A DNA stretch of 64,000 nucleotides, from assembly GCF_004310395.1 (NCBI RefSeq), contig NZ_BFAX01000001.1:186001-250000 (forward strand), in the 5' to 3' direction. The stretch comes from Methanofervidicoccus abyssi. Its GTDB lineage: Archaea > AGJL01 > Methanococci > Methanococcales > Methanococcaceae. A program made the position numbers and the translations under genes. This document shows, one piece after another, positions 1 through 64,000 of the stretch; position 1 is the first letter of the stretch, and every line of letters starts with the position of its first letter. Under the pieces are notes generated by a model. That model saw nothing but the letters and a program-made list of their open reading frames with translations. It did no database searches and had not been told where the DNA came from.

Positions 1-53
1 GTTTTTATTATGTTATTTTATCTTTTTGATAGAATTAGGATTTTCAATAGTAA

Positions 54-530
54 CTATTTTCTTACCTTTATGAAATCCCCTAAAGTAAAGCTTTTAGACT
101 GTTGGTTGCTATACTCTCCACCACCTTCTTCGTAGAGACTTATATTTAATTCCTTTTCGAGTCTCCTTATATATTTTTCCTCAGGCTCCAACTGACCACT
201 TTCAATCTTCTGAAGTGTAGATACCCTCATACCTATCTTACGAGCCAACTCTTCTATATTCATTCCTTTCCTTATTCGAGCCTCTCTTATAATTTCTCCG
301 TAATCTTCTACGATGGTTTTAAGGGTGTCAAAAACATCCCTCTTAGGTCTATATACCTTTCTACTTTCGGTACCTTTTGGAGAACCTTTCATCCCTAATC
401 TAGGTTTTCTTGAGTAGGTCTTTGGAGTTACACCGTACTTGGCACAGTCACTGCATACCAACATCTCCACACCTTCTACCCTTACGGGTACAAGTTTATC
501 TACATTCCTACCACAAAGTTCACACTGCAT
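54..530 (-). CDS. Archaeal multiprotein bridging factor aMBF1
   Basis: A 158-aa protein with the two-part layout of archaeal MBF1: an N-terminal zinc ribbon (CELCG near residue 4 and CSDCA near residue 26) and a C-terminal XRE/Cro-type helix-turn-helix (about residues 75-130, with EELARKIGMRVSTLQKIESG). The family links transcription factors to TBP in eukaryotes; in archaea it is reported to associate with ribosomes or basal transcription, so the exact role here is open. The start has GGTGATCCT directly before ATG. It is divergent from the PAN gene with an AT-rich promoter gap between them. Family call is firm, function less so. Confidence 0.9.
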   Translation of the reverse strand: MQCELCGRNVDKLVPVRVEGVEMLVCSDCAKYGVTPKTYSRKPRLGMKGSPKGTESRKVYRPKRDVFDTLKTIVEDYGEIIREARIRKGMNIEELARKIGMRVSTLQKIESGQLEPEEKYIRRLEKELNISLYEEGGGEYSNQQSKSFTLGDFIKVRK

Positions 531-654
531 AGGATCACCATTTTAACAAATATACACAATTATAAAATTAAAAAAATATAATTAAAAAAATATATATAAT
601 GTATTATGTAATATAATCATTGCATATTATAATCTTATAATCATATATTATCAA

Positions 655-701
655 TTATCATATATATTATCAAATTTACCAATTCATCAGGAGGTATAAA
701 T
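655..701 (+). promoter_or_regulatory. Promoter and ribosome binding site of the PAN gene
   Basis: A TATA-like run (CATATATATTA, about 658-670) lies roughly 40 bases before the ATG, and a strong AGGAGGT is found 7 bases before the ATG at 702. The spacing suits an archaeal TATA box followed by a short leader. Positions were read by eye, not mapped. Confidence 0.5.
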
Positions 702-1934
702 ATGATATTCCCAAGTTATGAAAATGAAGATGTTGAAGAGAAAAACAACAACAACGTAGATCCTGTAAAAGAATTTGAAAAAACCTACATTGCGGAATTG
801 GAGAGTAAAATATTAAAGATGGAACTGGAGAATAAAAACCTCCAGAGGGAGAACTTACAATTAAAAAAGGAAAATGAGATATTAAAGAGAGAGTTGGATA
901 AACTTAGAGTGCCCCCTTTAATACTAGGAACTGTGACTGACAGAGTAGGAAATAGAAAAGCTGTTGTAAAGAGTTCAACAGGTCCAAGTTTCTTAGTAAA
1001 CATTTCCCAGTTCGTAGATGAGAAAGAGGTAGTACCTGGAGCAAGAGTCTGTCTAAATCAGCAGACCCTCGTTATTGTAGATGTGCTCCCAAGAGAGAAA
1101 GATTACAGGGCCATGGCCATGGAGATTGATGAGAGACCACAGGTATCCTTTGATGACATCGGCGGTTTGGATGAACAGATAAGGGAGATCAGAGAGGTTG
1201 TTGAACTCCCATTGACCCATCCCGAACTCTTTGAAAAGGTAGGTATAGAACCACCTAAGGGAGTACTACTCTATGGACCACCAGGAACAGGTAAGACACT
1301 CCTTGCAAAGGCTGTAGCTCATGAGACCAATGCAACATTTATTAAGATTGTAGGATCAGAACTTGTGAAAAAGTTCATAGGAGAGGGAGCTAAACTTGTA
1401 AAAGATGTATTTAAACTGGCAAGGGAGAAGGCTCCATCTATCATATTCATAGATGAGATAGATGCTATAGCAAGTAGAAGAACAGAGGCACTGACAGGGG
1501 GAGACAGGGAGGTGCAGAGAACCCTTATGCAACTTCTCGCTGAAATGGATGGTTTCGACTCCAGGGGAGATGTAAAGATCATCGCTGCTACAAACAGGCT
1601 AGATATATTAGATCCTGCAATCCTGAGACCTGGTAGATTCGATAGAATAATAGAGATACCCGCACCAGGGGAAGAAGGTAGGTTAGATATACTGAAAATA
1701 CATACGAGAAAGATGAACTTATCCAAGGACGTAGATCTAACTAAGATTGCGAAGATGACAGAGGGATTCGTTGGTGCAGATCTAAAGGCAGTGTGTACCG
1801 AGGCTGGTATGTTTGCAATTAGGAATAAGAGAGACCATGTTACAATGGAGGACTTCATAAATGCTGTAGAGAAGATAAAGAAGAAGAAGGGAAGTGGTAT
1901 AACTATACCGGCACTTAATGTAATGTATGGTTAA
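702..1934 (+). CDS. pan: Proteasome-activating nucleotidase PAN
   Basis: A 410-aa AAA+ ATPase that forms the hexameric unfoldase of the archaeal 20S proteasome. Residues about 25-68 are a charged coiled coil with heptad leucines, followed by the OB domain and the AAA module with Walker A GPPGTGKT, Walker B IIFIDEID and the second-region-of-homology arginines ([20 protein letters not shown]). The C-terminus ends VMYG, which carries the HbYX motif (hydrophobic-Tyr-any) used to dock on the proteasome and open its gate. Length is usual for the family. Start is set by AGGAGGT. It is a single gene; no proteasome subunit gene is in the window. Confidence 0.97.
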
Positions 1935-2226
1935 AGAATAATAAATAAAGCCATTAAATAAATAGCGAAGATGGTTTCTGAATACTGAGACAAATATTGT
2001 GAATCTTACTGTAATATCGACTGTCTTCTTTTAAAATCTTGTATTTGGGTTTATTATTTTTTTATTTTTTTAAAACCTTTTCTTATTTTTATAATTAATT
2101 ATTATAAAGTAAATATAGAACTAAAAGAAAGATGTATTTGCACTAAACCTATTTTATTTTTTTATAAAATTTAAAAGATAGTCTTAATTATCGATCTTCA
2201 AGTTGTTACGTAAAAAAGAACAAAAA
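1935..2226. other. Gap between convergent PAN and SecY genes
   Basis: No gene is seen. The + strand segment 1975-1990 (TTTCTGAATACTGAGA) belongs to a short dispersed repeat found in other gaps of this window. T-rich runs after both stop codons (about 2055-2075 and 2150-2165) could serve as terminators. Confidence 0.4.
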
Positions 2227-3555
2227 TTATCTTTTCAAAAACTTTGAAAGTATAGGGTGCAACTCGGAAATCTGTTCCTGAAGGATCTGCTCGTACATCC
2301 TGTACACTATTGAGACTGTAAGTAATACTCCTGTACCTCTTCCAAGAGCTCCTGTAAAATCTGCCCCTGCTGCCAGTAATCCGATGAAGGCTGAACTCAT
2401 TACAGTAATTGGCATTATATATCTTTTTAATCTCTGTTCAATGGCTTTTGTACTCTTTCTAAACCCCTTTATAGCCATGTTGAGATTTCCTAGCCTCCTG
2501 GCCATGGATTTAGCATCTAAACCAGAAGTCTCCACCCAAAATATCCCAAATATTATACAGAATACAACCATAAGAATGGCATATACTATGGCATGTATAG
2601 GATCAGATAGTACACTTGATAAACCGTAAGGTGTTGTAAAGTAGTAGGCTATACCATCTACAGCCCTTCCTTCTACAAAATGTCCCAGTATGGGGAATCC
2701 CATCTTCGCCAGAAACATACCCCAGAGTTGGATATTTGCAAATAGGGCTGCAGTAAATATAACGGGGATGTTAGATACGTATACGAACCTTATGGGATAC
2801 TTACCTACAGCACCCCTTATTCTACCATGGGCAAGAGGTATTTCTACCCTTAAACATTCTGCATATACGACAACGAGGAACACCACTATAGTACCTATTA
2901 TAGGAAGTATGAACTCCAACGCCGCCCCAAGCGCTCCTTGGACCATAGCATCTATGAACTTCCAGAGGTATCCCTCTGGTCCCAAGGCACCAACGAATAT
3001 GGTCTGAGATACACCTGCTGCAATGAAGAGCCCTATACCTGAACCTATTCCGTACCTTGAGACGACTTCATCTAGATATATCAAGAGTATTGCACCTATG
3101 GCAAGTTGGAGGATAAGTATTAGGGCCATTACAGGGGATAGAGGTCCAAAGGCTCCTGCACCAACGAATAGGACACCTTCAAAGAAACACAAAAATATGG
3201 CAAGTAACTTTTGCAAACCTTGAAATAGAGCTCTGTTTTCAGGCTGGGAGAGGTCCAACTTTATAACTTCAGATCCCACTAACAACTGCATTATTATTCC
3301 TGCAGTAACAATAGGACCAATACCCAATGTAATCAAAGTACCCATCTTAGAAGCAGTTACTGTCTGCCAGAACTCGAATATTGGAGGTATCTGGGCACCT
3401 CCAGTATAGAGATCTATAGATCCCATAATGAAGTACAGGATCAGAACTATCCCAGTCCATTTTAATTTCTCTTTAAAGGGAATATCTCTCTCAGGCCTCT
3501 TAACCTCTGGGATATACTCTAAAATAGGTCTTATTTTATGGAGGTATTCTTCCAA
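2227..3555 (-). CDS. secY: Preprotein translocase subunit SecY (Sec61 alpha)
   Basis: A 442-aa polytopic membrane protein, the protein-conducting channel of the Sec translocon. About ten hydrophobic segments are visible along the chain, beginning with the segment WTGIVLILYFIMGSIDLYTG and the plug region after it. It is the last gene of the ribosomal protein cluster, its normal archaeal place after uL15. The start codon is TTG, chosen because GGTGATATC sits directly before it and the N-terminus then matches family length. About 90 bases separate it from uL15, so it may also have its own promoter. Confidence 0.97.
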   Translation of the reverse strand: MEEYLHKIRPILEYIPEVKRPERDIPFKEKLKWTGIVLILYFIMGSIDLYTGGAQIPPIFEFWQTVTASKMGTLITLGIGPIVTAGIIMQLLVGSEVIKLDLSQPENRALFQGLQKLLAIFLCFFEGVLFVGAGAFGPLSPVMALILILQLAIGAILLIYLDEVVSRYGIGSGIGLFIAAGVSQTIFVGALGPEGYLWKFIDAMVQGALGAALEFILPIIGTIVVFLVVVYAECLRVEIPLAHGRIRGAVGKYPIRFVYVSNIPVIFTAALFANIQLWGMFLAKMGFPILGHFVEGRAVDGIAYYFTTPYGLSSVLSDPIHAIVYAILMVVFCIIFGIFWVETSGLDAKSMARRLGNLNMAIKGFRKSTKAIEQRLKRYIMPITVMSSAFIGLLAAGADFTGALGRGTGVLLTVSIVYRMYEQILQEQISELHPILSKFLKR

Positions 3556-3646
3556 GATATCACCGATATTTTAATTCCCCTAGTTTTAATGATTATTTTT
3601 ATGATTATACAAATAATAATTATAAAATTATTAAAATAAAAAATAA

Positions 3647-4078
3647 TTACAACTCGATAGCCTCTCCACCTGCAGCCTCTATTTTTTCTTTAGCCTTCTC
3701 TGAGAACTCCAGTGCCTTTATTATCATTGGACAGGATATCTTACCCCTTCCTAAAACTTTCTCGTAGTTAAGTTCTGTTACATCTACTACGACCTTTCCA
3801 TCCTCTACTTTGAACTTATCTCTGTTCTTATGTACAAGTTCATCGATCTCTCCAAGGTTTATAGTTTTCAAGTTCTTTACTAGGGATGGATGTCTTGTAA
3901 ATCCATACTTTCCAAAGTGATCTGGCATATACTTTACAACGTGGATCCACTTGTGTTTATGTCCTCCTGCCATTCCTCTACCTCCTCTGTTTCCAGCTCC
4001 CCTGTGTTTCTTGTGGGATCCGTATCCACAGGTTCTACTACCTCTTAACTTTCTAATCTTTCTACGTTTTCTTATCAT
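3647..4078 (-). CDS. rpl15p: Ribosomal protein uL15
   Basis: A 143-aa large-subunit protein. The very basic, glycine-rich N-terminus (RKLRGSRTCGYGSHKKHRGA) is the extended tail that penetrates 23S rRNA, and the globular C-terminal part includes VVDVTELNYEKVLGRG. GGTGATAAA precedes the ATG. It lies 12 bases after uL30 in the minus-strand operon. Confidence 0.96.
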   Translation of the reverse strand: MIRKRRKIRKLRGSRTCGYGSHKKHRGAGNRGGRGMAGGHKHKWIHVVKYMPDHFGKYGFTRHPSLVKNLKTINLGEIDELVHKNRDKFKVEDGKVVVDVTELNYEKVLGRGKISCPMIIKALEFSEKAKEKIEAAGGEAIEL

Positions 4079-4090
4079 TTTATCACCTTT

Positions 4091-4555
4091 TTACATCATC
4101 CTCTCTAACAGTTTGTTTATCTCCTTACCCCTGTATCCTAAGGCACCCCCTACTGAGAAAGGTTTCTTTATACCTTTCTTGTCGTATCCCTTTCTTGGAG
4201 GATGAAGTCTAAACACAGGTTTTAAAGGTGTGTTTTTTAGAAGTATCTCTCCCTTTATTATCTTTTCGGCCAACTCCTCAACAGACATCCCCATTAACTC
4301 TTTTATCTTCTCCCCATCCACTCTCTTATCTCCAGGTAATCTTCCCCTCTTGAGGATCAACTTTATAAGAGTATCTTTATCTATCTCTCCGTAAGTTACA
4401 TAGTCCTTAACCTTTCGGAGCATACCTTTGTAGGTGTCAGTCTCTGGTATTACTACACAGTGGTTTACCTTGTGGAGTCTTAACATCTTAAGGGTATCAC
4501 TTATATCCCTTCTAACACCTACCCTACCCCTAACTCGTACAACTGCATAGGCCAT
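4091..4555 (-). CDS. rpl30p: Ribosomal protein uL30 (archaeal L30/eL7-like)
   Basis: A 154-aa protein, longer than bacterial L30 as is usual in archaea, which carry an eL7-like C-terminal extension. The N-terminus has the beta strand and basic loop ([20 protein letters not shown]) and the middle includes [11 protein letters not shown]. It follows uS5 with a 9-base gap; GGTGATAAC precedes the ATG, indicating operon translation. Confidence 0.95.
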
Positions 4556-4564
4556 GTTATCACC

Positions 4565-5233
4565 TTAAAATGTCCTCCCCTCTGCAATACCAAGAATTTC
4601 CTTATGTTTTTGCAGGTATCTAACACGGTTCAACTTGTTAAGGGCGTCAAAGGTAGCCATGGCGAAGTTGTATGTTGTCCTTGTATCTCCAAAGGTTTTT
4701 GTCCAAACATCCTTTATACCTGCCAATCTAAGTACAGTTTTAGCCACATCTCCTGCAACAAGTCCTACTCCCCTTGGAGCAGGGAGTATCTCTATTTTAA
4801 CACTGGAACATCTACCCCTTACAGCGTATGGAATAGAGTGAGGCCTTCCACATCCACATTCCCAGGATCCACATCCCTTTTTAACTCTGATTATAGACAA
4901 CTTCGCCTGGGCAATTGCCTTTCTAATTGCAGGTCCTACCTCCTTAGCCTTCCCCATACCTACTCCAACGTATCCATTCTTATTACCTACTACCACTGTA
5001 GCCCTGAACCTCGCCCTCCTACCTGACTTGTGCATTCTCTGGACTAAGGTTACATCTATAACATCTTCTGTTATATCTGGAAGGAGGGCATCCACTATCT
5101 CAGGCTCCAAGATAGGTAGTCCCTTATCTAATATATAGTCGATATCTGTAATTTCACCTTCCTTCACCATTCTTCCTACCTGGGTTTTAGGTTCCCAGGC
5201 CTCCAAGTTAAACTTCCTTCTATCCATACTCAT
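4565..5233 (-). CDS. rps5p: Ribosomal protein uS5
   Basis: A 222-aa small-subunit protein with the double-stranded RNA-binding N-terminal domain ([20 protein letters not shown], about residues 72-92) and the S5 C-terminal domain. It works in decoding accuracy and mRNA entry. The ATG at 5233 is preferred to an in-frame GTG nine bases upstream because GGTGA then has normal spacing. It is placed between uL18 and uL30. Confidence 0.95.
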
Positions 5234-5245
5234 ACCTTTCACCTT

Positions 5246-5836
5246 TTAAACCTCTAATTTTTCTATCTTTTCCTTAATCTCTTCAAAGTGTTCAGGTAAA
5301 TTCTCTGGAAGTAATCCCTTTTCCAGATACTTCGAAAACTGTCTCCTATACTTTTCTTCGTTTTCCTCCTTTAACATCAAGGCATACCTTTTAATGTGTT
5401 CTCCCCTTATCCTATCCTCATCTGGGAGAATACTCTCTCCATGTGGTATATCCATTCCAGCATCCAGGGCACCTTTAAGCACTGCGAAAACCGCCCCTCC
5501 TCTTGTAGCTCTGTGTAGTCCTATATCCAAGATGGCCTCCCTGTATCCTCTCTTAAGTGCCTTTTTACCAATGAGGAGTCCTACCAGATAGGCCGCAGGT
5601 AGGTTTCCACGGTGTCCCTTGTATCCCAATTTTAAAAGCTCCCTTGTATGGGCTGAGACTACAACTCTATCTCCCTTTTCGTCATACTCTACGATCTGGG
5701 CTATTATGTTATTTAAGGATTTTCTAACTACAAGTCTAGGTTTTTTTGAGAGCAGCAGTTTTAACCTCTTCCTATAATCTGTTTTTCCCTCCCTTCTCCT
5801 TCTAAAGGGAACCCTGTACTTAGCACCATGTGCCAT
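5246..5836 (-). CDS. rpl18p: Ribosomal protein uL18
   Basis: A 196-aa archaeal/eukaryotic-type uL18 that binds 5S rRNA. The N-terminus is basic ([20 protein letters not shown]) and the central part holds [11 protein letters not shown]-like and [17 protein letters not shown] segments characteristic of the family. The archaeal C-terminal extension (about residues 150-196) is acidic-basic and helical. It is in the usual place between eL19 and uS5. Confidence 0.95.
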
Positions 5837-5857
5837 ATTTTCCCCTCCTTCTTATTT

Positions 5858-6313
5858 TTACTCCTTTGCCTTCAACAGTCCGTGTTCCTCTAGATACAAC
5901 CTGAGGTGGCTTCTACTTCTGAAGGCACCACCTTTAGCCTTCCTATACAGCATTCTGTAGGTACTCCTGTCTATCATACCACTGTCTCTAAGTTCTCTCA
6001 ACATCCTCCTCAAGGGTCTTATTGTATTTATCCACTTCCTCTTCTGAGGTGTTCTGGCACCTTTTGCACCTTTCCTTGAACCAGGACCTCTCCTCCTACC
6101 TTTCTTCTTCTGCTCCTTCAACTTCTTAGCTCTTGCACTACTTATACCCTTTTTCTGTTTTTTAACTATTACACCTTCCTTAATCAACTGTCTGATATCG
6201 TCCTTTGTAATAGCCATCTTAACCCTATCTAACTGTTCAGGATCTATCCATACCCTATCGATACCACAGTCCAGTATATCAGCAGCCATCCTTCTCTGGG
6301 TTGATACGTCCAT
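5858..6313 (-). CDS. rpl19e: Ribosomal protein eL19
   Basis: A 151-aa protein absent from bacteria. The N-terminus ([20 protein letters not shown]) is the conserved eL19 helical domain, followed by the basic linker with [20 protein letters not shown] and a C-terminal helix. It contributes to inter-subunit bridging. GGTGATAGT precedes the ATG and it lies between eL32 and uL18. Confidence 0.96.
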
Positions 6314-6325
6314 ACTATCACCTAA

Positions 6326-6781
6326 TTATTCCTTACTTTCACCTTCATCACTTTCACATTCATCTTTATCTTCCTTGTTGTAGTTAAGTAACTCCCTAAT
6401 TTTTTCCTCTGATAGGTTCAATATCTTTATACCTAACTCCTGAGCCCTCTTTACTATCTCGATCTTCTTCCTCTTACCTACTGTAGAAGCTATCCTCGCC
6501 CCCTGAGTTTTAGGATCTAACTCTTCCAACTCCTTTACGTTGTGTACTAGGACATCCTCAAGTCCTGATGGATGTAATCCCCTAACTGCAGCTGGAGATC
6601 TGTAACCTATCTTAACTATGGCAGGTCTACCTTTCAACTGTTTTCTCATACTACTCTGTAATCCCTTAGGCCTTCTCCAACAGGTACCTAATCTCTTATA
6701 CCTGTGCCACTCCTGTCTCCTAAATTCAGGCCTCTTCTGTTTCATCTTAGATCTCAACCTTAGAAGTCTCTTCTTACTCAT
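6326..6781 (-). CDS. rpl32e: Ribosomal protein eL32
   Basis: A 151-aa archaeal/eukaryotic large-subunit protein. Conserved pieces include [20 protein letters not shown] and [20 protein letters not shown]. The C-terminus is an acidic tail ([14 protein letters not shown]) likely disordered and not needed for the fold. GGTGATCCT precedes the ATG. Neighbours are uL6 and eL19. Confidence 0.96.
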
Positions 6782-6790
6782 AGGATCACC

Positions 6791-7339
6791 TTAAATCGTT
6801 TTTCCAGCCTTCTCTACTATATAGATACCATCTTGGAATACCCTAATATCTCTTCCCTTGATCCTTGTAGCTTGTTCAATGTTTGCAGCAGTTTGTCCAG
6901 TCTTCTCCTTGTCTATCCCTCTTACAATTATATCTTCACCACTGATCTTAACTGTTACTCCCTCTAATATTTTTGCCCTCCTTGGATGTTTCTCACCTAA
7001 GAAATTGTCTATTATTACTTCATCACCTTTAACTGTAACCTTCATAGGGAAGTGAGAATACCTTATCTTTAACCTGTATTCAAACCCTTCTGTTACTCCC
7101 TTTATCATGTTTTTAATATGGGCTACAAAAGTCCCCACCATAGCAGCATGTTTTTTCCTTGGGAATAGACTCTCTACAACTATCTTGTTCCCTTCTTTCT
7201 TTATAGTGACATTGGGATACGAGAGCACCCTCCTTAATTCCTTATCTCCAGATTTTACTATAACTTCATCACCACTGATCTCTACAGATACGTTATCTGG
7301 TATCTCAATCTCCTCTCTAATAACTGCAGCAACTGGCAT
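6791..7339 (-). CDS. rpl6p: Ribosomal protein uL6
   Basis: A 182-aa protein made of the two duplicated L6 beta-alpha domains (about residues 10-80 and 90-170). It binds near the sarcin-ricin loop in the factor-binding region. Conserved parts include [20 protein letters not shown] and [17 protein letters not shown]. The gap of about 60 bases before uS8 is unusual for this cluster and contains AT-rich sequence that may hold an extra promoter. Confidence 0.95.
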
Positions 7340-7402
7340 ACTATCTCCTTTAAATTTTTATTTTTTATTATAAATTTTATTGTAATTATTCATAGAAAGA
7401 GT

Positions 7403-7795
7403 TTAATAGACGTAAGAAATCAGTCTACCACCAATGCCCTTTGCCTTGGCCTCTTCATGAGTCATCAATCCCTGAGGAGTACTTACAATTAAGAGACCGA
7501 ACCCCTTTGCAGGGAGGTATCTTTTTTCAAATTTTTCAAATTCATTCTTTTTAACAGCGTATCTTGGTTTAATTGCACCACACTTGTTTATCTGTCCTAT
7601 TAACTCTACCTTGTATATTCCTCCTCTACCGTCCTCTATATACTCAAAGTTCCCAATATAACCGTTATCCTGCATAACCTTTAATACTCTACCTATCAAC
7701 TTAGAGGCTGGTTTTATATACACTACCTTTTTTCCCACCCTCTCACAGTTGGAGAGGTGATTTAAAGCATTTGCAAGGGGATCCATCAGGCTCAT
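7403..7795 (-). CDS. rps8p: Ribosomal protein uS8
   Basis: A 130-aa 16S rRNA-binding protein of the central domain. The N-terminus ([20 protein letters not shown]) and the C-terminal [19 protein letters not shown] are diagnostic. AGGAGGT is 6 bases before the chosen ATG; a second ATG three codons later (MDPLANAL) is possible. In several archaea uS8 also represses its own operon; nothing in the sequence here was tested for that. Confidence 0.95.
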
Positions 7796-7815
7796 GTTTA
7801 TACCTCCTAAATTTT

Positions 7816-7971
7816 TTAATCAAGTTTTTTAAATCCTAACTTTGGAGCTAACTCTCTAAAACACTGCCTACATAGATTTAACCCGTACTTCCTAATTATA
7901 CCTCTACCTTCCCTTCCACATCTCCTACATACTCTGTGACTCGACCTCTTCTTTTCCTGTACCTTTGCCAT
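7816..7971 (-). CDS. rps14p: Ribosomal protein uS14, zinc-binding short form
   Basis: A 51-aa ORF ([20 protein letters not shown] at its start). It has the C-x2-C...C-x2-C zinc site (CRRCG and CRQCF) of C+ uS14 proteins and ends [10 protein letters not shown]. Placed exactly between uL5 and uS8 where archaeal rps14 belongs. The GGTGAAAAT directly before ATG fixes the start. It is a 3'-domain 16S rRNA binder of the small-subunit head. Confidence 0.95.
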
Positions 7972-7983
7972 ATTTTCACCTCC

Positions 7984-8532
7984 TTATTCTTCTTCAACTA
8001 TATCGATGTTAAATGTTGTTCTTATATACTCAATAGCTTCTTCCTTCTTTACATGATGTCTTTTTGGAATTTTACTCCTTCTAATCCTTCTTCTTTTAAC
8101 CCTGTAACCGGGTTTTTCAAGAGTTACACATACATCCATTCCAAAGATACCGATCTCGGGATCGTACTTCTGTCCTGGAAAGTCGATATGTTCGGGGATA
8201 CCGAAGGAGAAGTTACCACATTCATCAAAGGAGTAAGAATATAAGGTTTTTCCAGCAGTTTTAAATGCAATAAATGCATTTTTTAAGAATTCCTCGGCCT
8301 TCTTACCCCTAAGTGTAACTTTTAACCCTATTGGAAGTTTCTTCCTTATACCAAATGCAGGGTTTGTCTGTTTAGCACGAGTTCTAACAGGTTTCTGTCC
8401 AGTAAGTTCCTCAAGTACCTTTTCCCCTTTTAATAGCCTATCTCCACTTTCCCCTACTCCCATATTAACAGTAACCTTCTCAATTCTGGGTTTACGCATG
8501 GGCTGTTTTTCCCATAACTCCAAGTGTGACAT
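7984..8532 (-). CDS. rpl5p: Ribosomal protein uL5
   Basis: A 182-aa protein of the central protuberance that binds 5S rRNA. Conserved pieces are [40 protein letters not shown] and [20 protein letters not shown]. The ATG at 8532 (MSHLELW) is preferred to an in-frame GTG nine bases earlier because GGTGA then has proper spacing. It follows eS4 by about 13 bases. Confidence 0.95.
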
Positions 8533-8545
8533 CCCTTTCACCTAT

Positions 8546-9292
8546 TTATAGGTTTTTCAATGCAGATAGAACAGGTTCCTCATCACCTACTACAAATACG
8601 TAATCTTTGATAGTTTTGAACTTTTCTCCATCCTTTGTTTCAAGTGTTACTATGTCGGGATGGAGTTTCCTTTTCTCTATACTTACTATCCTTGCAATTT
8701 CACCGATATTCTTACCTCCTGTAATGTAGGCTAACTTACCTTCTTCAAATGGAATATGACCTAGTAATTTTTGCTCTGGGATAGCGAGTATTACAGTATC
8801 CCCAGTTTTATAGACGTCTTCTTCAGCCTTAGTTGGATCCGAAACGTATATAATATGGTTCCTACCGTCGTGGAGGTTTAACTGAATATGTCCTCCTTTT
8901 ATAACAGTCTTGTTCTTAATTCTACATAACTTTATATCCTTTCTATCTGTTTCCTTTAAGGTAATTCTACCTTTTTTATCGAATAGAACTAAGAAATCTT
9001 CTTTGGTATCGGGAATGGAGAGTATATCCATCAACCCAACAGGGAATCTATGTTCCTTCCTTACAACTCCATCAACTAATATTTTACCCATCTTAATAAT
9101 CTTCTTAGCCTCTCTCCCGTTATCTGCATAACCTAACACATCTCTTATTATCAATTGAAGGGGTAAAGAATTCTCTATGGAATGTGGACCTGGAATAGGT
9201 TTAGTGACGAACTTTTTAACTTTCCTTGGAAGTTTCCACTTTGCCGGAGCAGGTAATCTTTTCAAATGCTTCTTACCTCCTTTACTTGCCAT
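8546..9292 (-). CDS. rps4e: Ribosomal protein eS4
   Basis: A 248-aa archaeal/eukaryotic small-subunit protein. It contains the S4 RNA-binding module (about residues 42-90), a central S4e domain and a C-terminal KOW-like segment (EGKLAYITGGKNIGEIARIV). The N-terminus HLKRLPAPAKWKLPRK is diagnostic. It lies between uL24 and uL5. GGTGTAAAT precedes the ATG. Confidence 0.96.
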   Translation of the reverse strand: MASKGGKKHLKRLPAPAKWKLPRKVKKFVTKPIPGPHSIENSLPLQLIIRDVLGYADNGREAKKIIKMGKILVDGVVRKEHRFPVGLMDILSIPDTKEDFLVLFDKKGRITLKETDRKDIKLCRIKNKTVIKGGHIQLNLHDGRNHIIYVSDPTKAEEDVYKTGDTVILAIPEQKLLGHIPFEEGKLAYITGGKNIGEIARIVSIEKRKLHPDIVTLETKDGEKFKTIKDYVFVVGDEEPVLSALKNL

Positions 9293-9305
9293 TATTTACA
9301 CCTCT

Positions 9306-9680
9306 CTATTTTTTATCTATCCTCTCTAAGAATTTGAACCTCCTCTCATCTGACTCATCTAACTTTATTATCATTACATTAGATGGATGTATTGGGTAGG
9401 GCACTTCCTTACCATTCTGCTTCTTGATAAAAGCTCCCTCTACATGTATCTTATAGGACTTGTAATCAACCTTTAAAACCTTTCCTTCAACATTTTTAAA
9501 ATCTCCTCTCATTATCCTTACAACATCCCCTTTCCTTACAGGGAGTGCATTTTTCTTATACTTCTCCTTCAGCTCCTTTGAAAGCATTGCAGACATTATC
9601 TGGTGTCTTCTATGAAGGGGTGCGTTGAATAACGCCTTCCTCTGTTTTCTTGGCTGTTTAGATCTTGTCAGGGCTACCAT
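9306..9680 (-). CDS. rpl24p: Ribosomal protein uL24
   Basis: A 124-aa protein with a KOW motif ([20 protein letters not shown], about residues 48-67) that starts 23S rRNA assembly. The N-terminus ([20 protein letters not shown]) is archaeal/eukaryotic. GGGTGG is upstream of the ATG. Neighbours uL14 and eS4 are in conserved order. Confidence 0.95.
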
Positions 9681-9706
9681 TTCTATCCACCCTTAATTTT
9701 ATAATT

Positions 9707-10105
9707 TTATACTATTATTCTAGCCAGTCTTGCTATACCAGGCCACCTCTCGGCAGCCTCTTTTGCAACAGGACCCTTTATCTCTGAACCCTTTGGGTTT
9801 CCATCTGGAGTAACTATTACAGCGGCGTTATCTTCAAATTTAATCCTAGTACCATCTGGTCTCCTGTACTCCTTCCTCTGTCTAATTATTATAGCTGGTA
9901 GTACCTGTTTCCTCATCTCGGGAGTTCCTTTTTTAACCGAGACAACAACCATACTACCTACTCCTGCAGAAGGTAGTCTCCTTGCAACACCTTTGTAGTT
10001 CTTAACTGCAATAATTTCCAACTCCTTTGCTCCAGTGTTATCTGCACATATAACTCTAGCTCCAGTTGGTAGAGCCCTAGTTATCTTTGAACCAATACCT
10101 TTCAT
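9707..10105 (-). CDS. rpl14p: Ribosomal protein uL14
   Basis: A 132-aa protein at the subunit interface. Conserved pieces include [20 protein letters not shown] and [20 protein letters not shown]. The fold is a five-stranded barrel and the length is typical of archaea. It lies 9 bases after uS17 with GGTGATACT before the ATG. Confidence 0.96.
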
Positions 10106-10114
10106 AGTATCACC

Positions 10115-10453
10115 TTATTCTCCCTCTTCTATCTTCTCGATAACTACAAAGGCCTTAGTCTTGCTGAGAGGCCTACACTCTGCAATTCTTACTTTATCTC
10201 CAACCTTTGCATGGATACATGGAGGATTGTGAGCAACTATTTTACTGGTTCTCTTTTCATACCTTTCATACTTTGGTATATATCTAATAATCTCCCTTTT
10301 AACTACAACAGTTTTATGTGCTCTATCACTTACTACAACACCTTCAAATATCTGTCCCCTCACAGATAACTTACCATGGAATGGACAGTGAGGATCATCA
10401 CAGGTATTTTCTGGATACTTAACATCTATACCTATATTTCTCGTCTTTGTCAT
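10115..10453 (-). CDS. rps17p: Ribosomal protein uS17
   Basis: A 112-aa small-subunit protein, the OB-fold 16S binder. Archaeal features include the N-terminal [18 protein letters not shown] segment with a Cys/His set and the [20 protein letters not shown] strand pair. The gene stands first after a 159-base gap, with a good promoter and a GGAGGT site, so the rest of the cluster may be transcribed from here as well. Confidence 0.95.
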
Positions 10454-10494
10454 AGTACTACCTCCATCCTTTGATTTTTGAGAATAGATAGAAT

Positions 10495-10512
10495 AAATAG
10501 TATATAAATATT
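10495..10512 (-). promoter_or_regulatory. Likely internal promoter before uS17
   Basis: Read on the minus strand, TATTTATATA (10510-10501) lies about 48 bases before the uS17 ATG, giving room for a transcription start about 25 bases downstream and a short leader with GGATGGAGGT. The 159-base gap here contrasts with the 5-25 base gaps of the genes that follow. By eye only. Confidence 0.45.
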
Positions 10513-10612
10513 ATATCTATAAGTAAAAGAAAGATTAGAATATGAAAAATTAACCTTTTAGAGATAATACTAAAAAGTATTTAAAAGTTTCGTCCAAATA
10601 ATAAAAACAGTG

Positions 10613-10900
10613 TTAATAAGGATAGATATTTTTAATTTTCTTCTTCAATCTATCCTCAGGCCTACCTATTAAGAGACTACCTATAACTTTGACATACTTA
10701 TCTTTCAATTTAAATTTAAACACTGCAACATCCTTAGGTATAATTATTTCCTTACCGTTGTATTTCTCTATAATAAGGGTATTTCTCGTCTCATCAACAA
10801 CTCTACCTTTTATACCTACCAATGACGGGTTGGATGCCTCCACGATCTCTACATCCAACCCTATTAGCTCATGTCTAAGTATGTTGTAAGGCGTTATCAT
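10613..10900 (-). CDS. rnp1: RNase P protein component 1 (Rpp29/Pop4)
   Basis: A 95-aa protein of archaeal RNase P, which trims the 5' leader of pre-tRNA. The Sm-like barrel is visible in HELIGLDVEIVEASNPSLVG and IKGRVVDETRNTLIIEKYNG, and length is usual for the family. It begins 2 bases after the SUI1 stop, so the two are co-translated. The pairing eIF1-Rpp29-uS17 is conserved in archaea and supports the call. Confidence 0.94.
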   Translation of the reverse strand: MITPYNILRHELIGLDVEIVEASNPSLVGIKGRVVDETRNTLIIEKYNGKEIIIPKDVAVFKFKLKDKYVKVIGSLLIGRPEDRLKKKIKNIYPY

Positions 10901-10902
10901 AG

Positions 10903-11211
10903 TTATCTGATCTCAATAGTATCTTTGGAGAAACCCATCTTGATAAGTGCTTCCTCTACTCTCTTTCTCTGATCTCCCTGGAGTTCTATGGAATCTTTCT
11001 TTACCGTCCCTCCACATGCACAGAAATCCTTTAACTTCTTTGCAAGATCTTTTATATCTATCAGATCTGTATCTATACCTTCTATAATAGTCATTAACTT
11101 TCCAAACCTTCTCTTTGTAACGTAAATTTTTATTTTTTGTTCCTCCTTAGCAATTTCCTCACATACACATAGTTCCTTAGGTAGCCCACACCTTGGACAG
11201 ATCTCGGGCAT
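10903..11211 (-). CDS. Translation initiation factor aIF1 (SUI1 family)
   Basis: A 102-aa protein with an N-terminal zinc-ribbon-like [14 protein letters not shown] and the SUI1 fold ([20 protein letters not shown] through [20 protein letters not shown]). The family secures correct start-codon choice on the small subunit. GGTGCAGTA precedes the ATG. A TATA-like TTTATAATG lies near 11243 on the minus strand, so transcription may restart after the mobile-element relic upstream. Confidence 0.95.
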
Positions 11212-11267
11212 TACTGCACCTCTAATTTATTAATGTTTTTTATACATTATAAATCAATAATTATGTA

Positions 11268-11430
11268 TGTGAGTTATCCCGCCCTTAAAGGACGGAGCTT
11301 CCTCCATTCAGCCGACCTTTGTAGTTCCGGCCTCATGGAGAAGTTTAAGACTTCATAACTTTCCGTTTTGACGAACTCGTTATCCGTCGGACTAATAATA
11401 TTAGGGTTTTATCAGAACCGCCTTAATTAT
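11268..11430 (-). mobile_element. Decayed right end of an IS605/TnpB-type element
   Basis: On the minus strand this GC-richer block reads as the end of a tnpB gene and its 3' RNA: a readable frame (SYEVLNFSMRPELQRSAEWR, then a stop) followed by AAGCTCCGTCCTTTAAGGG, whose CCGTCC/GGGCGG arms form the terminal hairpin common at IS200/IS605 right ends. No transposase ORF remains. The block sits between uL29 and SUI1, which are adjacent in relatives, so it marks an old insertion in the ribosomal operon. Family assignment rests on remembered patterns of TnpB ends, not a search. Confidence 0.6.
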
Positions 11431-11503
11431 TGGTAAAGTCATATATTTAAACTTTTATTTAAACTTTTCCATCCCAAAAGGGCAAGGTTTCTAGTTATAA
11501 CTT

Positions 11504-11719
11504 TTATTGTTTACTATATTCCCTTCTCTTTTCATTCATAATGGTGTATATCCTTGCTATAGTTCTCCTTATCTCCCTCATCCTACCTGGATTTGAAGGA
11601 GCTCCACTGGTAGCCTTATTGGTGTACTCCTTAAGGAGTTCTCTCTTCAACTCCATCAGCTTCTCCTTCATCTCAGAGATACTCATCTCCCTGATTTCTT
11701 GAGGTCTCAGTATTGCCAT
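11504..11719 (-). CDS. rpl29p: Ribosomal protein uL29
   Basis: A 71-aa helical hairpin protein at the nascent-peptide exit tunnel ([20 protein letters not shown] and [18 protein letters not shown]-like helices). GGTGAAAGT precedes the ATG. It follows uS3 by about 15 bases. It is the last gene of its transcription segment before the mobile-element relic. Confidence 0.95.
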
Positions 11720-11734
11720 ACTTTCACCTCTTTA

Positions 11735-12367
11735 CTATTCTTCAACTTCACTTATTTCCCCTTTCTTTTCCCCTTCTTCCTCCTTTATAATGACTTCATC
11801 AGGTAGTATAACATCTGGAGGTACAAGTTTTACAGTTACTCCAATTACTCCTAACTTCAGCTTTGCTATTCTATGGGCCTTTCTAACAAGAACCTCAGAA
11901 GGCTCTCCACAGTGTTTCATATACCCCTCCATAAACTTTTCAGTCCTAGCTCTTTCCCCAGTTAATTTACCTGAGATAATTACTACAACTCCTTTAGCTC
12001 CTGCCCCCATTACCCTTCTAACTGCCGCATGAGCAACTCTCCTAAAGTGCATACCTCTTTCAAGGGCAGAAGCTATCTTTTGGGCAACAATTGCAGGATC
12101 TAGATCAGGATTTTCAACCTGTTTTACCTCTATCTGTGGATTCACTACACCAAACTCCTTTGCAATTGTTTCTGTTAGTTCTTTTACAAGCCTACCCTTT
12201 CTACCAATTACGAGACCTGGTTTCTCGGCGTATATGATAATTCTCGTTCCAATAGGTGTTTTTTTCATCTCCATATGACTATATCCTGCCCTAGTCAATC
12301 TATTCTTTAGATACTCGTCTACAAGTGCCTCAGTAACATGTTCCTTTACAAACACCCTCTCGATCAT
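11735..12367 (-). CDS. rps3p: Ribosomal protein uS3
   Basis: A 210-aa small-subunit protein with the N-terminal KH domain ([20 protein letters not shown], about residues 48-68) and the S3 C-terminal domain ([20 protein letters not shown]). It lines the mRNA entry channel. An acidic-basic tail ends the protein. The ATG at 12367 is chosen over an in-frame GTG nine bases upstream because GGTGAGGTGT then acts as its binding site. Confidence 0.95.
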
Positions 12368-12390
12368 ACACCTCACCCTATTTTATTTTA

Positions 12391-12849
12391 TTAGTATTCC
12401 TCTAATATTACCTGGATATGTACAGTCTCCTGGAACTTTGGTGTAGCTCTACCATAAGCCCTTGGCATGTATCTCTTTATAGTAAACCCCTTATTCGAAG
12501 AAATATGTTTTATTCTGAGTTTATCTACATTCAATCCTTTATACTCTGCATTCTTCTTAGCACTCTCTAAAACTTTCAATATCTCTCTCGCAGCCTTCTG
12601 TGGATATCTTGCTGCAGCCCAGCCGTACTTACCTTTCTTATGAGGAACATCTTTTCCATGTCTCTTAAATGGCACTGGCTGTTTCAACTCAATTACCCTC
12701 CTTAGATATCCCATAGCTTCATCAAGTTTCATACCGTTTATTTCTCTACATATCTCTACAGCATGTTTCCTGGATATCCTAAGAGCCCTGCCCATAGCCC
12801 TGGCAGTTTTATTTGGATTTGTCTCAATTTTATACTTTAATTTCCCCAT
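12391..12849 (-). CDS. rpl22p: Ribosomal protein uL22
   Basis: A 152-aa protein lining the exit tunnel. Conserved parts are RALRISRKHAVEICREINGM and the tunnel loop region KRYMPRAYGRATPKFQETVH. The ATG at 12849 follows GGTGAGAGGT with good spacing. In most archaea uS19 precedes this gene; here an unrelated 84-aa ORF does, and the uL3-uS19 block is elsewhere. The same split is known from Methanocaldococcus jannaschii, so this is a lineage feature. Confidence 0.95.
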   Translation of the reverse strand: MGKLKYKIETNPNKTARAMGRALRISRKHAVEICREINGMKLDEAMGYLRRVIELKQPVPFKRHGKDVPHKKGKYGWAAARYPQKAAREILKVLESAKKNAEYKGLNVDKLRIKHISSNKGFTIKRYMPRAYGRATPKFQETVHIQVILEEY

Positions 12850-13084
12850 ACCTCTCACCTTTAACTTTTATTATTGAGAGGCCTAACTTTAATATTAATT
12901 TTAAGGTGTTGAGATAACAGATTCTAAGGTTACCCACTGTGTTTTTCAGAAGATAGTTAGGCTTCTTACTACCTATTTCCAAAATAAGATCTTCCTTATG
13001 ACGTATTCTTATTGTATATCCTCTTTTTTCTAAAAAATCTACAAACTCTTTCATTTCATTAAACTTCTTTATATACTTTATCAT
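12830..13084 (-). CDS. 84-aa protein of unknown function overlapping uL22
   Basis: I do not recognise this basic ORF. It starts MIKYIKKFNEMKEFVDFLEK, has about 20% lysine/arginine, no Cys motif and no clear membrane segment; the C-terminal half (LNTLKLILKLGLSIIKVKGE) is amphipathic. Its last 20 bases overlap the uL22 start, which would couple the two, or they could be a shared ribosome binding region. No strong binding site precedes its own ATG. It may be a real small protein leading the cluster or a remnant; codon use looks ordinary. Confidence 0.45.
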   Translation of the reverse strand: MIKYIKKFNEMKEFVDFLEKRGYTIRIRHKEDLILEIGSKKPNYLLKNTVGNLRICYLNTLKLILKLGLSIIKVKGERYGEIKV

Positions 13085-13189
13085 AGATCTAACCTAATAG
13101 AAAGTTATAATATTTTAAAAAATTGTTATGGAATAAATAATTCTATTCTATTAAATAGGTCTCTCTATTAAAATCTATTAAAATAGATT

Positions 13190-13459
13190 TCAGGCCAAAG
13201 ACACCTCTACAACCTCTACACTCTCTACATCTTTTAATCCACTTAACTCCTTTTCAAGAGGTTCGGTTCCTCCTTCTTTCTCTTCCATCTCTACTAGGAC
13301 ATAGATAGCATAAAGTCCAAAAGCTAAAGGTTCCTCTAAAACATTTATACACTTTATCCCCATATTCTCTACAGCTTTTTTTATCCTCTCCTTTAAACTT
13401 TCCCTATCTACTTCAGGACTCACAGGCATAACCTTTACCTTGGCAATAACTGTTCCCAT
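13190..13459 (-). CDS. ef1b: Translation elongation factor aEF1-beta
   Basis: An 89-aa nucleotide exchange factor for aEF1-alpha. It matches the ferredoxin-like C-terminal catalytic domain of eukaryotic EF1B (VIAKVKVMPVSPEVDRESLK and EEPLAFGLYAIYVLVEMEEK). The ATG at 13459 is preferred over an upstream in-frame start because GGTGTAAGT sits directly before it and because the upstream region is the end of the zinc-ribbon gene. EF1-beta beside uL22 is also the arrangement in M. jannaschii. Confidence 0.94.
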   Translation of the reverse strand: MGTVIAKVKVMPVSPEVDRESLKERIKKAVENMGIKCINVLEEPLAFGLYAIYVLVEMEEKEGGTEPLEKELSGLKDVESVEVVEVSLA

Positions 13460-13481
13460 ACTTACACCTTCACCTTTTTCT

Positions 13482-13646
13482 TTATGGACCTTCAAATCCA
13501 CAGGAAGGACATTTATAGAGGTTGCTTAACTTTCTACATCTTTCACATCTTACTATTTCAACTTCTCCACAGTTTGGACATGGAAACCTTGTAGCATGTT
13601 CTCTAGGTGCTATTTCTGCATTACAGGAGATACATATGTACTTCAT
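13482..13646 (-). CDS. Small zinc-ribbon RNA-binding-type protein (HVO_2753-like)
   Basis: A 54-aa ORF with four CxxC knuckles: CISCN, CPNCG, CERCR and CPSCG, enough for two zinc ribbons. It starts [20 protein letters not shown]. Proteins of this kind are almost always encoded next to EF1-beta in archaea and are thought to act in translation. Its stop lies about 22 bases before the EF1-beta ATG, so they form one operon. GGTGATAGG is near the start codon. Confidence 0.88.
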
Positions 13647-13689
13647 CCTATCACCTTGACTTATCTATATTTTTAAATTTTTAGTTTGA

Positions 13690-14343
13690 CTAGTCTACTG
13701 TAATTTTAGTATATATATCTTTTTCTCCCTTTAAGACATTTACAACTCTCTCTGGATATTTTCCATTGACTACTATACACTCCATCTTATATCTTATTAA
13801 AAGTTTTGGTAGATAACTATCCACCGATGTAAAACCTCTAATGGATTTTGCACTTATAATATTTAACAGTTTTCCCCCAGGATATCTATCATATATACCA
13901 TCAACATCTGTAACTATTATAACCTTCTTCAACCTTAGAAGTTTGGCAATATAGAGGGCTATGGAATCTGAAGTAACTTCCCAGGAGTGTGGAAGTTCAT
14001 CTGTAGAAAGTACGATCTTAGATGGTAGTAATATAACTATATCTTTATCTTGTAATGTAACCTTGGTATCGTAGAGGTTATCTACAGTTTTAATATGAGA
14101 TACATCGGAGAAATAGACTCCCATCATATCCATGGCCATTAATGCCATCCTATGGGACGCCTTATTACTTAACTTCACATCTCTATCAAAATCTCTTACC
14201 AAATCTGCAAACATTCCCCCTCCAGGTACAACAACTATCTTATTTTCCTCACTACTAAAGGATTTCAGAATATTTAAAAGTGGTTTTATATCGTAGGCCA
14301 AACTTCCCCCTATCTTCACTAGGTAGAGGTTGTCTATCTTCAT
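13690..14343 (-). CDS. mfnE: Methanofuran-pathway kinase MfnE
   Basis: A 217-aa amino-acid-kinase-fold protein. It shows LVKIGGSLAYDIKPLLNILK at the N-terminus and IVVVPGGGMFADLVRDFDRD with the phosphate-binding glycines, then SDSIALYIAKLL and VTDVDGIYDRYPGGK. MfnE phosphorylates 5-(aminomethyl)-3-furanmethanol phosphate on the way to the furan of methanofuran, the first C1 carrier of methanogenesis. The homolog MJ0458 also lies beside EF1-beta in M. jannaschii, which supports the call. Confidence 0.85.
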   Translation of the reverse strand: MKIDNLYLVKIGGSLAYDIKPLLNILKSFSSEENKIVVVPGGGMFADLVRDFDRDVKLSNKASHRMALMAMDMMGVYFSDVSHIKTVDNLYDTKVTLQDKDIVILLPSKIVLSTDELPHSWEVTSDSIALYIAKLLRLKKVIIVTDVDGIYDRYPGGKLLNIISAKSIRGFTSVDSYLPKLLIRYKMECIVVNGKYPERVVNVLKGEKDIYTKITVD

Positions 14344-14489
14344 GCTCTCTCCAATAATTTTTATATCATAAATTTAATATAGACTCCTTCGTATATGGAA
14401 AAAAAGTAGTATTACAAAATAACTTATTATTATAATTTAAAAAATTATTATTATAATAAAAATGATGATAAAAAATAATTTAATTATAC

Positions 14490-14725
14490 AACTCCGATCC
14501 GTTCTGATTATCCACTACTTTAGAACGTATAAAACTAATCATGGCGGATAACCTTCCAGCCTTCTATCTTCATTGGCTGGCGTTAAGGGAAAATGGTGAC
14601 CCCACATCTTCAGGACCCTCAAACGAATTTTTCCCCGCCTTGATCCACGCCGTACTGTCATTGTTGAAACTCCCAAGTTTCTTTGCAACTTCACCAGTCC
14701 GATAAAGCCTCATAACTCCTCCTAA
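14490..14725 (-). mobile_element. Internally deleted IS607-family element (copy A)
   Basis: On the minus strand an AGGAGGAGTT binding site is followed by ATG and MRLYRTGEVAKKLG, the typical start of the IS607 MerR-like/serine recombinase TnpA (family pattern MKLYKTGEVAKLLGVS). A frameshift follows; in other frames STMTV and WIKAGK of the same helix-turn-helix are seen. The sequence then jumps to GPEDVG, a tnpB C-terminal piece, and to a structured tail with stems CCAGCC/GGCTGG and GGTTATCC/GGATAATC. So only the two ends of a tnpA-tnpB element remain. A homologous tail lies at 33890-34055. Confidence 0.65.
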
Positions 14726-14814
14726 GTGATAGCCAAATAATATATTTTACTTTTTAAAAATTTACAATTAGATAGATAGGGTTTTTATTTTTTGACAGCT
14801 CTTTATTAATACTA

Positions 14815-15789
14815 TTACTTAATATACTCGCAAACTTCCTTAGCCCAATATGTAATTATAAAATCTGCCCCAGCTCTCTTTATACAGAGGAGTATCTCCA
14901 TTATAGCATCTACTCTATTTATCCATCCTCTCTGAGCGGCAGATTCCACCATGGAGTACTCCCCACTTACACAGTAACTACCGATAGGTATATTGAAATT
15001 ATCCTTAGCCAGCCTTAGAATGTCTAAATAGGGTAATCCAGGTTTTATCAGTATCATATCTGCTCCTTCTTCTATATCTAACTCTATTTCCCTTAAAGCC
15101 TCTCTCCAATTCCCAGGATCCATCTGATACGTTTTTCTGTCCTTTAAACCGTATCTGGGAGAACTCTCTGCAGCATCCCTAAATGGTCCGTAGAAGGCTG
15201 AGGCATACTTTACAGCATAACTCATGATACATACATCATGGTAGTTGTTCTCTTCCAAGGTTTCTCTTATGGCTTTAACCCTTCCATCCATCATATCAGA
15301 AGGTGCAACAACATCTACACCACTTTCAGCGTAGGATAATGCTATCTTAGAGAGGATCTCGATAGTTTCATCGTTTAATACTTTATTATCTTTTAGGATA
15401 CCACAGTGTCCATGGGTTGTATATTCACATAGACAGGTATCTGCTATCACAAGAATTTCATTTCCTAATTCCTCTTTTATTCCCCTTATAGTCCTCTGAA
15501 TTACTCCATCTTTCTTATAAGCAGAGGTCCCATATTCGTCTTTATACTTAGGTATTCCAAATAGTATAACTCCAGGGATACCTAAATCTGCTATCTTCCT
15601 ACACTCCTCGATGGCAGATTCTACACTGAACCTGTACTGGTTAGGCATGGAAGGTATTTCTTTCTTTCCCTTCTTTATCCTCTCATCTACGAAGATAGGC
15701 ATTATAAGATCCTTCTTACTTAAAGTGGTTTCTCTAACCAAGTCTCTTATTTTATGATTCTTTCTAAGTCTTCTAGGTCTGATCAACAT
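14815..15789 (-). CDS. hemB: Porphobilinogen synthase (5-aminolevulinate dehydratase)
   Basis: A 324-aa enzyme that condenses two 5-aminolevulinate molecules to porphobilinogen for F430, corrinoids and siroheme. The two Schiff-base lysines are in [17 protein letters not shown] and [15 protein letters not shown], and the cysteine-rich zinc site is visible in [14 protein letters not shown]. The ATG at 15789 after GGGGTACT is preferred to an upstream TTG. It is a single gene; hemD and cobA elsewhere in the window are in the same pathway. Confidence 0.96.
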
Positions 15790-15873
15790 AGTACCCCTAT
15801 TCAAATTATAAAATTATCAATAAGGAAGAAAGAAAAGTAAAAAACTGAACAGGTATTTACTACTACCTTACTG

Positions 15874-16728
15874 TTACTCCACTATCAAGGAAGCGTATCC
15901 CACAACAGCGGAATAGTCTTTGGTGATATCTCCAGAAGTGGAGTAGGTGAGTAGTTTAGCATCCTCTGCACCAAGTTCCTTCATGGCTCTCAACATGGCC
16001 ATGGTAGGTCCATAACCACACATGGTAATGTTGTTGTTTACTACAGTTGTATAGAGTTCCTTCTCATCCATAGTTAGTATAGCCCTTATTGCCAAGGCGT
16101 CCTTCTTTGTCGCTATATCTTGAGGTTCGTAGTGGGTGAAATCTGTAGATGCTATTATTACCACCTTCCTGTCCAACTCTATAGATACCTTTGCTACAGC
16201 ATATCCAACTTCTATGGCAGTTTCATAATCCTGCATCATCATAGATATAGGCACAATTTTAAAATCCACAGAGTTCAACATGCTTATATGCTGTAAGAAA
16301 GGAAGCTGGACCTCTATGGAGTGTTCCCTGAGATGGGCAGTTTCATCTAAATCTAAGATATCACAGTCCCTCCATAGCATCTCTACAAACTCGTCATCTG
16401 TCTCTACATCCCCTAAGGGAGTCCTCCATATACCCTTCATGGTGGAAACTCCAGAACCTAAACCTGTGTGATTAGGTCCTAAGATCACAACTGTAATATT
16501 TTCGCTCACCTTAGAAGATAAAGCCTTGTAAGAGTGGGCTGCAACAGGCCCAGAGTATATGTACCCTGCATGGGGACATACTAAGCCTATTGGTTTCTTA
16601 AAGACTCCCCTTGTTGGAAGGGAACCAGGTCCTAACTCATGTAAGTAGCAGTACTCTATCATCTCTATCAACTCTCTCGAATCTGAAGGGTAGAACATAC
16701 CTGCAACTGCAGGGTTTCTCACTAACAT
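15874..16728 (-). CDS. Memo family protein (AmmeMemoRadiSam system protein B)
   Basis: A 284-aa protein of the Memo family, related to class III extradiol dioxygenases. Conserved pieces are [51 protein letters not shown], and the histidines in [13 protein letters not shown] and STDFTHY. In many archaea it is found with an AMMECR1 and a radical SAM protein; neither is beside it here. Its chemistry in archaea is not established. GGTGATGGT precedes the ATG. Confidence 0.93.
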
Positions 16729-16882
16729 ACCATCACCTTATATATGATAATACTCCCTATATTATAATAGCAAAAGTTTTTATATTATAGTTTATGTAAT
16801 TAATGAGTATTTTTCTAACTTATTATTAAAAAAATATATAAAATAAAAAGGATTAAAAAAGATCAAAAAACAGGGTGAGAGA

Positions 16883-17278
16883 GTGCCAGGAACAAAGCCT
16901 GTGGAGTTAGGTTCTCTAAAGGAGGGACAGTATATAATGATAGACGACGTCCCATGTAGAATTGTAAGCATTACAAAGTCAAAACCAGGAAAACATGGAG
17001 GGGCAAAGGCTAGGATCACTGCAATAGGTATCTTCGAGCCAATTAAAAAGGAATTGGTAGGTCCAACATCTTCAAAGGTAGAGGTCCCTATTATAGACAG
17101 GAGAAAAGGACAGGTTTTAGCTATAATGGGAGACACTGTACAGATAATGGATCTAGAAACATATGAGACTTTAGAACTTCCAATACCTGAAGATGTGGAA
17201 GGACTTGAGAGTGGTGTAGAGGTGGAGTACATAGAAGCAGTTGGAAGGTACAAGATCACAAGGGTTGTTGGAAAGTAA
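16883..17278 (+). CDS. eif5a: Translation factor aIF5A
   Basis: A 131-aa two-barrel protein that helps the ribosome past difficult peptide bonds. The hypusine loop KSKPGKHGGAKAR is intact, with the lysine for deoxyhypusine/hypusine at residue 37. The C-terminal OB domain runs from about residue 72. The start is GTG, preceded by GGGTGAGAGA; no ATG suits. It is divergent from the Memo gene and its stop is only 5 bases from the convergent TrmJ-like gene. Confidence 0.96.
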   Translation: MPGTKPVELGSLKEGQYIMIDDVPCRIVSITKSKPGKHGGAKARITAIGIFEPIKKELVGPTSSKVEVPIIDRRKGQVLAIMGDTVQIMDLETYETLELPIPEDVEGLESGVEVEYIEAVGRYKITRVVGK

Positions 17279-17283
17279 TTCTT

Positions 17284-17979
17284 TTATACTTTTTTACTCC
17301 TAAAAGCACACATAAGGGTATTAGCCTCCTTACCACTGATGAACGCTCTACTTATTATCCTTTTAAAGATCACCTTACACAGTTCTTTTCTGTACTCGGG
17401 GATATTCTCGTTGGCATCTACGAAGTCCTCGAATAACTTTATAAGGGTATCCTTCTCAAGTTTTGAGGCCTCCCTCATCTTTACAGGAAAGGGCTTTTCA
17501 AGTTTTAAGGTATACAACTCGTAGAGTATTACAGCCACTGCATGGGAGAGATTCATTACAGGATACTCTGGTGACGTAGGAATAGATAGGAAAAGATCAC
17601 AGAGATCGAGTTCTCTGTTAGTTAGTCCATCGTCTTCTCTTCCAAAGACCAAACCCATTTTACCCTTTAATCCTAAGTGTTTTTCTGCCAACTCCTTAGG
17701 TGTAATAGGCACTCTTTTTAAATTTCTATCTCCAGATACTATTCCTGAGGTACCTACTACTAGATCAATATCTTCTATAGCTTCTTCTAGGGAGTTATAG
17801 AATACTGCTCTATCCAGAATATCTTTAGCATGTACTGACCTTATGTAGGCCTCTTTATCTAAGATACCTCTATCCCCCACTATCCTCAACTCTCTTACTT
17901 CAAAGTTCTTCATACACCTAGCAATCGCTCCAACGTTTCCACTATACTTGGGATTTACTAAAATAACTACAGGTTCCAT
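17284..17979 (-). CDS. SPOUT RNA 2'-O-methyltransferase, TrmJ-like
   Basis: A 231-aa methylase of the SpoU/TrmH clan with the trefoil-knot SAM motifs: ILVNPKYSGNVGAIARCMKN, GLVFGREDDGLTNRELDLCD and IPTSPEYPVMNLSHAVAVIL. Best fit is archaeal TrmJ, which methylates the 2'-OH of cytidine 32 in tRNA; substrate is inferred. A 60-aa C-terminal extension is typical of TrmJ. GGGGTCCT precedes the ATG. Confidence 0.88.
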   Translation of the reverse strand: MEPVVILVNPKYSGNVGAIARCMKNFEVRELRIVGDRGILDKEAYIRSVHAKDILDRAVFYNSLEEAIEDIDLVVGTSGIVSGDRNLKRVPITPKELAEKHLGLKGKMGLVFGREDDGLTNRELDLCDLFLSIPTSPEYPVMNLSHAVAVILYELYTLKLEKPFPVKMREASKLEKDTLIKLFEDFVDANENIPEYRKELCKVIFKRIISRAFISGKEANTLMCAFRSKKV

Positions 17980-18550
17980 AGGACCCCTTTTTTTTGGTAA
18001 AGTTATTCTAAAAAATATTAAAATTATTAAAAAAATATTAAAAAAATATAAAAAATTTTATTGTAATAACGATAGAAATCGTATATTTATTTAGAAGAGA
18101 TTTTAATCTATTTTATTTTTTAGGTTTTTAGTACAATATAAAATAAGTAGAAATGGTTTTTCATCTTGTAGATCTAGATCTATATATAGCAGGATATTTT
18201 TTTATCAATCCTTATAACCACTTTTTTGATATTTTGATCTTTTAGAACCTTTTAGAGTATTCATATCTAAATAGGAATCCAACTTCCTTTACCTTAGTTG
18301 CTAAATTTTCTATGAAAAATCTGGATGAGCAACGAATATTTTATAATTACCAACTACTGGAGTTTTCTTACAAATAAGGATATATACATCAACCGCTGGA
18401 TCACAGAACGCTTTCACCCCTTTAAAATCAATAATCTAAGTAATAACTGTATTAAACTTTTTAAATTAACAATAACTTTTCGAAATCTTAATAAAAATTA
18501 TATATATAACTATCAATAAAAATTAAAAAATAAAAAAATATAAAAGATAA
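17980..18550. other. AT-rich gap between TrmJ-like gene and glnA
   Basis: No gene is supported. A 64-codon + strand ORF at 18325-18519 has AT-driven composition (many I, N, Y, K), no binding site and no recognisable motif. A perfect 14-base palindrome TAGATCTAGATCTA lies at 18169-18182. The gap is downstream of glnA and upstream of the TrmJ-like gene, so it should hold the latter's promoter. Confidence 0.5.
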
Positions 18551-19900
18551 TTAGAGTATTCTCAGGTAAGTCTTAATCTCCCAGTCTGTAACTGAAGTTC
18601 TGAAACTGTCCCACTCAGCAGTTTTTATTTCCATAAATTGCTCGTATATATGATCTCCAAGTGCCTTCTTCAGGACTGGATCGTTTTCCAACTCCTCAAG
18701 AGCTTCCTTTAAGTTAGATGGTACAGATTCAATTCCTAACTCCTTCTTCTCCTTATCACTCATTGTAAATATGTTCCTCTCCACAGGTTCTGGTGGTGTC
18801 AACTTCTTCTTTATTCCATCTAATCCAGCTGCTAACATTACTGTAAATGCTAAATATGGGTTACAGGATGGATCTGGTGCCCTGAACTCGATCCTTGTAC
18901 CTTTACCTCTTATTGCAGGCACTCTAATTATCGCACTTCTGTTCTTATTTGCCCAGGCGATGTTGACAGGAGCTTCATAACCTGGTACTAACCTCTTGTA
19001 GGAGTTAACTGTTGGGTTTGTTATTGCAACTATTGCCTTAGCATGTTCCAAGATACCTGCAATATAACTTAAACATGTCTCACTTAACTGATATGGTCCA
19101 TTTTCATCGTAGAAGGAAGGCTTTCCATCTAACCACACACTCTGGTGGCAGTGCATACCGTTACCGTTCATACCGTAGAATGGTTTGGGCATAAAGGTTG
19201 CCATTAATCCGTACTTCTTTGCTATCATCTTTATAGTTGTCTTGAAGGTGACGACACTGTCTGCTGTCTTCAGGGCGTTATCAAACTTGAAATCTACCTC
19301 GTGCTGTCCTGGTGCTACCTCGTGGTGGGATGCCTCTACGTGGAAGCCAAGGTTCTCTAGGGCCAATACTATATCCCTTCTGATATCTGGGGCGTCATCT
19401 AAAGGCTCCATATCGAAGTATCCTCCAATGTCAGCAGGGATCATCCTATGTGGGTTGTGAGGATCTGGTTTTACTAAGAAAAACTCTGGTTCAGGTCCTA
19501 CGAAATACTCCCCATTTAGATCCTCTTTGAGTTGATTCATTATCTTCTTTAAACAACTTCTTGGATCTCCTTCAAATGGCTTTCCTTCTGGTGTATAGAC
19601 GTCACAGATAACTCTTGCTACAGATTTCTCTGTAGGTCTCCAGGGCAAAACAGAGAGTGTTGAGAGATCAGGTTTTAACAACATATCAGAGTGCTCTATT
19701 GGAACAAAACCCTTAATTGAGGAACCGTCGAAGTGTATTCCCTCTGTAAGTATCTCCCTCAACTCTTCAAGACCCTTCTCTCCAGGTTTCACAGGGTAGG
19801 CTACATTCTTAGGAGCACCTAAGATATCCACAAATTGGAACCTTATAAACTTAACATCGTTGGTTTTTATGTAATCCAGGGCCTTTTCAACTAGATCCAT
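18551..19900 (-). CDS. glnA: Glutamine synthetase
   Basis: A 449-aa type I glutamine synthetase that makes glutamine from glutamate, ammonia and ATP. Visible landmarks are GIHFDGSSIKGF, the metal-site GPEPEFFL, the ATP-site HHEVAPGQHEVDF, MNGNGMHCHQSVW and NRSAIIRVP. The length is that of the GSI-alpha form, which lacks the adenylylation insertion. GGGGTG precedes the ATG. Regulation by nitrogen is indicated by the NrpR operator just upstream. Confidence 0.97.
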   Translation of the reverse strand: MDLVEKALDYIKTNDVKFIRFQFVDILGAPKNVAYPVKPGEKGLEELREILTEGIHFDGSSIKGFVPIEHSDMLLKPDLSTLSVLPWRPTEKSVARVICDVYTPEGKPFEGDPRSCLKKIMNQLKEDLNGEYFVGPEPEFFLVKPDPHNPHRMIPADIGGYFDMEPLDDAPDIRRDIVLALENLGFHVEASHHEVAPGQHEVDFKFDNALKTADSVVTFKTTIKMIAKKYGLMATFMPKPFYGMNGNGMHCHQSVWLDGKPSFYDENGPYQLSETCLSYIAGILEHAKAIVAITNPTVNSYKRLVPGYEAPVNIAWANKNRSAIIRVPAIRGKGTRIEFRAPDPSCNPYLAFTVMLAAGLDGIKKKLTPPEPVERNIFTMSDKEKKELGIESVPSNLKEALEELENDPVLKKALGDHIYEQFMEIKTAEWDSFRTSVTDWEIKTYLRIL

Positions 19901-19938
19901 TATCTACACCCCAAAAATTATTCTGATTTACAATTGTC

Positions 19939-19952
19939 GGAAATATGTTTCC
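19939..19952. promoter_or_regulatory. NrpR operator of glnA
   Basis: GGAAATATGTTTCC matches GGAA-N6-TTCC, the operator known for the nitrogen repressor NrpR in Methanococcus and Methanocaldococcus. It sits 39-52 bases before the glnA ATG and about 25 bases downstream of the TATA-like sequence, i.e. at the expected transcription start, where binding would block initiation when nitrogen is plentiful. Confidence 0.85.
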
Positions 19953-19968
19953 TATTATTTCATATTAT

Positions 19969-19982
19969 TGTATATATAATTT
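19969..19982. promoter_or_regulatory. TATA element shared by glnA and the radical SAM gene
   Basis: TATATATA with AT flanks (19971-19980) is nearly symmetrical. On the minus strand it is correctly placed for glnA; on the plus strand it is about 25-30 bases before the ATG at 20002, which would give a nearly leaderless mRNA. One TBP site could therefore serve both directions; this is inference. Confidence 0.45.
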
Positions 19983-20001
19983 ACGGTTTTAATGTGAGAA
20001 T

Positions 20002-21546
20002 ATGAAATTCCTAATACTGGATGGATATACTGATGAACCTGCAGGATTGGGAGTACCTCCCTATATAGGTACATATCCAAGGTACGCCGCTGGAGTCTTC
20101 TACCACTATGGATATAGAGATGTCCATTACATTACTATAGATAAGTTAAGGGAAGAGTTGAAAAGAGGTTATGATCTAAATAAATTCGATATAATAGTAG
20201 CTATATGTGGGTTTCATACACCTGGGAAGTATCTAAATGTCAAACCTGCTACATTAAAAGAGATAGTCTCTATCTTATACAACTATAGAGGTATTAAGAT
20301 CTTAGGAGGTCCTGCAGGGACGAGATTTGGATCTTCCATGGAGGGAGGTATCTTAAAGGATGAAGAAAGGTATAAGTCCTTCTTCCATCTTGTAGCAGAA
20401 GGAGATCTTGAGAAACTTCTTTCCGATCTCATTGAAAATAGGTTTAACCTTGAAAAAATAGACAGAGAATACTATCAACTTAGAGACTACAAAAGTATAA
20501 GGGAGTTTGCAATAAAAGGGGCAAAGATTGTAAAGGAGCATCCAAACTACCCCTATGTAGTTGCAGAGATAGAAACCTACAGAGGATGTTCCAGGTATTT
20601 AAGTGGAGGATGTTCCTTCTGTACAGAGCCGAGACGCTTCGGTACTCCAAAGTTCAGAGATGAGAAGGATATAGTTGATGAGATAGGAGAGTTGTATAAC
20701 CAAGGTGTTAGATACTTCAGGATAGGTAGACAACCCTGCATATTCTCCTACAAGTCAGTAGAAAGTGAGAGAGAAGAGATACCTAAACCTAACGTTGAGG
20801 CTATAGAAAAGTTATTTAAAGGTATATGGAGCAGGGCTAAGCCTAAGGTACTCCACATAGATAACGCCAACCCTGCAGTAATAGCTAGACATGAGGAGGA
20901 GAGCAGGAAGGTTGCCAAGATACTGGTGAAGTACTGTACAAGTGGAAACGTAGCTGCCTTTGGTGTGGAGAGTTTCGACGAGAAGGTAATTAAGATGAAC
21001 AACTTACTAACAACTCCAGAAGATGTTCTTAAAGCGGTGGAGATACTGAACGAAGTTGGAGGTAGGAAGGGTCCAAGTGGTCTTCCCTATCTACTCCCAG
21101 GTATAAACCTACTCTTTGGGTTAAAGGGAGAGTCCAAGAGAACCTTTAAGATAAACTATCAGTATTTAAAGGAGATATACGATAGGGGCTTGATGTTGCG
21201 GAGGATAAATATAAGGCAGGTAGTACCCTTTTACGGTACTAACATAGATACTAGAGATGTTAAAAAAGCGAAGAAAAGGAAAAAATTATTCCTAAGTTTT
21301 AAAGAAAAGGTTAGGGAAGAAATAGATAAACCTATGTTGAAGAGGGTTATTCCAAAGGGTACTGTATTAAGGGATGTGCTCTTAGAAGTGAAAGAGAAAA
21401 ACCTGTACTTTGGTAGACAACTTGGTACCTATCCAATACTGGTAGGTATAAAGGAGGAAGGGCTGGAGCTCAGATCCTTTGTAGATGTGAAGGTGGTAGA
21501 TTACGGTAGAAGATCTATAACTGGTGTAGTAGTTAGTGTAAAATAA
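20002..21546 (+). CDS. B12-binding-like/radical SAM protein with CX7CX2C motif
   Basis: A 514-aa protein. The first 150 residues resemble a B12-binding-like Rossmann domain (IIVAICGFHTPG; IKILGGPAGTRFG). A radical SAM barrel follows, with C196, C204 and C207 (GCSRYLSGGCSFC), a CX7CX2C spacing instead of CX3CX2C, then FRIGRQP and HIDNANPAVIARH. The last 70 residues form a TRAM-like beta domain. It belongs to the uncharacterised methanogen MJ-type B12/radical SAM families; substrate is unknown. It is divergent from glnA. GTGAGA is before the ATG. Confidence 0.8.
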   Translation: MKFLILDGYTDEPAGLGVPPYIGTYPRYAAGVFYHYGYRDVHYITIDKLREELKRGYDLNKFDIIVAICGFHTPGKYLNVKPATLKEIVSILYNYRGIKILGGPAGTRFGSSMEGGILKDEERYKSFFHLVAEGDLEKLLSDLIENRFNLEKIDREYYQLRDYKSIREFAIKGAKIVKEHPNYPYVVAEIETYRGCSRYLSGGCSFCTEPRRFGTPKFRDEKDIVDEIGELYNQGVRYFRIGRQPCIFSYKSVESEREEIPKPNVEAIEKLFKGIWSRAKPKVLHIDNANPAVIARHEEESRKVAKILVKYCTSGNVAAFGVESFDEKVIKMNNLLTTPEDVLKAVEILNEVGGRKGPSGLPYLLPGINLLFGLKGESKRTFKINYQYLKEIYDRGLMLRRINIRQVVPFYGTNIDTRDVKKAKKRKKLFLSFKEKVREEIDKPMLKRVIPKGTVLRDVLLEVKEKNLYFGRQLGTYPILVGIKEEGLELRSFVDVKVVDYGRRSITGVVVSVK

Positions 21547-21884
21547 CAACACTCAGTTCTAATTAAAAATAATGAAAGATTTACTATCTTTTTTAAGTCC
21601 CTAATACACTTCTTATAATATTAGATCCCATAGCTCCTTTTATACTGTTTTTATTACTAATTAATGGATTTTAAATTACTGATTTTGGGCTACTCTATCA
21701 TTCTTTTATTTTAAAAAATTATTGTCAAAACCCTAATTGGATACACAATAAAGCAGTTATTTCATCCACAAAATATATAAAACATTAATACTACAATAGA
21801 TATTATTTATACTATAGTATAATTTACTATCAAAAATTTTCTTATAATAATAACATCTTAAAATATATTAAAAGAGTTGAAAGT
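21547..21884. other. Gap before comA
   Basis: AT-rich, without a gene. A palindromic TACTATAGTA near 21811 with TTTATACTATAG is a candidate TATA region for comA. Nothing else stands out. Confidence 0.4.
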
Positions 21885-22643
21885 ATGAAGGCCTTTGAAT
21901 TTCTAAGAAAATCTAGAGAGAAGTTAGGTATCACAGTTGTATTAGATAAAGGGCTGTCTCCAGAATTCCTAAGAGACTATCTTAGAGTATGTGGGGAGTA
22001 TATAACCTTTGTTAAATTTGGATGGGGTACTTCTGCAGTAATAGATAGGGATATTGTAAAGGAGAAGATCGAGATATACAAAAAATACGGGATAAAGGCC
22101 TATCCTGGTGGTACTCTATTTGAGGTTTCCTACTCCAAAGGGCTATTTGAGGAGTATCTAAAGGAGTGTGAGGAGTTAGGTTTTGAAACCGTGGAGATAT
22201 CAGATGGCTCTATAACTCTAAGTTTAGAAGAGAGGGAAGATATTATAAGGAAGGCGATAGAGAGGGGTTTTACTGTATTGACAGAGGTTGGAAAAAAGAG
22301 TGTAGAAATGGATAGAAAGATAACCTTAGAGGAGAGAATAGAGTTGATAAACAGAGATATAGATATAGGTGCAGATTACGTAATTGTGGAGGGTAGGGAG
22401 AGTGGAAAATCTATAGGTCTCTTTGATAGTAAAGGTAATGTTAAAGAGGAGGATTTTAAAATCTTAGTAAATTCGGTCCCTCTTGAAAAGGTGATATTCG
22501 AGGCTCCTCAGAAGAATCAACAGGTTTATTTTATACTCAATATTGGGCCTGATGTTAATTTAGGGAATATTTCATATGAAGATGTAATCTCTTTAGAGAC
22601 TCTGAGGAAGGGATTGAGAGGAGATACATTTGGAAAGGTTTAG
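21885..22643 (+). CDS. comA: Phosphosulfolactate synthase
   Basis: A 252-aa TIM-barrel enzyme that adds sulfite to phosphoenolpyruvate, the first step of coenzyme M synthesis in methanogens. Diagnostic pieces are GLSPEFLRDYLRVCGEYITF, VKFGWGTSAV, KAYPGGTLFEVSYSKG, VEISDGSITLSLEEREDII and LTEVGKK. Length is usual. A weak binding site (AAGAGTTGAA) precedes the ATG. No other com gene follows; instead a broken reading frame lies downstream. Confidence 0.95.
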   Translation: MKAFEFLRKSREKLGITVVLDKGLSPEFLRDYLRVCGEYITFVKFGWGTSAVIDRDIVKEKIEIYKKYGIKAYPGGTLFEVSYSKGLFEEYLKECEELGFETVEISDGSITLSLEEREDIIRKAIERGFTVLTEVGKKSVEMDRKITLEERIELINRDIDIGADYVIVEGRESGKSIGLFDSKGNVKEEDFKILVNSVPLEKVIFEAPQKNQQVYFILNIGPDVNLGNISYEDVISLETLRKGLRGDTFGKV

Positions 22644-22662
22644 AATAACAGAGAGGTTAACT

Positions 22663-23050
22663 ATGGATATCAGAGAGATCACTGTTATTGGAGGGTATGA
22701 CAAGTATGGAGAGCTAGAGAATGTGAGAGAACTAAGGATTAGATAAAAATTATAACAATAAAAATATCGAAATAGCTGGTACAATCGATGGATATAGAGG
22801 GGATTTTATACTGGATCCCTACCTGGCGAGCCATCCTGTAGGGAAACCTTACTGATCCCAAAAAGAGTTGAATTAGAAGTTGGAGATCACATACACTACA
22901 GGCCTTTAGGTTGTCCAATACCTCATTTTGCCAAAGTTATTCAGGAAAAAGATGGACTTTAGTATGATGCAGAAGGTACACTCTGGAGTTGTAGTAGAAG
23001 TGGAAGGAAAGAGAGCATATATCGAAGGTATAGACTTAAAGGTGTTTTAG
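22663..23050 (+). pseudogene. Broken gene downstream of comA, family not recognised
   Basis: Starting at ATG 22663 the frames can be pieced together: MDIREITVIGGYDKYGELEN, then after a stop and shift IAGTIDGYRGDFILDPYLAS, then in a third frame [20 protein letters not shown] and [15 protein letters not shown], a stop, and finally [20 protein letters not shown] to a stop at 23050. At least three frameshifts and two stops interrupt a protein of about 130 aa. The sequence is clearly protein-like in each piece, so the loss is recent. It starts 20 bases after comA and its end overlaps the larC stop. I cannot name it. Confidence 0.75.
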
Positions 23051-24268
23051 GTGCCTGTAGATCTTAGATACTTCTTTCTCTATCTCCTTTAGAACTACTC
23101 TAAGGGGAATATTCATATCCTCTGCTATTCTCTTTATATCATCGTATTCAGGTTTTGCATTTATCAATTTATCCCCTAGATAAGATACCTTAACTCTAAT
23201 TTTGTAGGATCTTCCCTTTATATTAATATTGTGCACTTTTATACTACGCTCTGCCTTTATCCTACCAACTTCTTTAACTCTAACTCCTAAGGTCCCAGTC
23301 TCCTCCATAAGTGTCTCCACCATCCTGTCGAGATTCCTATAGTCTGTAATTACAGTAATGATATGAGTAGGCCTATTCTTCTTTCCTATACCATTTACAA
23401 CGAAAACCTCCTTAGCACCTCTCTTAAATAGTATCTCGTAGAGGTTCCCAATAATCTCACCAGAAATATCATCTACATTTGTTTCAAGGACTACAATACT
23501 TTCTCTATTATCTTTAATCTCTCCCTCAACTACTCTCAGAACGTTTGGTACATTCTCCAACCTTTTAGAGCCTCCTCCATATCCTACCTTTAAAGGTATC
23601 ATCTCAGGATAGTTATCCAATACTCTATCTACAATATTTGCCAGTATGGCTATACCTGTTGGTGTAGTATGTTCAAAGTTGGTGATATATGGGGGATTTA
23701 TGTATTTTATACCGTATTTACACAGTATCTCCAAGGTACTTGGAGCAGGTACAGGAAGGATGCCATGTTCTATCTGTATATATCCGCAACCTAATACAGG
23801 GGGTGTGGAGTAAATTTTACCATCTAAGTATCCATGCCTCTCAAGTAATACAACACTTCCTAAGATGTCAAAAATGGTATCGAGAGAAGAGATCTCGTGA
23901 AGGTGGATATTTTTATCCCCATGTACCCTCATCTCTGCAGATATAAGATCATCTAAGATGTTTAAAGATAAACTCCTTACCTTCCCCGAGAGTTCCAACT
24001 TATTTATCACTTCCTCCATAGCCTTTTTTAGATCCCAAGGATTTTTAAGTCTGTCCTCCACTATATCTATATGGAGTCTTTTCGCTCTTATTCCATTTAT
24101 CTTTTCCTCTCTGATATCCACTTTAAATCTTTTACAATTGCTCAACTCCTCTATAGCTTGAGATATTTGATACACTATATCGACATTTCCTGTTAGATCT
24201 ATAAGTGCAGATAGTAACATATCACCCGATATACCAGATATCTGAGGGTCTATAAGGAGTACTTTCAT
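23036..24268 (-). CDS. larC: Nickel-pincer cofactor biosynthesis protein LarC
   Basis: A 410-aa protein of the LarC family, which inserts nickel into the pyridinium dithiocarboxylate mononucleotide cofactor of lactate racemase-type enzymes. Diagnostic pieces are [61 protein letters not shown] and [13 protein letters not shown]. It is a single uninterrupted frame. Neither larB nor larE is nearby. The + strand pseudogene overlaps its 3' end by 15 bases. GGGATAAA precedes the ATG. Confidence 0.9.
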
Positions 24269-24425
24269 TTTATCCCAATAGATTTTAATGAAGATAAAAA
24301 TAAAGACGTTTTAACCTTTAATTATTTTGTAAGTAACTCTTTTTAAATAGAAGGATTATATAATATAAAAATATTATAAACAATATATTCTAATATATCC
24401 GATATATTATAAATTGAGGGAAAAG

Positions 24426-25064
24426 ATGAATATAAAAGAGTTAATTCTAAATCCAGATAGATTCTTTAGAGATCTATCCAATAAAGAACCTTCCCTTACA
24501 ACACCCTTTATAATTATTTTTATCCTTTCAGTGCTCGATGCTATCTATACCTGTGTCTATTTCTATTATTTTTTCTTAACATCAGCAGGTTTCGATCTCT
24601 GTTCATCAGATATATTAGTGATACTAACTGTATCTTTAATATTCATTATATTAGTAGCTTTCCTATCTATATCTATAGGATGGCTGTTAGCAGCAGGAAT
24701 AATGTATCTAATTTCTAAATTATTTAAGGGAAAGGGTTCTTTTAAGAGGACCATGGAATTTACTGGGTACGGTTACTTTCCAACTATTATAGGAGTGTTG
24801 ATCTCTATTTTAGTAAGTTATTACTTCTTCTCTAATAACCAGGTACTTACTCCTGAAGTTGCGGACAAGATTTATACATTTATAACCCCAATTGGTATTG
24901 TAACTACTCTGTGGACCTTAGGTTTATGGACCTATGGAATAAAATATGCAATGAATCTGGATTTAAAGAAAGCGTTTGTCGTTGCATTGTTACTGGTAGT
25001 GCTACTTTTCATCATTTATATGTTGATTTTCATCGTCTATATATTGATACAGTCACTGTTCTAA
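24426..25064 (+). CDS. Yip1-family integral membrane protein
   Basis: A 212-aa membrane protein with about five or six hydrophobic segments. The N-terminus NIKELILNPDRFFRDLSNKE is the typical soluble head of archaeal Yip1 domain proteins, and the GTMEFTGYGYFPTIIG-like stretch (RTMEFTGYGYFPTIIGVLIS) is the conserved loop. Function in archaea is unknown. The ATG at 24426 is preferred to a TTG four codons earlier because GAGGG lies upstream. Confidence 0.75.
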   Translation: MNIKELILNPDRFFRDLSNKEPSLTTPFIIIFILSVLDAIYTCVYFYYFFLTSAGFDLCSSDILVILTVSLIFIILVAFLSISIGWLLAAGIMYLISKLFKGKGSFKRTMEFTGYGYFPTIIGVLISILVSYYFFSNNQVLTPEVADKIYTFITPIGIVTTLWTLGLWTYGIKYAMNLDLKKAFVVALLLVVLLFIIYMLIFIVYILIQSLF

Positions 25065-25129
25065 GGTGGAGTTATGAAAAAGTTCTTTTTCTTTTATCAA
25101 CTTATATGGTAAAATTTGTAAATTTTTGA

Positions 25130-25323
25130 ATAAAAAAAGTACTTAAAATCTGGAAAATCTACGTCTATGGTTATATAATCATATACTATGAGGGAGAGAT
25201 AAACAATACTATAATTAGGTATTGTCCTTACGGGATAAGTAAGGAGTACATCCAGATCCTTAAGGGAAGACTACAAATACATCTGTCCCAAGGTAAATAT
25301 AAAGTTCGAAAATAGAGTAAAAT
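25130..25323 (+). pseudogene. Relic of a small cysteine-containing protein
   Basis: The plus strand reads GYIIIYYEGEINNTIIRYCP and YGISKEYIQILKGRL without a proper start, then a shift gives DYKYICPKVNIKFENRVK and a stop at 25323. The pieces look protein-like with YCPYG and YICPK cysteines. There is no start codon with a binding site and the frame is broken. Family not recognised. It fills part of the gap between the Yip1 and HIT genes; the rest (25324-25472) is AT-rich without features. Confidence 0.45.
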
Positions 25324-25472
25324 AAATATAACCAAAATAATAGCGAATAAAAATATTGGAAATAATTAGAAAGAATAGAAACAGAAAGTTTAACAGATTT
25401 TGATTTTAATTATTCTTATAAAAATAAAAAAAGTAATCATTAACATCTCGTAGAGGTTAGCTGTGAAGTACC

Positions 25473-25874
25473 TTAGCTCTTTATCCCTTTCAACTCCTCC
25501 AGCACTTTATCTAAATCCATCTCAACTGGGGGAGACAGTTTAATAACTTCCTCCTTTTCATTATTATATCTTGGTATTATATGGAAGTGTAGATGAGGCA
25601 CTTCCTGTCCAGCAGTAGGTTTGTTGTTATTTAGTATATTATAACCATCAAAATTTAGAGGTTTTAGTATCTCTAAAACCTTCTTAATAGTTCTAATTAG
25701 AGCTAAGGCAGTATCTTCTGGAAGTTCTTCAAAGGTTTCATAGTGTTCCTTAGGTATAATCAAGGTGTGTCCCTTACTTCTTGGGTTTATATCTAAAAAT
25801 GCCATAGTTTTTTCGTCCTCGTATATTATCTTTGCAGGTATTTCCTTCTTAACTATTTTACAGAAGATACACAT
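25473..25874 (-). CDS. HIT family nucleotide-binding hydrolase
   Basis: A 133-aa histidine-triad protein. The catalytic HLHFHI motif is at about residues 93-98, and CIFCKIVKKEIPAKIIYEDE at the start holds the zinc-type cysteines of the HINT-like branch. These enzymes hydrolyse AMP-lysine or dinucleotide substrates; the substrate here is unknown. It starts 6 bases after GGGP synthase in the same operon. GGTGATGGT precedes the ATG region. Confidence 0.92.
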   Translation of the reverse strand: MCIFCKIVKKEIPAKIIYEDEKTMAFLDINPRSKGHTLIIPKEHYETFEELPEDTALALIRTIKKVLEILKPLNFDGYNILNNNKPTAGQEVPHLHFHIIPRYNNEKEEVIKLSPPVEMDLDKVLEELKGIKS

Positions 25875-25880
25875 ACACCA

Positions 25881-26639
25881 TCACCTCAACTTCTCCCTTC
25901 CCGCTTTCTTTACAGCACTCCATATGCCCTCCATAATAGAGGGATTTCCCTCTACAACAGTACCTGTTACAACAGCATCTGCTCCACTTACTATTTTTCT
26001 GTAAGCCACTTCAGGAGTTCTTATACCTCCTCCTACTATGATGTTGATACCACTTAACTCCTTGGAAACCTTGATCATCTCGTCACTTACAGGACACTCT
26101 GCACCACTTCCAGCCTCTAAATAGGCCCATCTCATCCCAAAGTACCTTGCAGAGAGACAGTACATGGCAGCTATCTCAGGTTTTCTCTGGGGTATCTCAT
26201 TTACTTCTCCAACAAAACCTACTGCAGTCTTCCTAACAGGCTCAACACCTAAGTAAGCCATAGGTATAGGTTCTAAAGAATACCTCTTGATAATAAGTGC
26301 TCCTAAGGTAGGTGCCAAGGTTGTCCAGTAGGTGTTGTTAGAATTCATAAGGGACATAAAGAACACTGCATCTGCGTAAGGTGTCAGTCCATCTATGTTT
26401 CCAGGGAAGAGTATAACAGGTATATCTTTAACTATCTTTTTGATCTCTCTTGTAATCTCATCTAAGTTAGATACTCCAATACTTCCTCCAACAATTACAG
26501 CATCTGCATACTCTTCAACCTTTTCTAATATCTGTGAGATATTCCTATCTTCAGGATCCACAAGTACAAAATAAAGAGCACCTTCACTTTCTAAGATACT
26601 GTATAGCCTTTTCTCCACCTTCCCAATGGAGATCTCCAT
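25881..26639 (-). CDS. Geranylgeranylglyceryl phosphate synthase
   Basis: A 252-aa TIM barrel that joins geranylgeranyl diphosphate to sn-glycerol-1-phosphate, the first ether bond of archaeal lipids. Landmarks are YFVLVDPEDRN, ADAVIVGGSIGVSNLDEIT, ILFPGNIDGLTPYADAVFFM, YLEAGSGAECPVSDEMIKVS and IIVGGGIRTPEVAYRKIVSG. Length fits the group II enzyme of methanogens. It sits between dehydroquinate synthase II and HIT in one operon. Confidence 0.94.
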   Translation of the reverse strand: MEISIGKVEKRLYSILESEGALYFVLVDPEDRNISQILEKVEEYADAVIVGGSIGVSNLDEITREIKKIVKDIPVILFPGNIDGLTPYADAVFFMSLMNSNNTYWTTLAPTLGALIIKRYSLEPIPMAYLGVEPVRKTAVGFVGEVNEIPQRKPEIAAMYCLSARYFGMRWAYLEAGSGAECPVSDEMIKVSKELSGINIIVGGGIRTPEVAYRKIVSGADAVVTGTVVEGNPSIMEGIWSAVKKAGREKLR

Positions 26640-26648
26640 TATAACACC

Positions 26649-27734
26649 TTACCTCTCAATTATAGTCTCCTTTATAGCCATTCCAAAGTGCCTGGCACTC
26701 TCATCGAATTTTATAAGTACCCTGTCCCCCTCTTTCAGGTCCACTACAGAGATGGGTTTCCCACCTTCCCCAACTAATCTTATAGTTTCTGCATTCTGAA
26801 GGATAGTCCTTAATATATCTCCCTTGTACTCTGCCTCGACAAGTACTAACGGCCTCCTCTCTATCTTCACTCTGCCAACCACAGCCTCCCTCGTTATTCC
26901 ATCTTTATTAACTATTAAAACCTTATCTCCAGCCTTTAACTCACTTAGATACTTTGTCTTATTACCTGGACAGAGAACGTAGGCGTGCACAGGGCCAGCA
27001 TTTACCCTGAAAGGTCTTGTGGCAACATATGGATTCTCTACAGTCTCTCCATGGACTAGGAATAGTCCCCTCGAGTAGGATCCAACTAACATTCCTTCCC
27101 CTTCTTCCATAATAGTACAGGTATCTATACATACTCTATCTCCACTGCCGATAGGCTCTACCTTCTTCACAGTGGCGTAATCCAACTTCACCCTCTCGGC
27201 GTTTATCTTTTCTATCATCCTTGAGAAATCCTTGATCTCGTTGGTATCCTTGGAACGTAGTAGAGTACCATCTACTCCTTTCTCCAGTATTTCATATGCT
27301 GTTTTCCCTTCCCCTACATCCTCTATAACAGCTACTATCTTAACGTTACTATCTGTAAGTTTTGCTATAAGATTCTCTAGTGGAATTATCGTCCAATCTT
27401 TACCTTCCACTATGATGTAATCTACATATGGATATTTACTTACCTCGGCGGCGTACTCTTCGTCTTCTTTACTTTCTATAGGTATGTATATTCCAGTCTC
27501 CTTTCCCAACTCCTTAGCCTTTCTCAGTATATCGAGATCTCCACTCTTTTCTATTATGACAATATCTGCATCGAGATCCTTAGATGCGACCTTTATATTT
27601 CCCAACTCTCTAACTTTTTTAATGTCTTCCTTGGGAACATAAACTGCGGGAATAGAACTTTCTAAGGCGTCTTTTACTATCTCCTTTCTCTCGTCCCAGG
27701 TAGTACCACTTACATATATCCATCCAAATTTCAT
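26649..27734 (-). CDS. aroB': 3-dehydroquinate synthase II
   Basis: A 361-aa archaeal enzyme (MJ1249 family) that forms 3-dehydroquinate from 2-amino-3,7-dideoxy-D-threo-hept-6-ulosonate, replacing DAHP-based AroB. The start [20 protein letters not shown] and the segments [20 protein letters not shown] and [14 protein letters not shown] are diagnostic. The ATG at 27734 with GAGGTG is preferred over an upstream GTG. It heads an operon with GGGP synthase and HIT. Confidence 0.95.
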
Positions 27735-28569
27735 ACTATACACCTCAGATCATTTATGATAATAGACAGTATAGAATTATAATATTTTATGGTTTTTATA
27801 TCAATAGTATAAATTTAATTTTAATTAAACAACAACCTTTCAGAACCTCCCAATAAAAAATATGTATAGAAGGGACTAGAAAAATTATCAAAGTAAGAAC
27901 GATTGTTAAATCAGAAATAAATAAAAAAATAAAAATCTCTTAAAAAAGAAGGTTTAATATAAAATCCTGTATTACTCCCCCAGTATACAATATAATCCAG
28001 GGATAAAAACTTTTACTTTTTCATCTGTTCTCATTCTTTATTATTATTTTCTGGTTTTGAGAGAAATTTGTTTTTTCCATCTGTATTTAATTCTTTATTA
28101 TAAAGTTTAACAGTTTTTTAAGATTATATTTTTACTATTAATCCTAAGTATTTTATTGAGAATACTGGATTTGTTGTTAAGTTTTAGTTATTACTCCTGG
28201 ATATTGGAAGAAGAGTAAGGTTTATAACAGGGATATTGAGTATTATTACCTTTTAACAATACTGTTGGTATTCTTTTAGTATCTACACTTTTGTCATTTT
28301 AATTAATAACTATAAATCCATAGACTAAAAAAGGAGATAATAAATGATGATTTATTTTATAATTTTCTCTTTATAATTATTATTATAATTATTATCCAAT
28401 CTCCCAGATAGCTGTTGTTTAGTTAATTAATTTTGTTCAGGATTATATGACTTTTAAATTATTACTAAAGGTAATTGTTAATACAAGTTATCATAAAACA
28501 TTAAAAAATAGGAAAATTCCATTATTAGTTTAGGTGTATTGATTATCAAAATAAAAACATGGTGAAGTC
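27735..28569. other. Long gap between divergent aroB' and pyrF
   Basis: About 830 AT-rich bases without a supported gene. It holds a copy of the dispersed repeat at 28195-28220 (TCCTGGATATTGGAAGAAG), and many TATA-like runs. The arrangement is divergent, so both promoters should lie here. No RNA gene was recognised. Confidence 0.45.
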
Positions 28570-29232
28570 ATGGTAAAGTTAATGGTGGCATTAGATGTAA
28601 CAGATGAAAATAAGGCTATAGAGATTTCTAGGGAAGTTTTCCAATACGTTGATGCTATTAAAGTTGGTTATCCCTTGGTGCTATCTTCCCATTTAAGTAT
28701 AGTAGATAGAATAAAGGAGATTACAAAAAAGGAGATTATATGTGATTTTAAGTTAGCAGATATTCCATCTACAAATGAGAAGATAGCATCTCTGACGTTA
28801 AGGTATGGAGACGGAATTATATGCCATGGATTCCTTGGAGAAGATAGTATAAGGGCAGTGCAGGAGGTGGCTAAAAAATACGGTGAAAAAGGTAATTATA
28901 AGAAGGTTATTATGGTTACAGAGATGTCCCACAGGGGGGCAATTCAGTTTATACAGCCAGTTGCAGATGAGTTGGCAGAGATGGCGAAGAGATTAAAGGT
29001 GGATGGTGTAGTGGCACCTTCTACAAGGCCTGAGAGATTGAAAACTATAAAGGATATTGTAGGGGATATACCTGTCCTATCTCCTGGGATAGGAGCACAG
29101 GGAGGAGATTTAAATAAGGTATTGAATATTTTAGATGAAGATGATTATATAATTGTTGGAAGAGATATATACGAAAGTGAAAACCCAGGAAGGAGGGCAC
29201 AGTACTACTATCACATATTGAAAGATAGGTGA
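28570..29232 (+). CDS. pyrF: Orotidine 5'-phosphate decarboxylase
   Basis: A 220-aa TIM-barrel enzyme that makes UMP from OMP. The catalytic DFKLADIPST motif is at about residues 60-69, the phosphate-binding part is SPGIGAQGGD, and IIVGRDIYESENPG is near the C-terminus. GGTGAAGTC precedes the ATG. It is followed within 5 bases by the 86-aa gene, then hemD, in one operon. Confidence 0.96.
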   Translation: MVKLMVALDVTDENKAIEISREVFQYVDAIKVGYPLVLSSHLSIVDRIKEITKKEIICDFKLADIPSTNEKIASLTLRYGDGIICHGFLGEDSIRAVQEVAKKYGEKGNYKKVIMVTEMSHRGAIQFIQPVADELAEMAKRLKVDGVVAPSTRPERLKTIKDIVGDIPVLSPGIGAQGGDLNKVLNILDEDDYIIVGRDIYESENPGRRAQYYYHILKDR

Positions 29233-29236
29233 TAGG

Positions 29237-29497
29237 ATGGGAGAAAAGATAAAAAGTATCGACAACAGTGTTATTTTGAAATCTATGAAAGATGTCTTTG
29301 AGAGCGAAATTGTTGAATTGGAGAAGGAGTTAAAGGAACTTTATGAGAAGTATAACATAAAAAGTAGTAGGGAGATGGAGCTGATAGAGTGTAAAGATGA
29401 GGAGATGGAAAGGGATTTCAACAGGATGGTGGAGATAGAGGATAATTTGGAAAGGCTGAGAAAATGCTTAAGGGATCTCAATCTCAAGACAATTTAA
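29237..29497 (+). CDS. 86-aa coiled-coil protein of unknown function
   Basis: I do not recognise this acidic, helical protein. Almost the whole chain is charged with a heptad pattern (FESEIVELEKELKELYEKYN; DEEMERDFNRMVEIEDNLER), so it is probably a helical hairpin or coiled-coil dimer. GGTGATAGG precedes the ATG, 4 bases after the pyrF stop, and hemD follows by 10 bases, so it is translated in the operon. Confidence 0.7.
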   Translation: MGEKIKSIDNSVILKSMKDVFESEIVELEKELKELYEKYNIKSSREMELIECKDEEMERDFNRMVEIEDNLERLRKCLRDLNLKTI

Positions 29498-29507
29498 GGA
29501 TGGGAGG

Positions 29508-30227
29508 ATGAAAGTTGTTATAACAAGGCCTTTAGAGGAAGGTAAAAAGTTTGCCAAGTTATTAGAAGAGGTAGGTGCATTTGAACCTGTACTTCTACCT
29601 ACGTTAGAGATTGTATATAGAGACGTACCTGTAGACATAGAAGAATACCAGTGGATAGTATTTACAAGTCCAAGAGGTGTTAGAGGTTTATTTAGGAATT
29701 TGGATAAGAAAGGATTGAAAGAAATTAAAGATAAAAAGATAGGTGCAATAGGAAAGGAAACTGCAAAAGAGTTTAAGAGGATATTCGAAAGAGATGTGGA
29801 TATAGTGCCTGACAAATACACTGCTGAGGATCTCTTGAAGGCGTTAAAAGAGGTAATTGCAGATGAGAAAGTTTTAATCCCTACTACTCCAGCAACAAGA
29901 GATGTACTTTCGAAGCACCTACGGGGAGATGTTGTGTATGTATATTACTCCAAGGAGCCAGAGGATTTAAGATATAGAATTAAGAAGCTAAAGAATGAAT
30001 TATTGGAGGAGGAAGATAAAGCAGTATTTACCTTTACAAGTGGTTTAACAGTTAGGAATTTTTTTAAAAACCTAGATAAAGAATTTTTGGAGATACTTAA
30101 GGATCATTATATAGTGTCTATAGGACCTATTACCAACAGTGTTGTAGAGAGTTATGGGTTTAAGGGATATATACCTAAGGAGTATACAGTTAGAGGTATG
30201 ATCGAAGTTATTAAATCCCTGAGGTGA
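29508..30227 (+). CDS. hemD: Uroporphyrinogen-III synthase
   Basis: A 239-aa two-domain enzyme that closes and inverts ring D of hydroxymethylbilane to form uroporphyrinogen III for F430, B12 and siroheme. The pattern VVITRPLEEGKKFAKLLEEV at the start, WIVFTSPRGVRGLFRNL and AVFTFTSGLTVRNFFKNL are typical of this very divergent family. It is in an operon with pyrF; cobA at 41332 uses its product. Confidence 0.92.
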   Translation: MKVVITRPLEEGKKFAKLLEEVGAFEPVLLPTLEIVYRDVPVDIEEYQWIVFTSPRGVRGLFRNLDKKGLKEIKDKKIGAIGKETAKEFKRIFERDVDIVPDKYTAEDLLKALKEVIADEKVLIPTTPATRDVLSKHLRGDVVYVYYSKEPEDLRYRIKKLKNELLEEEDKAVFTFTSGLTVRNFFKNLDKEFLEILKDHYIVSIGPITNSVVESYGFKGYIPKEYTVRGMIEVIKSLR

Positions 30228-30231
30228 TAGT

Positions 30232-30729
30232 ATGAAAATAGGTATCTTCTCAGATACCCACGACTATCTACCTAATATAAGGAAGGCTATAGAGGTATTC
30301 AACAGGGAGAAGGTGGATACGCTGATACACTGTGGTGATTTTGTCTCTCTCTTCGTTATAAAGGAGTTTAAAAATTTTAATGGCAGGATATTAGCAACCT
30401 ACGGCAACAACGATGGGGAGAGGACAAAACTTAAGGAATGGTTAAAAGAGTTAAACCCTGAAAATGAGATAGATGACTATCTAACATTTAAGATAGATTC
30501 TTTAAAGTTCTTCGTTCTACATGGTACAAACAGTGAGGTATTGGATGCAGTTATAAGATCTAGAAAGTACGATGTTGTTATATACGGCCATACCCATAAA
30601 AAAGTGTTTAAAGAAGAGAATGAAGTGTTGGTGATAAACCCTGGGGAGTGCTGTGGCTACTTAACTGGCACTGCCACTGTTGGTGTGTTGAATACTGAAA
30701 CTAAGGAATACAGAGAGTTTATACTATAA
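30232..30729 (+). CDS. YfcE/MJ0936-type metallophosphodiesterase
   Basis: A 165-aa calcineurin-like phosphoesterase with all five metal motifs: GIFSDTHDYL, LIHCGDF, TYGNNDGE, LHGTN and YGHTHK. The M. jannaschii homolog MJ0936 was shown in vitro to hydrolyse phosphodiesters; the cell substrate is unknown. It is the last gene of the pyrF-hemD operon, 4 bases after hemD, with GGTGATAGT before the ATG. Confidence 0.92.
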   Translation: MKIGIFSDTHDYLPNIRKAIEVFNREKVDTLIHCGDFVSLFVIKEFKNFNGRILATYGNNDGERTKLKEWLKELNPENEIDDYLTFKIDSLKFFVLHGTNSEVLDAVIRSRKYDVVIYGHTHKKVFKEENEVLVINPGECCGYLTGTATVGVLNTETKEYREFIL

Positions 30730-31079
30730 GATCAATTTCAGGTCTCTTGTTCACTAGGTATTTTTTAATTATAATTATTTTTTTTAATTATAATTATAGT
30801 TTTAATATAGTTTTAAAAAGTTACATGCATAATTATATAAAATATTAATTTATAACATATATTATAAAAAATAAAATAATACATAAATATACCTAGCACT
30901 TCAAAGGTAAAACCTCCCTGTTTTTTCATATCGTTAAATTCTATTTTTTATTATTCATTCCACTTTATTGATTATATATAACCGTTAAGTTAATATATCA
31001 TGGATTAGCTATGTAAAACCACATTTTTTTATTTTTATATTTTTATGTAAGTATTAAAAACATTTAAAAAGGGATAACT
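30730..31079. other. Gap before eL15 with candidate promoter
   Basis: An AT-rich stretch with no gene. ATTATATATAACCG near 30970 is a candidate TATA box for eL15, which has an AAAGGGATAACT site before its ATG. The first half carries long A/T runs that may terminate the upstream operon. Confidence 0.4.
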
Positions 31080-31664
31080 ATGGGTATATACAAGTACATT
31101 CGGGAGGCTTGGAAGGTTCCAGGAGAATCTTACGTTAAGAGCCTGTTATGGGAAAGGATGCAGAAGTGGAGAAGAGAACCTGCAGTTGTAAGGATCGAAA
31201 GGCCTACAAGAATAGATAGGGCTAGGAACTTAGGATATACTGCAAAACAGGGAATTATTGTAGTAAGGGTTAGGGTAAGAAGAGGTGGGTTGAGGAAACC
31301 AAGACCTACAGGTTCCAAGAAACCTGCAACCTTGGGGGTTAAAAAAATCACCATGGGTAAATCTATCCAGAGAATAGCAGAGGAGAGGGCTGCTAGGAAA
31401 TACCCAAACCTAGAGGTGTTGAATTCCTACTGGGTTGGTGAAGATGGAAAATACAAGTGGTATGAGGTAATTCTAGTAGATCCCCACCACCCAGCTATCA
31501 TGAGTGACCCTAGATACAACTGGTTATGTACAGGAAAACACAAAGGTAGGGTATTCAGAGGTTTAACTTCAGCAGGTAAAAAAGGTAGAGGATTGAGGAA
31601 CAAAGGTAAGGGAGCAGAGAAGGTAAGACCAAGTATAAAGGCTAACAGAAGACGTGGGAAATAA
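31080..31664 (+). CDS. rpl15e: Ribosomal protein eL15
   Basis: A 194-aa, very basic large-subunit protein found in archaea and eukaryotes. Diagnostic parts are [25 protein letters not shown]-like [35 protein letters not shown] and [20 protein letters not shown]. It stands alone with its own promoter rather than in the ribosomal cluster. Confidence 0.96.
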
Positions 31665-31814
31665 AAAATACTATTTTTATTTCTATTTTTTTAATAATAT
31701 CCTAATCAATAGCAAATTTAATACAACTTTATAATAACCTTATTTTTACCAGAGGTTTAATTTTTATGGTATTTTATCTATAGTAGTTAGTTATATACTA
31801 CTCTCGGTGAAATT

Positions 31815-33791
31815 ATGGGTGAAAAGAGTCCTATATTTGAAGAGTTTAAGGAACATTCTATCTCTGAATTTTTCAGGAAGAACAGGCATATGCTTGGATA
31901 CAGTGGTAAGTTAAGGAGTATGACAACTATAATCCATGAGTTAGTAACTAACGCCTTAGATGCCTGTGAGGAGGCAGAAATACTACCTGATATAAAGGTG
32001 GAGATTAAAAAACTTGGAACAGATCACTATAGAGTTGCTGTAGAGGATAACGGGCCTGGTATACCCCCCGAATTTGTTTCCAAGGTATTTGGTAAGATGT
32101 TGGCAGGTTCTAAGATGCATCGCTTTGTGCAATCCCGGGGACAGCAAGGTATTGGAGCTGCAGGAGTGCTTCTCTTTGCCCAGATAACAACTGGAAAACC
32201 TCTGAAGATAACAACCTCCACTGGAGATGGAGAGATTCACATAATGGAGGTAAAAATGAATATTGAAAAGAACGAGGGGGATATTCTATCACATAAAGTG
32301 GAAAAAGGATATTGGAGAGGTACAAGAGTAGAAGGAGAGTTTAAAGAGGTTACTTACAGTAGAAGGGAGCAAGGACCTTACGAGTATCTAAGGAGAATAA
32401 GCTTATCCACTCCCCATGCAAGGATAACACTTGTGGATCCAGAGGAAACTGTTGTATTTGAGAGAACAGTTGATAAGATTCCTGAGCGTCCAGAGGAGAT
32501 AAAACCCCACCCCTACGGTTTAACCCCCGATGAACTTCTTTACATATCACGGAAGACTAAGGCAAAGAAGATTTCCACCATGTTAGTTAAGGAACTGTCT
32601 AGAGTAACTCCAAATAAAGTTAAAGAACTTGAGGACTACATACTCAGGGACAAGATACTGGAGAGATACAGAGGGAGTGCACTCTGGGACTTAATATTAA
32701 AATGTTATCTCAAGGTGAATATTAAGAGATACCTAAAGAAGTTCTCCCAGTATCTTGATAAAAAGGAGTTGGAAGAGGTTAAGGAGATAATAAATGCCCT
32801 ACCGGAGAGTTTATCCCAGTTGAAGGCATATTATCTAAAATACTTAATAATGGAGTACCTAATAGACAAGTTAAGTGAAGAAAAACTGAAAGAGATTAAA
32901 AGACATTTCAAAAAGAAACCTGAAAACTTCATAGATTTTGCAGAGAGGAACTATCTAAGTGCCTCTACAATGGAAGAGCTGAAGAAAAAACTTAGAGATA
33001 TAACTAGGAAACCTAAGGAATTTGTAGAGGCCTTGAAAGATAAAGGTATGCTATCTGAGAGGGAGTTAGAAGAACTTAGAGAGGAGATAAGAAGACTATT
33101 AGATAAACCTTCTAAGGAAATGAAGTGGGAGGATGCAGAGTTGATTGTAAGAGCACTCCAGGATATGGAGTTTATAGCACCTTCTACCACAGGACTGAGG
33201 CCTATAGGTGCAGAAAATATTGAAAAATCCCTAAAAACCCTTAAACCTCAATTTGTAAAAGCTATAACTAGGAAGCCTAAAACCTACAAGGGAGGGATAC
33301 CCTTTGCAGTTGAAGTAGGTTTAGCCTACGGGGGAAATGCAGGGAGAGAATCCGACAATACCAGGAAGATGGAGATAATGAGGTTTGCGAATCATGTACC
33401 TCTACTCTTTGACGCATCAGGTTGTGGTATAACCAGTGCTGTAAAGAGTATAAACTGGAGGAGATATGGCCTTAAAAACGAGGAGGATATACCTTTAACA
33501 GTGTTTGTAAATCTCGTTTCTACCCACATACCATACACATCTGCGGGAAAACAGGCTATTGCCTGTAGTTCTGAAGAGAACGAAGAGATATACAACGAGA
33601 TCAGACAGTCCCTTATGATATGTGCAAGGGAACTTGAGAAGTATCTATCTAAGATAAGGAGAGAAAGGGAAGAAGAGAAAAAAAGAAAGTACATACTTAA
33701 GTACGCTACAATCTTTGCAGAGGGACTAGCCAACATAACTAACAGGCCCAAAGAAGAGATAGAGAAGAAAATAATAGAGCTGTTAAATTGA
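31815..33791 (+). CDS. top6B: DNA topoisomerase VI subunit B
   Basis: A 658-aa ATPase subunit of the type IIB topoisomerase that relaxes and decatenates DNA. GHKL motifs are clear: [43 protein letters not shown]; the switch lysine lies in the transducer domain ([20 protein letters not shown], about residues 575-595). A helix-two-turn-helix domain is in the middle. The partner gene top6A is not adjacent here. GGTGAAATT precedes the ATG. Confidence 0.96.
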
Positions 33792-33889
33792 TATTTTGGC
33801 TGTTTTATAGATTGCACAGCGAAACATTTAAAATATTTTCCATATATAATTATTCTTCATACTTTTTCTGCGTACCTGATATGTAGAGG

Positions 33890-34055
33890 TATGCTAAGAC
33901 CTAATGGATGCAGGATTCTAAATTGCCCTGAAGATGTGGGAGTCACCGTTCCTCTCGAAAGCCAGTCAATGAAGATGAGGTTGGAAGGTTACTCACTACG
34001 ATTAGTTTTATATGTTCCAAAAGTGGCGGGTAATCAGAACGAAATTAGTATAAAA
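33890..34055 (+). mobile_element. IS607-type TnpB 3'-end relic (copy B)
   Basis: Plus strand. An open frame from ATG 33891 reads MLRPNGCRILNCPEDVGVTV and continues PLESQSMKMRLEGYSLRL to a stop at 34061, resembling the C-terminal end of a TnpB protein. From CCTGAAGATGTGGG onward it aligns with copy A at 14490-14725, sharing stems CCAGTC/GGTTGG and GGTTACTC/GGGTAATC with paired changes. No tnpA part is present. Copy A is inverted relative to this one. Assignment to IS607 follows from copy A. Confidence 0.55.
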
Positions 34056-34084
34056 ATATAAAGTAAAAATTATATTCTAAAAAC

Positions 34085-34165
34085 TTTTCTGAACATTATG
34101 GCAAAGATAATTGGATTAGATATACCACGGAGATCATCTTCCTCCAATCTTCAGAAGTGGATATA
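34085..34165 (+). repeat. Relic block homologous to 57365-57445
   Basis: ATCATCTTCCTCCAATCTTC is shared with the second locus, and the 50 bases before it align with small gaps (TTCTGAACATTATGGC against TCCTGAATACTGGG). At the other locus the frame reads DPEYWDEEVRLEKYPRDHLP; here the same frame is shifted. So both are pieces of one ancestral sequence, perhaps coding. The rest of the gap to 34475 is AT-rich without features. Confidence 0.6.
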
Positions 34166-34475
34166 TATTTGTTTTTATATTTTTTTCTTTTTTTATAATT
34201 TTTAATGTATTTCTAATATTATTTTTACCTTATTATTTTTATAACTCTTATTTTTATAACTCTTTTTATTAATTTTCAAACCATTACTTTAAATGAGAAC
34301 TATGTAAAAGTCTTTAAAACTAACAATATTAAATTACCATTGAATACCCTTCTAAACACCAGAGGGGTAAAAATAAATGTTATAATTTTTATAATTATTT
34401 TGATTATTATAATACTTGAAGGTAAATACAATTTTTTAATTTTTTAATCTTTATTTCTATATCAAGGTGTATATT

Positions 34476-35093
34476 ATGAAGAAGAGTCTGATAAAGAAGG
34501 TACTTGAACTTAGGGACGCTGGACTTACAGCTGTAGATATTGCAGAAGAGTTGAATGTATCTGTAGATACAGCCCTCTACTTAGTGCTAAATGGAGAGAA
34601 ACTCCTAAGGGAATCTGAAGAGATTAAGGAAAAGGTGGAAAAAAAGACAGACATCTTTGTCAACTGGGACGATATAAAGATCTCCCCAAAGAGGTTGAGG
34701 TGTATCACTTCTATAATGTGTGATATGTTAAGTGATATAGAGTTCGACGTAGTACTTGGTATATCCACAGGAGGAATACCTCTAGGTATCCTGATCTCAG
34801 AGGAATTAAACAAGGATTTCTCTATTTATATCCCTAAAAAGCACCTACATGGCAGGGATAAATCTACTGGATTTATAGGACATAACTATCAGAGTATGGA
34901 GAGTAAAAGTATAGTTATAGTAGATGATGTAATAACTTCTGGAAACACCATAAAAGAGAGTATAAATTATGTAAAGAGTATAGGAAACCCTAAATGTGCT
35001 ATAGTGGTAATAGATAAAAGTGGGATCGAGGAAATAAGGGGAGTTCCTGTAAGAGCTCTCTTCAGGGTAGGGACTGTTGAACTCTCCAAGTAA
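34476..35093 (+). CDS. gfcR: HTH/phosphoribosyltransferase regulator GfcR
   Basis: A 205-aa protein with an N-terminal helix-turn-helix (ELRDAGLTAVDIAEELNVSV, about residues 10-30) and a PRTase domain with the PRPP loop IVIVDDVITSGNTIKES. GfcR regulates sugar catabolism genes in haloarchaea; many methanogens carry homologs annotated as orotate PRTase-like. Here the role, regulator or enzyme, is not settled. The ATG at 34476 is chosen over an upstream GTG. Confidence 0.85.
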   Translation: MKKSLIKKVLELRDAGLTAVDIAEELNVSVDTALYLVLNGEKLLRESEEIKEKVEKKTDIFVNWDDIKISPKRLRCITSIMCDMLSDIEFDVVLGISTGGIPLGILISEELNKDFSIYIPKKHLHGRDKSTGFIGHNYQSMESKSIVIVDDVITSGNTIKESINYVKSIGNPKCAIVVIDKSGIEEIRGVPVRALFRVGTVELSK

Positions 35094-35388
35094 TCCTGTA
35101 TAAAAAACAATTAAAAACAAGAACTTTTAAGGTTGGTAAATCAATCAATTAAAAAGGATAAATAAGGTTTTACTATTTACCTATCTTCATCTTTTCTCAT
35201 GTTCCTGGTACTGGAAAGGAAAGATAGGTTTTTAATTTATAATTTACAATATTATTCAGGAGTACTCATGAGGGATTGTAGATGAATAGTTCTTTTTCAT
35301 CTTTTTTATATTTTTAACATTTATGAAGAGGTTAAAAAAATTATTCAAATGTATGAGTAGAGATACACATTTAAATTTGGTGATCTTG
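35094..35388. other. Gap between gfcR and minD with repeat copy
   Basis: Contains a copy of the dispersed repeat at 35201-35228 (GTTCCTGGTACTGGAAAGG) in plus orientation. An ATG at 35323 is in frame with minD but lacks a binding site and gives an N-terminus unlike the family, so it is not used. Confidence 0.45.
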
Positions 35389-36174
35389 ATGATTATTACT
35401 ATAGCCTCTGGAAAGGGAGGGGTGGGAAAAACCACTGTAACTGCAAATTTAGGGGTAGCACTCTCAAAAATTGGAAAAAAGGTTCTCCTGGTAGATGGAG
35501 ATATATCCATGGCCAATTTAGGTATAATATTTAACCTTGAAAAGAAAAAACCTTCTTTACACGAGGTCCTGTCAGGTGAATGTGATGTAAGGGAGGCCAT
35601 ATATAGACATAAAACAGGTGTCTATGTACTCCCTACAAGTCTGTCCATTGAGGGGTATAAAAAGTCAGATTTAGATCTTTTGCCAGAGGCCATATTAGAT
35701 GTTGCAGACAACTACGATTACGTACTTATAGATGCTCCAGCTGGATTGAACAGGGACATGGCAGTTCATCTGGCGGTTGCAGATAAAGTCCTTATCGTCT
35801 TGACACCTGAACTGTTCTCTATATCAGATGGACTTAAGATAAAACAGAGTAGTGTAATGGCAGGTACTTCTATCTTAGGAGTGGTTCTAAATAGAACTGG
35901 TAGAGACTTTGGAGAGATGGGTGTTGAAGAGATAGAGATGATAATCGAAGAGAAAGTTATCTGTACGATTCCTGAAGATGAAAATATAAGAAATGCCACC
36001 TTGAAGAGGATGAGTGTTATAGAATACGCTCCAAAATCACCTTCTGCAGTAGCCCATATGGAGTTAGCCCTCAAAATTGTAGGTTCCTATGTGGATATAC
36101 GTAAGATCGAGGAGGCGTATAAGGGAGGTATTTTAGATAGGATAAAGAAGTTACTCTGGAGATTTATGAGATGA
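35389..36174 (+). CDS. minD: MinD/ParA-type ATPase with amphipathic tail
   Basis: A 261-aa P-loop ATPase. ITIASGKGGVGKTTVTANLG carries the deviant Walker A with the signature lysine, VLLVDGDISMANL is switch I, and YVLIDAPAGL is Walker B. The C-terminus GILDRIKKLLWRFMR is a basic amphipathic helix like the MinD membrane-targeting sequence. No MinE or MinC gene is near; in archaea MinD4-type proteins position surface machines. ATG at 35389 follows GGTGATCTTG. Confidence 0.9.
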   Translation: MIITIASGKGGVGKTTVTANLGVALSKIGKKVLLVDGDISMANLGIIFNLEKKKPSLHEVLSGECDVREAIYRHKTGVYVLPTSLSIEGYKKSDLDLLPEAILDVADNYDYVLIDAPAGLNRDMAVHLAVADKVLIVLTPELFSISDGLKIKQSSVMAGTSILGVVLNRTGRDFGEMGVEEIEMIIEEKVICTIPEDENIRNATLKRMSVIEYAPKSPSAVAHMELALKIVGSYVDIRKIEEAYKGGILDRIKKLLWRFMR

Positions 36175-36379
36175 GTTAATTAATTATAACAATAATCAAT
36201 ATAAATATAAGCAAAGCAAAATATTAAACTGTAAAAAATATAAGATCTTATTTCCTGGACTATATGGATAGAAGTAAACTTACTGTTTATTTTCCGAAGG
36301 CTCAGAATATCTATAGAAGTAAGTTAGTTCTATTAAGTTTTATTTTTTATCTTTTTGTGAAAAGATAATATTAAATATT
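36175..36379. other. Gap between convergent minD and thiI
   Basis: A repeat copy lies at 36250-36275 (TTTCCTGGACTATATGG), plus orientation. T-rich runs near 36340 could end minD transcription. No gene. Confidence 0.4.
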
Positions 36380-37555
36380 TTATAAATGTAAATAAGGTTT
36401 TATCGTTCCTATTCTATTCAAAACATACTTCTCTAACTCTCTAACTTCCTCAATCTTCCCCCTTGTTACAGGATGCTTGGACACTGCAAAGCATTTTATA
36501 TCCCTACTTGTAGATATGTTGTAAGTCCCTATCTTCTTTGCAATATCCATTATCTCCACTTTATCTAATCCAATGAGAGGACGAAATATAGGATAGGATA
36601 TTCCTTCACTGATTACGTAAATATTCCGTAGTGTTTGAGATGCAACTTGTCCTATACTGTCACCAGTTGTTATACCCTCACAGTTAAATCTCCTTGCATA
36701 CTCCTGTGCTATTTTTAACATGATTCTCTTACATATTATACAGGTATACTTCTCCTTTCCTATTTCTTCCAGGGATTTTCTTATACTTTGGAGAACCTCC
36801 TTATAGTCAAAAATTATAAGTTTCGAAGTTGGATCGTAATCTCTAAGTACCTCGTATATCCTTTTAACTTTCTCCAACCCTTCATCACTGATCTTTAAGT
36901 GAAGGAATACAGTACCACAACCCCTCTTCATCATAAGGAAACCCGCCACTGGACTGTCAATTCCATCAGATAGTAGCACTAAAACATTCCCTTGACTGTT
37001 GACAGGTAGGCCCCCTACACCCCTAAATACTTCGGTAAATATATAAACTCTATCTATAATCTCTATCCCGAGAGTTATCTGTGGATTTTTTAGATCTACC
37101 TTTAGAGTAATATCTTCTGGTTTATTTTTTTGGAAATTCTTCAATATACTCTCTCCGATATACCTGTTTATCTCCACAGATGTTAAGGAAAAGTTTTTCT
37201 TGACCCTCTGGGTTTTTACCCTGAAGGTTACAGTTCTCTCCCCCACTTCTTTAACTTTCCTAAGAAATACCTCCATGGCAGTCTTCTCTATCTCTTCCAT
37301 ATCTAGACTACACTCTACAGAAGGACTGAAGGATACAACTCCTGGTACCTTCTTTAAGATAGAGATAGCCCTATCTAAGTTATCACAGTCTAATTCTAAG
37401 AGTACTCTCCTGTGAAGTATCTTTACATTGCCTTTTATGTTGTATCTCTTAAGGGCCAACTTAATATTGTTTCTAAGTATACTCTCAAATTTTCTTCTGG
37501 TATCTCTAGACTTCACTCCTATCTCTCCATATCTTATGATTATTTTACTGTACAT
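36380..37555 (-). CDS. thiI: tRNA 4-thiouridine synthase ThiI
   Basis: A 391-aa protein with a ferredoxin-like domain and THUMP domain (about residues 60-165) and a PP-loop adenylation domain (VLLSDGIDSPVAGFLMMKRG). It adenylates U8 of tRNA. There is no rhodanese domain, as in other methanogens, and CIICKRIMLKIA supplies a Cys pair; the methanococcal enzyme is known to use an Fe-S cluster and sulfide. Binding site before the ATG is weak. Convergent with minD. Confidence 0.94.
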   Translation of the reverse strand: MYSKIIIRYGEIGVKSRDTRRKFESILRNNIKLALKRYNIKGNVKILHRRVLLELDCDNLDRAISILKKVPGVVSFSPSVECSLDMEEIEKTAMEVFLRKVKEVGERTVTFRVKTQRVKKNFSLTSVEINRYIGESILKNFQKNKPEDITLKVDLKNPQITLGIEIIDRVYIFTEVFRGVGGLPVNSQGNVLVLLSDGIDSPVAGFLMMKRGCGTVFLHLKISDEGLEKVKRIYEVLRDYDPTSKLIIFDYKEVLQSIRKSLEEIGKEKYTCIICKRIMLKIAQEYARRFNCEGITTGDSIGQVASQTLRNIYVISEGISYPIFRPLIGLDKVEIMDIAKKIGTYNISTSRDIKCFAVSKHPVTRGKIEEVRELEKYVLNRIGTIKPYLHL

Positions 37556-37865
37556 GTTTTTATCACTTGTATGTTGGTATGTAAAAATTGTGGTAAAATG
37601 GATTATGTATGATTATTATAAAACAATAATAAAATAATATAAAAGAAACATAACAATTATAGTCGAGTATATAAAAAGTATAAAAAAATAACGTCGGAAA
37701 GTAAAAATAATAAAAAAGACCTTTAGCTTCTCTTAGAAACATTTTCTGAAACTTGGAAAGATGAATTTTCTATCACCTGGATATTCATTCTCATCTCTAT
37801 ATTCATTAAATTATTCATTAATATTTCTTAATATAGATTACTTATCACTCTAGAATAAACACCTC
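37556..37865. other. Gap between thiI and the AEC transporter
   Basis: About 310 AT-rich bases. A 13-codon frame from 37572 reads MLVCKNCGKMDYV and stops; its CxxC recalls the first knuckle of a zinc ribbon, so it may be a fragment, but it is too short to call. The piece at 37751-37795 (CTTGGAAAG and CACCTGGATATTC) loosely resembles the dispersed repeat. Confidence 0.35.
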
Positions 37866-38804
37866 CTATACCACTGGTGTTAATATTTCCCTTAAAATCG
37901 GTAGGAATAACAGTGAGATTATCGTTGTTATAAAACATGCCGAAGCTACCAACTTAATATCCAACCTGTAGAGAAGGGAGAAGACAAGGGACATCATTGC
38001 AGAAGGCATTGCAGATTGGAGGATCAGCACATTTTTCTCTAGCCCTCCAAGGGAGAATAGTACAGAGAATATTACTGCCAGAAGTGGGGCAATACCCATT
38101 CTAACTAGAAACGCCAGAATTCCATATCTAATACCAAACTTTGTTGAACTTGGAGATAGGGACAATCCTAAAGATATCATTATGAGAGGTACCGTGGCTT
38201 TAGAGAGATAATCCAAGGTATCTACTAAAAAAGTTGGAATATCTTCTATCCCTATGTCAAAGATTACAAAGAGGATACTTAGAATACATGCGATGAAAGG
38301 AGGGAATCTTAGAAGTTTCTTTATAATATACAGAAATGTAGGTCCTCCTTCCTTTCTACCTTCTCCAAAGGTTATACCTACAAAGGTTCCTATTAAAAGA
38401 CTGGCTATGACACTCCCCATATCACAGAATATAGCCCTTACAAGGCCAGGATCACCGTAGAAACCGTAGATAATAGGATAACCTAAAAATCCAGTATTTC
38501 CTAAGGCACAGACTAGGATCAACCCGCCTATGGATCTCTTCTCCAACTTCAAATAACTTCCGAGTATATACCCCACAATACCACATAAAATGAAGATAAA
38601 AAATATTAAAATAGGTAATTTTATAAATAATGGTAACTCCTCAGGAGATACATTTTTTATTATAGTCAGAAATACAGTTGATGGCATGGAAATATAAACA
38701 ACAACGTTGTTCAATACAGATCTATCTTCTTCCTTCAGTATCCCCAAGTACTTTGAGATATAACCAATAAAGATCAGTAAAACTATTATAATCATTATCT
38801 CCAT
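37866..38804 (-). CDS. Auxin efflux carrier (AEC) family transporter
   Basis: A 312-aa membrane protein with about ten hydrophobic segments and the AEC pattern: VLLIFIGYISKYLGILKEED at the N-terminus, LILVCALGNTGFLGYPIIYG in the first half and LILQSAMPSAMMSLVFSLLY in the second. AEC proteins export or import organic acids; the substrate here is unknown. GGTGAATAA is before the ATG. It lies 12 bases downstream of coaD in the same direction. Confidence 0.88.
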   Translation of the reverse strand: MEIMIIIVLLIFIGYISKYLGILKEEDRSVLNNVVVYISMPSTVFLTIIKNVSPEELPLFIKLPILIFFIFILCGIVGYILGSYLKLEKRSIGGLILVCALGNTGFLGYPIIYGFYGDPGLVRAIFCDMGSVIASLLIGTFVGITFGEGRKEGGPTFLYIIKKLLRFPPFIACILSILFVIFDIGIEDIPTFLVDTLDYLSKATVPLIMISLGLSLSPSSTKFGIRYGILAFLVRMGIAPLLAVIFSVLFSLGGLEKNVLILQSAMPSAMMSLVFSLLYRLDIKLVASACFITTIISLLFLPILREILTPVV

Positions 38805-38816
38805 TTATTCACCAGA

Positions 38817-39269
38817 TTATCTTTTTAAAATTCTCCCCTCTATATCGATCTCTCCCTTTCTTATCCTCGTTGTGGATATAGGTTTGTTATTTTCATCTAA
38901 TACGTAGTCAAAAACTACTATCTCTAAAGGTTTTAAGTTATTATTTGATCTTATCTCATTTATCTTTCTAGCGTTTTTCTCTGTCTCCTTGGTGACTACT
39001 ATGATATCGTAGTCCTTAACTGTGGCGTCTCCGTAGGGATCGTCTATTACTACTATATGATAGGGTACATTTAAAGTGTCTAAAAAATCCCTTAAATTCT
39101 TCAATCTAACATTTAAGGGGTTTACACTGTGGGACTTATAGGTTTTTACAAATCTATCTGAAGTTATACCTACGTAGAGCTCTCCAAACTGGGAAGCGTA
39201 CTTCAAAAGTTCTTTATGTCCCTTGTGAAGGATATCGAAGGTACCTCCTACTACCACCTTTTTAAGCAT
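38817..39269 (-). CDS. coaD: Archaeal phosphopantetheine adenylyltransferase
   Basis: A 150-aa nucleotidyltransferase that converts 4'-phosphopantetheine to dephospho-CoA. The (T/H)xGH motif is seen in [20 protein letters not shown] and the ISSTRIRKG signature in [17 protein letters not shown]. The ATG at 39269 after GGGATAAA is preferred over an upstream start, giving family length. It precedes the AEC gene. Confidence 0.93.
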
Positions 39270-39588
39270 TTTATCCCAAAAAAGTTTGGATAAGTTATAA
39301 TTTATTATTGTTATATCTACCTTCAGTCTCAACTACTTAATTGTTATTTTTAATTCTATTAGATTTTAATTATTAGATTTATCGTCAATTAATCAAAAAT
39401 AATAAAAATTAAATAGTTATTTAAAAAATAATAAGATAAAAAATGGATATGATTGTTCTGACAACAAAGTATAAACGGTAGGTAATCTCGGTAGAAGAGA
39501 GGATTCTTCAAACACCTTCTAACTATAACCTGTTGGAGATTCTTTATCATGGTTAGAGTTCTGTAGCTATTAAAATCCTGTTTTATTG
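39270..39588. other. Gap downstream of the EndoQ gene
   Basis: AT-rich. On the minus strand 39430-39560 reads VRRCLKNPLFYRDYLPFILC in an ORF that runs out of the EndoQ 3' end in another frame; it looks partly protein-like but has no start or known motif. I see no other feature. Confidence 0.3.
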
Positions 39589-40776
39589 TTATTTGGGCTC
39601 TAACCAACTATCTAAGGTAGTTACTGGTTTGTACCATCTGATCTTTGGAGGAGTTTTTAATATCCTGCCGTATTCCCCTCCACCTCCAGGGTAGTAGTAT
39701 ATCTTATTTTTTCGAAACATCTCAATAGTTCTACCAACCTTCTCATGTACCTTTATTAAGTTAGAGATATCCTCCTTAATAAGGACGTTTATCTCATTAC
39801 CGAAGAGTTCGACATATCTCTTCCATAGGTTTTCAACTGCTTTGGAATCAATACTTTTCCCAATAGAAAGAGAAATTATCTGGGAGAGAGAAACTATCTT
39901 GTAGTAGGGAGGTCTGAACTCTGGGTGGATGATCTTCTTATCCTTGGACAACTCCAAGGTTCTATCGTAGACTCCTTTTTTTATAACTCCTCCACATTTA
40001 GCACATCTGTAGTTCAATTTTATAGCATCCTCTATACGGTACCTTAAATAGCACTTTGAACAGGCTGTTAGGTGATACTTCCCAAGGGCAGGATCTAAGC
40101 CATAGTTTGCAACAATTTTGTTATGTTTTATAGATTTTTTTATCTCTTCAAAGTTCTCCTCAAGATCTCCAATACTCCTTACCTTAAATTGATTAAATTC
40201 CCTCCCTAGTCTATAAGGATAATAGGAGTGGGCATCGGAATTGCTTAGAAACGGTATATCTCTAAGTTCCTGGACCATGTCTCCCATGTCAGTATCTGCA
40301 GATAATCCTAACTCCACAAAATCAGGTTTTCTCTCGTAACACTGATATATAGAATCGAAGGACTTGTAAAGACTGGTGTATGGGGTGAAGGCATGGGCAG
40401 GTCCTATCAACCCTCCAGTCTCTCTAACTATCTCTAACAGCTCCCCTCCCCTAAGGACAACTTTGGGCCTACCTTCACTGTCTATGTTGTTGGAGTATCT
40501 CTTCAATTTCTCTCTAAGTTCGTAAGCCTTGGATATAGAAGGTAATAACACAAGGTGATGGACGCGATCTTTATCTTCTATCTCCACAGTTAAAATCAGA
40601 TTGCTATCCTTATACTTCTCAATCTCCTGAAGATGTTTAGGATGGAGACAATCCCCAGTACCAACTATATGGAGTCCTTTCAATTTTCCATATTTCAGCA
40701 CATTCTCTATATTCATATATTTAGAAGTTCCCCCTGCAAATCTTGAGTGTATATGTAGATCACAGTTTACTATCAA
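39589..40776 (-). CDS. Endonuclease Q (PHP-domain DNA repair nuclease)
   Basis: A 395-aa protein. The PHP metal motifs are CDLHIHSRFAGG near the N-terminus, GTGDCLHP, GPAHAFTPY and LSNSDAHSYYP. The zinc site is CSKCYLRYRIEDAIK with RCAKCGGVIKKG, the arrangement of EndoQ. EndoQ cuts DNA 5' of deaminated bases (uracil, hypoxanthine) and is known from Thermococcales and some methanogens. The start is TTG at 40776, chosen because GGTGATATT sits just before it; upstream ATGs give a long extra tail unlike the family. Confidence 0.85.
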   Translation of the reverse strand: MIVNCDLHIHSRFAGGTSKYMNIENVLKYGKLKGLHIVGTGDCLHPKHLQEIEKYKDSNLILTVEIEDKDRVHHLVLLPSISKAYELREKLKRYSNNIDSEGRPKVVLRGGELLEIVRETGGLIGPAHAFTPYTSLYKSFDSIYQCYERKPDFVELGLSADTDMGDMVQELRDIPFLSNSDAHSYYPYRLGREFNQFKVRSIGDLEENFEEIKKSIKHNKIVANYGLDPALGKYHLTACSKCYLRYRIEDAIKLNYRCAKCGGVIKKGVYDRTLELSKDKKIIHPEFRPPYYKIVSLSQIISLSIGKSIDSKAVENLWKRYVELFGNEINVLIKEDISNLIKVHEKVGRTIEMFRKNKIYYYPGGGGEYGRILKTPPKIRWYKPVTTLDSWLEPK

Positions 40777-41331
40777 AATATCACCTAAAAATAAAAAATT
40801 ATATATTACCATCTTACTGTCTACTAATAAAAAAGATGTTCTATCGGGATTTAATGAAGATATCATCTCTTTTTCAATACACAGGGACGTCTTGGAGACG
40901 ATAGCAAGATCTCTACTCCTTTATGCCTTTACTCCTTTTAAAATCAACAATGATAATAAAACTACAAAATAAAAAATTAAACCTTAGTCTCTATCAAAGT
41001 AGAATTAAAAGTAATATTTAAACCCTAGTTCCTATCAGAGTTATATCTTCTAACTCCCAATCTGTTGAATATCTCTTAATATTACAATAGAGTTATACCT
41101 TTGTTGATGGGTCATAATAATACAGTTATCTATGAGATTTATTTCACTCCTTAAATGTTCAGGTATATTCAAGGAGACATTTTATATTTACCAGTGTTTT
41201 TAAAGGTTTTTATAATTTTTAACAATCTCTTTTTTATATCTTAACTTATATCTTAACTTTTATAATTAATTGATATCTATTTTTTATCTTGGAGATTGGG
41301 ATTTGCTTTTATAAATATAAGGTGAGAAGTG
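40777..41331. other. Divergent gap between EndoQ and cobA
   Basis: No gene in about 550 bases. It holds two copies of a second dispersed motif, CCTTAGTCTCTATCAAAG (40982-40999) and CCCTAGTTCCTATCAGAG (41023-41040), 42 bases apart. Both promoters of the divergent genes must lie here. Further AT-rich sequence shows nothing clear. Confidence 0.5.
40982..41040 (+). repeat. Paired copies of the CCTTAGT-CTATCAAAG motif
   Basis: Two imperfect 18-base copies (CCTTAGTCTCTATCAAAG and CCCTAGTTCCTATCAGAG), each preceded by TTAAA. A similar pair lies at 52058-52120 with near-identical spacing, and single copies at 55943-55960, 60940-60957 and 62342-62357. Too short and too weakly spaced for a CRISPR array. 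Confidence 0.55.
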
Positions 41332-42054
41332 ATGAAGGTAATTCTTGTAGGTGCGGGGCCTGGAGATGAAGAACTAATAACTATAAAAGGACTAAAAGCT
41401 ATAAAAAGTGGAGATGTAATTATCTATGACGATCTGATAAATAAAAACCTACTAAAGTATGCCAAGGAAGATGCAGAGTTAATATACGTAGGTAAAAGGA
41501 AGGGAAAACACTCCTACAAACAGGAGGATATCAATAGACTGTTGGTAGAAAAGGTCAAGGAAAACAAGGTTGTAGTTAGATTGAAAGGTGGGGATCCCTT
41601 TGTGTTTGGAAGGGGGGGAGAAGAAGTGCTCTATTTAAAGAAACATAATATACCTTACGAGGTTATCCCTGGTATCACATCGGCAATAGCAGTCCCAGAG
41701 GTTGCAGGTATTCCCCTAACCTACAGGAAGATATCTACATCTTTTACAGTGGTCACAGGACATGAAGCAGAGGATAAGGAAGAAAAGCAGGTAAAACTGA
41801 GGAATCTAAACGGAGACACTATTGTAATACTTATGGGAATAACTAACTTAGAGGAACATGTGGAAGAACTTCTGAAAAACCCCCGTAGGAGTGAGGATAC
41901 CCCAGTGGCTATAATAACCAGAGGTACTACTGAACGTCAGAAGGTAATAAAGGGAACCTTGGGAAATATTGTTAAAAAGGCTAAAGAGAACAGTGTTAAA
42001 CCTCCAGGTGTTATAGTTGTAGGGGATGTTGTAAATGTGTTAGATAATATATAA
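41332..42054 (+). CDS. cobA: Uroporphyrinogen-III C-methyltransferase
   Basis: A 240-aa SAM-dependent methylase that methylates uroporphyrinogen III at C-2 and C-7 to precorrin-2, the branch to B12, siroheme and F430. Landmarks are VGAGPGDEELITIKGLKAI, VRLKGGDPFVFGRGGEEVLY, VIPGITSAIAVPEVAGIPLT and GVIVVGDVVNV. ATG at 41332 follows GGTGAGAAGTG; the preceding GTG is less likely. Confidence 0.95.
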   Translation: MKVILVGAGPGDEELITIKGLKAIKSGDVIIYDDLINKNLLKYAKEDAELIYVGKRKGKHSYKQEDINRLLVEKVKENKVVVRLKGGDPFVFGRGGEEVLYLKKHNIPYEVIPGITSAIAVPEVAGIPLTYRKISTSFTVVTGHEAEDKEEKQVKLRNLNGDTIVILMGITNLEEHVEELLKNPRRSEDTPVAIITRGTTERQKVIKGTLGNIVKKAKENSVKPPGVIVVGDVVNVLDNI

Positions 42055-42144
42055 AAATAATAAATAAATATTTATATAAATAAATAAAGTAAATATAAAA
42101 ATAAAAGTAGTAGTAAAATATTGTAAGAAGTATGGGGTGATACT

Positions 42145-42732
42145 ATGAAGGTCTTAGGAATATGTGGTTCTCCAAGGAATGGAAACACTGCCTTCTTGGT
42201 GAAGGAAGCTTTAAAAGCTGTTGAGGATGAAGGTATTGAAACTGAGTATATCTCATTAGCAGAGAAGGAGTTAAATCCCTGTTTAGCCTGTGATGAGTGT
42301 AAAAAAGAGGGGAAGTGTGTAATAATGGATGATATTAACGATATACTGGAAGAAATGGTGAGGGCAGAGGGTATTATCATAGGTTCTCCAGTTTACTTTG
42401 GTAGTGTCAGTGCTCAGTTAAAAATGCTCTTCGATAGGTCCAGACCTTATAGGCGAGGATTTAAACTGAAGAATAAGGTAGGTGGGGCAATAGCTGTAGG
42501 GGCTTCAAGAAATGGAGGTCAAGAGACAACAGTGAGAGATATCCACAACTTCATGTTTATACACTCTATGATAGTAGTGGGAGATAGCGATCCAAGTGCT
42601 CATTACGGAGGTACAGGTGTAGGAGGACATGTAGAGGACTGTAAAAAAGATGAAATTGGTATAGAAACTTCAAGAAACTTAGGTAAAAGAGTTGCTGAAG
42701 TGGTGAAGTTAATATATAACAGAAATATTTAA
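42145..42732 (+). CDS. Iron-sulfur flavoprotein (Isf-type, NADPH-dependent FMN reductase fold)
   Basis: A 195-aa flavodoxin-fold protein. GICGSPRNGNTAFLVKEAL is the FMN phosphate loop and NPCLACDECKKEGKCVIMDD is the compact cysteine motif (CX2CX2CX5C) of methanogen Isf, which binds a 4Fe-4S cluster and reduces O2 or H2O2 from ferredoxin. GSPVYFGSVSAQLKML is the second FMN loop. GGTGATACT precedes the ATG. Confidence 0.92.
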   Translation: MKVLGICGSPRNGNTAFLVKEALKAVEDEGIETEYISLAEKELNPCLACDECKKEGKCVIMDDINDILEEMVRAEGIIIGSPVYFGSVSAQLKMLFDRSRPYRRGFKLKNKVGGAIAVGASRNGGQETTVRDIHNFMFIHSMIVVGDSDPSAHYGGTGVGGHVEDCKKDEIGIETSRNLGKRVAEVVKLIYNRNI

Positions 42733-42849
42733 ATATTTTTTATACATAAATTAATATCTATTTTAAAAAATTTAAAATATTAATGTAAAAAGTAATTAAT
42801 AATTAAAAATAAATTACACAATAATTATTAATAACTTAGGAGGATGATC

Positions 42850-43941
42850 ATGAGATTAGTTAATGAAGCACTTTCTAGAAAGACTGATCAACAGTATGGT
42901 ACTAATTTACAGAAGGAAAATATTGGAAAAGTGAATATTCTCGTAGTAGGTTGTGGAGGTGCAGGAAACAATACAATCCATAGACTTATGGAGATGGGTA
43001 TCAAGGGGGCAGAAACTATCGCCTTAAATACAGATAAGCAACATCTAGAACATATAAATGCTGACAAGAAGATACTGATCGGATCTACACTGACAAGAGG
43101 TCTCGGTGCTGGAGGTTACCCTGAAATTGGGAGAAAGTCCGCTGAATTAGCTAGGGGCGTACTGGAAGATGTTCTAAAAAATGCCGACTTAGTATTCGTT
43201 ACTGCAGGGTTAGGTGGAGGTACAGGAACCGGTTCTGCCCCAGTAGTAGCTGAGATAGCCAAGGAACAGGGGGCTATAGTAATTGGGGTTGTTACCTATC
43301 CATTTAAGATAGAGAGGGCGAGGTTAAAGAAGGCAGAAGAAGGTCTTGAAAGATTAACTGAAGCCTGTGATACCGTTATTGTAATAGACAACAACAAGCT
43401 GTTGGAGTTAGTACCTAACTTACCGATAAACGATGCATTTAAGGTTGCAGATGAAATTATCGCCAATGCAGTTAAGGGTATAACTGAGACTATATCTGAA
43501 AAAAGTCTAATAAACATCGACTATGCAGATGTGAAAGCAGTTATGACAAATGGAGGAGTAGCTATGATAGGGGTTGGTGAGGTGGATTCTGATACCAAAG
43601 GGGATAGGGTTGAAAGGGTAGTTAAAGAGGCTATGAACTGTCCACTGTTGGACATAGACTATACAGGGGCAACAGGAGCCTTGATACATATAACTGGAGG
43701 TCCAGATTTATCCTTAGATGAAGCTGTGAGAATTGGAGAGAAGATTACAGAGAATCTCAACCCAGATGCTAACGTAATATGGGGAGCAAGGATAGATCCA
43801 TCCATGGAGGGATGTTTGAGAGTCATGGCGATAGTTACAGGTGTAAAGTCTCCTAACATATTTGGTAGTGACAAACGTCCAAAGAAGATATTATCTAAAC
43901 CTAAAAAGAGTGATTCCCTGGGAATAGATTATATAGTATAA
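42850..43941 (+). CDS. ftsZ: Cell division protein FtsZ
   Basis: A 363-aa tubulin-like GTPase that builds the archaeal division ring. The signature [20 protein letters not shown] is at about residues 116-135, with [12 protein letters not shown] and ALNTD at the nucleotide site and the [21 protein letters not shown]7 loop region. The archaeal C-terminus ends SLGIDYIV. The ATG at 42850 is set by AGGAGG 6 bases upstream; an ATG at 42844 is too close to the site. Confidence 0.97.
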
Positions 43942-44241
43942 ATAAAATAATCTTTTTCTATCATTACGTTTAATATTATACTATAATTATACTAATTAAT
44001 ATTATATTCAATATTCCGTCTAAACAATCACTTGAAAATATATTTTTACTTTTTCTCCACGTTTCCTGGATACTGGGAGAGTTAGAGGGTTTATATCATT
44101 GGGGAATTAGTATTTTATCTTTTTCCTTTTTGCAGACAGCTTCAAAAAAACTACAAGGAAAAAAATAGACTGACTGTTAAAGTTTTTAACTTTTACTGTT
44201 ATTTTGTAATTTTAATGTTTAACAGTAACAAGGGAAATAAG
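43942..44241. other. Gap after ftsZ with dispersed repeat
   Basis: About 300 AT-rich bases. Carries one of the best copies of the dispersed repeat at 44061-44089 (GTTTCCTGGATACTGGGAG), plus orientation, about 120 bases after the ftsZ stop. The promoter of the following gene should lie near 44170-44220. Confidence 0.45.
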
Positions 44242-45555
44242 ATGGTGGTAAAAAAGTACATTGTAATAATTCTTTTCATGTTTTTTACAGTTGTGAATGT
44301 AAGTGAGGCTATAAAGTTCGAAAATTATAATGTAGTGTTTAATATAAATCAGAGTGACGGCGTACATGGAAACATCTACTTAGCTATGTACAACAACGAC
44401 TCTGAGAAAATTTCCAATATTACATACATTCTACCTCACATCATCCATAACGTGAAGGTAACATCTAACAAAAATATAAGTCATATAGACGAATTCTATG
44501 AAGAAGGTTCTACTAAGATAACAATAAAATTTAAAGATCCTATAAAAAAAGGAGAAAGGTGTTATATTAACATTAGTTTTGATGGAGATATGATCTGGAA
44601 TAAATATGGAAAAAAGATGTTTTCAGCGACAATACCTGCTGTAAATTCCAACTTCACCATGACTGTAATATTGCCACAAGGAGCTTCTGTAGTATCTCCT
44701 GCAGAGGGTCTTTTAAGTATAACACCTCAAGATTATACCATAGACACTGATGGTAAGAGAATATATATAAGGTGGAATAGAAAACTAAGCAAAGAAGACA
44801 AATATTTTACAGCAACCGTATCCTATATATTACAACCTGTTAACTATACCACTAACAAAAATGCACTACTTAATGATTTTTACTACAACCTTCTACTCGT
44901 AATACTTGTGTTGGTAGTAATTGGAGCTCTCTATGGAGTATACTACGAAAAAAAGAAAGTTGCAAAAAGAGACAAAGTTATAAAAGAGTTGTCGGAAAGA
45001 GTTAACAACCTGGTAAATGATTTAAATACTCTCAAGATAGAGTTGGAAAATAAAGAAGATATTATTTCAGAGTTGAAAAGAAAAAATAGTGAATTAGTAG
45101 ATGAGTTGAGTAATCAGCTTGAGAGTTATAAAAGTGACGTTATAAAGTTGAATGTTAAACTGGAAGAGTTGGAAGATGCCAATAAAAAGTACAGGGAAGA
45201 GTTAGAAAAAAATAAAGAGATAATCTCTGAGAAGGAAAAAATTATAGAAGATTTGAAGAATACCATTAAGACGTACAAGAACAATATAGAAGAGTTAAAG
45301 AAAAAGATAAAGGAGTATGAAAAAACTTTAAAGAATATGTTGATGGATATACTCACGGAAGAGGAGAAAACTATTGTAAATCTAATAAAAGAGTATGGTG
45401 AAATCACCCAGAAAGAGATTGTAGAGATTACAGGAATGAGCAAACCTAAGGTCTCCAGGATAGTGGCAGATCTTGAGAATAGAGGTATAATAAAAAAAGT
45501 TAAAATTGGTAGGATAAATAAGTTGGCGTTGACAGATAAGTTTAGGTGGGAATAA
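44242..45555 (+). CDS. Membrane-anchored protein with outside domain, coiled coil and winged HTH
   Basis: A 437-aa protein with a signal peptide (KKYIVIILFMFFTVVNVSEA), an outside beta-rich domain to about residue 205 with many N-x-S/T sites, one transmembrane segment (YYNLLLVILVLVVIGALYGV), a long coiled coil (about 240-365) and a C-terminal winged HTH (EYGEITQKEIVEITGMSKPK). It would hold a DNA-binding domain inside and a sensor domain outside. Such HTH proteins are known in archaea but not characterised. The next gene starts on its stop codon. Confidence 0.75.
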   Translation: MVVKKYIVIILFMFFTVVNVSEAIKFENYNVVFNINQSDGVHGNIYLAMYNNDSEKISNITYILPHIIHNVKVTSNKNISHIDEFYEEGSTKITIKFKDPIKKGERCYINISFDGDMIWNKYGKKMFSATIPAVNSNFTMTVILPQGASVVSPAEGLLSITPQDYTIDTDGKRIYIRWNRKLSKEDKYFTATVSYILQPVNYTTNKNALLNDFYYNLLLVILVLVVIGALYGVYYEKKKVAKRDKVIKELSERVNNLVNDLNTLKIELENKEDIISELKRKNSELVDELSNQLESYKSDVIKLNVKLEELEDANKKYREELEKNKEIISEKEKIIEDLKNTIKTYKNNIEELKKKIKEYEKTLKNMLMDILTEEEKTIVNLIKEYGEITQKEIVEITGMSKPKVSRIVADLENRGIIKKVKIGRINKLALTDKFRWE

Positions 45556-46598
45556 TGAAAGGAAGATGTATTATTTTTATTTTTTTACTGTTAATACCTT
45601 GTAGTGTAGAGGGATTAGTTATTGGAGAAGAAAAACCTTCTCTTGTCGATACCGTAGTTATTACAAATAACAACTGGCCAGATTGTATAATCGCTACAGA
45701 GTATGCGTATAAAGTAGATGGAGTTGTACTCCAGATTAACAATGGCTATTTGGATCCTTCTATAGAGTCCTTCATTGAAGCTGTTGCACCAAAGAGAATA
45801 GTTATTGTAGGGGGTCCTTTGGCAGTTTCCTACAGTGTTGAAGAGAAATTGAAGAAGTACGGTGATGTTATAAGGATATGGGGGCCTACAAGGGTTGAAA
45901 CCTGTGAGGAAATTCTTAAGATGATAAACAGTGAGAAAGAAAAGGTTTTAGTAAATAGTACAAACTTCAGAGATGTTGTGGAAGTAATCTCTCATGGTTA
46001 TATACCTGTTTACTCTTTTATAAATGTTTATAATCCTAACGATGTTGTAAGGATTTATAGGGATGACGGTACCGTTGAGTTGTACTATTTCAAGAATAAA
46101 AAATTTATTGGTAGATATGAGAAGAAGTATGTTTTAGAGTTACCTGGTGAAATCTTGGTTCTAAGCCGATGTCCAAATATGGATATTAAGTTCACAAACA
46201 ATAAATACATATCTAAATTTGGATATAAACTACTAGACTTAAGGAATATCTCCTTAAGTTCTAACTCTAAGTATTTGGTAGAGGTAAATAAAAATACACC
46301 TTCTGCAGTGCTTCTCTCAAAGTATCTTAAGATACCTATGGTATACGATGGTACGAAAATCCGTAGTGGTTATCATGTTATAACTTTTGAAAATGATCCT
46401 GTTGATAGTAGTATTACCGTTGCTGTAGATATACTTGTTTTTAAGAAGACTGTGGAACTGTACAGCAAAAATAACGATCTAAAACAATCCCTGTACGAGG
46501 CAAAAACACAACTGTGGTCTAAGAATATTCCTGTTGAAAAATACAACATACCTTACTCCTGTTTGGAGGAATACGTGAATAAGAAATTAACAAAGTGA
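45555..46598 (+). CDS. Secreted protein with cell-wall-binding-2-like repeat
   Basis: A 347-aa protein with a hydrophobic signal peptide (RCIIFIFLLLIPCSVEG). Residues about 25-130 resemble the cell-wall-binding repeat 2 fold: NNNWPDCIIATEYAYKVDGV, then APKRIVIVGGPLAVSYSVEE and RIWGPTRVETCEEILK. A second, weaker copy may follow (residues about 260-310, SKYLVEVNKNTPSAVLLSKY). The ATG shares bases with the stop of the upstream HTH gene (TAATG), so they are translated together. GGTGGGAATA lies before it. Role in the envelope is inferred. Confidence 0.65.
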   Translation: MKGRCIIFIFLLLIPCSVEGLVIGEEKPSLVDTVVITNNNWPDCIIATEYAYKVDGVVLQINNGYLDPSIESFIEAVAPKRIVIVGGPLAVSYSVEEKLKKYGDVIRIWGPTRVETCEEILKMINSEKEKVLVNSTNFRDVVEVISHGYIPVYSFINVYNPNDVVRIYRDDGTVELYYFKNKKFIGRYEKKYVLELPGEILVLSRCPNMDIKFTNNKYISKFGYKLLDLRNISLSSNSKYLVEVNKNTPSAVLLSKYLKIPMVYDGTKIRSGYHVITFENDPVDSSITVAVDILVFKKTVELYSKNNDLKQSLYEAKTQLWSKNIPVEKYNIPYSCLEEYVNKKLTK

Positions 46599-46700
46599 TT
46601 ATGTACTTTTGAGGAACTATTTAAATTAAAAATAATAAAGTATATTAGTATTATTAGTATTATTGTTAATTGTTATAAAAATAATATAAACGGGGTTACT

Positions 46701-47828
46701 ATGAAAATTCTTATATCTGTATGTGGTGAGGGATTTGGACACACAACTAGATGTCTTGCTATAGGAGAAGAGTTATCAAAGGAACATGAAGTTAAATTTA
46801 TAGCATATGGAAAGAGTATGGATTTTATAAAAAAGTGTAATTACGAAGTTTTTGAAACTTATCCAGAAGTTAAATTAACTGGGTATAACGGTAGATTTGA
46901 TATTAAAGGGAGTATATTCAACAGAGAAAATAGACCTACAATGGCTATAAAGAGAGAGTTAGAGATAGTAAAGAAGTATAAACCTGATCTCATTATTGTT
47001 GACTGTAAATACAGCACTGCTCTAGTTGCAAAGTTATTAAATATTCCCTTCTATATAGTTACAAATCAGAATTACACCAGATCCCATGATAATAGAAAGT
47101 TCATCATTTATCCTGTTATAAGACTTCTAAATATAATAAATAAACGATCTAAAGGAGTAATAGTGCCTGATCTTCCAATGCCTTATACCATCTGTGAATA
47201 CAACCTAACTATGTTAGATAACCTTCAGTTTATTGGACCTTTAATTAGATACAATGTGAATGGTGACGAAGGTGAAGATGGTGATTATATCCTCAGTATA
47301 ATAGGAGGGTTTGAATACAGATACAGGATATTAGAGTTACTAAATGAGATATCCAAAAGAAAAGGTATTAATGTAAAAATGGTATGTGGAAGTTATGAAA
47401 TTGCAAGAAAACTTAGAAGAATAAAATCTCCAAATGTAGAGATAATACCATTCACAACTAATATGGAGGATCTTATAAGAAGGTGTTCCTTCATTGTATG
47501 TCATGGAGGACATTCTACTCTCATGGAAGCTGTAAGTTTTGGGAAGCCTGTTATCACCATTCCAGATCTCTATCACCCTGAGCAGGAAAACAATAGTAGA
47601 AAGATAGGAGATCTAAAATGTGGATTAGCCCTCAGTCATATCAATTTAGAGAACACGTTGGAGTGGACCATAGACGAAATAATGGACAATCCTATCTACT
47701 TTAAGAATGCGAGGAAGTTAAAGGAGTTATGTAAGTTTTACAACGGTAGGGCAAATATAAGGGAGATTGTAAGGAAACATGAAAGAAATAGTAGATTAGA
47801 AGAGATTATATCCCTGAAGTTTTCATAA
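46701..47828 (+). CDS. GT-B glycosyltransferase, MJ1255-like
   Basis: A 375-aa protein of the MJ1255/UGT-like family. The N-terminus KILISVCGEGFGHTTRCLAI and the C-terminal donor site SFIVCHGGHSTLMEAVSFGK, VITIPDLYHPEQENNSRKIG are those of GT-B glycosyltransferases acting on lipid or protein acceptors. Acceptor unknown. It follows the envelope protein pair by about 100 bases, which fits a role in surface glycosylation. GGGGTTACT precedes the ATG. Confidence 0.82.
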   Translation: MKILISVCGEGFGHTTRCLAIGEELSKEHEVKFIAYGKSMDFIKKCNYEVFETYPEVKLTGYNGRFDIKGSIFNRENRPTMAIKRELEIVKKYKPDLIIVDCKYSTALVAKLLNIPFYIVTNQNYTRSHDNRKFIIYPVIRLLNIINKRSKGVIVPDLPMPYTICEYNLTMLDNLQFIGPLIRYNVNGDEGEDGDYILSIIGGFEYRYRILELLNEISKRKGINVKMVCGSYEIARKLRRIKSPNVEIIPFTTNMEDLIRRCSFIVCHGGHSTLMEAVSFGKPVITIPDLYHPEQENNSRKIGDLKCGLALSHINLENTLEWTIDEIMDNPIYFKNARKLKELCKFYNGRANIREIVRKHERNSRLEEIISLKFS

Positions 47829-48460
47829 AAAATTAAGTTAAAGTTAAAGAAGTTATTATAAAAAATAAAATTTTTACTCTTTTTGTTATTCCTGAACCTT
47901 GGGGAGAAGAGACTCCCTATCTTATCTTAATGTTCAGTAAACATTATGAGATATAGATATAGTTAATAATTTTGTTTTTATTTATTAATTATTTTTTATG
48001 AGGATTCCTCCAATATTTACAGTGATGAACATTGAGGAGATAATATCGATATTTGTTATCATTTTATTATCTATACACATACCTAAACACTTTTTGAACA
48101 AACAGCAACTGTTAAAAAATAATAAAATTATAAACATTATAAACGATATTATAAACTATAAACAGAGAATAACTAAAATTAAAATTATAAAATTAAAAAA
48201 TTATTTTCTGGACTACATAAAATGCTGGAGAAGTATTTAAGATTCCTATTAAATCTTTTCTTAAGAGAGGTTTTTTACATTTTTCTAGGTATTTTTCATT
48301 ATTTTTTGTTATAAGTTTAAAAGTTTAAAAAGGGTATGTTCTAGGCTATATTATTTTTATTTTATCTTCTTTTAATGAGTAAGGTAATTATTAATTTATT
48401 AAACTAATTTATTAAAATGAAAATGTCATGCTTGACAATACTTAATTAAAAGGTGTTGTC
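47829..48460. other. Long gap before the marker-16-like gene
   Basis: About 630 AT-rich bases. It holds a repeat copy at 47888-47912 (ATTCCTGAACCTTGGGG) and, at 48003-48022, ATTCCTCCAATATTTACAG, which loosely resembles the CTTCCTCCAATCTTCAG block of the relics at 34085 and 57365. A weak small ORF at 48028-48240 is listed separately. Confidence 0.4.
48028..48240 (+). CDS. Possible 70-aa single-pass membrane protein, doubtful
   Basis: An ORF from ATG 48028 reads NIEEIISIFVIILLSIHIPK then a lysine/asparagine-rich tail, with one hydrophobic segment near residues 5-20. There is no proper ribosome binding site and the tail composition follows AT content. It could be a real small membrane protein or a chance frame in AT-rich DNA. 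Confidence 0.2.
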   Translation, partial: NIEEIISIFVIILLSIHIPKHFLNKQQLLKNNKIINIINDIINYKQRITKIKIIKLKNYFLDYIKCWRSI

Positions 48461-49654
48461 ATGGATGAATCTAAAACTGAAGACAAGGTAGTGGTAACTG
48501 TAGAAGAACTAAAAAAGATGGTAAGAAACAATGAAGAAGATAAGATAGATGAGATAGATATCGTTACAACTGCCACCTCTGGAATAATGTCAGGTACTAT
48601 GGTGATACTCCATATACCTGTAGCTGAACCTGGAACCTTTAGGAAGGGGGAAAGAATATACTTAAACGGTATAAAAGGATACATAGGTCCCTGTCCAAAT
48701 GAGTACTTAGGTTCTGTAGATGTTGTAGTATACGGTACAAGTTATGTGGAAGATTACGGAGGAGGGTTCCTATTTAAAGATCTAGTTGCAGGTAAGGAGA
48801 TAGACATCCTTTTAGAGAGTGAGGGAAGAAGATACGAGAGGACCATAACCTTGGATGATATCCCCACTGCAAAAATGATAGGGACGAGGATGGCGTTTAA
48901 AAATTACCTAGCCTTTACCAACTTAGGAGAGAAACCTGTAAAGACTATTTTCCACCGAAGAAAGATGAAAAAAGGAGAAGCTTCATTTTCAGGATGTGGA
49001 GAATTAAACCCTCTCCAAAATATGTGCTGTGATGAGAGGAGTCTAATTGGAAAGAAGGTGTTGTTGAACGGTGCTGAAGGCGTAATACTTGGATTTGGAA
49101 CGAGAAGTTCACCAGAGAAGGGGAATATTATGATATCTGCGGATATGCGTAACATGGATCCCTACTACTTAGGTGGTTTTATCACTTCTGGAGGTGTGGA
49201 GGTGTTTAATACTGTTGCAGTGCCTGTGGAGGTTGATGAGAAAAATAAAGAATTCTTAAAAACCTTAGATGAAGATATACCTCTACCTCTTGTGAATGTG
49301 GTAGGGAGGAGTATTATAGATGTGGGCAACTACGCCCAGGTATGGAAGGATGCCGATTTAAGACCCAATATAAATATCTATAGGTGTAGGAACTGTGATG
49401 TATGTATTCCTATGGAGATGTGTCCAACAAAAGCTATAAAGAGGATGTCTCATTTGGGAAACAGACCACTACCAACAGAGGACTGCTTTGGATGTGGTGT
49501 CTGCACAGGTGCCTGTCCTTATGGTATCTACTCAATGAAGTTGAACAGTATCTTAGAAGTACCTATAACCTGTAGGCAGTCAGATAGAGAAAGAGCCATA
49601 AAGTTATGTAGAGAACTTAAAAGGAGGATAGAGAGAGGAGAGTTTAAACTTTAA
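48461..49654 (+). CDS. DUF39/4Fe-4S protein, methanogenesis marker 16-like
   Basis: A 397-aa protein. The first 310 residues match the DUF39 family (TTATSGIMSGTMVILHIPVA; YGTSYVEDYGGGFLFKDLVA; TIFHRRKMKKGEASFSGCGE; PLVNVVGRSIIDVGNYAQVW). Related proteins act in sulfur transfer that turns aspartate semialdehyde into homocysteine in methanogens. The C-terminus adds two ferredoxin motifs (CRNCDVCIPMEMCP and CFGCGVCTGACPYG). It fits methanogenesis marker protein 16; its exact reaction is not known. GGTGTTGTC precedes the ATG. Confidence 0.8.
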   Translation: MDESKTEDKVVVTVEELKKMVRNNEEDKIDEIDIVTTATSGIMSGTMVILHIPVAEPGTFRKGERIYLNGIKGYIGPCPNEYLGSVDVVVYGTSYVEDYGGGFLFKDLVAGKEIDILLESEGRRYERTITLDDIPTAKMIGTRMAFKNYLAFTNLGEKPVKTIFHRRKMKKGEASFSGCGELNPLQNMCCDERSLIGKKVLLNGAEGVILGFGTRSSPEKGNIMISADMRNMDPYYLGGFITSGGVEVFNTVAVPVEVDEKNKEFLKTLDEDIPLPLVNVVGRSIIDVGNYAQVWKDADLRPNINIYRCRNCDVCIPMEMCPTKAIKRMSHLGNRPLPTEDCFGCGVCTGACPYGIYSMKLNSILEVPITCRQSDRERAIKLCRELKRRIERGEFKL

Positions 49655-49723
49655 AATTTTTGCTGATTTACAATCGTACATTTAAATAGTTTTTGTTATT
49701 ACTCTTAAGATTTTTCTTAATGT

Positions 49724-50542
49724 TCAACTAACGAATGTTTCCCAGATTCCTATAAGCATTAGTATGGAATATAGAATATACTTCAATGTTCGGGATTTCA
49801 CCTTGTAGGTGGCTACTGCCCCATATCTGGAAGATATCATAGCTGCAAACCCCACTATTAGCCCAACTACTATGGATACATATCCAATGTTTAGAAGATG
49901 TCTATAGGTAGGACACGGTACAGCCATATAGCCTATAATACCGATCAAAGATGTCAATACCATCATACCACTAGATATACCGATAGCTATTCTTATGGGA
50001 AATTTCAGGAGATATATTAAAATAGGTATGGTGATTATTCCCCCACCTATACCAAATATAGAAGAAACAATTCCTACAGAGATGCCTATAACAAACAATT
50101 TTCTATAATCTATAGTAGAATATGTAGTTTCTATACTCCTTAATATCTTCCTCTTGATGGTATATATACCATAAATAGATATAAGAATTAACAAGATACC
50201 AAATAACCTTTTATGTAAATCTCCACTCAAATACTCCATCGAAATCTTTAAACCAATTAATGAGCCTACAACTCCAAAAATTCCTAAAACTAAGGAACAT
50301 CTCCATAGAATATTTCCCCTAAGATAGTGTTTGTAAGCACTGACTACTGAAGTCAAAAAGACTGTAAATAAACTCGTTCCAACGGCCATCTTTATGGAGA
50401 TGTCAAGAGGTATACCCATACTACGGAATAAACTGTTAAATACTGGTACTAAGATAAATCCTCCTCCAATACCTAATAATCCAGCGATGAACCCAATAAC
50501 TATTCCCAATGCTACTAACGATATTATCAGTATTTCTTCCAT
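49724..50542 (-). CDS. TSUP (TauE/SafE) family permease
   Basis: A 272-aa protein with about eight transmembrane segments and the TSUP repeat: GFIAGLLGIGGGFILVPVFN near the start and GIVSSIFGIGGGIITIPILI in the second half. Members export sulfite, sulfonates or other anions; a role near sulfur metabolism is tempting because of the DUF39 neighbour but not shown. The two genes are convergent with a 70-base gap. Confidence 0.88.
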   Translation of the reverse strand: MEEILIISLVALGIVIGFIAGLLGIGGGFILVPVFNSLFRSMGIPLDISIKMAVGTSLFTVFLTSVVSAYKHYLRGNILWRCSLVLGIFGVVGSLIGLKISMEYLSGDLHKRLFGILLILISIYGIYTIKRKILRSIETTYSTIDYRKLFVIGISVGIVSSIFGIGGGIITIPILIYLLKFPIRIAIGISSGMMVLTSLIGIIGYMAVPCPTYRHLLNIGYVSIVVGLIVGFAAMISSRYGAVATYKVKSRTLKYILYSILMLIGIWETFVS

Positions 50543-51007
50543 TGGTATATCCCAGTTTTTTCATTTTATATTTTTTAGAGATAATAAAGATTAATGGGTT
50601 AATTACAGGGAAAAGATGATTTCTTATTTATTTCAATTTTAGCCACTACCAGTATTTATAGATATAGACTATACTAATCAAAGATTACGGAAATGAAGGA
50701 TCTACTTCTTTTTTATTTTTTACCCTTCTTAATTTTATAAAAATAGTTAAAAAAAGATAAAAATCCTAGTTCCATTAAAAAATGACAATTTAAAAATTTA
50801 ATAAAAATCTTAGGAAAAAAATCACTAATAAAATTGGAATAAAACCTATTGAATGTCTCAAGGTCATGGTAAACACTAAGATAGAGATTAGGAATTTTAT
50901 TTGTAGTACCATTATATTTGTTTTTAAACTATCACTTTTAATAGGAACTAGATTTTTAATAAAAAGAAGAGTTAAATGTTTTATACTATAACTATTCTGG
51001 TGAAAAT
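50543..51007. other. Divergent gap between TSUP and NOG1-like genes
   Basis: About 465 AT-rich bases, no gene. Contains a weak copy of the second motif at 50764-50780 (CCTAGTTCCATTAAAA). Both flanking genes need promoters here; a TATA-like TTTTATACTATAAC lies near 50980. Confidence 0.4.
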
Positions 51008-52039
51008 ATGAGAAAGAGAAAGGAAGACAATCCATTTAAAAAAATTCCCACCATACTCTTCCCAGAGGAACTTATGAACAAGGCCTACAATAGGGCGGAA
51101 AAAGCTGCAGATAAACTTAGAAAGTCTACAATAGGTCTCAGTTTGTATAAGTCAAGAGTTATAGAGGAGCAGAAGGTAAGAACTGCGACTTCTGTTATAG
51201 CAGATTACCTACTGAATATAGTAAAGAAGACCCCTTCCATAGATAATTTAAATCCCTTCTACAGAGAGATATTGGAAATCTTAATAGACAGTGATGAATT
51301 TAAGAAGTCCCTTGGTGCTTTACATTGGGCTTCTCAGTTGGTTAGAAAACTTGGAAACACTTACAGTAGAAAGATAAGGAGAGCAAAGACCCCACAGGAA
51401 GCTTCAAAAATAAGGAGAGAGTTCTTTGGCAGGGTTTCCTCCATACTGAAACAGATATATCCAAATTTAGCCTGTATTGCAGTAGCCAGAGAAAAACTGA
51501 AGAATATCCCAACTGTCAAAGATGTACCAACGGTAGTAATAGCAGGTTATCCCAACGTTGGAAAATCCTCACTTCTAAGGAAGTTGACAGATGCAAAACC
51601 TGAAGTAAATTCCTATCCCTTTACAACTAAAGGGCTCAACGTTGGATATTCCCACTACGGTATTCAATTTATAGATACACCTGGGATACTTGATAGACCT
51701 ATCTACGAAAGAAACGATATAGAACTCCATGCAGTTGTAGCCCTTAACTACCTTGCAGATGGAATAATCTATGTAATAGACCCTACCGAATACTGTGGCT
51801 ACCCTATAGATGAGCAACTTAATCTATTGAACGAGATTATGGAGACATTCAATATACCTATAATAGTTGCTATAAACAAGATAGATGTAGATGAAAGTGA
51901 ATACAGAGAGAACTTAGAGAAGGTAGAGAAGTTTTTAAGGGAGAAAGGTATTAAAAATGTTGTTAAAATATCCACTGAAAAAGATATCAACTTAGATATT
52001 TTAAAGAGAAAAGTTGTTGAAATTGTAAAAGAATCATGA
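51008..52039 (+). CDS. NOG1-type GTPase
   Basis: A 343-aa GTPase of the Obg-related NOG1 family, involved in large-subunit ribosome assembly in eukaryotes. An N-terminal helical domain (about residues 1-160) precedes the G domain with G1 GYPNVGKSSLLRKLTD, G3 DTPGILDRP and G4 NKIDV. The N-terminus FKKIPTILFPEELMNKAYNR is typical of archaeal NOG1. GGTGAAAAT precedes the ATG. Confidence 0.92.
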   Translation: MRKRKEDNPFKKIPTILFPEELMNKAYNRAEKAADKLRKSTIGLSLYKSRVIEEQKVRTATSVIADYLLNIVKKTPSIDNLNPFYREILEILIDSDEFKKSLGALHWASQLVRKLGNTYSRKIRRAKTPQEASKIRREFFGRVSSILKQIYPNLACIAVAREKLKNIPTVKDVPTVVIAGYPNVGKSSLLRKLTDAKPEVNSYPFTTKGLNVGYSHYGIQFIDTPGILDRPIYERNDIELHAVVALNYLADGIIYVIDPTEYCGYPIDEQLNLLNEIMETFNIPIIVAINKIDVDESEYRENLEKVEKFLREKGIKNVVKISTEKDINLDILKRKVVEIVKES

Positions 52040-52057
52040 AATTAAGAAATTAGTAAA

Positions 52058-52120
52058 ATCTTAGTTTCTATTTAAAAATCCACAGATGAAATAGTTATAA
52101 AACCTTAGTTCCCATTAAGT
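52058..52120 (+). repeat. Second pair of the CTTAGTTC-type motif
   Basis: Two imperfect copies, ATCTTAGTTTCTATTTAAA (52058-52076) and ACCTTAGTTCCCATTAAGT (52102-52120), 43-44 bases apart, in the convergent gap between NOG1 and trpD. The spacing is like the 42-base spacing of the pair near 41000. No tandem array beyond two units is seen. Confidence 0.5.
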
Positions 52121-52253
52121 AGTTATAAAAAATTATAACAAAAATCTCAATCATTATTTTTATAATCATTATTTTTAATATTTTTATAAGGATTTAATGA
52201 AACCAGGAGACTTTATTATTAAAGTTATAAATATTACTTTGGCGGATCTAATT

Positions 52254-53243
52254 TTACTTTAATTTCAACTTTTCCGAATATTTCTTTATCTCTTCTAACT
52301 TCTCCAACACCTTCCCACTATCTATCGCATTATTTACCATCTCCACTGCTTCTAGATAATCTGATACCATCCCACAGGTGTAGAGAACTGCAGATGCATT
52401 CAGTACTATAAAGTTTCTATCCTCGTTCCTCTTACCAGATAATACCTTGAGTATCCTTTTTGCACTCTCCTCAGGACTGTGACATGGTACTATCTTCGAT
52501 CTCTCCAATCCAAAATCACTGGGAGATAGAGTATATGTCTCAATTTTATTTCCTACCACTTCACATACCTTTGATGGCCCTCTTGGATCCAACTCGTCGA
52601 GGCCATTTCCATGAACTACAAGGGCTCTCTTAACCCCCAACAACTTTAAAGCTTCCCCAACCTTCTCCACCAGATCTGGGGCGTTAACACCTACCATCTG
52701 ATACTCTGGATTTGCTGGATTTGTTAGAGGTCCTAAGATGTTAAATATAGTTCTTATACCTAACTCCCTCCTAATAGGCATGATCTTCTTTAGGGCTGGG
52801 TGATATTTTGGAGCAAAAAGAAAGACGAAGTTCGTCTTCTCTATCATCTTCTTTGTCTCTTCAGGTGGGACATCTATTTCAACACCTAGAACCTTCAATA
52901 CATCTGCAGAGCCACTTTGTGAGGTAACAGATACATTTCCATGTTTTGCAACCTTTGTGAATGCTGAGAGTATTATAGACACAGCTGTACTTACATTTAC
53001 AGTGGAAGATCTATCTCCTCCAGTACCACAGGTATCTACTATACCTCTACCGAGATTCACCTTAATAGCCCTATCTCTCATAGCTCTTGCAAAACCTGCA
53101 ATTTCCTCAGAAGTAACACCTTTAGTCTGAAGTGCTGTAAGGTAGGCACCTATTCTTACGTCGCTCTCCTCGAGTAGTGTGTTAAATAAGTTGTAAGCTT
53201 CTTCAAAAGATAGATTTTGGCCTTCTACGATTTTACTCAACAT
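52254..53243 (-). CDS. trpD: Anthranilate phosphoribosyltransferase
   Basis: A 329-aa enzyme that links anthranilate to PRPP in tryptophan synthesis. Diagnostic parts are VDTCGTGGDRSSTVNVSTAV, FLFAPKYHPALKKIMPIRRE and RTIFNILGPLTNPANPEYQM. GGAGGTCAGGTT precedes the ATG. About 240 bases separate it from trpC upstream, so the two may not be one transcript. Confidence 0.96.
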   Translation of the reverse strand: MLSKIVEGQNLSFEEAYNLFNTLLEESDVRIGAYLTALQTKGVTSEEIAGFARAMRDRAIKVNLGRGIVDTCGTGGDRSSTVNVSTAVSIILSAFTKVAKHGNVSVTSQSGSADVLKVLGVEIDVPPEETKKMIEKTNFVFLFAPKYHPALKKIMPIRRELGIRTIFNILGPLTNPANPEYQMVGVNAPDLVEKVGEALKLLGVKRALVVHGNGLDELDPRGPSKVCEVVGNKIETYTLSPSDFGLERSKIVPCHSPEESAKRILKVLSGKRNEDRNFIVLNASAVLYTCGMVSDYLEAVEMVNNAIDSGKVLEKLEEIKKYSEKLKLK

Positions 53244-53485
53244 AACCTGACCTCCATAAAAACTTTTAAATAAGATATATTATTTTTAGTAGTTATACCT
53301 CCAATATTATTCTTATTTCTTCAATTTTCTTCAATTAATCGAAATACAATTATACCGAAAACAATGAATATGAAAGATACAAATAAACAAATAAAAAAGT
53401 AAAATAAACTTTTATTACTCTTGGCTTACGATTTTCTTCTTAAGAAGTTTTTATTATTATGATTCTGTAAAATTAACCATTTTAT

Positions 53486-54178
53486 TCAATATAACTTAGC
53501 ATCCACAAAACTTTTGACGAAATTTAAGGTATCTTCAGCTCTCATAAAACTTGTACCTATAAGGGCTGCATCTGTATACTTCAGAGCTACCTTTAGGTCT
53601 TCTAAGGTGGAGATACCACTTTCACTGACAGAAACAACACCCTTTGGTAGATACTTGGATAACTTCTCTGTGAGGGATACGTTACCGTCGTCTCGTTCCA
53701 ACTTGGAAATATCCCTGTTATTTATCCCGATCATAGTAGTGTTAGTCCCCTTAGCTATCTCCATCTCTTCCCTACTATGCACTTCAACTAAGGTATCTAG
53801 CTCATGCTCCAAGGCATAATCAACGAATTCACTAGTTTTCTCCTTTAAGAGCCTTCCTATTAGTAGTATTGCACTTCCTTCCGCTTCTGCAGTTCTCTCT
53901 ATTTCCTCCTTTGATGTAATAAAGTCCTTCCTCAATACAGGGAGATCTGTAGAAGCACATATCTTTTTAAAGACGTTAAAATCCCCCCTAAAGTACCTTT
54001 TATCTGTAATATAAGATATACCTGCAACCCCAGCCTCCTCGTATATCCTAAGAATATCTATCTCATTTCTACCTCTAAGTAGATCGCCATGCTTAGGAGA
54101 AAAAACTTTTATCTCGGCAATAATTGGATTTTTGCCCTCTTTCTTTTTACTCACTATAGATTTTGCCATCCTGTACAT
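53486..54178 (-). CDS. trpC: Indole-3-glycerol phosphate synthase
   Basis: A 230-aa TIM barrel that forms indole-3-glycerol phosphate. Landmarks are IIAEIKVFSPKHGDLLRGRN, ISYITDKRYFRGDF, DLPVLRKDFITSKEEI, MIGINNRDISKLE and SVSESGISTLEDLK. The start ATG at 54178 has GGTGATTTC upstream and lies only 4 bases after the MCP gene, so trpC is the third gene of the ODP-MCP operon, an unusual partner set for a tryptophan gene. Confidence 0.95.
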   Translation of the reverse strand: MYRMAKSIVSKKKEGKNPIIAEIKVFSPKHGDLLRGRNEIDILRIYEEAGVAGISYITDKRYFRGDFNVFKKICASTDLPVLRKDFITSKEEIERTAEAEGSAILLIGRLLKEKTSEFVDYALEHELDTLVEVHSREEMEIAKGTNTTMIGINNRDISKLERDDGNVSLTEKLSKYLPKGVVSVSESGISTLEDLKVALKYTDAALIGTSFMRAEDTLNFVKSFVDAKLY

Positions 54179-54182
54179 GAAA

Positions 54183-54965
54183 TCACCTGAGCTTGACTAC
54201 TTTTTTATCCCCTTCATTTATAGCCAGTTGAACCAGCAGATTCCCTAACTTCCTGTTAAATTTCTCCTGCATCTTATTGAAATTCTCCATTGCTATCGAT
54301 ATACCACTTAAACTTTTGATATCATGAACGAATCTCTCCTGGTCTTTTGTAATCTTATTTAGTCTGTTGTTTATCTCTACGATCTCGTTGATATCCTTTG
54401 CCAGCATTTTTGTTCCTTCTTTTGTCTTATCTATAACATTTAACACATCCTTTAGTACTTCGAGATCTCTCATAACTTCGGAGTTGAATTTTTCAATCTC
54501 CTTCGTCAGCTTCATAGTTTGATTAGCCATCTCTCTAATTTCATTTGCTACAACTGCAAATCCCCTCCCAAATTCGCCAGCCCTTGCGGCTTCAATGGAT
54601 GCGTTTAGGGCTATTAAACTGGTATGTTTTGCAACATCGTTTATTGAACTACTCATCTTGGATATATATTTTAAATTCTCGACGAGACGGTTAAACTCCC
54701 TTGCGAATATCTCCAGCTTCTGAAAGAATGGTAGAAAATCGTCTCTAAATTTTTCTAGATCTTCTATAATCTCAGATAAATTCTCTATATTTTCAACTAT
54801 CATCTCGTTATTTTTTACAAAATGCTCACTAATATCTGTTACTAGGTTGTATATTATCTTGGACGTTTCTTTATTTGCAGATTCTATACGGACTGCATCT
54901 GCAAAAATATCTGAAACTATATGTAAATTGCTGTTATCTTTATCCTTGTCAAGATTTTTCTTCAT
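54183..54965 (-). CDS. Soluble methyl-accepting chemotaxis-type receptor
   Basis: A 260-aa all-helical protein without any transmembrane segment. Residues about 112-150 are the MCP hairpin tip ([38 protein letters not shown]), which contacts CheA and CheW. The first 110 residues are helical with no PAS, HAMP or other recognisable sensor domain, so sensing must come from a partner. That partner is probably the ODP protein encoded 4 bases upstream. CheA/CheW are not in the window. GGTGATTAT precedes the ATG. Confidence 0.85.
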
Positions 54966-54969
54966 ATAA

Positions 54970-55740
54970 TCACCTTATTAGATCTGTACCACACTTCAAA
55001 TTACTTAAGAAGTTGAAGAACTTGGTAATATGCTTTCTTGGAATAATCCCCCCATGCTGTGGGACAATTGCTTCTATATCTAAATTTCTAACTCTGTCAA
55101 CCCAATGTCTCAGAGCGTGATTATTTGCCATCAATCTTTCATGTAACGGCTTCATAGCTTCGATATGTTTATCTATGTCTTCGATTATTAGGGACGGTTC
55201 CTCCAACATAGCTATTCCAATATCACCGGTAAATAGGAATTTACTCCGTCTATCGTAGATAGTGAAATGTCCAGGACTATGGAGAAAGTGGGCAGGTATG
55301 AATTCCAAGGTCGTTGTACCAAAGGATATCTGCTCGCCTTTATCTGGTAGTGGATGTGCTACACTGTCAACATCCTCAAATCCAAAATGTGGCAAGAACC
55401 TTATCCACAACCAGCTTGTAACAAGTTTTGCATTTGTTATAGCCCTCCAGAGTGGAATACTACCTGCTACATCTGGATCCTGGTGACACATGTATATATA
55501 CTCTATATTTTTAGGATTTATATATTTAGAGATATTGGATAGGACTTTTGGAAATATCTTATATCCTCCTGGGTCCAGCAAAAATCCTCTCTTTTTATTT
55601 ACTATTAAATAGCTGTTGATATCCACATCCCCACTACCTGACATATTTGTCCCAAGATAAACTACTAGATGGTCATCATCTCTATAGAGAACATGGTCTT
55701 TTCTTGGATCTAATCCATATTTAAGGTTGTACGTTGCCAT
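54970..55740 (-). CDS. Di-iron ODP sensor (metallo-beta-lactamase/flavodiiron fold)
   Basis: A 256-aa protein with the flavodiiron-type metallo-beta-lactamase fold but no flavodoxin domain. Metal ligands visible are H86, D88 and D90 ([11 protein letters not shown]), H154 (HFLHSPGHF), D173 ([10 protein letters not shown]) and H229 (VPQHGGIIP). This matches the ODP family, shown in Treponema to be a di-iron oxygen/iron sensor for chemotaxis. The adjacent MCP gene supports the same role here. GGGGATAAA precedes the ATG. Confidence 0.8.
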
Positions 55741-56134
55741 TTTTATCCCCAGATTATTTTTAATAAAATTAACAATTATTACAGTTTTAAATAATTGGTA
55801 AAAGATACAATAAGGGACAAATTTCTTTTTTTTACCCTTAAATAAGAGACACCTATAGATCTTTTATTTAATTTATTTTATTTTAATCTATTTATCATTC
55901 TTTAATTTATTAATAATATTATAAAAATTATCTTATACTATACTTCAGTCCCTATCAAAATCCTGATAAAAATTGATAATTAATTATATAAAATATTTAA
56001 AAAGATAAATTCAAAAATATCTTCAAAACAGTTAAACACTAAAAAGGGGACTGAAACAGGTAATATCCCTTAAGTATTTCTGGATACTGAGGAAATAGGA
56101 AAGATCTTCCTTAAGAGAACGTATACTATGAACT
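55741..56134. other. Gap upstream of the ODP operon
   Basis: About 390 AT-rich bases, no gene. It contains motif-2 at 55943-55960 (CTTCAGTCCCTATCAAAA) and a dispersed repeat copy at 56077-56100 (TTTCTGGATACTGAGGA). The promoter of the ODP operon should lie just after 55740; no strong site was picked. Confidence 0.4.
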
Positions 56135-57187
56135 TTAACTCCTAATCCTTTTTAAAATCTTTGATATATACTCCTCTATTTTCTTGTTAATGGCATCCCT
56201 TAGAGATTCCAAGAGTTTCATATTCTCTTCGCTGATAACAATCTCTTCATCTACGTAAGGTGTATTCTCAAGTTTCTTATTCCCCTTTAGAACTTCTATA
56301 TCAGAGAAAGTACCCAACAACAACCTACCTGTTGATCTTATTTCCTTTTCCACTGTAATACCTTCCTTTTTTCCGTAGATACTGAAGAGGGGAAACTTGG
56401 TTATGGTATTGGAGCCACTCATTATCAATGGGCCTATGTTACTAAGTTTATCTACCCAAGTACCTGTGATTATCTCTATCTTTGGAAAGTTAAGTCTCAC
56501 AGTGGAAATCCAATTCATGTACTCCAAGGTAGTGATGGAACTTCTGTTTTCAAATATAGTGTTTTTCTGGGGATTTAAGGAGTAGAAGGTTATCCTGTCT
56601 AGGTCCAACTCCTCTATTAAGTCTAGTAGTTTATCAATATCCTTCTCCTTCTCTCCTAAACCAAGTATGATAGTTATACCTGTCTTTAAGCCGTACTCTT
56701 TAGCCTTCAATAGCATGTCCTTTGTTTTATCCAGAGGTTTCTGGGGACAGAGATATCTATGGAGATCCTCATTTACAGTCTCCACTGCTCCAACAATACC
56801 CTCTACCAGATCTAAGTTCAACTTCTCGAAATCTATAATGCCCACATTTAAATACTGTTTAGACTTTTGGAGGTATGCAACTAACTCCAATATCCTGTTT
56901 AACTCCTTAGGTGTATATCCATAACCTCCAGAGATGAACTCCAACTTCCAGCCTATCCTCTTCATAAGTATTGCCTCTGCAAGTATGCCCTCCAATCTTC
57001 TCCTGGCAGATTTAGGATCCTTTATTTTATTTTTCTGGGTGGACATGTAGCAGAACTTACAGGGATCCTTGAGATTACAGTACCACCCTAAGAAGAGTGC
57101 CCTTTTTAAATCGACGAAATTTCCATGGTACTTAGTAGTTAGTTTATAAGCTTTGATAGAGTTCTCCATAACTTCTAAAGGGTCCAT
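56135..57187 (-). CDS. hmdB: Radical SAM protein HmdB
   Basis: A 350-aa radical SAM enzyme related to biotin synthase and HydE. The cluster motif is CX5CX2C (CNLKDPCKFC, residues 37-46), the spacing reported for HmdB, which helps build the FeGP cofactor of the iron-only hydrogenase Hmd. Other pieces are ISGGYGYTPKELNRILELVA and GLGEKEKDIDKLLDLIEELD. No other hmd or hcg gene is in the window. The ATG at 57187 (MDPLEVMENS) follows GGAGATTCTT. Confidence 0.85.
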   Translation of the reverse strand: MDPLEVMENSIKAYKLTTKYHGNFVDLKRALFLGWYCNLKDPCKFCYMSTQKNKIKDPKSARRRLEGILAEAILMKRIGWKLEFISGGYGYTPKELNRILELVAYLQKSKQYLNVGIIDFEKLNLDLVEGIVGAVETVNEDLHRYLCPQKPLDKTKDMLLKAKEYGLKTGITIILGLGEKEKDIDKLLDLIEELDLDRITFYSLNPQKNTIFENRSSITTLEYMNWISTVRLNFPKIEIITGTWVDKLSNIGPLIMSGSNTITKFPLFSIYGKKEGITVEKEIRSTGRLLLGTFSDIEVLKGNKKLENTPYVDEEIVISEENMKLLESLRDAINKKIEEYISKILKRIRS

Positions 57188-57564
57188 AAGAATCTCCATG
57201 AGTTTTTTATTTTTTTTATCTTAACAATTAACAAATTTGACAGAGATACGATAAAAGAGCTTCATAAATAATTTTCACTCCAAATCTGTTAAACTCTCTT
57301 GGACCATTGGACATGTTATGAGCTTATTCAATCCTCGAAGACAAAAATAGCACTAGAAATTAAAGATCCTGAATACTGGGATGAAGAAGTTAGATTAGAA
57401 AAATATCCAAGGGATCATCTTCCTCCAATCTTCAGGAGTAGTTATCTGGTTATACTTTTATCTTTTTAAATTAATTTTTTATCTTATTATTTTCATATAC
57501 TGTTTTCATTATTTTTAACATTTTGATAGAAATTAGGGTATATAAAAATAAAGTAATTTAAAAA
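57188..57564. other. Gap with relic block homologous to 34085-34165
   Basis: The + strand at 57346-57460 is an open frame without a start: KIALEIKDPEYWDEEVRLEK, then YPRDHLPPIFRSSYLVILLS and a stop. The part from TCCTGAATACTGGG (57367) to CTTCAGGAGT is homologous to 34085-34165. It looks like a coding fragment but I do not know the family. A motif-2-like GATAGAAATTAGGG is at 57524-57537 (minus orientation). Confidence 0.45.
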
Positions 57565-57810
57565 TCATTTTTTTGACAATTTTACTAAGACTATATTTCC
57601 TATAGACTCTACAACTCTATAGGGTATAACAACCTTCTTAGAGGGGTCATCTACCTTATCTTTTAAACATCCCTTGTAGACATCACTTACCACTATACCA
57701 CTCACTACAGCCTTTTCAGTATCTATCATGGCGTCGTAGACTTCTCCAACGTAGTAACCCTTTGTAGTGTATATCTTTTTATTCAGGATTTCACTAACTT
57801 TAATTGCCAT
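57565..57810 (-). CDS. PRC-barrel domain protein
   Basis: An 81-aa single PRC-barrel protein: [39 protein letters not shown] and [20 protein letters not shown]. Such small archaeal proteins occur in most methanogens, and one has been linked to FtsZ-ring function (CdpB family) in haloarchaea; function here is inferred only. GGTGGTCTTACT precedes the ATG. It follows guaB and the C/D sRNA on the same strand. Confidence 0.85.
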
Positions 57811-57834
57811 AGTAAGACCACCTAAATTTTTAAT

Positions 57835-57894
57835 ACCTGTCAGGCAGTGCCGGTATCCTCATCCTATCAGCGGGGGTAACTCTCATCATCCAGG

Positions 57895-57895
<1 letters not shown>
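57835..57895 (-). ncRNA. C/D box guide sRNA
   Basis: Minus strand, 61 bases with full archaeal C/D architecture. 5' stem ACCTG (57895-57891) pairs with CAGGT (57839-57835). Box C is ATGATGA (57889-57883), guide 1 GAGTTACCCCCG, box D' CTGA (57870-57867), spacer TAGG, box C' ATGAGGA (57862-57856), guide 2 TACCGGCACTGC, box D CTGA (57843-57840). Both guides are 12 bases. Guide 1 pairs with CGGGGGTAACT, as in the conserved 23S segment before UAACUAU. The 5' stem overlaps the guaB stop, so it is likely processed from the guaB transcript. Confidence 0.88.
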
Positions 57896-59864
<1,969 letters not shown>

Positions 59865-60386
59865 ATGAGACCATTAACTAAGGGTAATATAAAATACATA
59901 GTAGATCAAGATACACCTATTCAGCAGTACTTCTGTAGTTTGTTGTTAAGTACCTTAGCAGAACTTATAGAAGATTCTCAGTTATTTATAGATTCTGTAA
60001 TGGAGGCTATAGGTCCTAACCTCTACGTAATCCTAAAGGCAAAGAAGTTAATTAAGGAAAATTACTCAGATTTTGAAGATTTTATCAGGGATGTAAATAA
60101 TGCTATGAATATATGTGATAGTGTAAATGTTATCCCTGATAAAGATTCATTAGTTGTCTATCTTTATAGGAACTATGGATACTGTAAATACTGCCCAGTA
60201 AATATCGGTGGAGCAGATCTAGTGTCTACAGGGTGTCCATTTCCAGTTTTATTTGAAGTTATGGGAAAAGAGGCAGGATTTGAATATAAGGCTACTGGTA
60301 TTAAAAGAGAAGAAAGAGCCTGTGTAATATATTATAAAAAGGTTAAAAATAATATAAAAGGTATCAACATCATAGGATATAAATAA
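59865..60386 (+). CDS. V4R-like cysteine-containing protein
   Basis: A 173-aa protein I only partly recognise. The C-terminal half is like 4-vinyl reductase/V4R domains, which bind small hydrophobic ligands: YGYCKYCPVNIGG and STGCPFPVLFEVMGKEAGFE followed by RACVIYY, giving four cysteines that could bind a metal. The N-terminal half is helical. ATG at 59865 is assumed; a GTG three codons earlier is possible because no clear binding site separates them. It is a single gene. Confidence 0.55.
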   Translation: MRPLTKGNIKYIVDQDTPIQQYFCSLLLSTLAELIEDSQLFIDSVMEAIGPNLYVILKAKKLIKENYSDFEDFIRDVNNAMNICDSVNVIPDKDSLVVYLYRNYGYCKYCPVNIGGADLVSTGCPFPVLFEVMGKEAGFEYKATGIKREERACVIYYKKVKNNIKGINIIGYK

Positions 60387-60505
60387 GAGAGTTAAAGAGT
60401 ATCATAGATAACGCTCATCAGGATAAAGAACTATGAGTCCTGAACCTTTCATGAGACTAAAACTACAAAGACTACCTTAAAAGAGAAGATCACCTTTATA
60501 GTAGC

Positions 60506-60877
60506 TTATCCACCTAATCTCAGTATAGCCTCTGCTATATCTCCGTTACACTCCTCAAGTGCCTTAAGAGCTTCCTCTCTTGAAACGTTACACTGATTCA
60601 TAACCAACTGGATATCCTCCTCAGTTATCTCCAACTTAACTTCTTCGTCCTTTATATCTTCCTCTTTTTTTATCTTTTTAACTTTCCCAGAAATAGTGTA
60701 TGTTTTATTTCCAAACATGTCCATTACTTGAACCTTAGGTTTCTCAAAGATCAAGATTTTATCCTCCAATTCAATGGTTACCTTTAAAGCCTTTAATTCC
60801 TCAGTTTCCATACCCATTTCTTTCATCATCTTCTGCATCTGTTTTATCATTCTTGGACTCATCTTTCCAGGAAACAT
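60506..60877 (-). CDS. nac: Nascent polypeptide-associated complex protein (NAC alpha type)
   Basis: A 123-aa ribosome-associated chaperone subunit; archaeal NAC is a homodimer. The NAC domain is seen in EELKALKVTIELEDKILIFE and KPKVQVMDMFGNKTYTISGK. The C-terminal UBA domain is ITEEDIQLVMNQCNVSREEA and LKALEECNGDIAEAILRLG. GGTGAAAGT precedes the ATG. Confidence 0.95.
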   Translation of the reverse strand: MFPGKMSPRMIKQMQKMMKEMGMETEELKALKVTIELEDKILIFEKPKVQVMDMFGNKTYTISGKVKKIKKEEDIKDEEVKLEITEEDIQLVMNQCNVSREEALKALEECNGDIAEAILRLGG

Positions 60878-61517
60878 ACTTTCACCTCAGGTTTTTAATA
60901 ATTAATGATTAAATCCCTAATATTATTATATAATTTACTTTAGTTTCTATTGGAGTAGTGATTAAAAGAATAATAAAAATTATTAGTATTACAATGAAAA
61001 TGAAAAAATTCTTACATTGTTGATATCACAGTTGTATCAGAAAAATTTTTGAAGTTTTATATTTAAAATGATTAGGGTTTTTTATTTTTGAAATCTTATT
61101 TTATTATTTTTTTATAATTATCATTATTTATGGTTTTTTATAGGATTATTTACAATAACGAAACAAAATTCTAAGATCAATAAAAGAATAATAAAAAAGA
61201 AAAGCAATAAATAGAGGTAAAGAGTAAAAATATAACCTCTATGCCAGAATATATGGAAACAGAGTGAAGTTTCTGCAATCCTCCTTCTTAGAAAATTTTT
61301 ACCTTTTTTATTAATTTTGCTTATGTATCTATCACCAATATTATAAATCTTCCAATATTATTAATAGATATTAAAATTTTATATCTCAATATTACAAATT
61401 ATGTGTAATATATAGTTTTTGATGTAAGATAAAAATAAAAATAAAAAATTTCCATGATATCTTGATGGGAAAAGATATTATATACAATATTGAGGGATAT
61501 CTACCATAGGTGAAACC
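60878..61517. other. Divergent gap between nac and nadE
   Basis: About 640 AT-rich bases without a gene. It holds a motif-2 copy at 60940-60957 (CTTTAGTTTCTATTGGAG) and a possible hairpin TAGAGGT/ACCTCTA with a 16-base loop at 61212-61241. The stretch 61245-61290 (GCCAGAATATATGGAAACAG) loosely resembles the dispersed repeat. Confidence 0.4.
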
Positions 61518-62285
61518 ATGAAAAATGTAGAAAAAACTGTTGAAAAATTAACGCACTTTATAAAGAATGTTGTAAAAAAAGCCGGGGCCAGGGGGGTTGT
61601 TGTGGGGTTGAGTGGAGGGATAGACAGTTCTGTCGTGGCTACACTATGTGTAAAGGCTCTTGGGAGGGATAAAGTATTGGGAGTTATAATGCCTGAGAGG
61701 GACTCAGACCCTAAGGATATAGAACATGCTAAGATGATTGCAGAAAAACTCGGTATAAGGTATATACTATCAGATATCACAGATATACTAAGGGCATTTG
61801 GAGCAGGTGGTTATATCCCCACAAGGGAGTTTGATAAGATAGCAGATGGAAACCTGAAGGCCAGGATAAGGATGTGTATTCTTTATTACTTTGCAAATAG
61901 GAGAAAGCTTCTTGTTGCCGGCACCTCCAACAAATCAGAACTCTATATGGGGTATGGAACGAAGTATGGGGACTTAGGTAGCGACTTTCTCGTTATAGGT
62001 AACCTCTTTAAGACTGAAGTTAGAGAGTTGGCAAAGTATTTAGGAATACCTCAGGAGATAATAAATAAGCCTCCATCAGCAGGACTTTGGAAGGGACAGA
62101 GAGATGAAGAAGAGTTAGGAATAACCTACGAAGTGTTAGATAGAATACTCGAAAGGATAGAGAAGGGGGAAGACAAGGAGAAGATATCCAAGAATTTAAA
62201 TGTTCCACTATTTCAAGTGGAGGAGATACTAAATAGAATAGAGGCCAACAGGCACAAGTTAGGTCCAATATTTCCTCCAAAGTAA
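61518..62285 (+). CDS. nadE: NAD+ synthetase, ammonia-dependent
   Basis: A 255-aa enzyme that amidates nicotinate adenine dinucleotide to NAD+. The PP-loop is VVGLSGGIDSSVVATLCVKA, with PERDSDPKDIEHAKMIAEKL and GTSNKSELYMGYGTKYGDLG. It lacks the N-terminal amidohydrolase domain, so it uses free ammonia or a separate supplier. GGTGAAACC precedes the ATG. Confidence 0.96.
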   Translation: MKNVEKTVEKLTHFIKNVVKKAGARGVVVGLSGGIDSSVVATLCVKALGRDKVLGVIMPERDSDPKDIEHAKMIAEKLGIRYILSDITDILRAFGAGGYIPTREFDKIADGNLKARIRMCILYYFANRRKLLVAGTSNKSELYMGYGTKYGDLGSDFLVIGNLFKTEVRELAKYLGIPQEIINKPPSAGLWKGQRDEEELGITYEVLDRILERIEKGEDKEKISKNLNVPLFQVEEILNRIEANRHKLGPIFPPK

Positions 62286-62594
62286 TAGGCATAAATTATT
62301 AACATCCACATTAAATCAAAAAATAGAGATCTTTAAAGATACTCTAAGTCCTATCAAATGGTTAAAAATAATAAAAATAGTATATTATTATAAAATAATC
62401 AGGGTAAAAATAATAATTTAGAAAAGTATAAATAGATATCTGCTCCTGGAGATGGAGATTGGAGAAAGGCTATCCCTGGATATTTTCTAATCTAACATTA
62501 GATATTTTTTTTGTTTAAAAGTATTTTATTATTATATTTATTATCTTTTTATTATTATATTTACAATATATTTATTAGAGTAGTATTAAAGTAA
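62286..62594. other. Convergent gap between nadE and eS1
   Basis: AT-rich. Contains a motif-2 copy at 62342-62357 (CTCTAAGTCCTATCAA) and, at 62436-62485, GCTCCTGGAGATGGAGATTG and a TCCCTGGATATTTTC piece that resemble the dispersed repeat and relic blocks. No gene. Confidence 0.4.
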
Positions 62595-63257
62595 TCACTC
62601 CTCTTTTTTCTCCTCTAGCATTTTGTTTTCTTCTCCGGATGCCACCGATGTTTCACCAAACTCTAAAACCTCAGACTTGTAAATCTCTACTTTTTTAATT
62701 GGGAATATCTTTTTACATTCTTCATATATCTTTGTATTTAACTCATCTAAGAGCATGGCCTGAACAAATTCTGGGAATGTTGAATTCTTTGCAGTTTCTC
62801 TAATGATCTCTTCTGTTTTCTTTCTAATATCGGTTTTATGGCGATCTCTTGCCCTGTACGCAGTTAATACCATTGCCTTTACCCTTATCTTGTAGTTATC
62901 CTTTGTTCTTACATCTATAATTGTTGTTACCTTACTCATCCTCCTCCTTACCAGGGATTTTATATACTCCCTCGTTGTATCATGGCCTATGAATTGTGTT
63001 GTAGCGTTGTTTCCACTAACCCCATTTATCTTAAAGTACATCCTTATCATATGTTTGGCAGGATCATTTATGAGATCCTGTAAACTAACCTCTGCTACCC
63101 TCCCAATTACCTTTGCAGGATCGTTTGCTGGAGTCTGTCCTATCAGAACACCTCCAAAGGCCTGAGGTGTATATATATTATACCACACCTTTGTTTTCCA
63201 AGTATCCTTAGCAATCTTTTTTCCCCTGGTAGTAGTCCTAGCTTTCATCCTTACCAT
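62595..63257 (-). CDS. rps3ae: Ribosomal protein eS1 (S3Ae)
   Basis: A 220-aa small-subunit protein of the platform, archaeal/eukaryotic only. Conserved pieces are DTWKTKVWYNIYTPQAFGGV, IGQTPANDPAKVIGRVAEVS and FIGHDTTREYIKSLVRRRMS. The acidic tail ends with EEKKEE. The ATG at 63257 has GGTGTAACT before it. It stands with a zinc-finger gene upstream. Confidence 0.95.
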   Translation of the reverse strand: MVRMKARTTTRGKKIAKDTWKTKVWYNIYTPQAFGGVLIGQTPANDPAKVIGRVAEVSLQDLINDPAKHMIRMYFKINGVSGNNATTQFIGHDTTREYIKSLVRRRMSKVTTIIDVRTKDNYKIRVKAMVLTAYRARDRHKTDIRKKTEEIIRETAKNSTFPEFVQAMLLDELNTKIYEECKKIFPIKKVEIYKSEVLEFGETSVASGEENKMLEEKKEE

Positions 63258-63327
63258 AGTTACACCTCATGCTATTGTTTTTAGTGATTTTTAGTGATTA
63301 AAAATATTAATAAAATATTAATAATAA

Positions 63328-63957
63328 TCATAATAGATATTCAGTTAGATCCACATAGTTCTTAAAAGGTTTTGTAGGTTGGGCGTATATTCTCTTTATA
63401 TTCCTTGCAATCTCCCTCTTAGAGGTTCCTTTCTCTGTCTTTATCATTTTTATTTTAAAGAAACCCTCCCCAACACGGTAAATATATCTGCTATCAAATA
63501 CATAATCTTGGGGAACGAGTACATTTACAGAGTATGTCTTTCTTCCATCGTTGATAGATATACCTACCTTTTTAGGAATACTTAAAGATTTTGTCCATAT
63601 AGTCCCTATATCTCCAACCTTTAAAGAGTGGATTCGCCTCTTACCTTCTATGCTCGTTATCTCCAAATCCTCCCCCTCTATGTTAATCACGTCTCCAACC
63701 TTTAATACTTCTTCAATAGGCATTTGGATAACTTTTTTTTCAGATTTTCCATACCTGCTGATTATTACCTTTACATCCTTCAACTTGATAGTTCTTTCCA
63801 TCTCCCATATATAGCCACAGTCTAAACATTTTACCTTTAACTTTATATGTCTCTTAGATTCCTGCCTCTTTATAACTCTATGGGGAGTAATATCGCCACA
63901 GAGAGGACATTGGAAAGAGAGGATTTCCTCACTTTCATCCCCCATTTTCCCATCCAT
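63328..63957 (-). CDS. HVO_0476-type zinc finger protein
   Basis: A 209-aa protein with an N-terminal zinc site (FQCPLCGDITPHRVIK then CLDCGYIWEME), followed by beta-rich domains that may be RNA binding (IPIEEVLKVG-like PIEEVLKVGDVINIEGEDLE; RRIHSLKVGDIGTIWTKSLS). It belongs to the archaeal HVO_0476 family, of unknown function and often next to translation genes. The start ATG gives MDGKMGDESEEILSFQCPLC; no strong binding site is seen and a second ATG (MGDESEE) is possible. Confidence 0.75.
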   Translation of the reverse strand: MDGKMGDESEEILSFQCPLCGDITPHRVIKRQESKRHIKLKVKCLDCGYIWEMERTIKLKDVKVIISRYGKSEKKVIQMPIEEVLKVGDVINIEGEDLEITSIEGKRRIHSLKVGDIGTIWTKSLSIPKKVGISINDGRKTYSVNVLVPQDYVFDSRYIYRVGEGFFKIKMIKTEKGTSKREIARNIKRIYAQPTKPFKNYVDLTEYLL

Positions 63958-64000
63958 CTATTTATTTTTTCCTCCTTTTTCTCCTCCTTCCCTTCTGGAA
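63958..64000 (-). other. Window edge, probable 3' end of another minus-strand gene
   Basis: On the minus strand the last 43 bases are purine-rich and in several frames read as a lysine/glutamate tail that ends at stops near 63960. This suggests the C-terminal end of a gene starting beyond the window, but the correct frame cannot be told. Confidence 0.25.

What the first reader, a model, noticed from the sequence alone, without database searches (positions are those of the whole stretch)
54183..55740. ODP di-iron sensor and soluble chemoreceptor encoded as a pair, with trpC as third gene
Seen: a membrane-free MCP with an intact signalling tip and no sensor domain of its own is encoded 4 bases downstream of an ODP-type protein with all expected metal ligands (H86, D88, D90, H154, D173, H229), and trpC follows by another 4 bases. 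Known: in Treponema, ODP senses O2/Fe(II) and feeds chemotaxis. Inference: in this methanogen the two proteins form a cytosolic oxygen or iron sensing unit for avoidance of oxygen. The link of a tryptophan gene is unexplained. No CheA/CheW is in the window.
Basis: partly seen in the sequence, partly recalled or inferred. Interest (0 to 1): 0.7.

Follow-up and report, generated by a model that had tools for sequence, protein, structure and literature searches.

The report
Archaeal oxygen/iron sensor for chemotaxis
A heat-loving methane-making archaeon carries a two-gene unit, an iron protein expected to bind oxygen and a soluble chemotaxis receptor with no sensor of its own; this pairing was already described in bacteria and archaea, is kept together in 50 of 50 relatives checked here, and its neighbouring tryptophan gene is a recent accident of gene order.

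Summary
On the minus strand lie an ODP (54970-55740), a membrane-free, sensorless MCP (54183-54965) and trpC (53486-54178), with 4-base gaps. The ODP model matches the solved T. maritima and T. denticola ODPs (41-44% identity). All six named ligand residues are present, plus the ODP-specific Gln228. The genome has cheW, cheB, cheA, cheD, other MCPs and archaellins, all outside the window. ODP orthologues occur in 9 of 36 Methanococcales genomes and all 9 have the MCP beside them; so do 30 of 30 Thermococcales and 11 of 11 Aquificota orthologues of this clade. The pair tracks chemotaxis genes (Thermococcales 27/30, p = 6e-14), whereas solo ODP paralogues do not (p = 0.89). In one Thermococcales genome without CheW/CheA, a metal ligand is mutated (H154R) and the MCP has lost its N-terminal helix. 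Partner MCPs carry no consensus methylation site. trpC is linked in only three close relatives; elsewhere it forms a trpC-trpD pair. Best reading: a cytosolic O2/Fe sensor feeding CheA, a new member of a known kind. A later paper describing the original ODP study reports ODP-MCP operons and recruitment in bacteria and archaea, so novelty is modest. Ligand and sign of response are untested.

The parts
54970..55740 (-). ODP: single-domain metallo-beta-lactamase-fold di-iron protein, 256 aa; predicted ligands H86, D88, D90, H154, D173, H229 plus ODP-specific Q228
   Evidence: PF19583 6.5e-73; PDB 6qnm/6qrq 6e-69/1e-62; fold match 6qwo TM 0.87; ligand conservation
54183..54965 (-). Soluble sensorless MCP, 260 aa helical hairpin with intact signalling tip; no transmembrane helix, no consensus methylation motif
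   Evidence: PF00015 2.9e-27; best PDB hit 3g6b 1.3e-17; model H9-128/H130-259, low confidence; motif and hydropathy scan
54963..54980 (-). ODP-MCP junction: AGGTGATTATATG, Shine-Dalgarno-like AGGTGAT overlapping the ODP stop codon, 4-base spacer
   Evidence: sequence
54176..54190 (-). MCP-trpC junction: AGGTGATTTCATG, same overlap of ribosome-binding-like site with the stop codon
   Evidence: sequence
53486..54178 (-). trpC (indole-3-glycerol phosphate synthase), 230 aa; linked to the pair only in this genome and two close relatives
   Evidence: NF001376 328.7 bits over cut-off 284; neighbourhood comparison
52254..53243 (-). trpD, ancestral downstream partner of trpC (trpC-trpD overlap or abut in most family relatives); here 242 bases away
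   Evidence: TIGR01245

Best explanation
ODP and the sensorless MCP are a two-protein cytosolic chemoreceptor. The ODP di-iron site (H86, D88, D90, H154, D173, H229, probably with Q228) would bind Fe(II) and then O2. ODP would dock on the membrane-free hairpin MCP, whose standard tip binds CheW/CheA of the single che cluster, and so change CheA activity and archaellum switching. Partner MCPs have no consensus methylation sites, so adaptation, if any, would come from reversible O2/Fe binding or from neighbouring methylatable receptors. Shown here: gene identity, ligand set, fold, gene coupling, che and archaellin genes in the genome, and co-distribution with che. Inferred from the characterised Treponema/Thermotoga ODPs: O2/Fe binding, contact with the receptor, control of CheA. 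Not known: sign of the response. trpC is an incidental passenger.
For: Closest solved relatives are ODPs named chemotaxis sensors, by sequence and fold. Ligands are invariant and ODP-specific residues are kept, distinct from flavodiiron proteins. MCP lies directly downstream in 9/9 Methanococcales, 30/30 Thermococcales and 11/11 Aquificota clade members. ODP and partner-MCP distances correlate at r = 0.96 over 50 pairs. The genome has cheW-cheB-cheA-cheD-mcp and archaellins. Che association: 9/9 Methanococcales (p = 0.003), 27/30 Thermococcales (p = 6e-14), 11/11 Aquificota (p = 0.007); solo ODPs show none (p = 0.89). Decay of both genes in G107, which has no CheW hit. Literature: TDE2496, genetically coupled to ODP, lacks TM and sensing modules and modulates CheA, and deleting ODP alters CheA ordering in arrays (PMC7666581); [quoted passage not shown]
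Against: No direct evidence of O2 or Fe binding, contact with the MCP or CheA control in any archaeon was found. Clade A is a sister group of the clade holding the characterised Td/Tm ODPs, so ligand preference could differ. Two Thermococcales (G088, G119) keep an intact-length pair without a CheW hit; these may be incomplete assemblies (not checked). Genomes are phylogenetically non-independent, so the p values overstate. Four Methanococcales partners have a changed tip (EAERAKE).
Confidence: 0.8

Rival explanations
1. The ODP is an O2- or NO-detoxifying enzyme like the flavodiiron proteins, and the MCP neighbour is incidental.
For: Same superfamily; flavodiiron proteins are 26-32% identical over the core; strict anaerobes need O2 removal. 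In this genome one flavodiiron paralogue is reduced to a fragment with stops.
Against: No flavodoxin domain to supply electrons (256 aa); the HxExDH motif is replaced by HxDxDV and Ser/Ala by Gln228; MCP adjacency is universal in the clade and presence follows che genes; another full-length flavodiiron protein exists in the genome.
Confidence: 0.07
2. The unit works in chemotaxis but the physiological signal is Fe(II), NO or another small molecule, not O2 (a variant of the best explanation, not exclusive of its signalling part).
For: The Td protein is described as both an Fe(II) and an O2 sensor (title of Muok et al. 2019, cited in PMC10653840); hydrothermal habitats, suggested by the hosts of the clade, are iron rich (general knowledge); clade A is separate from the characterised ODPs.
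Against: The ligand set is identical to the O2-binding Td/Tm ODPs.
Confidence: 0.3
3. trpC is functionally part of the unit (for example taxis linked to tryptophan or indole metabolism).
For: 4-base gap with an AGGTGAT site overlapping the MCP stop codon, the same design as the ODP-MCP junction; kept in three genomes.
Against: Six of nine Methanococcales with the pair, and the two Thermococcus and one Aquificota loci read in full, have no trpC there; in same-genus genomes trpC sits directly before trpD without ODP-MCP.
Confidence: 0.04

Closest known systems
T. denticola ODP (TDE2498) with MCP TDE2496
   Same: Single-domain ODP with the same ligand residues, genetically coupled to an MCP lacking TM and sensing modules (PMC7666581)
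   Different: 44% identity; belongs to the other ODP clade; the locus tags suggest a different gene arrangement (not checked); host swims with flagella, not archaella
T. maritima ODP (6qrq/6qwo) and the soluble MCP of PDB 3g67/3g6b
   Same: Best fold match TM 0.87 and best PDB match of the MCP; that 3g67/3g6b is the T. maritima soluble receptor is from memory
   Different: 41% identity; other ODP clade; partner MCPs of the Methanococcales share a conserved FRxDFLPFFxKLExF segment in the N-terminal helix not seen in the aligned part of 3g6b
Flavodiiron proteins (FprA, F420H2 oxidase)
   Same: Same beta-lactamase-like di-iron fold
   Different: Flavodiiron proteins have an additional flavodoxin domain, HxExDH and Ser/Ala instead of HxDxDV and Gln

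Membership tests
ODP (oxygen-binding di-iron protein) | Single MBL-fold domain, no flavodoxin domain | tested here: met
   256 aa, PF19583 covers 39-230; fold 6qwo TM 0.87
ODP (oxygen-binding di-iron protein) | Ligand set HxDxD...H...D...H with the motif-2 His lost and Gln before the last His | tested here: met
   H86, D88, D90, V91, H154, D173, Q228, H229; Gln substitution described in PMC7785958
ODP (oxygen-binding di-iron protein) | Gene coupling to a sensorless cytoplasmic MCP | tested here: met
   50/50 clade members
ODP (oxygen-binding di-iron protein) | Reversible O2 binding as a stable peroxo di-iron adduct; effect on CheA | not testable with these tools
   needs purified proteins
Cytoplasmic chemoreceptor (MCP) | Antiparallel hairpin with conserved CheA/CheW-binding tip | tested here: met
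   PF00015; tip nearly identical to canonical MCPs of the genome; hairpin model (low confidence)
Cytoplasmic chemoreceptor (MCP) | No transmembrane segment | tested here: met
   highest 19-residue hydropathy 0.59 against 3.49 in a canonical MCP
Methyl-accepting receptor in the strict sense | Consensus Glu/Gln methylation sites | tested here: not met
   0 of 12 in the hand-curated set and 0 of 42 partner MCPs in the survey (some overlap between the sets); a canonical G000 MCP has two. The consensus used is bacterial, so atypical sites are not excluded
Functional che pathway in the host | CheA, CheW, archaellum genes | tested here: met
   CheY, CheR and CheF were not searched

The most novel reading that the evidence does not exclude
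Clade A (Methanococcales, Thermococcales, Aquificota) is a distinct ODP-MCP subfamily shared by horizontal transfer among chemotactic thermophiles: a receptor without methylation sites that reports Fe(II)/O2 directly to CheA and adapts, if at all, without methylation of its own, docking ODP on the conserved FRxDFLPFF segment.
Probability: 0.3. Interest if true: 0.5.

Novelty: new member of a known kind. Interest (0 to 1): 0.33.

Why it matters
It gives strict anaerobic methanogens a plausible, testable route to sense traces of oxygen or free iron and steer, without a heme or PAS domain. Co-distribution with che genes and joint decay where they are missing are independent genomic support, in archaea, for a mechanism worked out biochemically in bacteria.

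Tried and rejected
The original ODP paper (Muok 2019 PNAS) is not held; its content is taken from papers that describe it (PMC7319448, PMC6978683, PMC7666581). The pattern-based genome-contig scan found only six loci; whole-order and whole-phylum searches then found the rest. A small 14-sequence ODP tree gave poor support; the larger tree separates clade A from the clade holding Td, Tm and the solo ODPs. trpC as a functional member was rejected. The AlphaFold model of the MCP has low confidence (mean pLDDT 62) and was used only for the hairpin topology. CheY was not identified; genome searches were exhausted. Complex prediction of ODP with MCP was not possible.

Full report
Observation. The three minus-strand genes are as described: ODP 54970-55740, MCP 54183-54965, trpC 53486-54178, each pair separated by 4 bases. 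At both junctions an AGGTGAT Shine-Dalgarno-like motif overlaps the upstream stop codon, which suggests translational coupling (inference). The ODP hits PF19583 at 6.5e-73, the solved ODPs of T. denticola and T. maritima at 6e-69 and 1e-62, and its predicted structure (pLDDT 83) matches T. maritima ODP with TM 0.87. Gln228 is present too: a Gln at this motif is reported to replace the usual motif-2 histidine as a ligand in T. maritima ODP (PMC7785958; that Gln228 is the matching residue is inferred from the alignment). It is invariant in paired ODPs, whereas the flavodiiron proteins examined have Ser or Ala there and HxExDH instead of HxDxDV. The MCP has only the signalling domain, no hydrophobic segment, an intact tip, and is modelled as one long hairpin at low confidence.

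Pathway. CheA and CheW are outside the window, on contig C3, in a cluster cheW-cheB-cheA-cheD-mcp. The genome has further canonical MCPs and archaellins in an archaellum-like gene cluster. CheY, CheR and CheF were not searched.

Comparative test. True ODP orthologues occur in 9 of 36 Methanococcales genomes; all 9 have the soluble MCP directly beside the ODP and all 9 have CheW/CheA. Beyond the order, ODPs of the same clade occur in 30 of 94 Thermococcales and 11 of 136 Aquificota genomes, again with the MCP immediately downstream in every case. Distances between ODPs and between their MCPs correlate at r = 0.96 over 50 pairs, as expected if the two genes travel together (shared phylogeny contributes). 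A second group of single-domain ODPs in Thermococcales, and many in Aquificota, has no adjacent MCP; in Thermococcales these act as an internal control. Presence of the paired ODP follows che genes there (27 of 30 che-positive, against 7 of 64 genomes without it, p = 6e-14), the solo ODP does not (9 of 31 against 25 of 63, p = 0.89). Shared ancestry inflates the first p value, but the same genomes give no signal for the solo ODP. One Thermococcales genome without any CheW hit (G107) keeps a damaged pair: H154R in a metal ligand and a partner MCP without its N-terminal helix. Both genes thus appear to have decayed there along with chemotaxis.

Adaptation. None of 12 hand-curated and none of 42 surveyed partner MCPs carries the consensus methylation motif, while a canonical MCP of this genome has two. 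If real, the receptor does not adapt by its own methylation.

trpC. It follows the pair only in G000, G027 and G028. In same-genus genomes without the pair, and in G026 and G033 that have the pair elsewhere, trpC directly precedes trpD. In G000 and G028 trpC and trpD are separated by a few hundred bases. The simplest account is that the pair came to lie upstream of trpC in one lineage and that read-through is tolerated (inference).

Known or new. [quoted passage not shown] In T. denticola, ODP is genetically coupled to a sensorless MCP that modulates CheA, and loss of ODP changes CheA ordering in arrays (PMC7666581); ODP is said to interact conformation-dependently with its receptors (PMC6978683). 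This locus is therefore a new member of a known kind. What this analysis adds (not found in the papers read) is the separate clade A shared by Methanococcales, Thermococcales and Aquificota, its co-distribution with che genes against the solo ODPs, the decayed example, the missing methylation motifs and the dismissal of trpC.

Limits. Everything about ligand binding, ODP-MCP contact, CheA control and the sign of the response is inferred from bacterial homologues.

Noticed in passing
L115 (G107, Thermococcales): Decayed ODP-MCP pair in a genome without a CheW hit: ODP H154R and MCP lacking its N-terminal helix.
   Followed up: partly
L165-L183 (Thermococcales): Solo ODP paralogues have a conserved upstream gene of about 264 aa (only a sub-threshold CoxG-like Pfam hit) and usually a further gene of about 105 aa with no Pfam hit; a possible ODP system of unknown output in genomes mostly without chemotaxis.
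   Followed up: partly
L189, L191, L192 (Aquificota): Solo ODP gene overlapped by 4 bases by a 678-683 aa gene downstream; the L189 product is GGDEF-EAL, suggesting an ODP-regulated cyclic-di-GMP enzyme.
   Followed up: partly
L043, L044, L045, L046: In the second family of Methanococcales the partner MCP tip reads EAERAKE instead of EAARAGE, although the canonical MCPs seen in this family keep EAARAGE or EAARAGD.
   Followed up: no
G000:C3:269312-269479: Remnant with two stop codons of the flavodiiron protein that is intact in G026 and G028; a second full-length flavodiiron paralogue remains at G000:C4:45769-46962.
   Followed up: no
L040:11633-12070 (G028): An unidentified 145-aa ORF lies between trpC and trpD in G028, where most same-family relatives have overlapping or abutting trpC-trpD.
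   Followed up: no
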